Source: a virus
Length of the DNA stretch: 38,834 bases
IMG/VR virus record: IMGVR_UViG_3300044712_002418
Span: 1-38,834 of that record
Direction: 5' to 3' (one strand)
Part shown: piece by piece, positions 1 through 38,834 of the stretch
Position numbering within the stretch: the first letter of the stretch is position 1
Layout of the letters: each line of letters opens with the position of its first letter
Program-made: the position numbers and the translations under genes
Notes under the pieces: model-generated
Told to the model about the DNA's origin: nothing
The model's database searches: none
Seen by the model: only the letters and a program-made list of their open reading frames with translations

Positions 1-269
1 GGGGTTCTGACGGCGAATTAACCCAATCCGACATCCAGTCAGAGAAAGTCGAACAAGGCCGAAAATTGTCGAAATACCCTGAAAAGTGAGCGCTGAAGCA
101 AAAGGCGGCAGGAAACGGCAGTCGGAGAATTTGGCCGCCAAAACAGGGAAAGTGACAACGGTCGGAGAATCGTTCGGAGGCTTGCAGCGGGGATTCTTGA
201 GGCTTGCGGTAACCGCGCGAAGGCGTTGAAAGCGCGCGCCCGCGCCGCGAAACAGATCGGTTGCCACCG
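1..269. other. Left end of the phage, no gene seen
   Basis: No convincing gene is visible before the end of the recombinase gene at 270. The stretch holds one strong terminal repeat (149-169), a related weaker copy near 39-58 (starting TCAGAGAAAG, as does the right end outside its repeat), and a second partial copy at 112-130 sharing GTCGGAGAAT. A small palindrome, GCGGT-A-ACCGC, lies at 206-216, and GAGGCTTGC occurs twice around 178 and 200. This fits a transposase-binding end with several sites, as at Mu attL. The exact terminal TG dinucleotide cannot be fixed from the sequence. Confidence 0.5.
149..169 (+). repeat. Left terminal inverted repeat (putative transposase-binding site)
   Basis: This 21-base element matches the reverse complement of 38777-38797 at 20 of 21 positions, with an unbroken 14-base core AAAGTGACAACGGT. 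It is one of a pair lying at opposite extremes of a 38.8 kb element that encodes MuA/MuB-like proteins. It is therefore best read as a transposase-binding site of the phage left end. Confidence 0.75.
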
Positions 270-1232
270 TCACGTCGCCCACGCAACTCGCGCGGGATTG
301 CTCCCGGAATGGGGCAGCGCGTCGAGCGGGCTCACGCCGCGCGGCGTGTCGGCGTGGAGGTAGAGAGCGGTCGTTTCGAGGTTCTCGTGGCCGAGCAGCT
401 CTTGGACCGTCCGGATGTCGTTGCCGGCGCGGAGCGCGTGCGTGGCGAAGGCGTGGCGCAACGTGTGAGGCGTGACGAGCTTCGCGATTCCGGCACCGTG
501 CACCGCAGCTCGGAGGGCTTTTTGAAGCGTCTCCGGCACCGCGTGCCAGCGGTGGCGCGACCGGATGAGTTGCGACGGAAAAAGGAACTGCCAGGAAAGG
601 CTGCTCGGCGCGCTCGGGTACTTGACCGCCAGGCGGCCAGGCAGCTCGACGAGGCCGGCGCCCTCGGCGAGATCTCGGTCGTGCAGCGCCGCGCGCCACG
701 CCACCTGGCGGCGCAGGCCGGGCACCAGCATCGCGGGGAGAAGGGCCCGGCGGGACTTCCCGCCTTTCCCGGAATGCACCATGAGGCACGGGGCCTCGAA
801 ATCGACATCTTTGACTCTGAGGGTGCAGCATTCCGAGACCCTCAGGCCCGCGCCGTAGAGGATCCCGGCCATCAGGCGCGCCTGGCCGCTCAACCCGGCG
901 AAAATCTGGCACAGCTCATCGACCGTCGGAATGATCTTCAGCGGGGGCCGTTCGCGCGGCAGCGAAGGCAGATCGAGTGCCCCCAGCTCAACCTTCAGCA
1001 CGTGCCGGAAGACAAATGCCAAAGCGCACAGCGCCTGTTTGCGGGAGACGGTGGAATACCCCTGCCTGTCCAAGTCGTGCATCCAATCGCCGACCATTCT
1101 TCCCGTCCATGCCGCCGCAGGGCAGCCACTGAATTGATGGAACCGGCGCAACCAAAACGTGTACGCCGTAACGGTTGGCCCCGCCAACTGCCGCAAGCTG
1201 GCCGCACGCTTAAACTCTGTCAGAAGCCCCAT
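270..1232 (-). CDS. Integron-type tyrosine recombinase
   Basis: A 320-residue site-specific recombinase that cuts and rejoins DNA through a catalytic tyrosine. Residues 1-85 form a SAM-like core-binding domain. The catalytic set is visible as R131 (GAGLRVSE), K156/K159, H256 and R259 (HTLRHAFATH), H282 (LLGHENLETT) and Y291. The insert between the Lys and the HxxR box, with WQFLFPSQ, resembles the extra patch of integron integrases (IntI) rather than phage lambda-type integrases. Its ATG directly abuts the stop of the methyltransferase gene (TAA-ATG), so it is the last gene of the leftward early operon. No attC array or attI is seen beside it. A role in resolving cointegrates left by replicative transposition is possible but is inference. 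Confidence 0.88.
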   Translation of the reverse strand: MGLLTEFKRAASLRQLAGPTVTAYTFWLRRFHQFSGCPAAAWTGRMVGDWMHDLDRQGYSTVSRKQALCALAFVFRHVLKVELGALDLPSLPRERPPLKIIPTVDELCQIFAGLSGQARLMAGILYGAGLRVSECCTLRVKDVDFEAPCLMVHSGKGGKSRRALLPAMLVPGLRRQVAWRAALHDRDLAEGAGLVELPGRLAVKYPSAPSSLSWQFLFPSQLIRSRHRWHAVPETLQKALRAAVHGAGIAKLVTPHTLRHAFATHALRAGNDIRTVQELLGHENLETTALYLHADTPRGVSPLDALPHSGSNPARVAWAT

Positions 1233-1817
1233 TTAATGCGAACCGGGTTTGTCTAATACACTGTTCTGCTTAAGAAAGGCCACCCAATGCGTCTGCATAT
1301 TTGCGCCGCTCCTATGGCCGTAGAGCGGCCGCTCCGGCGTGAGGGCCAAGACGCGGGACAGCGGTATTTGGACGCTAGACCACTTGAAGATCAGCGTGCC
1401 GTGCGGTTTCAGGACGCGAAAGCATTCGGCGAACCCTCCAGCCAGCATTTCCTCCCATCCGGCCAGAAGCTTTCCATACTTTTTGGCAAGCCATCCAGTC
1501 TCAGAGCAGCGGTTACAGTGCGGCGGGTCGAAGACAACGTGCCAAAATGTTTCGTCCGCGAACGGCATTGCCGTGAAGTCGGCCACATAGTCAGGTTCTA
1601 CGATCAACTGCTGCGGAGGTTTCTCGCCCCGGTCGATCAGATGCTCCTCTTCCCGGCGATCTATGAAGACAGCTCGCGGGTCGGAACGGTTAAACCACAT
1701 GGCTTTCCCTCCGCAACAGGCATCCAGCACCGGGGGCAAAGAAGCAGAACAGGCGCTCGACTGAACCGCTGGAAGCGTCTCAGCCAAAAGCGGGGCGGAT
1801 GTCATTCGCGCTTCCAT
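1233..1817 (-). CDS. SAM-dependent DNA methyltransferase
   Basis: A 194-residue class I methyltransferase. Motif I, which binds S-adenosylmethionine, is DACCGG at residues 32-37. The catalytic motif is DPPH at 97-100 (VVFDPPH), a variant of the DPPY/F of N6-adenine and N4-cytosine DNA methylases. A later HGTLIFKWSS segment matches the following strand of the fold. No target-recognition domain is obvious, as is usual for short phage enzymes. It lies between a zinc-ribbon protein and the recombinase in the distal early operon, so it may protect phage DNA from host restriction, a job done in Mu by the unrelated Mom system. An alternative start is the fifth codon (1805). Confidence 0.8.
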   Translation of the reverse strand: MEARMTSAPLLAETLPAVQSSACSASLPPVLDACCGGKAMWFNRSDPRAVFIDRREEEHLIDRGEKPPQQLIVEPDYVADFTAMPFADETFWHVVFDPPHCNRCSETGWLAKKYGKLLAGWEEMLAGGFAECFRVLKPHGTLIFKWSSVQIPLSRVLALTPERPLYGHRSGANMQTHWVAFLKQNSVLDKPGSH

Positions 1818-1820
1818 CGG

Positions 1821-2195
1821 TCAGTCAGCTTGGTTGTTCGCCGAGTTAACATATCGCCGCGCTGCGTCCTTGATCGGTTGCCAATCGCATTGGCGGCCTG
1901 GCCCGAAGCAGTCGTTGATGCAGGTCAACATGACCGTGTGCCCTTGATCGTCGCCCCCATCTATCTGGCAGTCGAGCGGCCCGCCGCAGTCTGGGCAGCG
2001 CCCGATCACAGCCGGCAGGCGAAACGCCGCCCCGGACGGCGGATCGCACGCCACCCGCGCGTCGGCGCGGCGACAGACAGGCATTTGCGCCGTTTTGGGC
2101 ATGAGCTCCCACTTCGGGTCGGCGGCGATCGCGTCGGCGCACTGGCGCATCGCTTGCGCCCCGGCGGCGTAGTATTTGTCGGCCTCGATAGGCAT
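1821..2195 (-). CDS. Small zinc-ribbon-like protein of unknown function
   Basis: A 124-residue protein that I do not recognise. Its C-terminal half has four suitably spaced cysteines: a CPDCGG knuckle around residues 67-72, followed by LTCINDC and QCDW, which together could bind zinc. The N-terminal 60 residues are amphipathic and helix-rich (YYAAGAQAMRQCADAIAADP). It ends 3 bases before the methyltransferase start and so is probably co-translated with it. Base composition is less GC-biased than in the late genes. A Lar-like or DNA-binding role is possible but not shown. Confidence 0.6.
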   Translation of the reverse strand: MPIEADKYYAAGAQAMRQCADAIAADPKWELMPKTAQMPVCRRADARVACDPPSGAAFRLPAVIGRCPDCGGPLDCQIDGGDDQGHTVMLTCINDCFGPGRQCDWQPIKDAARRYVNSANNQAD

Positions 2196-2213
2196 CGCGT
2201 TTCTCCGGAGGGC

Positions 2214-2534
2214 TCACGCCCGGCCGTTCATCTCCTCGCGCTCGTCTTCGCTCAGAGTCTCCCACCATGCGGAGAGTGCGTGCTGTGCGGGGTGATCGTT
2301 CTCCGCCCACGAGACCGGCCATGCGTTCGCGATGAAGTTCCCGTCGAGATCGAACACGACCAGCGAGAGGCAAGGCCCGCTGTTGTCCTCGAAAAATTTC
2401 ACGACGGTGCCTGTTTTGCGCGGCAGCGCGGCGGCCCAATAGACCTCGCCTCGGTAATAGATGCCGTAGGGGCGGATGTAGTATGGCGTCGCGTTTTCAG
2501 CGGCCGCGGTAAAGGAGCTGAAGCCGAGAAACAT
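2214..2534 (-). CDS. Hypothetical early protein, 106 aa
   Basis: No family is recognised. The protein begins MFLGFSSF, is rich in aromatic residues in its first half (TPYYIRPYGIYYRGEVYW), and ends in an acidic helix (WWETLSEDEREEMNGRA). A central strand-rich stretch (CLSLVVFDLDGNFIANAWP) suggests a small globular alpha/beta fold. The start is chosen because its ATG overlaps the stop of the preceding ASCH gene as TGATG. This pattern is used repeatedly in the operon and implies translational coupling. Confidence 0.6.
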   Translation of the reverse strand: MFLGFSSFTAAAENATPYYIRPYGIYYRGEVYWAAALPRKTGTVVKFFEDNSGPCLSLVVFDLDGNFIANAWPVSWAENDHPAQHALSAWWETLSEDEREEMNGRA

Positions 2535-3223
2535 CACGCCCTTTCGTTCATCTCGTTCCACGCTTGCACCGCCGCGGCGCGCGTGGGCCCGGTGGACATC
2601 CGGTATTTGTTGCGCGCGTGGTCGGAGCACGTGTCGCAGCTCACGTACCAGTCGCGGCGGCCGTGCTGGACCGAAGGCCAGCCGAGGCAACCGATGCAGG
2701 TGACGCAGCCCCGCGCCTGCTCGGGCGAAGCCGGGGCTCGCAGCCGCGCGTACCCGGCCCGCACGGCGGGCGAGCATTCCGCGGCGACCAGCTCGTCCAC
2801 GGACGCGTAAGCGCGCCCGGTCGGTTCGGCGGGCGTGCGCGGGTACGCCGGGCGAAAGAACCCGAGCGCGCCTTTGCAGGGGCGGAACGGGAGGGGGCGC
2901 TGCTCGGCGAGGACAAAACCCCAGGGGCCGCAGAACCATTCGCTCGGGTGGGCGGCGACGCAGTCGAGCACGGTCGCGACGCCGATGATGCCGCCGCGTT
3001 CGAAAGTTTCCATCGGCGGCAGTTCAAGATCGGCGAAACCGGCCACGAACAGGCGGCAGGCGGCGTATTCGCGTTTTGAAATGGACTTGCTCGCGTGGAT
3101 GAGCACCGGCCCGCGGAACCGCGTGCGCCACGACCGGTTCTCGATGTTTTTCCACCCGTGCGCGATGAGCCATGCCCAGGGCTGGCGAATCGAAATCGCT
3201 TGATTTGGCAAGATTGAGCTCAT
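2534..3223 (-). CDS. ASCH-domain protein with C-terminal zinc finger
   Basis: A 229-residue two-part protein. Residues 9-50 show the ASCH signature (AISIRQPWAWLIAHGWK, then IENRSW, then RGPVLIHASK), a fold related to PUA that binds RNA or modified nucleic acid. The middle continues the barrel (GIIGVATVLDCV). The C-terminal 60 residues carry CVTCIGC and VSCDTC followed by a TRAAAVQAWNEMN helix, which resembles the finger-plus-helix of Lar-type restriction-alleviation proteins. The combination suggests an anti-restriction or nucleic-acid-sensing role, which is inference. An alternative start lies 15 bases upstream (3238). It overlaps the end of the previous gene and has no better ribosome site. 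Confidence 0.75.
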   Translation of the reverse strand: MSSILPNQAISIRQPWAWLIAHGWKNIENRSWRTRFRGPVLIHASKSISKREYAACRLFVAGFADLELPPMETFERGGIIGVATVLDCVAAHPSEWFCGPWGFVLAEQRPLPFRPCKGALGFFRPAYPRTPAEPTGRAYASVDELVAAECSPAVRAGYARLRAPASPEQARGCVTCIGCLGWPSVQHGRRDWYVSCDTCSDHARNKYRMSTGPTRAAAVQAWNEMNERA

Positions 3224-3225
3224 CG

Positions 3226-3750
3226 CTAAAACGGGCATTCGGCTTCGCGCCCGGCGGAGGCGCCCGCTTTGATGGAGCCGGGGTGGCGGCGGAGGTGGCG
3301 GGTGATTTCGCCGGCGACGATGCGGAGCTGGGCGTAGGAAAGCTCGGCCAGATCGGGGGCGGGGTCGCCGTCGGGGGCGCCTGCGACGCGGCGGGCGACG
3401 GCGGCGAGGTAGGGTTCGGCGAGGCCGTCGGCGGCCCAGCGGCCGACGTTGGCGCGGATGGTGTGGAGGAGGCGGCGGGCATCGGCGCCGTGGAGGCGGT
3501 CGAGCCAGTAGTGGCCGGAGCCGGCAAGGGTTTCGAAGTGGGCCATGGCGGCCTCGAAGCCGCGCTTGGTGTCGAGTTCGCGGGTGGAGGAGACACCGGC
3601 GGCGGCGGCGAGTTCGGACTCGTACCAAGGGCGGTGGAGGGCGCGGCCGAATTCGCCCTGGGGATCGATGCCGTTGTCGCGGCAGTGGGCGGCCCACGCG
3701 AGGGCGACCATGGGGCGGTAAAGGCTCTGCTGGGCGCGGGAGAGGCTCAT
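3226..3750 (-). CDS. Hypothetical protein, possibly GemA/gp16-like
   Basis: A 174-residue, mostly helical protein, start MSLSRAQQSLYRPMVALAWA. The C-terminal part, with LSYAQLRIVAGEITRHLRR, resembles the helix in Mu gp16/GemA-type regulators where a sorting helix precedes a basic tail. The rest does not match clearly, so the assignment is weak. Its ATG overlaps the stop of the preceding gene (ATGA). Position downstream of Gam in a Mu-type early operon is consistent with GemA but does not prove it. The protein ends in a low-complexity tail (KAGASAGREAECPF). Confidence 0.55.
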   Translation of the reverse strand: MSLSRAQQSLYRPMVALAWAAHCRDNGIDPQGEFGRALHRPWYESELAAAAGVSSTRELDTKRGFEAAMAHFETLAGSGHYWLDRLHGADARRLLHTIRANVGRWAADGLAEPYLAAVARRVAGAPDGDPAPDLAELSYAQLRIVAGEITRHLRRHPGSIKAGASAGREAECPF

Positions 3751-4202
3751 CGCCGGAGGCCGTGTTCGCGGAACCATTCGTCCGCCAGGTGTTTGACGCT
3801 TTGCGGGCCGCTTTCGGCGGCGGTGTCGACGGGTTGCAAGGTGGTGGCAACGGGGGTGGTGACGGGGCGCTCGACGACGGGCGGGCGCGGGCGGTGGCGG
3901 CGGCGCGATTCGAGGACGAGGTCGCGGAAGGCTTCGGGCTGGCCCATTATTTTGAAATAACGGAGGGCCCATTTGGCTTCGCCGGAGCGGTTTTGGGCGC
4001 GCATGAGATCGACGGCGGCGCGGATGTCGCGCGGCGCGAGGGGGCCGCCTGGGGTTTCGGCGAGGGTGTCGAGGACGAAGAGGAATGCGCGCCACCCTTC
4101 CGCGTCGCCGGGGCCGGGCGGGAAGTGGTCGACATGGAGGGCGGCGAGCATGGCGGCGTGGAGCCGCTCGATGCGCTCGCGGATGTCGCTGCCGGGTTTC
4201 AT
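3747..4202 (-). CDS. Hypothetical early protein, 151 aa
   Basis: Not recognised. Residues 1-95 are helical (IRERIERLHAAMLAALHV, then IRAAVDLMRAQNRSGEAKWA) and end in KIMGQPEAFRDLVLESRRR. The next 30 residues are a proline- and arginine-rich linker, and a short C-terminal helix (HLADEWFREHGLRR) closes the protein. It overlaps both neighbours by 4 bases (ATGA), so it belongs to the same translation-coupled string as Gam and the small membrane protein. A DNA-binding accessory role is plausible from the basic linker but unproven. Confidence 0.6.
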   Translation of the reverse strand: MKPGSDIRERIERLHAAMLAALHVDHFPPGPGDAEGWRAFLFVLDTLAETPGGPLAPRDIRAAVDLMRAQNRSGEAKWALRYFKIMGQPEAFRDLVLESRRRHRPRPPVVERPVTTPVATTLQPVDTAAESGPQSVKHLADEWFREHGLRR

Positions 4203-4450
4203 CGCAAGGCGAGATAGAGGAAGGCGAACATGGCCGCGGCGATGAGGAGGTCGGCGGCGAAGCCGAGCAGGGCGCTGCGGGGGCGGCGGGGCGGGGCGAT
4301 CCGGCCGACGGCGCCGCGGCCGGCCGCGGCGGCGGCGGCGAGGTCGCGGTGGATGGCGCCGGGGGCCGGCGGGTAGCCGCGCGCGGCGATGCGGGCGCAA
4401 AGGGCGCGGGAGACCCGAGGGTCGGCGGTGAGGGTGGGGACGGGTTTCAC
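4199..4450 (-). CDS. Small protein with one C-terminal membrane helix
   Basis: An 83-residue protein starting at GTG, which overlaps the stop of the gam-like gene (GTGA). The first 55 residues are basic and alanine-rich. The last 22 (ALLGFAADLLIAAAMFAFLY) form a single hydrophobic helix ending LALR, that is, a tail-anchored layout with the N-terminus in the cytoplasm. No family is recognised. Small membrane proteins in phage early regions often act in exclusion of other phages, but nothing here shows this directly. Confidence 0.55.
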   Translation of the reverse strand: MKPVPTLTADPRVSRALCARIAARGYPPAPGAIHRDLAAAAAAGRGAVGRIAPPRRPRSALLGFAADLLIAAAMFAFLYLALR

Positions 4451-4998
4451 GCGGCGACCTCCCTGCTGACGCGGTTTTCGACGGCTTCGATCTTGGGCTC
4501 GATGAAGAAGGATTCGTCCTGGGCGACCTGGAGGCCGATGCGCCGGAGGTCGTCGTCGGTGGCTTCGCCGGCGGCGTGGGCGGCGAGGATGGCGGATTTG
4601 TCGACCTCGGTCTTGACGCGGACCCACGCGGTGAGGCCGAGGGAGGTGAGGGTGTCGAGGATGGCGTCCCACGTTTTGCGGGCGAGGGTCTTGAGCTTCG
4701 GCGTGCCGGTGCGGTAGCCGACGGTGCCGCACGGGAAGTCGACGCTTTTGCGGCCGCGGGGAAAGTCGTCGGCGTTGGCGGCGGCCCAGGACTCGACGAG
4801 GGCGGCGCGGTCGTCGATGCCTTTTTGGAGGGCGGCGATGTCGGGGCCGTATTTGTCGCGCAGGGCGGTGATCTCGGCGTCGAGGACGAGGGAGAGGGTG
4901 TTGCGTTTGACGGTGAGGTCGGCGATTTCGGCGACGAGGGATTCGGCGCGATCGCGGCTGATGGCGCCCTGCTGGAGTTTGATGCGGGTTTTGCTCAT
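4447..4998 (-). CDS. gam: Gam-like host-nuclease inhibitor (DNA-end binding)
   Basis: A 183-residue relative of Mu Gam, which binds double-stranded DNA ends as a Ku-like dimer and shields them from RecBCD-type nucleases. The family layout is visible. A long N-terminal coiled helix (RAESLVAEIADLTVKRNTL to KYGPDIAALQKGIDDRAALV) is followed by the conserved KSVDFPCGTVGYRTGTPKL hairpin and then a helix ending VRVKTEVDKSAIL. The length matches Mu Gam (about 170-180). It lies 38 bases downstream of the MuB-like gene, the same relative order as in other transposable phages, and its leader is A/C-rich without a clear Shine-Dalgarno. Confidence 0.85.
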   Translation of the reverse strand: MSKTRIKLQQGAISRDRAESLVAEIADLTVKRNTLSLVLDAEITALRDKYGPDIAALQKGIDDRAALVESWAAANADDFPRGRKSVDFPCGTVGYRTGTPKLKTLARKTWDAILDTLTSLGLTAWVRVKTEVDKSAILAAHAAGEATDDDLRRIGLQVAQDESFFIEPKIEAVENRVSREVAA

Positions 4999-5036
4999 GG
5001 TGTCGGTGGTGTCGGTTTGGTTTGGGTTGGATGCGT

Positions 5037-6101
5037 CTAGATCGAGTCTTCGCCGAGCTTGGCGAGGAGGTCGTGGGCTTTGGTGAAGTGGCCCCAGCTC
5101 AAGGGGGCGGTTTCGCGGTGGGCGAGGCGGCTGGCGGCCTGGAGCATTTTGGCGAAGCGGCGGACGGAGTTGGCGGCGAGGGTTTCGGCGACGATCTCGG
5201 CGGCGGCGCCGTCGGGTTCGGTGTCGAGGCCGAACCCTTCGGCGATGAGGAGGAGGTCGCGGCGCGGGAGTTTTTGGGGGAGCTGGACTTTGAGGACGCC
5301 CCTGTCGGTGAACTGCTCGAGGAGCTCGACGTGGGCGCCGATCATGAGTTCTTTTTTGAGGCGGGTGGTGCCGCAGAGGACCATGCCGCACTTGGTGCGG
5401 TCGTGGATTTCGCGGATGACTTCGAGGCACTTGACGGCGCTGCCTTTTTGGTAGCTCAAGAAGACCTGGTGGAGCTCGTCGATGATGATGAGGTTGGTGT
5501 GGTCGATGGCGCCGAGGACGCGGTCGCGGAGCTTGTCGAAGCAGGAGTGGGGGGAGATGTAGCAGGCTTTGGCGAACTCCTGCATGGTGAGCTGGACGCC
5601 GCCGCTGGCGGGCATGCGGATGAGCTTGGTTTGGCCGTGGTTGTGGGCGGTCTGGTACTCTTCGAGGCAGGTGGTTTTGCCGAGGCCGCGGTTGCCGAAG
5701 ATGAAGGCGATGGACTGGCTGACGAGCGCCCACTCGCAGGTGCGGAAGATCTTCCGCGCGATGCTGGTGTGGGCGAAGGGGGGCTTGACCATGGTGCCGC
5801 GGGCTTCGGCGAGGCGGCGGTAGGCGGAGATTTTGTCGCAGATGTTGTCGAGCTGGGCGCCGTATTTGCCCTGGAAGATGCGGGAGAGGGTGGAGGCGGA
5901 GATGTGCGTTTCGTCGGCGAGGCGGGAGATGGACCACCCCGCCGATTGGGCGAAGTTGTAGAGCCACCGGACGGCGTCGCGCTGGTCGGGCGGGTAGTCG
6001 CGCGTGGCGGCGACGACGATGTCGCCGGCGAGCCAGCGGCAGTCCGCAGAGAGGGTGGAATCGTTGGGTTGTTCGGGTTCGGGCGTGGCTGCTGTTGTCA
6101 T
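5037..6101 (-). CDS. MuB-like transposition target-selection ATPase
   Basis: A 354-residue AAA+ ATPase that, by family, coats target DNA and delivers it to the transposase. Residues 45-100 hold a helix-turn-helix (WSISRLADETHISASTLSRI) typical of the MuB N-terminus. The Walker A motif is GNRGLGKTT at 136-144, Walker B is LIIIDE at 204-209, and a sensor-like GMVLCGTTRLKKEL follows. The C-terminal helical domain ends KLGEDSI. It follows the transposase gene by 32 bases, in the A-then-B order of Mu. The start ATG is preceded by an ACACACACC leader rather than by a Shine-Dalgarno. Confidence 0.92.
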   Translation of the reverse strand: MTTAATPEPEQPNDSTLSADCRWLAGDIVVAATRDYPPDQRDAVRWLYNFAQSAGWSISRLADETHISASTLSRIFQGKYGAQLDNICDKISAYRRLAEARGTMVKPPFAHTSIARKIFRTCEWALVSQSIAFIFGNRGLGKTTCLEEYQTAHNHGQTKLIRMPASGGVQLTMQEFAKACYISPHSCFDKLRDRVLGAIDHTNLIIIDELHQVFLSYQKGSAVKCLEVIREIHDRTKCGMVLCGTTRLKKELMIGAHVELLEQFTDRGVLKVQLPQKLPRRDLLLIAEGFGLDTEPDGAAAEIVAETLAANSVRRFAKMLQAASRLAHRETAPLSWGHFTKAHDLLAKLGEDSI

Positions 6102-6133
6102 GGTGTGTGTGTTGGTTGGTCGGGTGAAGGGGT

Positions 6134-8002
6134 TCAGAGGAGTTGGTCGAAAGCGTCGTCGTCGGCGGGGTCGGGTTCCTCGGCGCGCCGGTCGGCCGGA
6201 GCGAGGGCGGGGGCGACGAGGTCGTCGATGGTGGCATCGCACTCGGCGAGGCGGGCGCGGCGCTCGTCGTCGGATGCGATTTGTTCGGGCGAGCTGAATT
6301 CGCCGGAGAGGACGCGCGCGTTGTGGGCGTGCATCGCCGCTTTTTCGCGAGCGTCCGCCGCGTGGCGCTGGCGGAGGGGGGCAAGGAGGGCAGCTTCGCG
6401 TTTTGCGGCGGCACCGCAGGCCCGTTTCACGGCGTCGTAATCGCCGCGGGAGACGCTTTGCAGCCGATCGAGCGCCGAGACGAAACGGCCCTTCGAGTCG
6501 AACGCGAAAAGCAGGGACGGGTCGAACGGGTTCACGACCGTCGCGAACTTCTGCCGGTCGGGCAGGGCCGTCGCGTCGTAGCGCAGGACGTCCCCGGAGA
6601 TCTCGCAGTCCCGCAGCTCGATCATCCCGTTGCGGGTTGTCCGCTCGACCGCCCCCGCGGGGCCGATGACCAGGGCCACGGCCTCGACCGAGATGGGGCG
6701 GAGCGGCGTCCGCCCCGAGCGGTGGACTTCGGCGGGCGACATTTTGCGCATGCCGCCGGTGCGCGGGTCGGGGAGGTAGCGGTCGTCCCAGCCTTCGAGG
6801 TCGTGTTCGGTGCGGGCGTTGATGCGGGCGTAGACCTCTTCGCAGATGAGGCGGAACTGCTGGATGGTGCAGAGGGGCCACCGGAGCCACGCCGCCCGTT
6901 CCGGCGGGAGGGCGGCGAGCGCCGCCATCAGCGCGTTGTTGTGCTTGAGCAAACCGGCGAGCTGTTCCGGGCGGTGGTCGCGGTCTTTGCCCGCTTGGCC
7001 TGGGAGGGCGGCGAACTCGTTGTGGGTGAGGTTGCCGTGAGATTCGAGGGCGGCTTTGAAGCGGAAGTTGCCTTTGGAAAGGCCGGCGTATTGGCCCGCG
7101 TGGGCGGCGGCGCCGACCATGCCCGACCGCGAGACGGTGATCGCGCCGCCGGTTTCGTCGTAGAGCACCCGCTCGACGTGCTCGGAGATGGCGGCCGTGC
7201 CGTGTTCGGCGACGAGCGTGGTGCCGGCCGGGTGGTAGCCGGTGCCGAGCAGGCAGGAAGCGAGCAGGAAGCGGAAGTCGTCGCCCTTGAGGCCCTCGTG
7301 GGTGCCGTCGGGGCGCTGGGCGCGGACGCGCGAGCCCCAGGCGAATTTGTAGGCGGAAGCGAGGTCCAAGGCGTGGAATTCGAGGGGGCGCCCGGTTTGC
7401 CTGGAGTCGAGGTTGTTGACGAAGTGGTCGTGCCAGATGTCGTCGAAAAGGTAGAATTGGCCGACGTAGAGGTCGCGGCGCGTCGTGTAGACGAGGGGCC
7501 GGTGCGCCGCCGCCGCCGTGCGCCCGATGCGCGCGGCGACCAGCTCGAAGCGCGAAGGCACGTGGCGGATGAGGTTGCGGTAGGTCCAGCCGCGCGGGAA
7601 ACCGGTGCCGGGGTCGACCGGCGCTTCGGCGGCGATGGCGCCGCGGCGCCAGTCGGCGAGCATCGCGCGCACGGCCGCGGCGGAGTTGCGCTGATAGCGG
7701 GCGGCGTAGAGCTTGAGCGTTTCCGCGTCGGCCTCCGGCAGCTTGCTCTTGGCGGGGTTTTTCCGCAGGGCGGGCTCGCGGCGGCGGTTGATGAGGGCGG
7801 CGAACCCGTGTTTTTTGTAGAGGTAAAATTTCTTGCGCACCGTCCCTTCCGGCAACCCGTGGCGGGCCGCGTGCTCGCGGATCGCCGAGGCGATGTCGTC
7901 GCGCACGCCGAGGAGCGGCGTGACGACGGCCTCCCAGCGGCGGGCCTCGGCCATCGTATCGGGCTGCACCGATGCGATGAGGGACGCGGAGGCGGGCGTC
8001 AT
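6134..8002 (-). CDS. MuA-like DDE transposase
   Basis: A 622-residue transposase of the MuA/TnsB type, which nicks and strand-transfers the phage ends. A helix-turn-helix region lies at about 45-75 (GLPEGTVRKKFYLYKKHG). The RNase H-fold catalytic core runs from about 178. The first acidic pair is D187-D188 (FYLFDDIWHD), the third acid is E320 (GNFRFKAALES), and the second is expected at 266, where the sequence is LVAEHGTAAI, with Glu in place of Asp. Spacings (79 and 54) fit the family. The C-terminal beta-barrel (about 465-540) and a charged tail that may contact MuB follow. Its start overlaps the previous stop as ATGA. Confidence 0.92.
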   Translation of the reverse strand: MTPASASLIASVQPDTMAEARRWEAVVTPLLGVRDDIASAIREHAARHGLPEGTVRKKFYLYKKHGFAALINRRREPALRKNPAKSKLPEADAETLKLYAARYQRNSAAAVRAMLADWRRGAIAAEAPVDPGTGFPRGWTYRNLIRHVPSRFELVAARIGRTAAAAHRPLVYTTRRDLYVGQFYLFDDIWHDHFVNNLDSRQTGRPLEFHALDLASAYKFAWGSRVRAQRPDGTHEGLKGDDFRFLLASCLLGTGYHPAGTTLVAEHGTAAISEHVERVLYDETGGAITVSRSGMVGAAAHAGQYAGLSKGNFRFKAALESHGNLTHNEFAALPGQAGKDRDHRPEQLAGLLKHNNALMAALAALPPERAAWLRWPLCTIQQFRLICEEVYARINARTEHDLEGWDDRYLPDPRTGGMRKMSPAEVHRSGRTPLRPISVEAVALVIGPAGAVERTTRNGMIELRDCEISGDVLRYDATALPDRQKFATVVNPFDPSLLFAFDSKGRFVSALDRLQSVSRGDYDAVKRACGAAAKREAALLAPLRQRHAADAREKAAMHAHNARVLSGEFSSPEQIASDDERRARLAECDATIDDLVAPALAPADRRAEEPDPADDDAFDQLL

Positions 8003-8922
8003 CGCGCGGCCTCGGTTTCGGCGCGGAACGCCTCTTGGAGCTCGATGTTGCGCTCCTTCTTCGTTTTGCGGTTCCAGGCTTTGAGCGCTTCGGCGAGGGC
8101 CTCGGCGGCGTCGAGCAGGGTGAGCAGTTCGGCGTCGTTGAGCGCCCGGTACGTCTTCACGTATTGGACGTTGGCCATCGCGTTCGCGCACTTGGCGCAC
8201 TGGTCGCGGCAGGTCGCGAGGATCTGGTCGTAGGTCTGCACCTCGCGCCGCCCTTTCTCGCCGTCGCGCTCGTACATGTCGCCGCCCTTGAACGCGGGGC
8301 CGAGGTCGAGGCAGAGCTGGCGGTAGCTGCGGCCGTCGACGTAGGCGGCGACGGTCCGGACGACGGGGTGGGCCATGTCGAGGTTGGCCCGGTCGATCGC
8401 GGCCAGGGAGGAGGCGAGGTCCTCGAGCAAAAGGCGCTGGGCGTCAAATGCGACACGCGCGTCGTATTTCCCATCCCCTTCCCCGTCTTCGCCAAATGGA
8501 ACACGCGTGTTCCATTTGATTTTACCCTTGGTGAGTCGCTCGGCGAAATCCGCCGCGAGGCGCATGCAGCGAGTGGCCTCTTGCCTTGTTTTCCCGAAGT
8601 TCTGTTCCACCCACGGGATCCATTCGCCGTGCTGGAGCTTGCCCTTCACCTCGGTGAGGACCAGGCCGCGGAGCACGGCGGCGATGCCGCTGAGACGGTC
8701 GTATTGCTCGACGGCGCGACCGAGGGCGGCCTGGGCTTCGGCGAGCTGGGGCAGCGTCATATCCTTGAGGGCGACGGCGGGCGAGATAGAAAGCCCCGAA
8801 GGGGTAGAGAGCCCCGAAGGGGTGCCCGGTGCGGCTACGGTGAGTGCCCCGGAGGGGCTGTCGCTTGCGTGTGCGCCGCCGGGCGCGGCGGAATCTGCGG
8901 TGGTGGTGGCTGGTTGTTTCAT
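7999..8922 (-). CDS. DUF3102-like protein, 307 aa
   Basis: The block at about residues 85-130 (EVKGKLQHGEWIPWVEQNFG, then KTRQEATRCMRLA) matches the pattern of DUF3102-type proteins. These are found beside plasmid and phage replication genes and are thought to bind DNA or assist replication. The N-terminal 50 residues are low-complexity, with repeated PSG units. The C-terminal half has four cysteines (LATCRDQCAKCANA) and a long charged helix. It is the gene just before the transposase and overlaps it by ATGA, so it is probably expressed with it. The precise function is unknown. Confidence 0.7.
   Translation of the reverse strand: MKQPATTTADSAAPGGAHASDSPSGALTVAAPGTPSGLSTPSGLSISPAVALKDMTLPQLAEAQAALGRAVEQYDRLSGIAAVLRGLVLTEVKGKLQHGEWIPWVEQNFGKTRQEATRCMRLAADFAERLTKGKIKWNTRVPFGEDGEGDGKYDARVAFDAQRLLLEDLASSLAAIDRANLDMAHPVVRTVAAYVDGRSYRQLCLDLGPAFKGGDMYERDGEKGRREVQTYDQILATCRDQCAKCANAMANVQYVKTYRALNDAELLTLLDAAEALAEALKAWNRKTKKERNIELQEAFRAETEAAR
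8793..8858. repeat. Three near-palindromic GCCCC-GRA-GGGG units
   Basis: GCCCCGAAGGGG occurs at 8793-8804 and 8811-8822, and GCCCCGGAGGGGC at 8846-8858. Each can form a tight hairpin with a three-base loop. They lie within the coding sequence for the disordered N-terminus of the DUF3102-like protein and are read there as repeated PSG. They may be a spreading short repeat tolerated in a disordered segment, or RNA hairpins just inside the message. Confidence 0.6.
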
Positions 8923-9152
8923 CAGTTGAAAATGGCGAGGACGCGGAGGCGGAAGCCGGCGGGGTCGGTGTAATCGGGCTCGACGAGGCCGCGTGCGGCG
9001 TTGGGGGGCGTGAGGTGGCCGAGCGGGCCTTCGAGGCGGGCGTAGCGGAGGGTGCCGGCCTCGGGGGGCTCGGGGAGGTAGAAGTGGCGGACGCCGCCGG
9101 GGGCGGCCGGGCAGGCGATGCTGAGGATGGGATGGTGGACGGGGTAGCTCAT
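8922..9152 (-). CDS. Hypothetical early protein, 76 aa
   Basis: Not recognised. This small proline- and glycine-rich protein (MSYPVHHPILSIACPAAPGG, then VRHFYLPEPPEAGTL) has no clear domain. The start is placed at the ATG that overlaps the previous stop as TGATG. A GTG one codon upstream is an alternative. Its own stop overlaps the next start in the same way, so it is part of the coupled early operon. Composition and codon use resemble its neighbours. Confidence 0.55.
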   Translation of the reverse strand: MSYPVHHPILSIACPAAPGGVRHFYLPEPPEAGTLRYARLEGPLGHLTPPNAARGLVEPDYTDPAGFRLRVLAIFN

Positions 9153-9544
9153 CACGGGAGGAGGGCGATGGAGGCGCGGCGGGAGTAGCGGACGAAGCGG
9201 CGGAGCATTTGCCTGGCCTGGGAGCGGAGGGCGGCGGAGGCGCGGGCGCGGTCGGCGGGGGAGGATTCGTCGTAGAGGCAGTAGCCGGGGGAGCCTGGGT
9301 AGGAGAGGATGATGCCGGAGCGGTCGTGCTCGGCGATTTCGCGCAGCTCGCGCTCGGAGAAGCCGTCGCGGGCGAGGGCGGCGGCGCGGACCCAGCCGCG
9401 GCCGCGGAGGGCGTCGGCGAGGCGCCCGAGGGCGGCTTCGGCGCGGCGGGCGCGATAGGCGACGACCTGGGCTCTGCGCTCTTCGGGGGAGACGCGGGAA
9501 CGGGCGGGGAACGGGAGGTCGGGTTGGGCGGCGGGGCGGTTCAT
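9152..9544 (-). CDS. Putative winged-helix DNA-binding protein
   Basis: A 130-residue basic protein. Residues 40-95 (RLADALRGRGWVRAAALARD, then GFSERELREIAEHDRSGII, then YPGSPGYCLYD) look like a winged helix: helix, turn, recognition helix, then a strand-rich wing. Arginine-rich tails flank it on both sides. It could act as a replication or transcription accessory protein of the early operon, but the family is not identified. It overlaps the preceding HTH gene by ATGA and the next gene by TGATG. Confidence 0.55.
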   Translation of the reverse strand: MNRPAAQPDLPFPARSRVSPEERRAQVVAYRARRAEAALGRLADALRGRGWVRAAALARDGFSERELREIAEHDRSGIILSYPGSPGYCLYDESSPADRARASAALRSQARQMLRRFVRYSRRASIALLP

Positions 9545-9921
9545 CGGGCGAGTTTCCTTTGGCGGAGGGCTTCGGCGGCTTGGGCGACCTGGCGGAGGTC
9601 TTCGGGGGGGAAGGTTTCGAGGAGCTCTATGATTTGGCGGAGGAAGTTCTCGGGCCGGTAGTTGGCGCTGCGCATGAGGCGGAGGAGGACGGAGCGGCGG
9701 GTGACGCGGGAGGATTTGCGCTCGCCGAGGGCGGTGTCCTGGTGGGCCTCGAGGCCGCCGCTCTCGACGAGGGCGCGGACGAAGTCGACCTCGCGGCCGA
9801 GGTACTTGGCGGCTTCGCCGGTGGTGAGGAGCTGTTTGCGGACCGGGAGGAGCCAGTTGAAGCCGAGTTGCGCCGCTTCGATCTCGGCGGGCGTGGGGGC
9901 TTTGGCGGGCGCGGGCTGCAT
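9541..9921 (-). CDS. Small MerR/excisionase-type HTH protein
   Basis: A 126-residue protein with a central helix-turn-helix of the DNA-binding domain type seen in excisionases (LLTTGEAAKYLGREVDFVRA, followed by a wing ending RVTRRSVLLRLM) at about residues 30-80. The C-terminal 40 residues form a helix (FLRQIIELLETFPPEDLRQV). It may regulate the early genes. The first six codons (MQPAPA) and the bases upstream are repeated exactly at 10421-10445. A cassette seems to have been inserted just upstream of it, duplicating its start. Confidence 0.65.
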   Translation of the reverse strand: MQPAPAKAPTPAEIEAAQLGFNWLLPVRKQLLTTGEAAKYLGREVDFVRALVESGGLEAHQDTALGERKSSRVTRRSVLLRLMRSANYRPENFLRQIIELLETFPPEDLRQVAQAAEALRQRKLAR

Positions 9922-9929
9922 GGCGGGTT
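9905..9929. repeat. Direct repeat, first copy (25 bp, start of the HTH gene)
   Basis: Twenty-five bases around the start codon of the HTH gene are identical to 10421-10445. The two copies bracket the plus-strand gene 9981-10412. This suggests that the cassette entered by a duplication at the 5' end of the HTH gene. Confidence 0.75.
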
Positions 9930-9965
9930 AGCGGGGTTGACCGGCGAGATCGGGGCGTGAGAGGG
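9925..9965 (+). promoter_or_regulatory. Shared 40-bp leader, copy 1
   Basis: This stretch (TAGCGGGGTTGAC, then GCGAGATCGGGGCGTGAGAGG) recurs at 10739-10780 with very few changes. In both places the repeat ends 16 bases before the start codon of a plus-strand gene. TTGACC could be a -35 box, but no good -10 follows at 17 bases, so an activator-dependent promoter or an operator is as likely. It also covers the bases directly upstream of the leftward HTH gene. Confidence 0.5.
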
Positions 9966-9980
9966 TGGCGGGGCTGATCC

Positions 9981-10412
9981 GTGAGCGCCCCGAAATCAAT
10001 CTGGCTAGACGCCCTCGGTTGGATGAAGGCGATGGATTCGCGACTTCCGGCGGAGTGGCCGCCGGAGTTGCCGCCGGAGTCATCGCCTGATTTTTGGTTC
10101 CGGGTGGTGCAACTTGAGATGACCACGCGCGATACGCTTTCCGCGAAGGTGCGCTCGCTCGTAGCGGGCGCGGAACTTCCATCCATGACCCCGCTGGAGT
10201 CTTGGCTTTATCGCCGCCGCGTTGAGTGGGCCGCTCAGGTGGTGCTGGCGAAAGCGCAAGAGAGAGCCGAGCCGGACGCGCGGTTGGCCGAGGTGCTTGG
10301 TTGGCTTCTGGTTGGATCGTGGGAGACGGATGGTTGCATCGGCCTTTGGAACCACGCCGAGCGCGGCGGCAAAGCGCCTCCAGAAAATCCCGGTGGCTTT
10401 TTGCCGATGTAA
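9981..10412 (+). CDS. Accessory protein in a rightward cassette, 143 aa
   Basis: An unrecognised, tryptophan-rich, acidic protein starting at GTG, 16 bases after the shared leader. It begins SAPKSIWLDALGWMKAMDSR, continues with helices (ESWLYRRRVEWAAQVVLAKA) and ends in a glycine- and proline-rich tail. It is transcribed against the surrounding early operon and is bracketed by the exact 25-bp repeat, both marks of a recently gained cassette (moron). Its acidity and position would suit an anti-defence role, but nothing in the sequence shows this. Confidence 0.55.
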   Translation: MSAPKSIWLDALGWMKAMDSRLPAEWPPELPPESSPDFWFRVVQLEMTTRDTLSAKVRSLVAGAELPSMTPLESWLYRRRVEWAAQVVLAKAQERAEPDARLAEVLGWLLVGSWETDGCIGLWNHAERGGKAPPENPGGFLPM

Positions 10413-10420
10413 AAAACTCT

Positions 10421-10445
10421 GCGGGCGCGGGCTGCATGGCGGGTT
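10421..10445. repeat. Direct repeat, second copy (25 bp)
   Basis: An exact copy of 9905-9929. Read leftward it again encodes an ATG with codons for MQPAPA, but the frame continues into the antisense of the cassette gene. It is therefore a displaced gene start rather than a second functional gene. Confidence 0.75.
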
Positions 10446-10448
10446 TTG

Positions 10449-10667
10449 CTACGGGTTCGAGCGCAGCAATCCGGACTGTTTGAGCGCGGCGGTGTTGATC
10501 TCAGCCGTTCCGGACTCGGTCACGAAGCTGGAGCGGTTGCTCGGGTTGGAGCCTTGAGCCAAAGGCCCAAGTAAAATCCGAGCGATCAATCGACGGCATT
10601 CTTTGGCCCCGGACGGGAGGGCGGCGGTGGCGGGGAGCGGCGAGTCTGATGGCGGTGTGTATTTCAT
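10449..10667 (-). CDS. Small hypothetical protein, 72 aa
   Basis: It begins MKYTPPSDSPLPATAALPSG and continues with one helix (ECRRLIARILLGPLA) and a Ser/Asn-rich end. No family is recognised. The start has the A/C-rich upstream leader (CCAAACCAACCA) seen at several real starts in this phage, which supports expression. It stops just beside the displaced repeat at 10421-10445, so it may be a remnant of a longer gene cut by insertion of the cassette. Confidence 0.4.
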   Translation of the reverse strand: MKYTPPSDSPLPATAALPSGAKECRRLIARILLGPLAQGSNPSNRSSFVTESGTAEINTAALKQSGLLRSNP

Positions 10668-10738
10668 TGGTTGGTTTGGGTTGTGCTTGTGGTTGAGGGC
10701 TTGAAGCTGATGGCGCGGAGGGCTTGGCGGCCGGCGTC

Positions 10739-10780
10739 GGGTTTAGCGGGGTTGACTCGCGAGATCGGGGCGTGAGAGGA
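10739..10780 (+). promoter_or_regulatory. Shared 40-bp leader, copy 2
   Basis: Nearly identical to 9925-9965 and again ending 16 bases before a rightward start codon (ATG at 10796). Equal spacing before two otherwise dissimilar genes argues for a control element that travels with accessory cassettes. TTGACT at 10752-10757 is a possible -35, but the sequence 17 bases on (AGAGGA) is a poor -10. Confidence 0.5.
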
Positions 10781-10795
10781 TTTGCCTCGCCCCGT

Positions 10796-11281
10796 ATGCC
10801 CCTCGAATCCCCCCCAAGATGGCAGTCGATTTGCGACCGGTTGGGCGGCTTGCTCCAAGGCCTCGTCTTTGAGGCGATTAGCCGGCATAGCCTTGCCCCC
10901 GAGGATGAGAGTTGGGAGAGCCTGACGGAGTTGTTCTTTGCCGAGGAGCTGCTGCACCGGCCAGAGGTCGACCGGCTAGCCCGGCATGCAGCGCGGCATT
11001 TCCAGCTTCCAGCGCAGATTTCGCCCGCCGCCCGATACTACTTCTGTTTTCGCCTCCAGTGCGCGATGGATTTCCTTGGCATGGTCTGTCCTCCGCAGGC
11101 GGAGGATTCTCCGTTCCCGGACCTGTCGCCGGACTGGACCGACGAGCGCGCGGCGGAGTGGCTGCTCGTCGACCTGTGGCTGCGGCGCCATGACCACTGG
11201 CTGAAGCTGAATGCGATTGGAATCCGCGGGCCGTTCCCGTTTTACGGTCTCGAGCCAGCAGATCCCAACATCCCTGAATAA
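10796..11281 (+). CDS. Accessory protein in a rightward cassette, 161 aa
   Basis: An acidic, aromatic-rich helical protein of unknown family. Segments include ESWESLTELFFAEELLHRPE, ISPAARYYFCFRLQCAMDFL and DERAAEWLLVDLWLRRHDHW. It is not visibly homologous to the protein encoded at 9981-10412, although it sits behind the same leader at the same distance. It runs against the early operon and ends 12 bases from the convergent stop of the next leftward gene. The start is the ATG beginning MPLESPPRWQS. An upstream ATG at 10724 would place the leader inside the gene. Anti-defence or lysogenic-conversion roles are possible. Confidence 0.6.
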   Translation: MPLESPPRWQSICDRLGGLLQGLVFEAISRHSLAPEDESWESLTELFFAEELLHRPEVDRLARHAARHFQLPAQISPAARYYFCFRLQCAMDFLGMVCPPQAEDSPFPDLSPDWTDERAAEWLLVDLWLRRHDHWLKLNAIGIRGPFPFYGLEPADPNIPE

Positions 11282-11293
11282 AGGATTTCGTTT

Positions 11294-11722
11294 TCATTGG
11301 GCGGGGGCGGGTTGGTTGGCTTCGAGGGCGGCGACTCGGGCGTTGAGGGCGACGACCTCGTCGGCCAATAGGCCGGTGAGCTTCACCTCCTCGCCGATGA
11401 GTTCGAGTAAGGCATCCATGCCGCGGCCTACGGCGTCCGCCGCGCGGGCGACGTTGCCGATGGTGAGGACCTTTTCACCGCGCGCGTCGCGGGGCGGGTC
11501 CGAGGCCGGGGCCGGGGCGTGGGCGGCTTCGAGCGCTTCCAGCTTGAGCCACGACTTCCGCGAAATGGGTTTTTTGCCGCTGCGTCCGGCGAACAACGTG
11601 GAGGGACAGATGCCAATGGCTGACGCTAAATCGCGCGAACGGAGGCCGAGCTTGAGGGCCAGAGCATCGGTGCGCTCGGCCCATTCGAGGGGTTCGCGGG
11701 AGCGTTGGGCGGGGGTGTCCAT
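11294..11722 (-). CDS. HTH regulator with C-terminal coiled coil
   Basis: A 142-residue protein. Residues 18-60 resemble a lambda-repressor-like HTH (ALALKLGLRSRDLASAIGIC, then PSTLFAGRSGKKPISRKSW), with a short linker and then a leucine-rich helix from about 85 to 138 (LLELIGEEVKLTGLLADEVV, ALNARVAALEAN) that could dimerise. It is the second gene of the leftward early transcript, 2 bases after the Cro-like gene, and probably tunes early transcription (a Ner-like role). The assignment is from pattern only. Confidence 0.6.
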   Translation of the reverse strand: MDTPAQRSREPLEWAERTDALALKLGLRSRDLASAIGICPSTLFAGRSGKKPISRKSWLKLEALEAAHAPAPASDPPRDARGEKVLTIGNVARAADAVGRGMDALLELIGEEVKLTGLLADEVVALNARVAALEANQPAPAQ

Positions 11723-11724
11723 GG

Positions 11725-11934
11725 TCAGCGGGCGGGGGCGGGGGTGGATTCGGCCTCGGCTTGGGCGACGAGGGCGAGGTAGCGGGCGGTGAGGGACCGG
11801 CTCTGGCGGTGGCCGTTCAGGACCAGAGATAGGTGCGAGCGGTTGACGCCGAGGCGCTGGGCGACCTCGCGTTGGGTGATTCCAATAAGCGGCTTGTATT
11901 TCGACTTTTTCCGGCGGACGTTGCGCGAAACCAT
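11725..11934 (-). CDS. Cro/Ner-like small HTH protein
   Basis: A 69-residue basic protein whose centre is a clear helix-turn-helix (GITQREVAQRLGVNRSHLSL, then VLNGHRQSRSLTARYLAL), with a lysine/arginine-rich N-terminus. It is the first gene of the leftward early operon and diverges from the XRE-type repressor across 29 bases, the usual arrangement of a lysis-lysogeny switch. ATG at 11934 is preferred over an in-frame TTG at 11949, because the only good promoter places the transcript start at this ATG. Confidence 0.7.
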   Translation of the reverse strand: MVSRNVRRKKSKYKPLIGITQREVAQRLGVNRSHLSLVLNGHRQSRSLTARYLALVAQAEAESTPAPAR

Positions 11935-11969
11935 GGGGCACAAATACAAAGCGGGTTAAGTCCATGCAA
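11934..11969 (-). promoter_or_regulatory. Candidate early promoter, leaderless start
   Basis: On the minus strand TTGCAT (complement of 11964-11969) and TATTTG (complement of 11941-11946) are 17 bases apart and resemble -35 and -10 boxes. The expected transcript start is at or next to the ATG of the Cro-like gene (11934), so its message would be leaderless. The -35 overlaps the repressor start codon on the other strand. Binding of either HTH protein here would shut off both genes. Confidence 0.45.
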
Positions 11970-12431
11970 GGGAAAAATAGCAATTCGTTTGTTTTTGGTT
12001 CGCGCCTGCGAGCGCTGATGAAAGCAAGGGGGATGAAACAGGTGGACCTCGCTGCCTCGGTCGGAGTGACGCAAGCAGCTGTCTCCGCGTGGATGCGCGG
12101 CAGTGTGCCGAAGGCACAAGTCATGTTCCGAATCGCCGCGACCCTTGACACCGAAGTGCAGCAACTGCCGGGCGGAGAGTTGACCCTGATGGATGACGGG
12201 ATGCCTCGTCAGACCAACAGGGCGACGGCGTTCACTCCTGCCGGAATATCCGGGTGGAAGATAAAGCGACTGTTAACGCAATGGGACAGCGCGATGAAAC
12301 GGTTGGTGGCAGCAGAGGCTGGGTTGCGGGCGAGCGTGGCGGAGATGGAAAAGTTAAAGGGAGAGGTGCTCGGGATCGAGATTCCGCAGGCTCAAGACGG
12401 CGGCGCAAGTGAACCTCGGCAAAAAGAGTAA
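11964..12431 (+). CDS. XRE-family phage repressor
   Basis: A 155-residue regulator. Residues 13-65 form a standard XRE helix-turn-helix (RLRALMKARGMKQVDLAASV, then GVTQAAVSAWMRG, then VMFRIAATLDTEVQQLPGG). The C-terminal half is a coiled-coil-like helix (WKIKRLLTQWDSAMKRLVAA, then AGLRASVAEMEKLKGEV) rather than a LexA/CI peptidase domain, so SOS-type self-cleavage is not expected. It is divergent from the Cro-like gene and alone on its strand, as expected for the lysogeny repressor. TTGCGC (11921) and TACAAA (11945), 18 bases apart, are a possible promoter. Confidence 0.75.
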   Translation: MQGKNSNSFVFGSRLRALMKARGMKQVDLAASVGVTQAAVSAWMRGSVPKAQVMFRIAATLDTEVQQLPGGELTLMDDGMPRQTNRATAFTPAGISGWKIKRLLTQWDSAMKRLVAAEAGLRASVAEMEKLKGEVLGIEIPQAQDGGASEPRQKE

Positions 12432-12473
12432 TCGCCGAGGGGTTCCCGCCCGAACTTTCCTCCGACTAAGCCG

Positions 12474-12494
12474 CTAGAGCCGATGGGGCTCTAG
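12474..12494. terminator. Hairpin between convergent genes, possible terminator
   Basis: CTAGAGCC (12474-12481) and GGCTCTAG (12487-12494) form a perfect 8-bp stem with a 5-base loop, about 45 bases after the repressor stop. The convergent leftward gene ends at 12580, so the hairpin could end both transcripts. No U-tract follows, which makes intrinsic termination uncertain. Confidence 0.45.
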
Positions 12495-12579
12495 TGGTGA
12501 GTCGCTTGCGTGGGGCAACGTGCCGCCATGCAAGCACGGAACGGCATCGGCAGGCAAGCGCGGAGTGGCGCTGCCCCGG

Positions 12580-12915
12580 CTACTCGGGCCAAGGCTCCGG
12601 GAAGCCTTCCGCGCCAGCGCCCGGCGGGAGCGCGATCCAAAAAAGGGCGAGCCCTATCGCAAGGGCTTCCTCGGCTAGCCGGTGCCATTCTATGCGGGAG
12701 CGCGAGGGAGGCTCTTGCGCTGGCCACCGATCGATCCGGCTTTGTTGAACCAGTAGTTTGTAGGGTAGCCCGTCCAGCACGCGCAGCGCGCGTTCGAGGG
12801 CCGCGTCCCGAGATGCCGACGGGATCAGCATGCAGAGGTACCCGCACTGGTGCTCCCAATAGCAAGGGTGGTCCGGCGTTGGTTCGGCCTGAAAAACGAC
12901 CCGGTAAACGTCCAT
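12580..12915 (-). CDS. Hypothetical small protein (FQAEP...HP pattern), 111 aa
   Basis: The N-terminus (MDVYRVVFQAEPTPDHPCYW, then GYLCMLIPSASRDAALERAL) has the look of a widespread small bacterial family with a YxVxFQxEP opening and an alanine-rich helix. No function is known to me. The C-terminal part includes a short hydrophobic stretch (AIGLALFWIALPPGAG). It lies between the repressor and the late operon on the opposite strand to both, so it is probably a separately expressed lysogenic or accessory gene. A longer form starting at 12972 would overlap the lipoprotein gene and is less likely. Confidence 0.55.
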   Translation of the reverse strand: MDVYRVVFQAEPTPDHPCYWEHQCGYLCMLIPSASRDAALERALRVLDGLPYKLLVQQSRIDRWPAQEPPSRSRIEWHRLAEEALAIGLALFWIALPPGAGAEGFPEPWPE

Positions 12916-12952
12916 CCGCGCAGGGTGCAAAAGTTCTTGGAGCAAGCAAGCG

Positions 12953-13531
12953 ATGAAAAAAAGGACCCTCATTTTGTTAACGGCGGCGGCGGCGGCGATC
13001 TATTTTCTCGCCGGCTGTCAAAGCGCGCGGACCTCGGCCACGGCGTGGTGGGGCGCGCATTCCGCCGCCGTGGGCAAGACGGCGCAGGTGGTGGCGGCGC
13101 GCGCGGCGAGCATCGCGGGGAGCGTGGTGCTCGACGCGGCGCTGAACAGTTTCGACAAGACGAAGAAGGCGGATTTCCTCGACGGGTTGGCCGGGGGCCT
13201 CCGGTCGTACCAGGGGAGCTATGTGACGGGGGGCGACATCGAGCAGATCGTGGCGGCGTGGACGCCCGAGAAAACCCATTGGCGGGCGCTGGGCAACGGG
13301 CTTGCAACGGAGTGGCAAGCGGCGGATCCCCGGACGCCGCGCGAGGCGGCGAAGGTGCTGGAGGGGCTGGCGGCGGGGCTGAACGCGGCGGCGGCGAAGG
13401 GCCGCTCGCCGGGGGAGATGCTCGCGGACCGGTGGGTGGAGCAGAATATCACGGGGGGCCACCTGGACGCCCCCTCCCCCACCCCGGCGGCGGGCGCGGG
13501 CGCTGACGGCAAGGGGGTCGCGGCGAAATGA
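12953..13531 (+). CDS. Putative lipoprotein, first late gene
   Basis: A 192-residue protein with a lipoprotein signal: MKKRTLILL, a hydrophobic core, and the lipobox LAGC with Cys22 as the acylated residue. The mature part is alanine-rich and helical (SAAVGKTAQVVAARAASIAG, IEQIVAAW) and ends in a proline- and glycine-rich tail. Leading a lysis cluster (holin-like and endolysin genes follow), it may be an outer-membrane lysis factor or a spanin-type partner, but its length is greater than usual for an o-spanin. Other options are superinfection exclusion or a membrane-anchored conversion protein. Confidence 0.65.
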   Translation: MKKRTLILLTAAAAAIYFLAGCQSARTSATAWWGAHSAAVGKTAQVVAARAASIAGSVVLDAALNSFDKTKKADFLDGLAGGLRSYQGSYVTGGDIEQIVAAWTPEKTHWRALGNGLATEWQAADPRTPREAAKVLEGLAAGLNAAAAKGRSPGEMLADRWVEQNITGGHLDAPSPTPAAGAGADGKGVAAK

Positions 13532-13749
13532 AGGGGCTGCCGCGCGAGATCTGGCTGCTGATCATCCGCCACGGGGTGGCGATGGCGGGGGCGGTGCTGA
13601 TGGCGAAGGGTTTTCTCACGCAGGAGGACGCGGCGGCGTTCAACGAGGCGGCGGCGACGGTGATCGGGGCGCTGATGGCGCTGGGCGGGCTGGCGTGGAG
13701 CGCGAAACGGAAGGTGGACCGGGCCCGGAAGGCGGAGGTGGCGCGATGA
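13528..13749 (+). CDS. Holin-like small membrane protein
   Basis: Seventy-three residues with two hydrophobic segments, LLIIRHGVAMAGAVLMAKGF and ATVIGALMALGGLAW, separated by an acidic loop (TQEDAAAFNEAA) and followed by a basic tail (SAKRKVDRARKAEVAR). This is the usual build of a class II holin, which opens the inner membrane for the endolysin. It overlaps the lipoprotein gene by ATGA and lies two genes upstream of the endolysin. Confidence 0.7.
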   Translation: MKGLPREIWLLIIRHGVAMAGAVLMAKGFLTQEDAAAFNEAAATVIGALMALGGLAWSAKRKVDRARKAEVAR

Positions 13750-13940
13750 GCGACCAGATCGAAATCGCGCGGCTGGAGTGCGAGCGGGCGCGGCTGGCGC
13801 GGGGGCTGGAGGCGGCGGATTCGGCGGCGAACACGGCGCTGGGGATTTTGCTCAACGAGGGGGACGCGGCGTTCGCGGCCCGGCTGGCGGGGGCGATGGC
13901 GCGCAAGTGCGAGCGGGCCCTGGAGGAGGCGCGGCTCTAA
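13746..13940 (+). CDS. Small helical protein in the lysis cluster, 64 aa
   Basis: A short, highly charged helix-forming protein (IEIARLECERARLARGLEAA, then FAARLAGAMARKCERALEEA) with no membrane segment and no recognised family. It overlaps the holin-like gene by ATGA and ends 3 bases before the endolysin. It could be a soluble holin regulator or a structural helper. Coupling to both neighbours supports expression. Confidence 0.5.
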   Translation: MSDQIEIARLECERARLARGLEAADSAANTALGILLNEGDAAFAARLAGAMARKCERALEEARL

Positions 13941-13943
13941 TTT

Positions 13944-14516
13944 ATGTCGGCGGCTTGGAAATCGGAGGTGGCGCGGCTGCAGGGGCGGCTGAAGGCGCAG
14001 GGGTGTTACGCGGGGCGGATCGACGGGGATTTCGGCCCGCTGACGCTGGCGGGGGTGCTTTCGGCCTGGGGCGGGCCGAGCTGGCTGCGGGCGGCGGCGG
14101 GCGAGCTGGGGGTGGCGGAGGTGCCGGGGCCGGGGGACAACCCGCGGATCGCGGCGTACCACGGGGCGACGGCGCTGGCGGCGACGGACGACGAGGTGCC
14201 GTGGTGCAGCTCGTTCGCGAACTGGTGCATGCGGGAGGCGGGGCTGGGCGGGACGGGGAGCGCGATGGCGCGGAGCTGGCTGGCGTGGGGCAAGGCGTGC
14301 GGGGGCGGGCTGGGGAGCGTGGTGGTGCTGTCTCGGGGGAAGGCGCCGGCGGGGCACGTGGGGTTCGAGGTGTGGCGGGACGCGACGCGCGTGTGGCTGC
14401 TGGGGGGGAACCAGGGGGACCGGGTGAAGGTGCAGGCGTTCCCTCGTGCGGCGGTGCTGGGGTGCCGGTGGCCGCGCGGCAAGGCGGCGGCGGCGGCGAT
14501 GGAGGAGGCGGCGTGA
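13944..14516 (+). CDS. Endolysin: peptidoglycan-binding plus CHAP/TIGR02594-type peptidase
   Basis: A 190-residue cell-wall hydrolase. Residues 5-42 form a peptidoglycan-binding-1-like module (EVARLQGRLKAQGCYAGRID, then GDFGPLTLAGVLSAW), unusually placed at the N-terminus. The catalytic part has Cys88 in VPWCSSFANW and His138 in GHVGFEV, the cysteine-histidine pair of TIGR02594/CHAP enzymes, which cut peptide or amide bonds of peptidoglycan. No signal peptide is present, so it needs the holin upstream for release. Confidence 0.85.
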   Translation: MSAAWKSEVARLQGRLKAQGCYAGRIDGDFGPLTLAGVLSAWGGPSWLRAAAGELGVAEVPGPGDNPRIAAYHGATALAATDDEVPWCSSFANWCMREAGLGGTGSAMARSWLAWGKACGGGLGSVVVLSRGKAPAGHVGFEVWRDATRVWLLGGNQGDRVKVQAFPRAAVLGCRWPRGKAAAAAMEEAA

Positions 14517-14670
14517 TGGGGCGGGCAAAGGATTTCTCCGCGATGCGGAGGTTGGGAGGGGAGCTGGCGGGTCGGGCGGCCGGGGGGTGTGTGTGCCGCC
14601 CGGCCCGTCACCCGCGCGGGGCATGGAAGTGATCCGCAGCCGGTGCCCGATCTCGGGGAGAGCGATTTTT

Positions 14671-14823
14671 ATGAGGGTGCAAACACTGGAAGAGGCGGCG
14701 CGGGAACGGGCGGCGCTGGAAACGGAGGCGATGCGCTGGCGGCTGTGGCTGCTGGGGATCGAGCGCGCGGCGCCGACGGCGGGGCAGCTGCTGGCGGCGG
14801 CCGGCGGAAGGGGGGGCCGGTGA
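14671..14823 (+). CDS. Short hypothetical protein, about 50 aa
   Basis: A helical peptide (TLEEAARERAALETEAMRWR, then LWLLGIERAAPTAG) ending in a Gly/Arg tail. No family is recognised. The start is uncertain: an in-frame ATG at 14623 would add 16 residues of poor protein-like character. Between the endolysin and here (14517-14670) there is no convincing gene, only a GC-rich hairpin (14574-14580 pairs with 14595-14601). The stop overlaps the next GTG start. Confidence 0.4.
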   Translation: MRVQTLEEAARERAALETEAMRWRLWLLGIERAAPTAGQLLAAAGGRGGR

Positions 14824-15233
14824 GCAACGCGGATTGGCTGTGGCAGGGGCTGACGGTGATGAGTTCGTTGCTGGCGGTGCTGGTGAGCGTGAAGGTGCTG
14901 ATCGGCAAGCCTCAAAAGACGGAGATCCAGCAGCCGCTGGAGGTGCGGGAGGCGTCGCAGTTCATCACGAAGAGCGAGTGTTCCCTCGCCCACCGGGATT
15001 CGGAGCGGCGGTTCCAGCAGATCGAGCGGCGGATGGACGCTTACGAGCAGGACCACAAGACGCTGGCGGAGAAGCTGCTGGCGGCCGGGGAGGACCGGGC
15101 GCGGCGGATCTACGAGCGGGTGGACGCGCTGGCGGCGACGGTGAACCAGACGAAGTCGGTGGCGGAGATCAGCAACCAGCGGCTGATCGCGATCGAGGCG
15201 GAGATGCACAAGGGCAAGGGGGGGCGCGGGTGA
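14820..15233 (+). CDS. DUF2730-like membrane-anchored coiled-coil protein
   Basis: A 137-residue protein starting at GTG (overlap GTGA). One membrane helix near the N-terminus (GLTVMSSLLAVLVSVKVLIG) is followed by a long charged coiled coil (SERRFQQIERRMDAYEQDHK, then TLAEKLLAAGEDRARRIYER). Mu-type phages carry a DUF2730 protein (gp25) of this build just before the DUF3486 gene, which matches the position here. Its task is uncertain. A spanin-like or packaging-related function has been suggested for such genes. Confidence 0.6.
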   Translation: MSNADWLWQGLTVMSSLLAVLVSVKVLIGKPQKTEIQQPLEVREASQFITKSECSLAHRDSERRFQQIERRMDAYEQDHKTLAEKLLAAGEDRARRIYERVDALAATVNQTKSVAEISNQRLIAIEAEMHKGKGGRG

Positions 15234-15496
15234 AGCCGGAGCAACGCGAGATGCTGCGGCACGCGCTGCTGCAAGGGGCGGACCTGGCGAAGCCGCGGGC
15301 GCTGGCGCTGGAGCTGGCGCGGCTGACGGCGGTGCGGTTCGGGTTCCGGCCGGAGGACGCGGAGCTGGAGGCGGAGCTGGCTTACCTGACGGAGAAGGGT
15401 TTTTTGGCGCGGGAGGAGCGGGCGATTTCGCCGGCGCTGGCGGGGTGGAAGATCACGGCGGCGGGCCGGGATTACCTGGAGGCGCAGGGGCTCTAA
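15230..15496 (+). CDS. Small winged-helix phage protein (VpaChn25_0724/gp26-like)
   Basis: An 88-residue protein that starts at GTG, overlapping the previous stop. Helices (PEQREMLRHALLQGAD, ALALELARLTAVRFG) are followed by AELEAELAYLTEKGFLARE and a wing ending WKITAAGRDYLEAQGL. The final segment is typical of the small winged-helix proteins found before DUF3486 in Mu-type packaging clusters. It may bind DNA during packaging or in late gene control. Identification is by size, fold pattern and position. Confidence 0.65.
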   Translation: MKPEQREMLRHALLQGADLAKPRALALELARLTAVRFGFRPEDAELEAELAYLTEKGFLAREERAISPALAGWKITAAGRDYLEAQGL

Positions 15497-15498
15497 TT

Positions 15499-15675
15499 AT
15501 GCACTTGGGACCGGACGGGCAATGGATGCCGGCACCCGACGCGGAGCGGCCGGAGCGGCGGGCGGAGGGGCCTGCCCCGCAAGAGGCCGGGGCGCCCCAG
15601 CGAAGCGAGGGCGACCCGGAGTACCCGCGTTTCGAGGGGGGGCTGCGGCCGAAGAAGGATCCTTTTTGGGACTGA
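15499..15675 (+). CDS. Short disordered protein, 58 aa
   Basis: It starts MHLGPDGQWMPAPDAERPER and is rich in Pro, Glu, Arg and Gly, ending LRPKKDPFWD. It is probably disordered, and no family is recognised. It fits without overlap between the winged-helix and DUF3486 genes and has normal codon use for the region, so translation is plausible, but conservation is unknown. The internal RNA can fold at about 15575-15625, where CG-rich complementary blocks occur. Confidence 0.4.
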   Translation: MHLGPDGQWMPAPDAERPERRAEGPAPQEAGAPQRSEGDPEYPRFEGGLRPKKDPFWD

Positions 15676-15680
15676 GATGA

Positions 15681-16205
15681 ATGAGGAAGCCACGCAAGGA
15701 CGCAGTGCTGAAGCAGCTCCCCAGGGAGGTGCAGGACCGGATCGCGGGATGGTGCCGGGAGGACGGGTACGAGAGCGCGCGGCAGCGGTGCCTCGCGGAG
15801 CTGGGGGTGGAGACGTGGGAATCGTCGCTGTGCTCGTTTTATCGCTGGCACTCGCTGCGGGCGGAGTTCGAGCGGGCGACGGCGACGGCGGATGCGGCGT
15901 CGGAGCTGATGCGGGGGTTCGACCCGGCGGACGCGGCGCGGGCGGAGGCTTTCGGCCAATTCGTGTTCACGCAGGCGGCGGTGGCGGCGCAGGACCCGAA
16001 GGTGTACGTGGCGCTGGAGAGCCTGCGGCTGGACAAGGAGACGGCGGCGAAGCGGGCGGAGATCGAGGAGAAGAAGCTGGCGCTGGCGGAACGGCGGGTG
16101 GCGGTGATGGAGCAGAAGCTGGCGAAGCTGAAGGGCGCGCTGGAGGACGGGGGGCTGACGGCGGAGGAACGGGAGCGGCGGATGAAGGAGGTCTTCGGCC
16201 TATGA
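15681..16205 (+). CDS. DUF3486 protein, probable small terminase subunit
   Basis: A 174-residue relative of Mu gp27 (DUF3486). The N-terminal basic segment and HTH (KDAVLKQLPREVQDRIAGWC, then YESARQRCLAELGVETWESS, then LCSFYRWHSL) match the family start. The middle is helical, and a long coiled coil (KRAEIEEKKLALAERRVAVM) leads to a conserved-looking end, TAEERERRMKEVFGL. It overlaps the large terminase gene by ATGA. By position and fold it should recognise the phage end for headful packaging. Confidence 0.82.
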   Translation: MRKPRKDAVLKQLPREVQDRIAGWCREDGYESARQRCLAELGVETWESSLCSFYRWHSLRAEFERATATADAASELMRGFDPADAARAEAFGQFVFTQAAVAAQDPKVYVALESLRLDKETAAKRAEIEEKKLALAERRVAVMEQKLAKLKGALEDGGLTAEERERRMKEVFGL

Positions 16206-17596
16206 GCGGCTGGAAGAACCCGCACGCGAAGGACGACCCGAGGGCGCTGCTGCTGGAGTACCAGCTGGCGTACTGGAGCGACATGGCGCGGTTCAAGATC
16301 GGGCTGTGGGCGCGGCAGACGGGGAAGGATTTCACGACGAGCGGGGAGGCGGTGGCGGATTGCATGACGCGCAAGACGCAGTGGATGGTGGCGGCGCCGA
16401 GCGAGCGGCAGAGCCTGGAGACGCTGGATAAGGCGAAGGAGTGGGCGGAGGCGTTCCAGCTGAAGATCGACGATTACCAGGAGCGGCGCGAGGGGGGTTC
16501 GGAGGCGCTGCTCAAGAGCGCGGAGATCACTTGGGCGAACGGGTCGAAGATGCGGGCGGTGCCGGGCCGGCCGGACACGGTGCGCGGGATGAGCGCGAAT
16601 TTGATCCTGACGGAGTTCGATTTTTTCGAGGACCCGGCGGCGACGTGGCGGGCGATTTTCCCGAGCGTGACGAACCCGCTGCGGGGGGGGCAGAAGCGGG
16701 TGCGGATCATCACGACGCCGAACGGGATCGGCGGGGCGGCGCACCGGATCTGGACGAAGGAGGGGGGCAAGATCCGGTGGAGCAAGCACAAGGTGACGAT
16801 CCACGACGCGGTGGCGATGGGGCTGCCGATGGACGTGGAGGAGCTGCGGGAGGCGTTCGACGACCCGGAGGGGTGGGCGCAGGAGTACGAGTGCGAGTTC
16901 CTGGACACGTCGAGCGTGCTGCTGCCGTACGATGTGATCGCGGCGGTGGAGAACCCGCTGGCGACGGCGAGTGTCGGTCCCGAGTATTGGCTGGCGACCG
17001 GGGGGACGCCGGTCGATCTCGGGATCGATTTCGGCCGCAAGCGGGATCTGACGGTGTGCTGGGCGGCGGAGAACCTGGGGGGGTTCCGGATGACGCGGGA
17101 GGTGCTGGAGATCGAGCGGACGCCGACGCACCGGCAACTGGAGATTTTGCGCCCGCGGGTGAAGAAGGCGCGGCGGGTGTGCTTCGATTACACGGGGCCG
17201 GGGATCGGCCTGGGGGATTTGCTGGTGAAGGAGTTCGGGGAGTACGCGCCTTCGCGGCACCTTTTCGGGAAGGTGGAGCTGGTCACTTTCACGAACGATG
17301 TGAAGTGCGAGATTTTTCCCCGGCTGCGGGCGGAGGCGGACCGGCGGATGCTGGGGATCCCGGCGGGCCGGGCGATCCGGGAGGACCTGCATAGCATGTG
17401 CCGTGTGGTGACGCCGGCGGGGAATGTGACCTACCGGGCGCCGCACACGGACGACGGGCACGCGGACCGGTGCACGGCGCTGGCGCTGTGCGTGCGCGCC
17501 GGGGACGCGCAGGGGTTCGTGGGGAGGATCGTGGCGTCGGCCCGAGCGCTGGGGCGCGCGGCGGCCCGGCGGGAAAGGGGCTGCGCGGGGGTATGA
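16202..17596 (+). CDS. Terminase large subunit (Mu gp28-like)
   Basis: A 464-residue packaging motor: ATPase plus nuclease. Walker A is ARQTGKD at about 37-43. The Walker B region is LILTEFDFFED (134-144), which has the catalytic Glu but Thr where Asp is usual. Motif III is IITTP at 169-173. The nuclease domain has D276 in LGIDFGRKRDLTV, further acids near YTGPGIGLGD, and HADRCTALAL near the C-terminus. Length and order (DUF3486, terminase, portal) match transposable phages, which cut outside their ends and package some host DNA. Confidence 0.92.
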   Translation: MSGWKNPHAKDDPRALLLEYQLAYWSDMARFKIGLWARQTGKDFTTSGEAVADCMTRKTQWMVAAPSERQSLETLDKAKEWAEAFQLKIDDYQERREGGSEALLKSAEITWANGSKMRAVPGRPDTVRGMSANLILTEFDFFEDPAATWRAIFPSVTNPLRGGQKRVRIITTPNGIGGAAHRIWTKEGGKIRWSKHKVTIHDAVAMGLPMDVEELREAFDDPEGWAQEYECEFLDTSSVLLPYDVIAAVENPLATASVGPEYWLATGGTPVDLGIDFGRKRDLTVCWAAENLGGFRMTREVLEIERTPTHRQLEILRPRVKKARRVCFDYTGPGIGLGDLLVKEFGEYAPSRHLFGKVELVTFTNDVKCEIFPRLRAEADRRMLGIPAGRAIREDLHSMCRVVTPAGNVTYRAPHTDDGHADRCTALALCVRAGDAQGFVGRIVASARALGRAAARRERGCAGV

Positions 17597-17823
17597 GCGA
17601 GGCGAAAACAGCGGCCCGCGCTAAAACGGCGAAATTCGCGCCGGAACCCCCCTTCTGCGGGATTGGGCCGATTTCGGGTGCGCGAGGGTTTTTGAACTGT
17701 TGTGCAACGGCTGCAACGGTCTTTGCAACGGGTGGTGTGGATGGGGGGTCGCGCTTTGAGGCCGAATGTGCGGCGGGCGGGCCAAAACGGGCGTTCGCCG
17801 GGGCGGCGGGGAGGTGCGCGTGA
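17593..17823 (+). CDS. Small ORF between terminase and portal, 76 aa
   Basis: The frame overlaps the terminase stop (ATGA) and the portal start (GTGA), which supports translation. The protein (MSEAKTAARAKTAKFAPEPP, then FCGIGPISGARGFLNCCATA) is not recognised and looks little like a folded domain. The DNA is atypical for the region and contains three TGCAACGG repeats. It may be a spacer carrying a DNA site rather than a gene with a protein function. Confidence 0.35.
   Translation: MSEAKTAARAKTAKFAPEPPFCGIGPISGARGFLNCCATAATVFATGGVDGGSRFEAECAAGGPKRAFAGAAGRCA
17703..17731. repeat. Three direct TGCAACGG repeats
   Basis: TGCAACGG occurs at 17703-17710, 17712-17719 and 17724-17731, inside an otherwise unremarkable small ORF between the terminase and portal genes. 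Closely spaced short repeats like this are often protein-binding sites. No partner can be named. Confidence 0.5.
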
Positions 17824-19952
17824 AAAAGGCGGCGAAAAACGCGGCTGCGAAGCCGAAAGCGGGGCGGCCGGCGGGACGGCCGGCGGGGCTGGCGGCGGCG
17901 CGGCGGGTGGCGGCGTGGAACCGGTTCCGCGAGCAATACAACCCGCTGGTGGGGCTGACGATGGCGCGTGCGCGTGCGCTGGTGGAATCGTACCCGCGCG
18001 GGGAGTTCGCGGACCTGATGTGGCTGTACGGGGCGCCGATGATGGGGATCGAGGCGTCGGACGCGGACCTTGCGGCGCTGATCGAGCGGCGGGCGAGCGC
18101 GCTGCTGGAGATGGATTGGGAGATCCGGGTGTGCGCGCCGGAGAAGCCGGGGTTCGACGGGAAGCTGGCGGAGGAGCAGGCGGCGGCGCTGCGGGAGGCG
18201 TACGACCAGGTGGACAATCTTTACGCGGCGATCGAGCACCTGGCGCTGGCGACGTTCCGCGGGTTTGCGCACGCGGAGATGTGGCGGCGGCCGGACGGGG
18301 AGGTGCACCACCTGGAGCCGGTGGACCAGTGGAACGTGGTGCGCGACGGGCTGCGCGGGGGATGGAGGTACAACCCGGAGGCGCGGCAGTGCGGGTACGC
18401 GAACCTGCCGGCGGAGATGGAGATGGACCCGGCGGCGTATCTCTACCGCGAGGTGGCGCGGCCGGTGAACCGGATCGCGCTGACGAAGGTGATCCGGGCG
18501 TCGATGGGGCAGCGGGACTGGGACGCGTTCATCGATATTTACGGGCTGCCGGGCGGGGTGGTGATCGGGCCTCCGGGGGTGCCGGAGGAGAAGGAGGAGG
18601 TGTACGAGGCGAACGCGCTGAAGATCGCGGAGGGGGGCTCGGGGTACGTGCCGCACGGGGGCGATTACAAGGCGAACGACGGGCCGCGCGGGGTGAACCC
18701 GTTCCGCGATTACCTGGATTACCTGACGGAGAAGCTGATCCTGGCGGGGACGGGCGGGCTGCTGACGATGCTGGCGGAGAGCGGGACGGGGACGCTGGCG
18801 GGCGGGGCGCACCAGGAGACTTTCAAGGCGATTGCAAGGGGGGAGGCGCGGCGGGTGTCGGAGGTTTTCCAGCGGGGGTTCGATCTGCCGCTGCTGGAGG
18901 GGAAGTGGCCCACGAAGCCGGTGCTGGCGTATTTCGCGATCTCGGCGAACGAGGAGACGGATACGGGGGATGTGGTGGAGCAGGTGGCGAAGCTGGCGGT
19001 GGCGGGGTACCGGGTGACGCCGGAACAGGTGGCGGAGAAGACGGGGTACGATCTGGCGAAGGCGGAGCCGAATGATCCGGCCGATCCGGCTGATCCGACG
19101 GATCCGACGGATCGGGAAGATCGGCCTACTCCGGCGAACCGCGCGGCGGCGAACGCGGCGCCCGATGGGTTGCTGGCGGGGGTGCTGGGCGTGGCGCCTC
19201 GGTGGCTGGCCCCGGTGGCGCGGGAGGTGGCGGAGATCGAGCGGCGGCTGCTGGAGGGCGGGGCCGGGAGGGCGGAGGCGGTGGCGGCGCTGGAGGAGCT
19301 GCAAATGCGGTTGCCGGAGCTGCTTGGGGATATGGATGTGGCGGATCTGGCGACGGAGATGGAGGCGGCCGCCGGGACGGCGACGCTGCGGGGGGTGACG
19401 CGGGAGCTGAGCAACGGGAACCCGCACCACGACAAGACGGGGCGGTTCGCGGAAGGGCCTGGCGGATCGGGCGGACGGGAGTTTCGCGTGCAGACGCCGC
19501 CCGCGGTGATGCAGGCGCTGGGGCTGGAGAGCGGCCACGTGTACGCGGACGCCGCGGCTCTGGCGGCGAAGCACCCGGAGTATTTCCGGGATGCGGCCGA
19601 GGCTCGGGAGTACGTGGAATACGTTTTCGCGCGCCCGACTCTGGTGATGCCAGGCAACGTGCCCACTCACCGTCTCGTCGTGAGAAAAGGGGAAGCCGAC
19701 GAGCACAAAGCCGCCGCGATCGAGGTGGTGAAGCGCGGCGGGAAGTACCGCGTGAAGTCGGCGCACACTTTGACCGACAAACAGTTGGCGGCAAAAGAAG
19801 GGGCGTTCGCCGGCCAGGTCGTCAGGCTTGGGGTCTCGCGTGTAGATCCCGAAAACCGGGAAACACCTTCGAGGCGACTAGGCGCGTCTCGCGGCGCGCT
19901 TCCGGCGAACGTGGCCAAGGTACTCGCGGGCGGATTGGAGGTCAACCGATGA
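17820..19952 (+). CDS. Portal protein (DUF935, Mu gp29-like) with C-terminal BECR-like domain
   Basis: A 710-residue protein starting at GTG. Residues 1-415 are the DUF935 portal (ALVESYPRGEFADLMWLYGA, LIERRASALLEMDWEI, AHQETFKAIARGEARRVSEV), the dodecameric channel for DNA. A DP-repeat linker (about 417-435; DPADPADPTDPTD) and a helical region follow. At about 534 is HHDKTGRFAEGPGG, a linker motif. Residues 553-690 form an extra domain: HPEYFRDAAEAREYVEYVFA, THRLVVRKGEADEHKAAAIE, then VVKRGGKYRVKSAHTLTDKQ. This resembles phage BECR-type nucleases (PBECR). Classical portals lack this tail (Mu gp29 is about 512 residues). The domain call is weaker than the portal call. Confidence 0.88.
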   Translation: MKKAAKNAAAKPKAGRPAGRPAGLAAARRVAAWNRFREQYNPLVGLTMARARALVESYPRGEFADLMWLYGAPMMGIEASDADLAALIERRASALLEMDWEIRVCAPEKPGFDGKLAEEQAAALREAYDQVDNLYAAIEHLALATFRGFAHAEMWRRPDGEVHHLEPVDQWNVVRDGLRGGWRYNPEARQCGYANLPAEMEMDPAAYLYREVARPVNRIALTKVIRASMGQRDWDAFIDIYGLPGGVVIGPPGVPEEKEEVYEANALKIAEGGSGYVPHGGDYKANDGPRGVNPFRDYLDYLTEKLILAGTGGLLTMLAESGTGTLAGGAHQETFKAIARGEARRVSEVFQRGFDLPLLEGKWPTKPVLAYFAISANEETDTGDVVEQVAKLAVAGYRVTPEQVAEKTGYDLAKAEPNDPADPADPTDPTDREDRPTPANRAAANAAPDGLLAGVLGVAPRWLAPVAREVAEIERRLLEGGAGRAEAVAALEELQMRLPELLGDMDVADLATEMEAAAGTATLRGVTRELSNGNPHHDKTGRFAEGPGGSGGREFRVQTPPAVMQALGLESGHVYADAAALAAKHPEYFRDAAEAREYVEYVFARPTLVMPGNVPTHRLVVRKGEADEHKAAAIEVVKRGGKYRVKSAHTLTDKQLAAKEGAFAGQVVRLGVSRVDPENRETPSRRLGASRGALPANVAKVLAGGLEVNR
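19070..19125. repeat. Short tandem repeat encoding an Asp-Pro linker
   Basis: Variants of GATCCGGCC/GATCCGACG repeat in register and encode DPADPADPTDPTD in the portal protein. The repeat sits exactly between the portal core and the C-terminal extension, so its length may vary between relatives. Confidence 0.65.
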
Positions 19953-19956
19953 AGGG
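19937..19956. repeat. 20-bp direct repeat, copy 1 (portal stop / next start)
   Basis: The 20 bases around the stop of the portal and the following ATG (GGAGGTCAACCGATGAAGGG) recur exactly at 20092-20111. Both copies contain a Shine-Dalgarno-like GGAGG, the codons for EVNR, and ATGAAGGG. The repeat brackets the 52-residue ORF. Confidence 0.85.
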
Positions 19957-20107
19957 GCCGGAGATAAATTTCGGCTCCGCCAAGTACCCGAGCAATCGGC
20001 AAGCGGGGGAGCAGCCCCCCGAGCCGGTCCTTCAAGCAATGGCCGCTGCTGGCTGCTTGTCGGATGACTCTGAATATAACGCCGGGGCGCGGGAGGTCAA
20101 CCGATGA
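19949..20107 (+). CDS. Small ORF of unknown function downstream of the portal, 52 aa
   Basis: It starts MKGPEINFGSAKYPSNRQAG and ends EYNAGAREVNR. The first three residues copy the start of the next gene (MKG), and the last four copy the end of the portal (EVNR). It lies between two exact 20-bp repeats and overlaps both neighbours by ATGA. It could be a partner (immunity-like) gene for the portal's C-terminal domain, or a leftover from replacement of that domain. No family is recognised, and the short length makes either reading tentative. Confidence 0.45.
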   Translation: MKGPEINFGSAKYPSNRQAGEQPPEPVLQAMAAAGCLSDDSEYNAGAREVNR

Positions 20108-20111
20108 AGGG
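20092..20111. repeat. 20-bp direct repeat, copy 2 (start of protease gene)
   Basis: An exact copy of 19937-19956, here at the true start of the protease/scaffold gene. Confidence 0.85.
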
Positions 20112-21087
20112 CTCGTTTTCGAACCGGTTCGCGCCGCAAGCCGACGGGTGGGTGCACCTCGCGCCGCCAGGGGAACACGGGCACGCGGAGGCGGGGCCGC
20201 AGGTGATCGACGCGCGGACGACGGCGGCGATGGTGGCGAATTTCAAGGGGCCGCTGCTGGTGGATTACGAGCACGAGAGCCACGACCCGGAGAAGCGGAC
20301 GACGGCGGCGGGCTGGATCGAGGAGGTGCGGGGCGACGCGCAGGGGCTGTGGGGCCGGGTGCGGTGGAGCGAGGCGGGGGAAATGGCGCTGGCCACGGGG
20401 GAGTACCGGTTCATCAGCCCGGTGTGGAGCGGGGAGCAGCGCGACGGGAAGTTTTACCCGGACACGCTGTTGGACGCGGGGCTGACGAACCAACCGAATT
20501 TGAAGGGGCTGCGGCCTCTCTCGAACCGATCTGCCGCGCGAGCGGCGGCTAACGAAGAACCAACCAAACAAGGAGAACCAATGAAGCGAATCGCAAACAA
20601 ACTCGGTCTTCACCCGGACGCCGCCGAAGAGGCGGTCGAAACGAAAGTGGCCGAGATCATGGCCCGCGCGGAGAGCGCGGAGGGGAAGGTGCAGGCTCTC
20701 ACCACGGAACGGGACGAGCTGAAGAACCGGGTGGCGACGCTGCTCGACGAGCAGGTGGAGGCGGACCTCGACGCCGCCGGGATCAAGGATGAGGCGAAAC
20801 GGAACCGGCTCAAGCCGGTGCTGGCGGCGGTGGATAACCGCGAGGGGCGCAAGGCGATCATCGCGGACCTGAAGCCGGACGCCTCGCCCGCGACCGGGCC
20901 GCAGACGAACCGCGCGGCGGCGAAGCAGCCGGCGACGGCGGCGGCGAACTCCGATGACCCGAAGGCCCGCGCCGAAGCGCAGGAGGCCGAGGTGCAGGCG
21001 TACCGGGCGCAGAACCGCTGCTCGTACGCGGATGCCCGGAACGCGGTGCGCCGGGCGAAACCGGAGCTTTTCGGCCTGCGCAAGTAG
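20104..21087 (+). CDS. Head maturation protease with scaffold (Mu I-like)
   Basis: A 327-residue protein of the Mu I protease family (phage gp32). The N-terminal 150 residues carry the protease fold: DYEHESHDP with the conserved His, then AAGWIEEVRGDAQGLWGRV and EYRFISPVWSG with Ser, then LTNQPNLKGLRPL. The C-terminal half is a helical scaffold (AEIMARAESAEGKVQALTTE) ending in YADARNAVRRAKPELFGL. A strong internal start at 20581 allows the scaffold to be made alone. The protease processes scaffold and capsid during prohead assembly. Confidence 0.88.
   Translation: MKGSFSNRFAPQADGWVHLAPPGEHGHAEAGPQVIDARTTAAMVANFKGPLLVDYEHESHDPEKRTTAAGWIEEVRGDAQGLWGRVRWSEAGEMALATGEYRFISPVWSGEQRDGKFYPDTLLDAGLTNQPNLKGLRPLSNRSAARAAANEEPTKQGEPMKRIANKLGLHPDAAEEAVETKVAEIMARAESAEGKVQALTTERDELKNRVATLLDEQVEADLDAAGIKDEAKRNRLKPVLAAVDNREGRKAIIADLKPDASPATGPQTNRAAAKQPATAAANSDDPKARAEAQEAEVQAYRAQNRCSYADARNAVRRAKPELFGLRK
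20581..21087 (+). CDS. Nested scaffolding protein (Mu Z-like), internal start
   Basis: The same frame as the protease gene, starting at ATG 20581. AAGGAG lies 5 bases upstream (20570-20575), within an A/C-rich stretch (AACCAACCAAACAAGGAG) that breaks the local GC-rich coding pattern and looks like the leaders of true genes. The 168-residue product (MKRIANKLGLHPDAAEEAVE onward) would be the scaffold without protease. This arrangement is known for Mu, where Z is made from within I, and for lambda C/Nu3. Confidence 0.75.
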   Translation: MKRIANKLGLHPDAAEEAVETKVAEIMARAESAEGKVQALTTERDELKNRVATLLDEQVEADLDAAGIKDEAKRNRLKPVLAAVDNREGRKAIIADLKPDASPATGPQTNRAAAKQPATAAANSDDPKARAEAQEAEVQAYRAQNRCSYADARNAVRRAKPELFGLRK

Positions 21088-21138
21088 GCGGCGACCGTTT
21101 CAGGCAGAGAAACCAACAACCAAGAAAGAAACAGAGCA

Positions 21139-21528
21139 ATGAGCGCATTGAAAGCACGGGGGGAAGCGATTCTCCCGTTCACGCCTTCGGCCGACCAGAC
21201 CGGCAAAGAGGGCTACTTGACGGACCTCGCGGGGGATACCGCGACGGTGAGCAGTTCGGCGACGACGCCGGCGAAGGGGGTGATCCTCGACGGGGCGGCC
21301 GCGGGCGGCAAATCGTCCATCGGGATCCTCGGGGCCTTGTCGGGGACGGTCCGCGTGCGCGCGGGCGGGGCGATCACCAAGGGGGCGGAGATCCAGCAGG
21401 GGTCGGACGGCCGGGTGGTGACGGACGCGGGGACCGGGGCGCGCGTGATCGTGGGGGTGGCCCTTGAGGACGCGGTCGAAGGGCAGATCATCGAGGCGGC
21501 CCTGCGGACGCCGGTGGCCCGGAGCTAA
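21139..21528 (+). CDS. Head decoration protein (DUF2190-like)
   Basis: A 129-residue, Gly/Ala/Thr-rich beta protein. It begins MSALKARGEAILPFTPSADQ and contains YLTDLAGDTATVSSSATTPA and KGAEIQQGSDGRVVTDAGTG, followed by VIVGVALEDAVEGQII. This is the beta-tulip pattern of capsid-stabilising decoration proteins of the DUF2190/lambda D type. It sits between the scaffold and the major capsid gene, the usual place. The leader is A/C-rich (ACCAACAACCAAGAAAG). Confidence 0.7.
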   Translation: MSALKARGEAILPFTPSADQTGKEGYLTDLAGDTATVSSSATTPAKGVILDGAAAGGKSSIGILGALSGTVRVRAGGAITKGAEIQQGSDGRVVTDAGTGARVIVGVALEDAVEGQIIEAALRTPVARS

Positions 21529-21589
21529 GCGGCCCGCAGCAAATCGGACAGAGCAAACAACAAACCAACGAAGGAGCAGAGAGAAGACT

Positions 21590-22534
21590 ATGCCAACCCA
21601 AGAGACGGCGGCGATCAACTACGAGCTGACGAACTTCGCGCAAGGTCACATGAACGACCTCGCCGACGCTCGCGCGCTCGCGGAACGGCTGGCCCCGAGC
21701 ACCCCGGTGCCCGGAGCGAGCGGACAATTCAAGGCGTTCAACGACAAGAACTCGTTCATGCCGGAGGACACGGCGCGCGCGATCGGGGGCGACCCGAAGC
21801 TGGTGGCGTTCGAGGCGAGCGACGACACGTACTCGTGCAAGCCCCAGGCGCTGGAGGTGCGCGTGGACAAGGAGGAGCTGAACTTGGCCGGGAACGCCTC
21901 GGGCGCGCTCGGGCAGCAGCTCGTGCGCGAGGGGAAGATCAAGGCGCTGCTGAACAAGGCGGCGCTGTCGCACACGGTGCAGGTGGTGGCGGCGGTGATG
22001 GCGGGGACGACGGCGGTGGCGAACCGGGGGAATTTCTCCGACCCTGAGATCGACCCGATCGAGCAGCTCGACGAGCAGCTCGACGCGCTGTCGCTCGACT
22101 GCGGGAGCGCGGCGAACATCAAGCTGACGCTGGACGTGACGGCGTGGCGGGCGCTGCGCAATCACCCGAAGGTGAAGGCGCGGTGCAGCGGCGTGCAGGT
22201 GGGCGGGATCACGATCGAGCAGCTCAACGGGCTGCTGATGTTCCCCGTGGACGTGATGGTGGCGGCGATCGCCAAGGACACGGCGGGGCGCGGGGTGGCG
22301 GCGAGCAAGGCGCGGGTGTTGCAAAGCGCGATCCTGCTGCACTACTCGGTGCCGAACGCGACGGTGTACGACCCGAGCGCGTTCAAGTGCTTCACGGTCG
22401 GGCCGGGCAGCCCGGTGGCCGCGGTGCGCTCGTACGAGGCCCCGAACGGGCTGTGGGAAGGGCACATCGTGGACTGGAGCCGCGACATCAAGCAGACGAG
22501 CTCGGTGGCGATCCGCCGCCTGGCGATCAGCTAA
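21590..22534 (+). CDS. Major capsid protein
   Basis: A 314-residue protein in the HK97-fold size range and in the capsid position. Helical N-arm (NYELTNFAQGHMNDLADARA), then an E-loop-like region (YSCKPQALEVRVDKEELNLA), a spine helix (VREGKIKALLNKAALSHTVQ) and strands (ANIKLTLDVTAWRALRNHPK). The end, SSVAIRRLAIS, is typical for the family. The start ATG is preceded by an A/C-rich leader containing AAGGAG at 21571-21576, rather far from the ATG. It is separated from its neighbours by 60-80 bases, as is common for highly expressed capsid genes. Confidence 0.85.
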   Translation: MPTQETAAINYELTNFAQGHMNDLADARALAERLAPSTPVPGASGQFKAFNDKNSFMPEDTARAIGGDPKLVAFEASDDTYSCKPQALEVRVDKEELNLAGNASGALGQQLVREGKIKALLNKAALSHTVQVVAAVMAGTTAVANRGNFSDPEIDPIEQLDEQLDALSLDCGSAANIKLTLDVTAWRALRNHPKVKARCSGVQVGGITIEQLNGLLMFPVDVMVAAIAKDTAGRGVAASKARVLQSAILLHYSVPNATVYDPSAFKCFTVGPGSPVAAVRSYEAPNGLWEGHIVDWSRDIKQTSSVAIRRLAIS

Positions 22535-22612
22535 CCGGAAGGAATTCCGCCCAAGGAGGGGGCGCGCATCTCCGACTCCCAACGCGCAACACAACCAAAC
22601 CAGAAAGACACG

Positions 22613-23095
22613 ATGAAAAACAAGACGATGATCCTCTTCGCGGCCCTGGCTGCCGCGATCTGCCTGGCGCCGCTCGCGGCGCACGCCCAAGTGGTGCCGA
22701 AAACGGCCACCGCGCTGACCACTTCGACCAACGTGGTGGACGTGAGCGCGACGGCGACGGTGACGAGCTCGACGTTCACCGCGAACTCGAAGACGGGGTT
22801 CGCGGTGCTGCCGGCGTTCTCGCTCTCGGGGACGGGGACGCTGAACGTGACGTTCAACTTCAACGCGAGCGTGGACGGGACGACGTGGACGACCACGAAC
22901 CCGGTGTCGTACGCGGTGGCGGCGAACGGGACGAACGCGGTGGTGGGGTACGCGGCGTTTCCCGCGGCCCCGGCCTACAGCGGCGGGCCGGGGGTGGCGC
23001 AGGTGCGATACTGGCGGCTGGGGTCGATCCAGAACGCGAACACGACGGGGACGATGACGCTGCAATCGCTGACGGTGACGAAGGCGGCTGACTGA
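22613..23095 (+). CDS. Secreted protein with signal peptide in the head operon, 160 aa
   Basis: It begins with a textbook signal peptide: MKNK, a hydrophobic core (MILFAALAAAICLAPLA) and a probable cut after AHA (residues 22-24). The mature part is Thr/Ser/Ala-rich and strand-forming (VVDVSATATVTSSTFTANSK, LNVTFNFNASVDGTTWTT), like a small jelly-roll or Ig-like sheet. Signal peptides are not expected in capsid components. It may be a secreted or surface conversion factor, or a virion decoration with a hydrophobic N-terminus. It is placed between the capsid and connector genes. Confidence 0.7.
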   Translation: MKNKTMILFAALAAAICLAPLAAHAQVVPKTATALTTSTNVVDVSATATVTSSTFTANSKTGFAVLPAFSLSGTGTLNVTFNFNASVDGTTWTTTNPVSYAVAANGTNAVVGYAAFPAAPAYSGGPGVAQVRYWRLGSIQNANTTGTMTLQSLTVTKAAD

Positions 23096-23108
23096 GACGA
23101 CCCGAGGA

Positions 23109-23144
23109 CCGGCGGCGGATCGAGTCATAGCGATCCGCCGCCGG
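23109..23144. terminator. Long perfect hairpin after the secreted-protein gene
   Basis: A 14-bp perfect stem (CCGGCGGCGGATCG with its complement) around an 8-base loop AGTCATAG. It lies 14 bases after the stop of the signal-peptide gene and 24 bases before the connector gene. It is followed by AAAACC, not a U-tract, on the plus strand. It may be a partial terminator, a 3' RNA stabiliser that keeps capsid-region mRNA abundant, or a protein site. Confidence 0.6.
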
Positions 23145-23167
23145 AAAACCCGAGCGAACCGAAGAGA

Positions 23168-23617
23168 ATGGCCTGGATCGAGATCACCGAAGACGACGTG
23201 AAGACCCGCCTCGCGGGCGCGGAACTCTCCGCGCTGACGGGGGCGGCTCTCGCGGGCGGGCAGACGAGCCCGCTGGCGGACGTGATCGCGCAGGTGACGC
23301 GGGAGGTGCGGGGGTACGTGGCGGGGTGCGCTGCGAACACGCTGGGGGACGGGGCGACGATCCCGGACGAGCTGCTCGGCGCGGCGCTGGCGCTGGTGCG
23401 CGAGGGGCTGGCGTCGAGGCTGCCGCGGTTCCCGCTGGACGAGACGCGGCGGGAACAGGCGCGGGCGGCGCGGGCGCAACTGCGCGACGCGGCGGATTGC
23501 CGCCTGAAGGTGGCGGGGCCGGAGACGGCGACGGCGGAGAGGATCGCCTCCCCCACCCCGCGAATCACGGCGCGGGAACGGCGGTTCACGCGGGGCAACG
23601 GGGAGGGCATCCTATGA
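23168..23617 (+). CDS. Head-tail connector (DUF1320/Mu gp36-like)
   Basis: A 149-residue protein with the N-terminal pattern of Mu gp36 (DUF1320): MAWIEITEDDVKTRLAGAEL, a following helix with VIAQVTREVRGYVAGC, and then a helix through LLGAALALVREGLASRLPRF. The C-terminal tail is basic (RITARERRFTRGNGEGIL). The family forms the first ring below the portal. It overlaps the next gene by ATGA. Confidence 0.8.
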   Translation: MAWIEITEDDVKTRLAGAELSALTGAALAGGQTSPLADVIAQVTREVRGYVAGCAANTLGDGATIPDELLGAALALVREGLASRLPRFPLDETRREQARAARAQLRDAADCRLKVAGPETATAERIASPTPRITARERRFTRGNGEGIL

Positions 23618-24897
23618 TTGACCTGATGACGCCGGTGCCGCTGGCGGAGGCGGTGCGCGACCTGGGGGCGCGTACGCCGGTGGGCTCGATCCTGCGCTCG
23701 GCGGAGTGGGCGCAGATGCCGCGGGTGCTGCGGGATGAGGCGCTTTTCTCGGCGGGGGTGACGAGCCTGCGGGTGCTGGGCGAGATCGGTGCGCGCCTGG
23801 ACAAGATGATCGCGCTGGAGAGCGAGCCGACGGCTTCCGGAGAGGATGCGATGGCGACGCGGTCGACTTTCATCGGGGACCTGAAGCGGATCTTGGCGGA
23901 TTTCGGCTACCGGCCGGAGCCGGGCAAGGAGGGGGGGCTGCAAGATCTCTCGAGCGCGCGGCGGCTGCGGCTGATCGCGGATATGAATTTGCAGCAGGCG
24001 CAGGAGCGGGCGCGGTTCAAGATGGGGCAAGACCCCGACATGCTGGACAATTTCCCGGCGCAAGAGCTGGTGCGGATGGAGTCGCGGATGGTGCCGCGGC
24101 AGTGGCGGCAGCGCTGGGCGGAGGCGGGGGGCAAGTTTTTCGACGGGCGGATGATCGCGCTGAAGAGCGATCCGGTGTGGGTGAAAATCTCGCGGTTCGG
24201 GCGCCCGTGGCCGCCGTTCGATTTCGGGAGCGGGATGGGGATCGAGGACGTGGAGCGCGGTGAGGCGGAGGCGCTGGGGCTGATCGCTCCGGAGGAGACG
24301 CCGGAACCGGTGGAGGCGGGTATGCGCGCCGAGGGCGAAGCGGAGCTGAAGGGGGCGCTGGAACGGCCGGGGTTTGCAAAGGCGCTGAAATCGCTTTTCG
24401 GGGACCAGATCGAGATCGATGGGACGACGGCGCGGTGGGTGGACCGGACGGGGGCGGCGAACACGCGGGCGTACCGGAGGGACCAGCTGGGGCGTTTCGC
24501 GAAGGACGGCGGGCCGCTCTCTCGGGAGGACAACCTCCGGCGGGGGAAGGCGGCGATCGAGAGGGCGCTGCGGCGGCAGGAGGATGTGCCGGGGGCGATG
24601 AGCGTGGCGCGCTTGGGGGTGATCGATTTCGAGTGGGGTCGGCCCGGCACGGCAAAGCCGAACCCGGCGGGAGCCACCCACGCGGACGGCTACGGGATCT
24701 CGCACATCGTGGCGAAACACGGGGTGGCGGCGGCCAGAAAGCTCCCGGAGGTGTTGGCGTTGGGAGACATCAAGCCACATCTGGCCGATGGGTCGAAGCG
24801 AGTGGTGAGACTCAAAGGGTGGATGGCCGTGGTTCAGTACAAAAGCGCCACGCGGGCCTACGTGGTGACGAGCTTCGACGAGGAGGCAAAAAAATGA
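23614..24897 (+). CDS. F-like head morphogenesis protein with C-terminal PBECR-type nuclease domain
   Basis: A 427-residue two-part protein. Residues 1-235 resemble the Mu F-type minor head protein: MESRMVPRQWRQRWAEAGGK, FFDGRMIALKSDPVWVKIS, then RPWPPFDFGSGMGIEDVERG and LGL. At about 286 is YRRDQLGRFAKDGG, the same linker type as in the portal. Residues 350-427 match phage BECR-type nucleases (PBECR): HADGYGISHIVAKHG, VLALGDIKP, KRVVRLKGWMAVVQYKS, then AYVVTSFDEEAKK, with His in the first helix and an aromatic/TSF end. A nuclease carried on a head protein could be delivered with the DNA. F in Mu lies before G, as here. Confidence 0.85.
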   Translation: MIDLMTPVPLAEAVRDLGARTPVGSILRSAEWAQMPRVLRDEALFSAGVTSLRVLGEIGARLDKMIALESEPTASGEDAMATRSTFIGDLKRILADFGYRPEPGKEGGLQDLSSARRLRLIADMNLQQAQERARFKMGQDPDMLDNFPAQELVRMESRMVPRQWRQRWAEAGGKFFDGRMIALKSDPVWVKISRFGRPWPPFDFGSGMGIEDVERGEAEALGLIAPEETPEPVEAGMRAEGEAELKGALERPGFAKALKSLFGDQIEIDGTTARWVDRTGAANTRAYRRDQLGRFAKDGGPLSREDNLRRGKAAIERALRRQEDVPGAMSVARLGVIDFEWGRPGTAKPNPAGATHADGYGISHIVAKHGVAAARKLPEVLALGDIKPHLADGSKRVVRLKGWMAVVQYKSATRAYVVTSFDEEAKK

Positions 24898-25073
24898 GCC
24901 GGTATCCCATGCGGTCAACCGGCTCTACGGGGAAGGTGGGATCGGGTGCGCATTATCCCTGCCCTACACACGCTACCCTACTTTTTGGCAAGGGTAGCGC
25001 GGGTGCCTCCGAGGCTTTGAATTTCGCGCCCGGCGCGGCTGGCCGCAAGCGTTTTTTGGAGGGCTCCCGATGA
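24894..25073 (+). CDS. Small ORF downstream of the F-like gene, 59 aa
   Basis: It starts at an ATG overlapping the F stop (ATGA): MSRYPMRSTGSTGKVGSGAH, ending in NFAPGAAGRKRFLEGSR. The last dozen residues are repeated at the end of the following small ORF, so both may carry the old C-terminal end of an ancestral F protein. It could be a partner of the nuclease domain or debris of cassette exchange. A 9-bp stem hairpin (24971-24979 with 24991-24999) lies within it. No family is recognised. Confidence 0.4.
   Translation: MSRYPMRSTGSTGKVGSGAHYPCPTHATLLFGKGSAGASEALNFAPGAAGRKRFLEGSR
24971..24999. repeat. Inverted repeat within the small ORF
   Basis: CGCTACCCT and AGGGTAGCG form a perfect 9-bp stem around an 11-base loop containing CTTTTTGG. 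It stands out in a GC-rich region and may mark a recombination or regulatory site connected with the neighbouring tandem duplication. Confidence 0.6.
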
Positions 25074-25112
25074 GGCCGGAGATCACGACGCTCAGCGATG
25101 AGGCGACGCCGG
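25024..25112. repeat. 89-bp direct repeat, copy 1
   Basis: This matches 25242-25330 at about 83 of 89 positions. It includes the codons for APGAAGRKRFLE, a GGAGG-like ribosome site and the first 15 codons of the next gene (MRPEITTL...). It begins a 218-bp tandem unit. Confidence 0.85.
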
Positions 25113-25291
25113 GTGCTGACCGGCTACAAAAAAGAAAGGGGCGACCGATGAACCGCGCGAAGATCCCGATCCGCAACGGCCTACGTGCCCTGGCGTTACA
25201 CTTTTTGCGCGCCAAGGCTGGAGCGGTCGCCCGGACTAAGGTCGCGCCCGGCGCGGCTGGCCGCAAGCGTTTTTTGGAGGTCGCGCGATGA
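25070..25291 (+). CDS. Truncated duplicate start fused to a small ORF, 73 aa
   Basis: The first 15 residues (MRPEITTLSDEATPG) copy the start of the true morphogenesis gene at 25288. The frame then runs into unrelated sequence with an internal ATG (MNRAKIPIRNGLRALALHFL, at 25149) and ends in KVAPGAAGRKRFLEVAR, a copy of the end of the previous ORF. It overlaps its neighbours by ATGA. It looks like the debris or partner gene of an inserted cassette. The internal part, a short basic helix, is the only unique sequence. Confidence 0.4.
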   Translation: MRPEITTLSDEATPGADRLQKRKGRPMNRAKIPIRNGLRALALHFLRAKAGAVARTKVAPGAAGRKRFLEVAR

Positions 25292-25330
25292 GGCCGGAGA
25301 TCACGACGCTCCGAGACGAGGCGACGCCGG
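25242..25330. repeat. 89-bp direct repeat, copy 2
   Basis: The second copy of the junction, at the true start of the morphogenesis gene (ATG 25288). Differences from copy 1 are clustered in two short blocks, around the ribosome site and codons 9-11. Confidence 0.85.
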
Positions 25331-25935
25331 CGCTGCGGAAAGTGTACGACGCGCTGGCCCCAGGTCGCCGCCGCCATTTCCTCGCCTACGTGGCGGGGCG
25401 GGTGGCGAAACGGCAGCGGGCTCACTTCCGCGCGCGGGAGGCGTCGGGCGACAGCAAGCGGGCGCGCAAGGGGTGGCGGTCGCGGCATTTCTGGGCGGCT
25501 GCGGCGCGGGCGACGACGGTGACGGCGGTGTCGGATAGCCGGGCGACGGTGACGGTGGCGTCGCGGGAGGTGGCGTTTAAGGCGCGCGGGGGGACGGTGA
25601 CGCCGAAACGGGGCAAGTACCTGGCGATCCCGCTGCGGGCGGAGGCTTACGCGAAGGGGAGCCCGCGGGAGTGGGACGGGCAGCGGGCGCTTTTCCCGGT
25701 GCGCTCGCGGCGGGGGAATCTTTTCCTCGCGTCGATGAGCCACGTTCACGCGACGAACTGGCGGCAGGACCTCGGGGCCGGGCCGCTGGGGGGGACGGGG
25801 CTGGTGCTGCAATATCTGCTGGTGCGCCGGGCGACGGTGCCGCGCGACGGGGACGTGATCCGGGCCGGGATGCTGGAGGCTGAGGCGGGTGCGGCGGCGG
25901 AATCTTACGCGGAGGAGCGCTTGCTGCGGAGATGA
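25288..25935 (+). CDS. Virion morphogenesis protein (Mu G-like / tail completion)
   Basis: A 215-residue basic protein in the place of Mu G (gp31), after F. It has an N-terminal helix (PALRKVYDALAPGRRRHFLA), a strand-rich core (AVSDSRATVTVASREVAFKA, KYLAIPLRAEAYA) and a strand near the end (LVLQYLLVRRATVPRDGDVI). This is consistent with the compact fold of phage morphogenesis/tail-completion proteins, though the match is from pattern and position. Shine-Dalgarno GGAGG lies 7 bases before the ATG. Confidence 0.6.
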   Translation: MRPEITTLRDEATPALRKVYDALAPGRRRHFLAYVAGRVAKRQRAHFRAREASGDSKRARKGWRSRHFWAAAARATTVTAVSDSRATVTVASREVAFKARGGTVTPKRGKYLAIPLRAEAYAKGSPREWDGQRALFPVRSRRGNLFLASMSHVHATNWRQDLGAGPLGGTGLVLQYLLVRRATVPRDGDVIRAGMLEAEAGAAAESYAEERLLRR

Positions 25936-26468
25936 GCGCGATCCGGCAATTCCAGGCGCGTCTGGTGACGCTGCTGCTGGCGGACGAACGGTTCGCGGAC
26001 GGGATGGCGGCGGCGACGCCCGGCAAGGGGAACGTGATCGCCGATCTGCCGGGGGACATCGAGACGGCGGTGAGCCGGGCGGTGGCGGAGCTGGGGCTGG
26101 CGGTGGTGGTGTGGACGCCGGCGGTGGTGCCGGTGGACGGGGCCGACCCGCAAGATCTCGCGCGGCGGATGGAGGCGCGGGTGTGGTTCATCGAGAACGT
26201 GACGATGAACCGCTCTGCCGAAGGGGCGCTCTACGCGGAGGAGGCGGCGGAGGCGGCGGACGAGTTGCTGGTGGGCCGGGCGAACGGGCTGGCGGGGTAC
26301 GGGCGGGGGTACAAGCCGGGGCGGATCGCGCTGGGCGAAGGGGGCATCCGCCCGATCGGGGGGGAGACGGCGGAGAACAACACTTTCGAGATGGTGGTGG
26401 AAACGCGGTTCCGGAGGGGCGAAGGGGCGGGGCTGCAAACGGCGGGGGGGAGGTTCCTGGTGGCATGA
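25932..26468 (+). CDS. Tail terminator / Gp37-like connector protein
   Basis: A 178-residue protein. Opening IRQFQARLVTLLLADERFAD, central strands (GLAVVVWTPAVVPVDGADP, RRMEARVWFIENVTMNR), a helix (YAEEAAEAADELLVG) and terminal strands (FEMVVETRFRRG). This is the order of elements in phage tail-terminator or neck proteins of the Gp37/DUF1834 type. It overlaps both neighbours by ATGA. Identification rests on fold pattern and position between the connector and tail-tube genes. Confidence 0.55.
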   Translation: MSAIRQFQARLVTLLLADERFADGMAAATPGKGNVIADLPGDIETAVSRAVAELGLAVVVWTPAVVPVDGADPQDLARRMEARVWFIENVTMNRSAEGALYAEEAAEAADELLVGRANGLAGYGRGYKPGRIALGEGGIRPIGGETAENNTFEMVVETRFRRGEGAGLQTAGGRFLVA

Positions 26469-27280
26469 TGACGCGGGATCCGGAAAGCCTGTTGCGGGTG
26501 GCGTGCGAGGCGCAGTTTCTGCCGGACGGAGAGGCGGGCTGGATCGACCTGGGGGACGTGAAGGTGGCGGGGGTGGAGCCGTCGGCACGGGTGCGGGAGG
26601 TGAAGCGGGCGACGCGCTGGGGGACGGTGGAGACGCGCCGGGCGCGTGCGGTGGAGGTGGGCTGGGCGTTTTCCCTGGAGCTGCGGGAGTGGACGCGGGA
26701 GGTGGCGGAGCTTTTCTTTTTGGCAACGGCGGAGGATTGGGAGCAGGCGGAGACGCTGGCGGGAGCGGCGGCGCTGGAGGGGGTGCGGCCCCGGCGGCGC
26801 TACGAGCTGGGGGCGCGCGGGGTGGCCGGGGTGGAGGTGCGCCGCGGGGAGGAGCTGCTGGTGGAGGGGCGGGATTACGCGGTGGACGCGGCGCTGGGGC
26901 AGATCGCGATCCTGGAAGCTGGGTCGGTGCAGGAGGGGGACGACCTCGCGGCGACGTTTCGCGCGGGGGCGCGGCGGGGGTGGCGGGCGCGGGCGGGGGC
27001 GGCGCCGCACAAGGCGGGGACGCTGCTGCTGCTGGGCTGGGAGAGCGAGGACGGGCCGCGGTTCGAGATGCGGGCGGGGGCGGTGCTGGCGCCGGCGGGG
27101 GAGATCGCTTTCGAGCCGGGGGCTTTTGCGGCGCCGACGCTGGAGGCGGCGGTGACGGGGCAGCCGCTGTGGACTTTTACGGGGCCAGGGGCGGCGGGTT
27201 ACGGGAGGCCGGGCGACCGGCTGGCGGACGAAAGCGGGACCAGGCTGCAAACGGGAGACGGGACGGAACTGACACTATGA
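26465..27280 (+). CDS. Tail-tube-like protein, paralogue of the main tube protein
   Basis: A 271-residue protein that shares its plan with the tube protein at 28694-29467. An N-terminal strand (GWIDLGDVKVAGVEPSARVR) is followed by a strand that replaces EVRRDTKSTTMKWELTF (here RARAVEVGWAFSLELREWTR), then VAELFFLA, and an inserted beta domain with the common signature VDAALGQIAIL (ALGQAYI in the tube protein). It may form a special ring at the head-proximal end of the tail or replace the tube protein at the tip. It overlaps both neighbours by ATGA. Confidence 0.6.
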   Translation: MMTRDPESLLRVACEAQFLPDGEAGWIDLGDVKVAGVEPSARVREVKRATRWGTVETRRARAVEVGWAFSLELREWTREVAELFFLATAEDWEQAETLAGAAALEGVRPRRRYELGARGVAGVEVRRGEELLVEGRDYAVDAALGQIAILEAGSVQEGDDLAATFRAGARRGWRARAGAAPHKAGTLLLLGWESEDGPRFEMRAGAVLAPAGEIAFEPGAFAAPTLEAAVTGQPLWTFTGPGAAGYGRPGDRLADESGTRLQTGDGTELTL

Positions 27281-28260
27281 AACGAACGATGATGGCGATG
27301 GCGGCCGCGCTGGCGGCGCTGGGGGCGGCTCCGATGGCGCTGGCCCAAGGTACGGTGAGGGTGACGGAGCTGCCGCAGGCGGCGGCGACGAGCGGGAGCG
27401 ATTTCGCGCTGGTGATCCAGACCGGGACGCTGAAGCGGGTCCCCCTCTCCCTCATCACGGCCGACGGCACTTACGCGGCGCAGAGCGGGACGGCGGAGTG
27501 GGCGCTGGCGAGCGGGACGGCGGGGTTTGCGGATGTGGCGGACTTTGCAAACGGAGTGGAATGGTCGGCCATTTCGGGGGTGCCGGAGATCGGCACGGGC
27601 AACTCGGGGTCGCTGGTGACATGGGAGCAGTTCGACGCCCACGCGGCCGAGAACACGCTGCCCCACCTCAATGTCGACGAGCGCGCGGCGATGGCGGGCG
27701 TCGGGTTGGGGGCCTACCCGCCAACCGCCGCGAGCCCGCTGGTCACTCTCGACGCGATGCAGCAGGGCGCCGTCAACGTGCCCGCGACGTCGGTGGTGCT
27801 GACGAACGAGGAATCGGTGCAGTGGGCGATCGATTCGCTCGGGAGCGGCCTCGGGAACGTGCAGGCGGCTTTTGCGGGCCAGTTGCACGCGCTGAACAGC
27901 TTTGCCCTCCAGGCGACCGGGAATGCCTACGAGCTGCAAATCGCGGGGGAGATCGCGGCGGCGGCGTCGGGGCAGTACCCGATCGATGTCGGGCGGGCGT
28001 ACACGATTTGGCTTTGGGGAGACCAGGCGTTCACGCCGGCCGTGAACTCTGCTTCGGGCACGGTGCTCGAAATACGGGCGGTGCGGGCGTACACGCCGGG
28101 GCAATCTTTCTCGGGGGTGGCGCGGATCGACGGGGTGACGCTGACCGGGGGTGGCGTGGACGTGAAGCTGGATGTGGCGGTGGGCGACTACAAGGCGCTC
28201 GTGGTGGTGGGGGCGGATTTCGCGGACCTGCGAGGTAGCGCGGTGAACGTGGGCAACTGA
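27277..28260 (+). CDS. Secreted or fibre-like structural protein with signal peptide, 327 aa
   Basis: It starts with a clear signal peptide (MKRTMMAMAAALAALGAAPM, cut after ALA). The mature part opens TVRVTELPQAAATSGSDFAL and VIQTGTLKRVPLSLI, the pattern of phage fibre N-terminal modules. Gly/Ala/Ser repeats follow (TAEWALASGTAGFADVADFA), then beta-rich segments. Its place between tail-tube genes suggests a tail component, but the signal peptide would send it across the membrane. It may be a surface-exposed conversion protein. It overlaps the preceding gene by ATGA. Confidence 0.6.
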   Translation: MKRTMMAMAAALAALGAAPMALAQGTVRVTELPQAAATSGSDFALVIQTGTLKRVPLSLITADGTYAAQSGTAEWALASGTAGFADVADFANGVEWSAISGVPEIGTGNSGSLVTWEQFDAHAAENTLPHLNVDERAAMAGVGLGAYPPTAASPLVTLDAMQQGAVNVPATSVVLTNEESVQWAIDSLGSGLGNVQAAFAGQLHALNSFALQATGNAYELQIAGEIAAAASGQYPIDVGRAYTIWLWGDQAFTPAVNSASGTVLEIRAVRAYTPGQSFSGVARIDGVTLTGGGVDVKLDVAVGDYKALVVVGADFADLRGSAVNVGN

Positions 28261-28299
28261 ACGCAGCAGAGAAAAACGACAACACAGGAGGAAATGAGC

Positions 28300-28635
28300 A
28301 TGAGCACACCACAGATAACGCCGAAGAACGGGCCGATCACCGAGCAGGCGGTTTACGACATGTATTACGCGACGGAGATCGTGATCCGGGCGAACACGGC
28401 CGGAGGGGCCGTCGGGCGGGTGGCCGCGCAGGTGCGGTTGCGGCCGATGGAATCCGCCACGGGCAAATTGGGGTCGGCAGAGAAAACCCTGTCGATCCCC
28501 GACGTGATGGGGGCGATCGCGGCGACGCGCGAGGTGGAGGGCCAGCAGGTGCCGGTGTCGCCGGAGCTGGGGGTGGCATTCGGCGCGCTGGTGGCGGCGA
28601 TCGACGCGGAGGCGAAACGGCGAGACCTGATCTGA
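28300..28635 (+). CDS. Small tail-region protein, 111 aa
   Basis: It starts MSTPQITPKNGPITEQAVYD and has a central helix pair (AIAATREVEGQQVPVSPELG, then VAFGALVAAIDAEAKRRDLI). No family is recognised. The ATG at 28300 is chosen over 28294 because the ribosome site AGGAGG (28286-28291) is 8 bases away, the usual distance, and only 2 from the upstream ATG. It lies between the secreted protein and the tube protein and may be a tail-assembly accessory. Confidence 0.55.
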   Translation: MSTPQITPKNGPITEQAVYDMYYATEIVIRANTAGGAVGRVAAQVRLRPMESATGKLGSAEKTLSIPDVMGAIAATREVEGQQVPVSPELGVAFGALVAAIDAEAKRRDLI

Positions 28636-28693
28636 CCGGGCGGACGGAGTTTTTAGGCAGTAACCAACAAGCAACCAAAGGAGAGAGAAGACC

Positions 28694-29467
28694 ATGAGCA
28701 GACAAATCGGAAACCCGCTGAACCTGGAACGGCTGAGCGGCGAGCTTTACTTCAAACCGCAGGGGGAGGCCGGGTACATCGGCCTCGGGAACGTGGTGAT
28801 GTTCAAGGAGAGCCCGGAGACGGAGACGGTGTCGGGCTTTTTCAACACGCGCGCGGCGACGCAGCGGGAGGTGCGGCGCGACACGAAGAGCACCACGATG
28901 AAGTGGGAGCTGACGTTCAACGAGCGGACGCCCGACGTGGAGGCGCTGCTGCTCTTCGGCAAGAAGGGGGCGGAGCTGACGCAGGCGGCGGTGACGGGCG
29001 CGACGGACGCGGAGCTGACCGGGGTGGCCCCCGGCCGGTTCTACGACATCGGGAAGCTGTCGCTGCACACGGTGACGGCGAAGGACGACGCGGACGCGGC
29101 CCTGACGGTGGGGGAATGGGTGGACGGGGAGATCGTGCCGGCCGACGCGGACGTGGTGATCGATCCCGCGCTCGGGCAGGCGTACATCAACCCCGCCGGG
29201 ACGGTGGCCGACGGCGACGACATCACGGTGACCTACAAGGCCAACGAGGTGACGCTGGACCAGATCACGGAGATCGGGAAGCACGTGAAACGGCTGGGGG
29301 CGTTCCGCCTGGCGGCGTTCGACGGGTCGAGCGATCCGGTGCGCAAGCTGATCGAGTTCGACGGCCAGCTGGTGCCCAAGGAGCGCGGGGAGAACAAGAC
29401 GGACGGGTTTAACGAGTTCGGGTTCGAGGTGATCGCGACGGGCGACGTCTCGGCCCGCATCGCCTGA
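28694..29467 (+). CDS. Major tail tube protein
   Basis: A 257-residue protein with the tube-fold order: strand FKPQGEAGYIGLGNVVMFKE, strand EVRRDTKSTTMKWELTFNER, a helix through PDVEALLLFG, an inserted Ig-like domain (GEIVPADADVVIDPALGQAY, INPAG, DDITVTYKANEVT) and return strands (GAFRLAAFDGSSDPVRKLIE, FGFEVIATGDVSARIA). No sheath gene is present anywhere, which shows that the tail is non-contractile. It is followed directly by the tail-assembly chaperone gene, the normal order in siphoviruses. Confidence 0.8.
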   Translation: MSRQIGNPLNLERLSGELYFKPQGEAGYIGLGNVVMFKESPETETVSGFFNTRAATQREVRRDTKSTTMKWELTFNERTPDVEALLLFGKKGAELTQAAVTGATDAELTGVAPGRFYDIGKLSLHTVTAKDDADAALTVGEWVDGEIVPADADVVIDPALGQAYINPAGTVADGDDITVTYKANEVTLDQITEIGKHVKRLGAFRLAAFDGSSDPVRKLIEFDGQLVPKERGENKTDGFNEFGFEVIATGDVSARIA

Positions 29468-29469
29468 CC

Positions 29470-29946
29470 ATGGACGAGCTGGCCGTGATGCTGGGCTACC
29501 TGGATGCCGTGGCGCGCAAACGCGACGGCACGGAGGAGCCGGTGAAGGTGCTGGCGCTGCCGATGCGCAAGATCGGGGCGTGGGCGGAGCTGTGCGGCGA
29601 CGAGCCGGCGCGGCTGGAGCTGGTGTGCGACCGCCCGCAGGGGTGGGCGGACGAGCTGACGCCGGGGAGCTACGAGGAGCTGCTGGCCAAAGGGGACGCG
29701 ATCAACGACCCCATCTTTGCCCGGTGGGCGGAGCGGCAGGTCCGCGCCATCGGGCAGATCGAGCGGACGGGGCGGCAGCTCGGGGAGCTGAAGGCGCGGA
29801 TCGCGCCCGACGCCCCCGCGCCCGCCGGGGCGACGCCGAGGGTGGCGCCCCGGACGGGGGCGGCGCCGGGCCCCGCGACCTCGGGGAGCTGTGCGCCCGC
29901 CTCTGCTCGGTGTGCGGCTACACCCCCGGAGCCGCAGCAGACCTGA
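29470..29946 (+). CDS. Tail assembly chaperone, short form (gpG-like)
   Basis: A 158-residue product of the zero-frame reading. The folded part is residues 1-115 (MDELAVMLGYLDAVARKRDG, PVKVLALPMRKIGAWAELCG, ERQVRAIGQIERTGRQLGEL). The last stretch after about residue 125 is low-complexity and ends at a stop in normal reading. A -1 slip at 29868-29874 joins it to a second frame, giving the long form. The pair (short G-like, long GT-like) chaperones the tape measure during tail assembly in many long-tailed phages, including Mu. Confidence 0.72.
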   Translation: MDELAVMLGYLDAVARKRDGTEEPVKVLALPMRKIGAWAELCGDEPARLELVCDRPQGWADELTPGSYEELLAKGDAINDPIFARWAERQVRAIGQIERTGRQLGELKARIAPDAPAPAGATPRVAPRTGAAPGPATSGSCAPASARCAATPPEPQQT

Positions 29947-30116
29947 CGCCGGGCCAAGCGATGCTGATCTACCGGGAGGCGATGCGGCTGCGGGCCGAGG
30001 GGGCGCTCCTCGCGCTCGACGCGACGCTGTGCGGGGTGGCCCCGACGCAGAGCAAGGAGGGCCGGAAGGCCTACGAGGCGCTGCGCCGGGACCTGGGGAG
30101 GATGGCGGGGCGATGA
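29470..30116 (+). CDS. Tail assembly chaperone, long form by -1 frameshift (gpGT-like)
   Basis: The same start, 135 codons in the first frame, then a slip back by one base at GGGCCCC and 80 residues in the second frame to a stop at 30116. The second-frame domain (RDLGELCARLCSVCGYTPGA, LTPGQAMLIYREAMRLRAEG, KEGRKAYEALRRDLGRMAGR) is clearly protein-like, with its own helices, and is placed directly before the tape measure region. The total of 215 residues fits known long forms. The frame position of the heptamer (G GGC CCC) is exactly that of a canonical slippery site. Confidence 0.72.
29868..29874 (+). promoter_or_regulatory. Slippery heptamer GGGCCCC for -1 frameshift
   Basis: In the reading frame of the chaperone gene the codons are ccG GGC CCC, which fits X XXY YYZ with full re-pairing after a -1 slip (GGG CCC). 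It is the best heptamer in the overlap of the two frames. Whether a downstream structure stimulates slipping cannot be judged by eye. Confidence 0.65.
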
Positions 30117-30117
30117 G

Positions 30118-30297
30118 TCAGAGGGCAGAACTCCAGCTCGCGATGGTCATCGCGATGAAGACGGGAAGAAAGATCGCGAAAGCGATGAGGGCGGAAAGCG
30201 GCTTGGAGACGGTGTCGTCGAACCCGAGAACCCACAGGGCCAGAAAAGAGACGACGCGGGCTCCGATGAGCAAAGGCAGGTAGATCAGACATTCCAC
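30118..30297 (-). CDS. Leftward two-helix membrane ORF inside the tail operon, 59 aa
   Basis: It starts at GTG (30297) and reads VECLIYLPLLIGARVVSFLA, LWVLGFDD, then SKPLSALIAFAIFLPVFIAM and TIASWSSAL. This gives two membrane helices with a short acidic turn between them. The opposite strand has a 56-codon frame (30113-30283) with six AGA/AGG arginine codons, which are rare in this phage, so the leftward reading looks more natural. It would be a single gene against the late operon, that is, a cassette of the superinfection-exclusion type. No family is recognised, and chance antisense hydrophobicity is not excluded. Confidence 0.45.
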   Translation of the reverse strand: MECLIYLPLLIGARVVSFLALWVLGFDDTVSKPLSALIAFAIFLPVFIAMTIASWSSAL

Positions 30298-30317
30298 GGG
30301 AAAACGGTAACGCCACC

Positions 30318-33167
30318 ATGACGGAAAGCAAACTCGACATCCTGATCCAGATCCGGGACCGGCTCGACGGGCTGAACAAGTCGATCGAGGGGGTCGGGCG
30401 GTTAAACAAGGAGCTGGTGGACCTGCGCAAACGCGGGGCGGATGCGGCGCAGATGTTGCAGACCGGCCTCGCGATCGATGTGGGGGGGCGGATCATCGAC
30501 GGGTTTAACGGGGTGGCGGGGGCGATCAAGGGGGCGGTCGTCCAGAGCGTGAAGTTCGCGGCGAGCCTGGAGACGGCGCGGCTCGGGATCGCGGCGGCCC
30601 TGCGCCAAAACGCGCCCAGGGAATACGAGACTTTCGCCGAGGCGGTGGGCGGGGCGGGGCGCGCTCTCGATCTGCTGAAGGAGAAGGCGCGGACGAGCCA
30701 GGCGACCTTCGGGGCGCTTTTCGCGGCGTACCAAGGGAACGCGGGGAACCTGTTCCGCGCGGGGATCACGGACCTGGAGAAGCAGGTGAACCTGGTGAAC
30801 ACGATCGGGACGGCGCTGAAGCTGCAAAATATCTCGGACCCGTACCAGATCCTCCAGGAGACTCGGGCGCTGCTGACCGGTAACGGCGGCCCGGACGCGA
30901 TGCTGATGAACCAGATGGGGCTGACGGGCCCGATGGTGAAGGAGGCGATCGCGAACGGGACGCTGCTGGAGCTGCTGATGGGCAAGCTGCAGGGGGTGAC
31001 GGAGGCGGCGGCGGCCGCCGGGGGAACTTACGACATCGCGTTGAGCAATCTTGCAGACACGATGCAACAGGCGGGCGCGGAGGCCGCAGAACCCCTGAAA
31101 ACGGCGGTGGCGGATCTGGCGACAAAGCTCGGGGGCGCGGGCGACAAGAGTTTGCAGGCGACGCTAAACGCGGCGGGACGGCAGATGGCGGACATCGTGA
31201 AGGAGGCCGGAAAGCTGGCCGGCGCGCTGACCGGGGCGGTGGGCCCGTCGCTGTCGCTGGGGAAAAGCGTGCTGGAAATCGCGACTGCCGCGGCGGTGCC
31301 GGCGGTGCTGATCGGGATCGCGAACGCGGCGCGGACGCTCTCGCTGGTGCTGGGCGGGATCCCCGGCATCGCGGCGGCGGCGGCGCTGGCGCTGGTGAAC
31401 CTGGGGATCGACAAGTACGCGGCGGGGGTGGAACGCGAGATGGCCCGCGTGAACAAGGCGGTGAATGCGCAGCAGGAGAAGAAGCGGGCCATCAAAAACT
31501 TCGGCAGCGCCGGAGAGGCGGAAGCGTTCATCGCGCAGAACGAGCGGCTGTTGGCGGACGCGCGCGTGGCCTTGGATGCAAGAGCCACGGCGGCGGCGCG
31601 CGGTTTGACCGGCGAGGCCCCGAAGGGCGGGTCGATCAGCCAGATCACGGCTTACGACGCCCGGCTGCGGGACGCTAAGACATCGGTACTCGCGCAAGCG
31701 GACCCGACCGGGGAAATCGGCCAACTGCAAATAAACATTGTCGAACTGCAAAACCTGATCGCGCTCGCGAAGCGGGCGGCGGAGGTTCTGCCGGAGACGA
31801 AGCAGGCCCCGATGGGGGCGGAGGAGCGAGAGAAAATCAACGCGGAGCTTGCGGAGACGGCGAAGCAGACGGCGGAGATCAACGCGGCGAATGCGGCGTG
31901 GGCGGCGCTCGGGGAGGAGACGCTCACAAACGCGGAGCGGGAGAGGCAGATCGTGGAACTGCGGGCTGCCGGGCGGAAGAAGGAGGCGGAGACGGCGCAG
32001 CGGTCGCTCGACATCGACCGGCTGACGCTGGAGTTCCAGACGAAAGGGATCGGGAACTGGGCGGAGGCGAACAAGCTGGCGACGGACGCTGTGGACTCGC
32101 GGCTGAAGGAGAAACACGCGATCGAGGCGGCGCGGGACGCGGAGAAGGAGAAGCGCGACGCGCTGAAGGCGGAGCGGGATTACCTGAGGGAGCAGCAGGA
32201 AATCCTCCAGGACATCGGGTCGCGGATCGGGAACGCGCAGTCGGACCCGTTTCTGCTGCAATCTCAGCGGGACGCGCGGCTGCAGGGGCTCTACGCGGAG
32301 CAGGCGGCGATGCTGGAGCCGGGTAGCCCGGAGGCGGAGCAAAACGCGACGGCGCAGCGGATGGCGACGGACTGGGGCCGGGCGCAGGCGGACGTGGTGG
32401 GCTGGCTGAACTCGCTGCCGGCCGCCGCCACGGCCGCCGCCCAAGCGCTCACGACCACGCTCGGCTCGGCCATCGAGGGGATCAGCGCGGGGATTTCGGG
32501 GCTGATCCTCGGGACGACTTCGTGGCAGCAGGCGATGCAGCAGGCGGGGGCGTCGATCGTGCAGGAGCTGGTGCGGATCGGGGTGCGGCTGGTGGCCAGC
32601 TACGCGCTGCAGTCGGTGCTGCAGGCGGGGGCGATGGCGCAGTCGGCGGCGGCGCAGGCGGCGGCGGCGGGCCAAGCCGCAGCGACCGGGGCGTCGATCA
32701 CGGCGGCCTACGCGCCGGCGGCGGCGATGGCGGGCGCGGCGACCTACGGGACGAGCGCGGGGGTGGGGACGGCGGTGACGGTGGCGGCGGTGATCGCGGC
32801 GGTGGGGGTGCTGGCGGCGCTGGCTTTCAAGGGCTTCCGGTCGGGCGGGTACACGGGGGGCGGCGGCGACGACGAGCCGGCCGGAATCGTGCACCGCGGG
32901 GAGTACGTGATCCCGGCGGGGACGGTGCGCCGCGCCGGTCTGGCGAACGTGGAGGCAAGCGTGGCGGCGATGGGCCGGGACCGCGGGTATCGCTCGGGCG
33001 GCTACGTGGCGGATGCGGCGGGCAGGCAAGAAGGCGGACGCGCCGCAGCGGGGTCGCCGATCCTTCTGGTGGACGACCGGCGGGACGCGGACCGGCTGCG
33101 GGCGACGGACGAGTTCCGCGATTCGGTGGTGGCGAGCGTGCGCCGCGAACGGGCGCGGGTGGGGTGA
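30318..33167 (+). CDS. Tail tape measure protein
   Basis: A 949-residue protein whose length sets tail length. An N-terminal coiled coil (LDILIQIRDRLDGLNKSIEG, LNKELVDLRKRGADAA) and the tape-measure core with YETFAEAVGGAGRALDLLKE and FGALFAAYQGNAGNLFRAGI come first. Long helices then alternate with hydrophobic stretches (GPSLSLGKSVLEIATAAAVP, then LVLGGIPGIAAAAALALVNL). The C-terminus (GFRSGGYTGGGGDDEPAGIV, HRGEYVIPAGTVRRAG) is the typical tape-measure ending. It comes after the chaperone pair, as usual. Confidence 0.9.
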   Translation: MTESKLDILIQIRDRLDGLNKSIEGVGRLNKELVDLRKRGADAAQMLQTGLAIDVGGRIIDGFNGVAGAIKGAVVQSVKFAASLETARLGIAAALRQNAPREYETFAEAVGGAGRALDLLKEKARTSQATFGALFAAYQGNAGNLFRAGITDLEKQVNLVNTIGTALKLQNISDPYQILQETRALLTGNGGPDAMLMNQMGLTGPMVKEAIANGTLLELLMGKLQGVTEAAAAAGGTYDIALSNLADTMQQAGAEAAEPLKTAVADLATKLGGAGDKSLQATLNAAGRQMADIVKEAGKLAGALTGAVGPSLSLGKSVLEIATAAAVPAVLIGIANAARTLSLVLGGIPGIAAAAALALVNLGIDKYAAGVEREMARVNKAVNAQQEKKRAIKNFGSAGEAEAFIAQNERLLADARVALDARATAAARGLTGEAPKGGSISQITAYDARLRDAKTSVLAQADPTGEIGQLQINIVELQNLIALAKRAAEVLPETKQAPMGAEEREKINAELAETAKQTAEINAANAAWAALGEETLTNAERERQIVELRAAGRKKEAETAQRSLDIDRLTLEFQTKGIGNWAEANKLATDAVDSRLKEKHAIEAARDAEKEKRDALKAERDYLREQQEILQDIGSRIGNAQSDPFLLQSQRDARLQGLYAEQAAMLEPGSPEAEQNATAQRMATDWGRAQADVVGWLNSLPAAATAAAQALTTTLGSAIEGISAGISGLILGTTSWQQAMQQAGASIVQELVRIGVRLVASYALQSVLQAGAMAQSAAAQAAAAGQAAATGASITAAYAPAAAMAGAATYGTSAGVGTAVTVAAVIAAVGVLAALAFKGFRSGGYTGGGGDDEPAGIVHRGEYVIPAGTVRRAGLANVEASVAAMGRDRGYRSGGYVADAAGRQEGGRAAAGSPILLVDDRRDADRLRATDEFRDSVVASVRRERARVG

Positions 33168-33168
33168 T

Positions 33169-34218
33169 ATGGCGACGGTGATCGACAACCACGTGGCGCT
33201 GCCGCTGCTGGCGGATATGTCGGCCCCGCCGCGGTGCCGGCTGCGGTGGCGCACGGAGGTGGAGACGGCGCTGCGCGGGAACGAGCAGCGGGGGGCGCTG
33301 CGGGAGCACCCGCGGGCGATCCTGCGGTTCTCGGTGTCGCCCGACGGGGCGGCCGGGCGCGCGGACCTGCAATCGCTTTTGCAAACGGTCTTCCACGCGC
33401 AGCACGGGGGCGACCCGGTGCCGACGAACGAGCACGCGGGGAAGGTGGCGGTGCCGTGGGCGGGCAAGGGCGGCTGGGCGCCGACGGTGGAGGCGGAGGC
33501 GCTGCCGGGGCTGGAGGCGCACGGCTGGCTGTGGCGCACGGGAGATACGCTGTTCCTCTTCGACGCGCAGGAACGCTGGGAGGCGCGCAGGGTGACGGGG
33601 GTGGCGGGCGGTTTTTCTCTGGAGACGGAGACGCTGGGGGGGGCGGCGGGGTTCGACGGGGCGGCGGGGGCGCAGGTGTACCCGGCGCTTTTCGGGCGGC
33701 TGCGGGCGCCGGTGGAGTTCGACCCGCAAAGCTGGGCGGAGTCTCTGGTGGAGCTGGAGGTGGAGCAGGAGGGGTTCGACGGGTACGGGCTGGCGGAGGC
33801 TGCGGACGGGCCGCTCTGGGCGCGCGGGGGCGATGCGGATTGGATCGTGGAGGAGTTCGCCCAGGACCCGAGCGGGTCGGGGGCGCTGTACGTGGAACAC
33901 GCGATCGCGTTCCAACAATCGATCGGCGCCGAACCCGGCCATTGCCGCTGCGATACGGGGTTCTGGAGCGGGACGTACGCGAACCCGTGGTCAGGCCCGG
34001 CGGTGGTGACGTTCACGGGGACGGTGGATGACGAGTTTCTTTTCGACGGGGAAATTTTCGAGCCGGGTGCGCACCCGAACGAAAACGGGTGCAACGGGAG
34101 CCACGCGGTGAATTTCTCGCGGGTGGTGCTGGCCGGGGCGAGTTTCACGATCGCGGTAGGCGATAACCACGGGGTGAGCGTGTCGATCAACGGGACGCTG
34201 AGGATCACTCGGCTATGA
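33169..34218 (+). CDS. Distal-tail-like protein, 349 aa
   Basis: The first gene after the tape measure and thus in the place of the distal tail protein. Strand-rich segments include IDNHVALPLLADMSAPPRCR, FSVSPDGAAGRADLQSLLQT, AHGWLWRTGDTLFLFDAQER and VEFDPQSWAESLVELEVEQE. The C-terminal quarter is a separate beta domain (NPWSGPAVVTFTGTVDDEFL, then FSRVVLAGASFTIAVGDNHG), possibly a carbohydrate-binding or Ig-like module. A family name cannot be given with confidence. It overlaps the next gene by ATGA. Confidence 0.6.
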   Translation: MATVIDNHVALPLLADMSAPPRCRLRWRTEVETALRGNEQRGALREHPRAILRFSVSPDGAAGRADLQSLLQTVFHAQHGGDPVPTNEHAGKVAVPWAGKGGWAPTVEAEALPGLEAHGWLWRTGDTLFLFDAQERWEARRVTGVAGGFSLETETLGGAAGFDGAAGAQVYPALFGRLRAPVEFDPQSWAESLVELEVEQEGFDGYGLAEAADGPLWARGGDADWIVEEFAQDPSGSGALYVEHAIAFQQSIGAEPGHCRCDTGFWSGTYANPWSGPAVVTFTGTVDDEFLFDGEIFEPGAHPNENGCNGSHAVNFSRVVLAGASFTIAVGDNHGVSVSINGTLRITRL

Positions 34219-35672
34219 ACGCGAGGATCTGGACGACGTACCGCGGGCGACCGGTGTTCCCGGCGCGCGCGGATTGGGCGGCGGGGGCGCCGCAGGCGCG
34301 GTGCGTGTACGACCTGGGCCGGGCGCAGGTGGGGCACGGGTCGAGCAGCGTGGAGCCGCTGGCGGAGTGGATGGGCCGCGAGTGGGAGCTGCGGTGCGAC
34401 CTGCCGCACGCGGGCGCAAGGCGGTTGCTCGAACGGTTTTTCGCGTTGGTGAGGGGGCGGCAAGAGGGCTGGTGGCTGCCGGGCGAGGAGCTGCTGGCGA
34501 CGGCGGTGGAGGTGCATTCGCCGACGGAGATGGACGTGAGGGGTTACGCGGCCGGCGGAGCGGGGGCGGACGTGTGGATGGAGCACGACGGCGGGGCGCG
34601 GGCGGCGCTGCGGATCTCGGCGGCGACGGACCTGGGCGGCGGGGTGACGCGGCTGGAGTTCGACGCGGAGCACGGGATGCCGTCGGCGGAGGCGACGATC
34701 CGCCCGCTGCTGTACGTGAGGCTGGCGGGGGACGAGGTGGAGCTGGAGTCGGACGGGGAGGATACGGGGACGGCGACGATCCGGGCGATGGAGCTGCCCC
34801 ACGAGTACGCGGAGGCAGAGCTGGGCCAGCGGCCGGTGACGGGCTACCACCTCTGGGCGGAGGCTCCGGAGACGGAGGCGCGGGCGGACTGGCGGTTCAC
34901 TTCGCACGATGTGGCGGTGACGATCGGCGGGGCGCTGTATGTCCCGGCTCCGATTTCGCACGGGCGGCTGAAGCGGTCGGTGCTGGGCGACCGCGACCAG
35001 GCGGAGGTGGAGACGTGGTTTTCCGACGGGAACCCGCTGGCGCTCTATTTCCCCTTCCCTCCCCAGCGGCCGCTGGAGATCAAGATCGTGGAGTGGCTGA
35101 AGGGGACGACGGTGGTCCGGACGCTGTTCCGGGGGCGGGTGGCGAAGGCGAAGACGGACGGGCTGCGGCTGTGGGCCCGGTGCGAGACACGGCTGGCAAA
35201 CCTGGCGCGCGAGGTGCCGAGGTTCCGTTTGCAACGGACCTGCAATCACGCGTTCGGGGACGCGCCCTGCGGGGTGGATGTGGGCGCGCTGGAGCAGACG
35301 GTGGAGGTGGAGGCGGTGTCGGGCCGACAGGTGACGGCGGAGGGGTTCCCAGACGAAGCGGACGGGCATTACGCGCTGGGCCACGCGATCTGGGTGGACG
35401 GCGACGGGTTCCCCCACTACCGGACGATCACGGCGGACGCAAGGGTGTCGGGGTCGCGGCACACGCTGACGCTGTCGAGCGGGTTCCCCGCGGCGATGGA
35501 GGCGGGGGCGATGCTGAAGGTGTACCCCGGCTGCGATCTGCGGGCGGCGACGTGCGAGGCGAAGTACGATAATTTCGCCCGCTTCGGCGGGCACCCGTTC
35601 ACGCCGAAGTATAACCTGGTGCTGAAGGCGATGCCGCTGAAACGGGAGGAACCGAGGGGGGGCGGAAAATGA
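34215..35672 (+). CDS. Tail hub protein with DUF2163/BR0599-type C-terminal domain
   Basis: A 485-residue protein. The N-terminal part (IWTTYRGRPVFPARADWAAG) is followed by a DUF2163-like hub (TSHDVAVTIGGALYVPAPIS, HGRLKRSVLGDRDQAEVETW). The BR0599-type end is unmistakable: FRLQRTCNHAFGDAPCGVDV, then MLKVYPGCDLRAATCEAKYD and NFARFGGHPFTPKYN, with paired cysteines. It forms the upper tail-tip ring in transposable siphoviruses and gene-transfer agents. Its neighbours (NlpC/P60 peptidase and tip protein) are in the same order as in those. Confidence 0.82.
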   Translation: MNARIWTTYRGRPVFPARADWAAGAPQARCVYDLGRAQVGHGSSSVEPLAEWMGREWELRCDLPHAGARRLLERFFALVRGRQEGWWLPGEELLATAVEVHSPTEMDVRGYAAGGAGADVWMEHDGGARAALRISAATDLGGGVTRLEFDAEHGMPSAEATIRPLLYVRLAGDEVELESDGEDTGTATIRAMELPHEYAEAELGQRPVTGYHLWAEAPETEARADWRFTSHDVAVTIGGALYVPAPISHGRLKRSVLGDRDQAEVETWFSDGNPLALYFPFPPQRPLEIKIVEWLKGTTVVRTLFRGRVAKAKTDGLRLWARCETRLANLAREVPRFRLQRTCNHAFGDAPCGVDVGALEQTVEVEAVSGRQVTAEGFPDEADGHYALGHAIWVDGDGFPHYRTITADARVSGSRHTLTLSSGFPAAMEAGAMLKVYPGCDLRAATCEAKYDNFARFGGHPFTPKYNLVLKAMPLKREEPRGGGK

Positions 35673-36097
35673 CGGCGGCCGAACGGGCGGCCGAGGAGGC
35701 GCTGGCGTGGGTCGGGACGCCGTTCGCCCACGGACAGGCGTCGCTCGGGCACGGTGTGGACTGCGTGCAGCTCGCCGGCCAAGCGTTTCTCCGGGCGGGG
35801 GCGGTCGAGAGCTACGATTTCGGCGCGTACACGCTCGATTGGTCGGCGCGGTCGACGGTGTCGCTCATCGACACTTACGTGGAGGGTACGGGACTCTTCG
35901 AACGGGTCGCGCCGGGGACGGCGCGCGCGGGGGATCTGGTCTGCTTCGAGTTCGGGCGGTGCGCGAACCACTGCGGGGTGGCCCTCGGGCCGCGGGAGTT
36001 CGTTCACGCGATGGCGCGCCGACGGGTGAAGGTGTCGCGGCTCGATGACGCGGCTTGGGCGCGGCGATGGTCGCATTCTTGGAGGTTGCTGCAATGA
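35669..36097 (+). CDS. NlpC/P60 peptidase of the tail tip
   Basis: A 142-residue cysteine peptidase. The catalytic Cys32 is in GVDCVQLAGQAF, followed by a GDLVCFEFGRCANHCGVALG block with H101 as the general base, and FVHAMARR with H113. The enzyme cuts peptidoglycan peptides and helps DNA entry through the cell wall. It overlaps the hub gene and the tip gene by ATGA, so the three are translated together. Confidence 0.88.
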   Translation: MTAAERAAEEALAWVGTPFAHGQASLGHGVDCVQLAGQAFLRAGAVESYDFGAYTLDWSARSTVSLIDTYVEGTGLFERVAPGTARAGDLVCFEFGRCANHCGVALGPREFVHAMARRRVKVSRLDDAAWARRWSHSWRLLQ

Positions 36098-38775
36098 CAG
36101 GGTCAGATTCTTACACCCGCCCGAAGCAGCCGGACGCGCTGGGGCAGCCGCCCGAACGGACGGCGTCGCAAGAACTGGGGCTGCCGGTGCCCTATTTCGC
36201 CGGGAAACGCCGCTTGGCCGCCCGGTGGCTGTGCGAGGTGATCGACCAAAAGGCGGTGGAGGCGACGGAAGAAACGGAGTCGGGCGGGGGAAAAGGCGGC
36301 GGCGGATCGGAGGAGCGGACGGTCGGGTGGGATTACTACGCGACGGTGGCGGCGGTGTTCGCCCACGGGCCGGTGGATGAGCTGGAGGAGATCTGGATCG
36401 ACGGGGAACGTGTCTGGCACGCCGGGGAGGCGCGGGGCGAAGGCGAGGATTCGGTCGAGATCGATGTGGAGGGGTACGGGACGCTGCGGCTGTATTGGGG
36501 AACGGAAACGCAGGAGGCCGATCCGGCGCTCGAAAACCACCCGGCCTACCGCGGCCAGTGCTACGGGGTGTTCGAAGATTGGTATTTTGGCCGCGACCGG
36601 ACGACGGCGCCGAATATCGAGCTGACGCTGGCCCGGAAGCCGGTGGTTCCGGAGGGCATGGGCGCCCAAGGAACGCTGTACGGATGGGAGGTGAACCCGG
36701 TGCATGTGCTGGCGGAACTGCTCACCAACAAACGCTACGGGCTAGGGTTTTCGCCGGCGGCCCTCGATCTGCCAGCGTTCGAAACGGCGGCGGAGCGAGT
36801 GCAGGACATGGGGATGGCGGTCTCGCCACTGCTGGCGGAACGACAGGATGCAAGCGGGCTGTGCGCGAAGATCTGCGAGTATTTCGACGGGTGGATGAGC
36901 AGCGGTGCGGACGGGCCGCTCGCGGTGCACGTGGCGGGCGCACCCGGCGATCCCGCTTCCTACCCGCTCTTGGGCGAATACGACCTGACGGAGCGCCCAA
37001 AAATCGAAAGCGAGTCTTGGAACGAGACGGTGAACGAGGTGGCGGTGCAGTTCACCGACCGCCGGGCGGATTATTCGAAGGACACGGAGCTGTGGCGGTC
37101 GAAGGCCGCGATGCTGGCGACGGGCGGAGAGCCGGCGCAGGTGTCGGTCGACAGGCCTTGGATCACGAAACGCGACGTGGCGGGCCGCTACGCCGCCCGA
37201 TACGGCCGCCTGCAGTCGGTGCCGAGGCTGACGGCCCGGATCACCGCCCGCAAGGCGAGCGTCTACGGGGTGGAACCAGGCGGGTTTGTCCGCCTGACGT
37301 ACCAGGGATACGTGACGACCCTCCTGATGCGGGTGCAGCAGATGACTTGGCCCGACGCGGACGCCCAAGCGGTCGAATTGGATCTGGCGACGGATCGGTA
37401 CACGGACGCGATCCTGGATTACCAGCCGGATGATCCGGCCATCGTGGAGTCGGAGCTGATCGACCCGGTCCCTCTGCACGCGGTGAAGTTCGTGGAGCTG
37501 CCGCGGGCTCTGGCCGACGATTTCGGCCAAGGGAGCTGGCTCGGGGTGCTCGCCGCTCGGGCCGATGCGTACACGTCGAGGGTGCAGGTCTGGGGCTCGG
37601 ACGATGGAGCGGACTTCGTGAAGCTAGGCGGGGTGCGGTCTTTCGCCCGGACGGGCACGCTGGCCTACGCGTGGAACGGGTACACCTACGGGAATTGGCT
37701 GCTGGCACCCGACGGTTTCGACATCATCGTGAACATGGACGGCCACGACCGGGACTGGCCCGCCGAGGCCGGAAGCGAACGGGCCTGGCTCGGCGGACGG
37801 TTTCTGGTTTTTATCAACGATGAGATCGTGACTTATAAAACAGCCACGCTGGCGGGTAATCTCGTGACTCTGCACCGGATCCGCCGCGGCTTGGGCGGCA
37901 CGCCACGGCAAGCGCACGCTGCCGGAAGCAGGGTGTTCATGGTGCGGCGGGCCGACCTGCCCGCCGTGAGGCTGAAACCGCAATGGGAATCGGGAGAGAG
38001 CATCGAGTTCCGGGCGGTGTCAGGCACGGCGGCCGCCATGATGCCGCTTTCCAGCACTTCCGGCGAGGAGGTGGAGGTCATGGCGCGGCGCCACCGCCCA
38101 CACGAGCCGAGCGGGGTGCGGGTCAACGGGGATTCGACGAGCCCGCTGTACTCCACCGGGGAAGACATCACTATCCGGTGGGACGAAACGTATTTCCGCG
38201 CGGGAGAAGGGTTTTGGGCGCGATGGGATTCCCCGGAGGATGACCCCTGGAGGAAGGCGCTGGTGGTGATCCTGACCGCCGACGGCCTCACGGTGAAGCG
38301 CAAGATCAAGGTCGGAGCGGGATCCGGGGATGCGATTGCCACGGGCAAAACGGTTTACTCGAACGCGCAGCTCGTGGCGGATTTCGGGGGTGAACCGTCG
38401 TCGTTCGCGGTGCGGGTGTACGGGCGCCGGCAAGGGTGGCGCTCGGAGCGGTACGCGGGGGTAACGGTCAACAAGGCGGCGCCAGGCTACGGCACCACGC
38501 CAGGGTTGCGCGACATCCTGCGCGTGATCGACCCTGCAACGGTGATGCAAAAGAACTGGGACGCCATTGCAGCTCACTGGCCAACGCTGGTTTTGCCTTA
38601 CCCGTCCACGGTCGACGCATCGGAGGAAGACGCGCCCGCGCAGATCGACGCCAACTTCGAGGCGATCAGCGCCGCCGGGCACATTAACCCGGCCTACTTG
38701 CAGCCCGTCGCGATCGGCAACCGTCCGCGGCTACGCATACAGGCGAACATCGACGCCATCCGGTCGGCGTGGTAA
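36094..38775 (+). CDS. Large tail-tip / receptor-binding protein (gpJ or megatron-type)
   Basis: An 893-residue final late gene. The N-terminus has the joint of the tip protein (ASQELGLPVPYFAGKRRLAA, RWLCEVIDQKAVE). The middle resembles the tail-tip hub (GVFEDWYFGRDRTTAPNIEL, GWEVNPVHVLAELLTNKRYG, ARITARKASVYGVEPGGFVR). The C-terminal third carries FNIII-like segments (SGVRVNGDSTSPLYSTGEDI) and ends in LRIQANIDAIRSAW. It determines host binding with the hub. The right terminal repeat starts two bases after its stop, so no mom-like or other gene follows. Confidence 0.85.
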   Translation: MTGSDSYTRPKQPDALGQPPERTASQELGLPVPYFAGKRRLAARWLCEVIDQKAVEATEETESGGGKGGGGSEERTVGWDYYATVAAVFAHGPVDELEEIWIDGERVWHAGEARGEGEDSVEIDVEGYGTLRLYWGTETQEADPALENHPAYRGQCYGVFEDWYFGRDRTTAPNIELTLARKPVVPEGMGAQGTLYGWEVNPVHVLAELLTNKRYGLGFSPAALDLPAFETAAERVQDMGMAVSPLLAERQDASGLCAKICEYFDGWMSSGADGPLAVHVAGAPGDPASYPLLGEYDLTERPKIESESWNETVNEVAVQFTDRRADYSKDTELWRSKAAMLATGGEPAQVSVDRPWITKRDVAGRYAARYGRLQSVPRLTARITARKASVYGVEPGGFVRLTYQGYVTTLLMRVQQMTWPDADAQAVELDLATDRYTDAILDYQPDDPAIVESELIDPVPLHAVKFVELPRALADDFGQGSWLGVLAARADAYTSRVQVWGSDDGADFVKLGGVRSFARTGTLAYAWNGYTYGNWLLAPDGFDIIVNMDGHDRDWPAEAGSERAWLGGRFLVFINDEIVTYKTATLAGNLVTLHRIRRGLGGTPRQAHAAGSRVFMVRRADLPAVRLKPQWESGESIEFRAVSGTAAAMMPLSSTSGEEVEVMARRHRPHEPSGVRVNGDSTSPLYSTGEDITIRWDETYFRAGEGFWARWDSPEDDPWRKALVVILTADGLTVKRKIKVGAGSGDAIATGKTVYSNAQLVADFGGEPSSFAVRVYGRRQGWRSERYAGVTVNKAAPGYGTTPGLRDILRVIDPATVMQKNWDAIAAHWPTLVLPYPSTVDASEEDAPAQIDANFEAISAAGHINPAYLQPVAIGNRPRLRIQANIDAIRSAW

Positions 38776-38776
38776 T

Positions 38777-38797
38777 TTCTCCCACCGTTGTCACTTT
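38777..38797 (-). repeat. Right terminal inverted repeat (putative transposase-binding site)
   Basis: The reverse complement of 149-169 at 20 of 21 positions, two bases after the stop of the last tail gene. The outward flank reads TCAGAGAAA on the complementary strand, like 39-48 at the left end. The remaining 37 bases to the window end contain AGTGG/CCACT (38809-38813 with 38823-38827) as a short inverted repeat and no gene. Confidence 0.75.
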
Positions 38798-38834
38798 TTC
38801 TCTGATCGAGTGGCGCGCTACACCACTACGCCCG

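Follow-up and report, generated by a model that had tools for sequence, protein, structure and literature searches.

A minor head protein with a candidate PBECR1-type nuclease tip and a duplicated downstream gene junction in a Verrucomicrobiota phage

Results

Organization of the F locus

The window analysed here is a 38,834-nucleotide stretch of viral DNA, in which a Mu-type portal gene (17766-19952) is followed by genes for a protease and the major head protein, by a gp36-like gene and then by F (23614-24897, plus strand), an open frame of 427 aa. Residues 1-276 of F (23614..24441, plus strand) form a core, delimited with a 21-row alignment and conserved in 116 homologues, which can be assigned as a minor head protein. 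The family phrog_220, 'minor head protein and DNA pilot', was matched by the core in 14 of the 21 members (best E 1.2e-5); the core is also similar to head morphogenesis proteins of Akkermansia phages and matches contigs of Verrucomicrobiota genomes, the F family being present in 68 of 388 genomes sampled from Verrucomicrobiota. Searches with the 21 members gave no match of the core to Pfam families, including MuF, and comparison of its structure with the PDB gave no usable match; the core may still have a MuF fold. Gene G (25288..25935, plus strand), which encodes a tail/virion morphogenesis-type protein, is of the type found 3' of F in relatives, as indicated by 26% identity with the gene that directly overlaps F in one related locus (L002) and by profile matches.

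F and G are separated by two small ORFs on the plus strand, i.e. ORF1 (24894..25073, 59 aa) and ORF2 (25070..25291, 73 aa), with ATGA overlaps at the F/ORF1, ORF1/ORF2 and ORF2/G boundaries. The first 14 codons of G are copied at the start of ORF2, which ends with GAAGRKRFLEVAR. The F/G junction itself is present twice, as 89-bp direct repeats (25024..25112 and 25242..25330, the latter starting the present G gene) with a spacing of 218 bp and identity at 83 of 89 positions (93%). Each copy comprises the end GAAGRKRFLE, a GGAGG ribosome-binding site, an ATGA overlap and the first 14 codons of G. An earlier note on this DNA had described a 218-bp tandem unit with 89-bp ends repeating GAAGRKRFLE and the start of the next gene, which is borne out by the alignment; of the two small ORFs that it placed inside the unit, ORF2 does lie there, but ORF1 does not, its first ~130 bp being different sequence. 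Similarity between the two units in their unique upstream halves of 129 bp is no more than marginal (P 0.026). By blastn (E 7e-33 between the copies) the repeat was absent elsewhere in the loci fetched up to then, and blastn of the junction against phages gave no match. Since a search of viral contigs with the junction peptide AGRKRFLEG, exact or degenerate, was likewise without a match, these searches gave no close relative for the junction. Such repeats fit the idea that new DNA was inserted between the two genes.

The C-terminal tip of F

Residues 288-427 of F (24475..24894, plus strand) make up a tip module, consisting of a linker (RRDQLGRFAKDGGPLS...) and a PBECR1-type BECR nuclease domain, as assigned from alignment, Pfam matches in homologues and the predicted fold. 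The linker segment RDQLGRFAKDGGPLS is part of the common module, with L119 being 42% identical, linker included, in an alignment with portal C-termini and other homologues. The Pfam PBECR1 match of F itself is below threshold (E 0.0095, 16.9 bits vs a cut-off of 27.6), but the cut-off is exceeded by tip homologues from Verrucomicrobiota genomes (40.3 bits for L118, 38.1 for L117). In the predicted structure of the tip (pLDDT 80.6) helices H74-82 and H90-96 are accompanied by four strands, an arrangement that agrees with the BECR fold of an N-terminal helix followed by four or five strands. The structural neighbours of the model, including CdiA-CT, BrnT, RelE, YoeB, HigB and colicin E5, are nearly all BECR toxins; individual Z values are modest, the best being only 5.7, and the reading as a nuclease fold rests on the agreement of the neighbour list rather than on any single Z. 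The earlier note's view that F ends in a PBECR-type nuclease domain, to be compared with BECR nucleases by structure prediction, is thus supported both by the homologues above the PBECR1 cut-off and by the predicted fold.

A candidate active-site pattern, with a His in the helix and a Thr/Ser in the last strand, is apparent where GYGISHIVAKHG and YVVTSF align with homologues, and fits the PBECR active-site configuration described in PMC5512222. The tip is likely to be an RNA-cutting (endoribonuclease) domain. In tblastn searches of phages and plasmids the tip gave no match.

Tip variation on F and portal proteins

The comparison covered 116 non-duplicate F homologues of Verrucomicrobiota phages and prophages in which the end could be read, those having at least 130 residues after a conserved PPFD motif being counted as tipped. 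Whereas the core is conserved, the C-terminal end is variable; 61 of the 116 are tipped and 55 tipless, and the 61 tips fall by clustering into at least 18 kinds, in support of the variation among relatives for which the earlier note proposed to look. The tip of the window clusters with that of L147. By Pfam, the kinds include PBECR1, PBECR3 and a 2H phosphoesterase/Acb1-like anti-CBASS domain, and the tips of L004, L007 and L026 are metallopeptidase-like, with an HExxH motif in the sequence. The 2H case is the F homologue at L020:3459-4934, where a 2'-5' RNA ligase/2H phosphoesterase tip matches the anti-CBASS protein Acb1 by Pfam; it is possibly an anti-defence enzyme carried in the virion.

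PBECR1 tips are also found as the C-termini of Portal_Mu-type proteins, in L118-L120 and L122-L124 (Verrucomicrobiota genomes and prophages). Related tip modules thus occur on two kinds of virion protein, namely F in the window phage and the portal in other phages. Tips of this sort are exchanged onto the conserved F core, and onto the portal, across Verrucomicrobiota phages.

The DNA between F and G

ORF1 and ORF2 gave no family match, and their codon scores (-0.40 and -0.03) are below those of F (0.28) and G (0.37). GC3 in the unique parts is 0.60 and 0.67, compared with 0.87-0.93 in the phage genes and 0.82 in the tip in frame, and between about 24860 and 25400 the G-over-C skew drops almost to zero. 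With 60-70 codons per frame such codon statistics are weak, and a gene acquired recently may also have a foreign appearance. The predicted products are strongly basic (pI 10.5 and 12.0), and the tip is basic also. L147 shares its tip type with the window, and its gap has no similarity to the gap or small ORFs there. The PBECR3-tipped L014, L033, L037, L089 and L092 have an F-G spacing of at most 25 bp and thus no room for a partner gene.

Considering F-G gaps more widely, 13 of 27 have a frame that stays open from the F stop as far as the G start, vs 4.5 expected from shuffles, which argues for translational bridging. The window is not among the 13 cases, its two ORFs overlapping as a chain; ORF1 is probably a bridging frame rather than a separate gene. 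In other gaps (L145, L148, L154, L094) there are short hydrophobic frames in the sense direction before G, e.g. MNLFDVILCILLGFLLAAAISAMM in L154, which possibly encode small membrane proteins.

Antisense elements at the F stop

An antisense element resembling an intrinsic terminator lies across the F stop (24888..24925, minus strand), with a hairpin GAGCCGGT...ACCGGCTC (24896-24925) and a T7 run into F (24888-24894). At the thresholds used it is the only element of its type on either strand of the 38.8-kb window. On the plus strand the T-run corresponds to an A7 run immediately 5' of the F stop, and ORF1 occupies the -1 frame there; the run is possibly a slip site, or merely the T-run of the antisense terminator. 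Of the 61 tipped F stops 11 have an antisense terminator, as against 0 of the 55 tipless ones (Fisher P 0.0007; background rate 0.0096 per 100 bp), a comparison to be read with the provisos that the window, L018 and L019 prompted the test, that L034 and L090 are weak, and that L148 and L154 are close relatives, on account of which a binomial value for the excess is too favourable. In the sense direction, no terminator was found at the F stops of the 116 loci. Six perfect stems of at least 8 bp occur at tipped F stops, and in each the T-run is antisense, compared with an A-run in 3 of 1740 random positions. A sense hairpin sequestering the Shine-Dalgarno sequence was considered and rejected, since in every hairpin at the F stop the A-run is on the left.

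When folded on the plus strand, the two unique segments of the window (z -1.5 and about 0) showed no strong structured RNA; the antisense segment of the window folds with z -2.7. The window has no antisense ORF that looks coding by codon score, and no sigma-70-like promoter was found in it for an antisense unit.

The minus strands of the L018, L091 and L019 gaps fold (z -4.7, -2.8 and -1.6) into a three-way junction, with an intrinsic terminator in all three. An RNA model built from these loci matched L054 at the F stop, and a wider model matched L094 just past the F stop; both are PBECR3-tipped. The copies, all antisense to F and just past its stop, are at L018:4730-4845, L019:4778-4895, L091:2682-2793, L054:4162-4285 and L094:1046-1099. 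In an alignment that was fitted to the structure, 89% of cells are paired, compared with 32-44% in slid controls, and 9 pairs have double changes. The models gave no match in the window. Rfam searches of the window and gaps gave nothing at the gathering score, with chance matches below it, and the three-way-junction RNA has no Rfam family. A model match in L173 was taken as chance, the core being missing.

Copies of the RNA occur away from F at L169:1496-1599, convergent with an XRE-type regulator gene and upstream of an mraZ-like gene, and at L172:1501-1612, opposite a frame of >1000 aa resembling a phage polyvalent protein. Antisense open frames are present in gaps beside tipped F genes in L040, L007, L054, L115/L128 and L133, the one in L040 having the same codon score as F.

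Discussion

The carrying of nuclease tips by MuF-like and portal proteins has been published (PMC5512222, PMC5576092): Iyer et al. 2017 (PMC5512222) described MuF and portal domains fused to PBECR and 2H domains, and Jamet et al. 2017 (PMC5576092) described MuF toxins that are followed by small ORFs and are presumed to be delivered together with the DNA. Thus, the tip-on-head-protein architecture is already known. Like the MuF polymorphic toxins (PMC5576092), F combines a conserved N-terminal part with a variable toxin-type C terminus on a head protein, and small ORFs lie downstream, as is often the case in that family. By contrast with the MuF toxins, the F core is without a Pfam MuF match, its gene follows a gp36-like adaptor gene rather than directly following the portal gene, the small ORFs are not immunity-like, and the hosts are Verrucomicrobiota. 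With the PBECR fusions (PMC5512222) the present proteins share the nuclease fold and candidate active-site pattern on both kinds of virion protein; what is added to those fusions is that related modules are carried by F or, in other phages, by the portal, together with the antisense terminator, the junction duplication and the extension of the portal C terminus in the window phage.

The reading that we favour, with moderate confidence, is that F is a MuF-like minor head protein with an exchangeable PBECR1-type tip, that the junction was duplicated by a rearrangement, and that the small ORFs are mainly bridging frames rather than a conserved immunity gene. The tip, with about 0.4 kb of trailing DNA, would have come to lie between the F core and G, with the rearrangement doubling the junction so that G's ribosome-binding site, the ATGA overlap and the first codons are present twice. 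The two small ORFs would then mainly let ribosomes pass from F to G via the ATGA overlaps. By extension of the published proposals, F would be built into the head and enter a new host with the DNA, where the tip may cut host or defence RNA early in infection; the entry of protein with DNA is a published hypothesis (PMC5576092, PMC5512222).

The earlier note had proposed a different arrangement, in which insertion of a cassette made up of a toxin tip and an immunity gene (ORF1 and/or ORF2) displaced the previous end of the gene, as in CdiA or Rhs loci. The duplicated junction and the variation of tips are as such an insertion would leave them, and gaps of at least 35 bp are commoner beside tipped F genes (23/42) than beside tipless ones (9/37; P 0.01). 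A role of the small ORFs as the partner gene of the toxin is, however, not supported: they are without the codon pattern of the phage, they encode basic products beside a basic tip, they are dissimilar to the gap of the same-tip locus L147, and PBECR3-tipped relatives have F and G overlapping or nearly so. The cassette with its immunity gene is therefore unlikely, and the small ORFs are better regarded as frames that bridge a recombination scar. The analogy with CdiA-CT and Rhs loci with orphan modules therefore holds for the exchange of a tip at the end of a conserved carrier, with a remnant of the old junction, but not for immunity; unlike those loci, the window is without an identifiable immunity gene and the carrier is a virion protein.

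The antisense terminator admits more than one account. It may be a passenger, with donor DNA 3' of the toxin gene having had a convergent or two-way terminator and the copies that silence G having been lost; such filtering would be expected, as G and the tail genes would be silenced by a terminator in the sense direction. This account, which is compatible with an exchangeable tip and a junction scar, agrees with the lack of sense-direction terminators in the 116 loci and with the mostly non-coding nature of the gap DNA, and we regard it as quite possible, though short of an even chance. It does not readily explain why the gap RNA is better kept than the tip between L018 and L091 (64% vs 59% identity), or why that RNA has compensatory changes, which are unexpected for passenger DNA. 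Alternatively, the F-G gap may contain an antisense unit ending at the F stop, whose RNA product (a small protein in certain phages) would control the tip or neutralise it as long as the late operon is not expressed. The restriction of the terminators to tipped F stops, the antisense orientation of all six perfect hairpins there, the conserved, covarying RNA beside five PBECR3 tips, and the antisense ORFs in the gaps of L040, L007 and L054 point in this direction; however, the window itself lacks a coding-like antisense ORF, a sigma-70-like promoter and a match to the RNA model, three loci had prompted the terminator comparison and some others (L148/L154) are close relatives, and the RNA also has copies away from F (L169, L172). 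Overall, we consider such a unit decidedly unlikely. The broader proposal that a structured small RNA antisense to the F-G gap restrains head-protein nuclease tips in Verrucomicrobiota lysogens, so replacing a downstream-encoded immunity protein, is a speculation to which we give little credence. Type III toxin-antitoxin systems, in which an endoRNase is countered by an RNA antitoxin, offer an analogy only, in that a structured RNA lies beside an RNase-fold protein in the PBECR3 relatives; unlike in those systems the RNA is antisense, and its model is without a match in the window. Finally, the sequence GCA AAA AAA TGA, followed by an 8-bp stem and with ORF1 in the -1 frame, could be taken as a programmed -1 frameshift at A AAA AAA, aided by the hairpin, that extends F through ORF1 to GAAGRKRFLEGSR. 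Against this, the stem begins 1-2 nt after the slippery heptamer, which is closer than usual, ORF1 is without a coding signal, and other tipped F stops have not kept the arrangement; a frameshift here is highly improbable.

With F read as a carrier of exchangeable tips, the known tip-on-head-protein theme extends to a large, mostly unannotated Verrucomicrobiota family with many kinds of effector. The locus may also provide a testable lead as to how self-poisoning is avoided, i.e. not by the obvious small ORFs but possibly by a factor on the opposite strand. The portal protein of the window (17766..19952, plus strand; Portal_Mu residues 95-427) has an extra C-terminal tip of ~170 aa beginning near HHDKTGRFAEGPGG, and the window phage may thus carry two effector tips on head proteins. 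Homologues of this portal tip are found within giant open frames (1423-3942 aa) of Verrucomicrobiota genomes.
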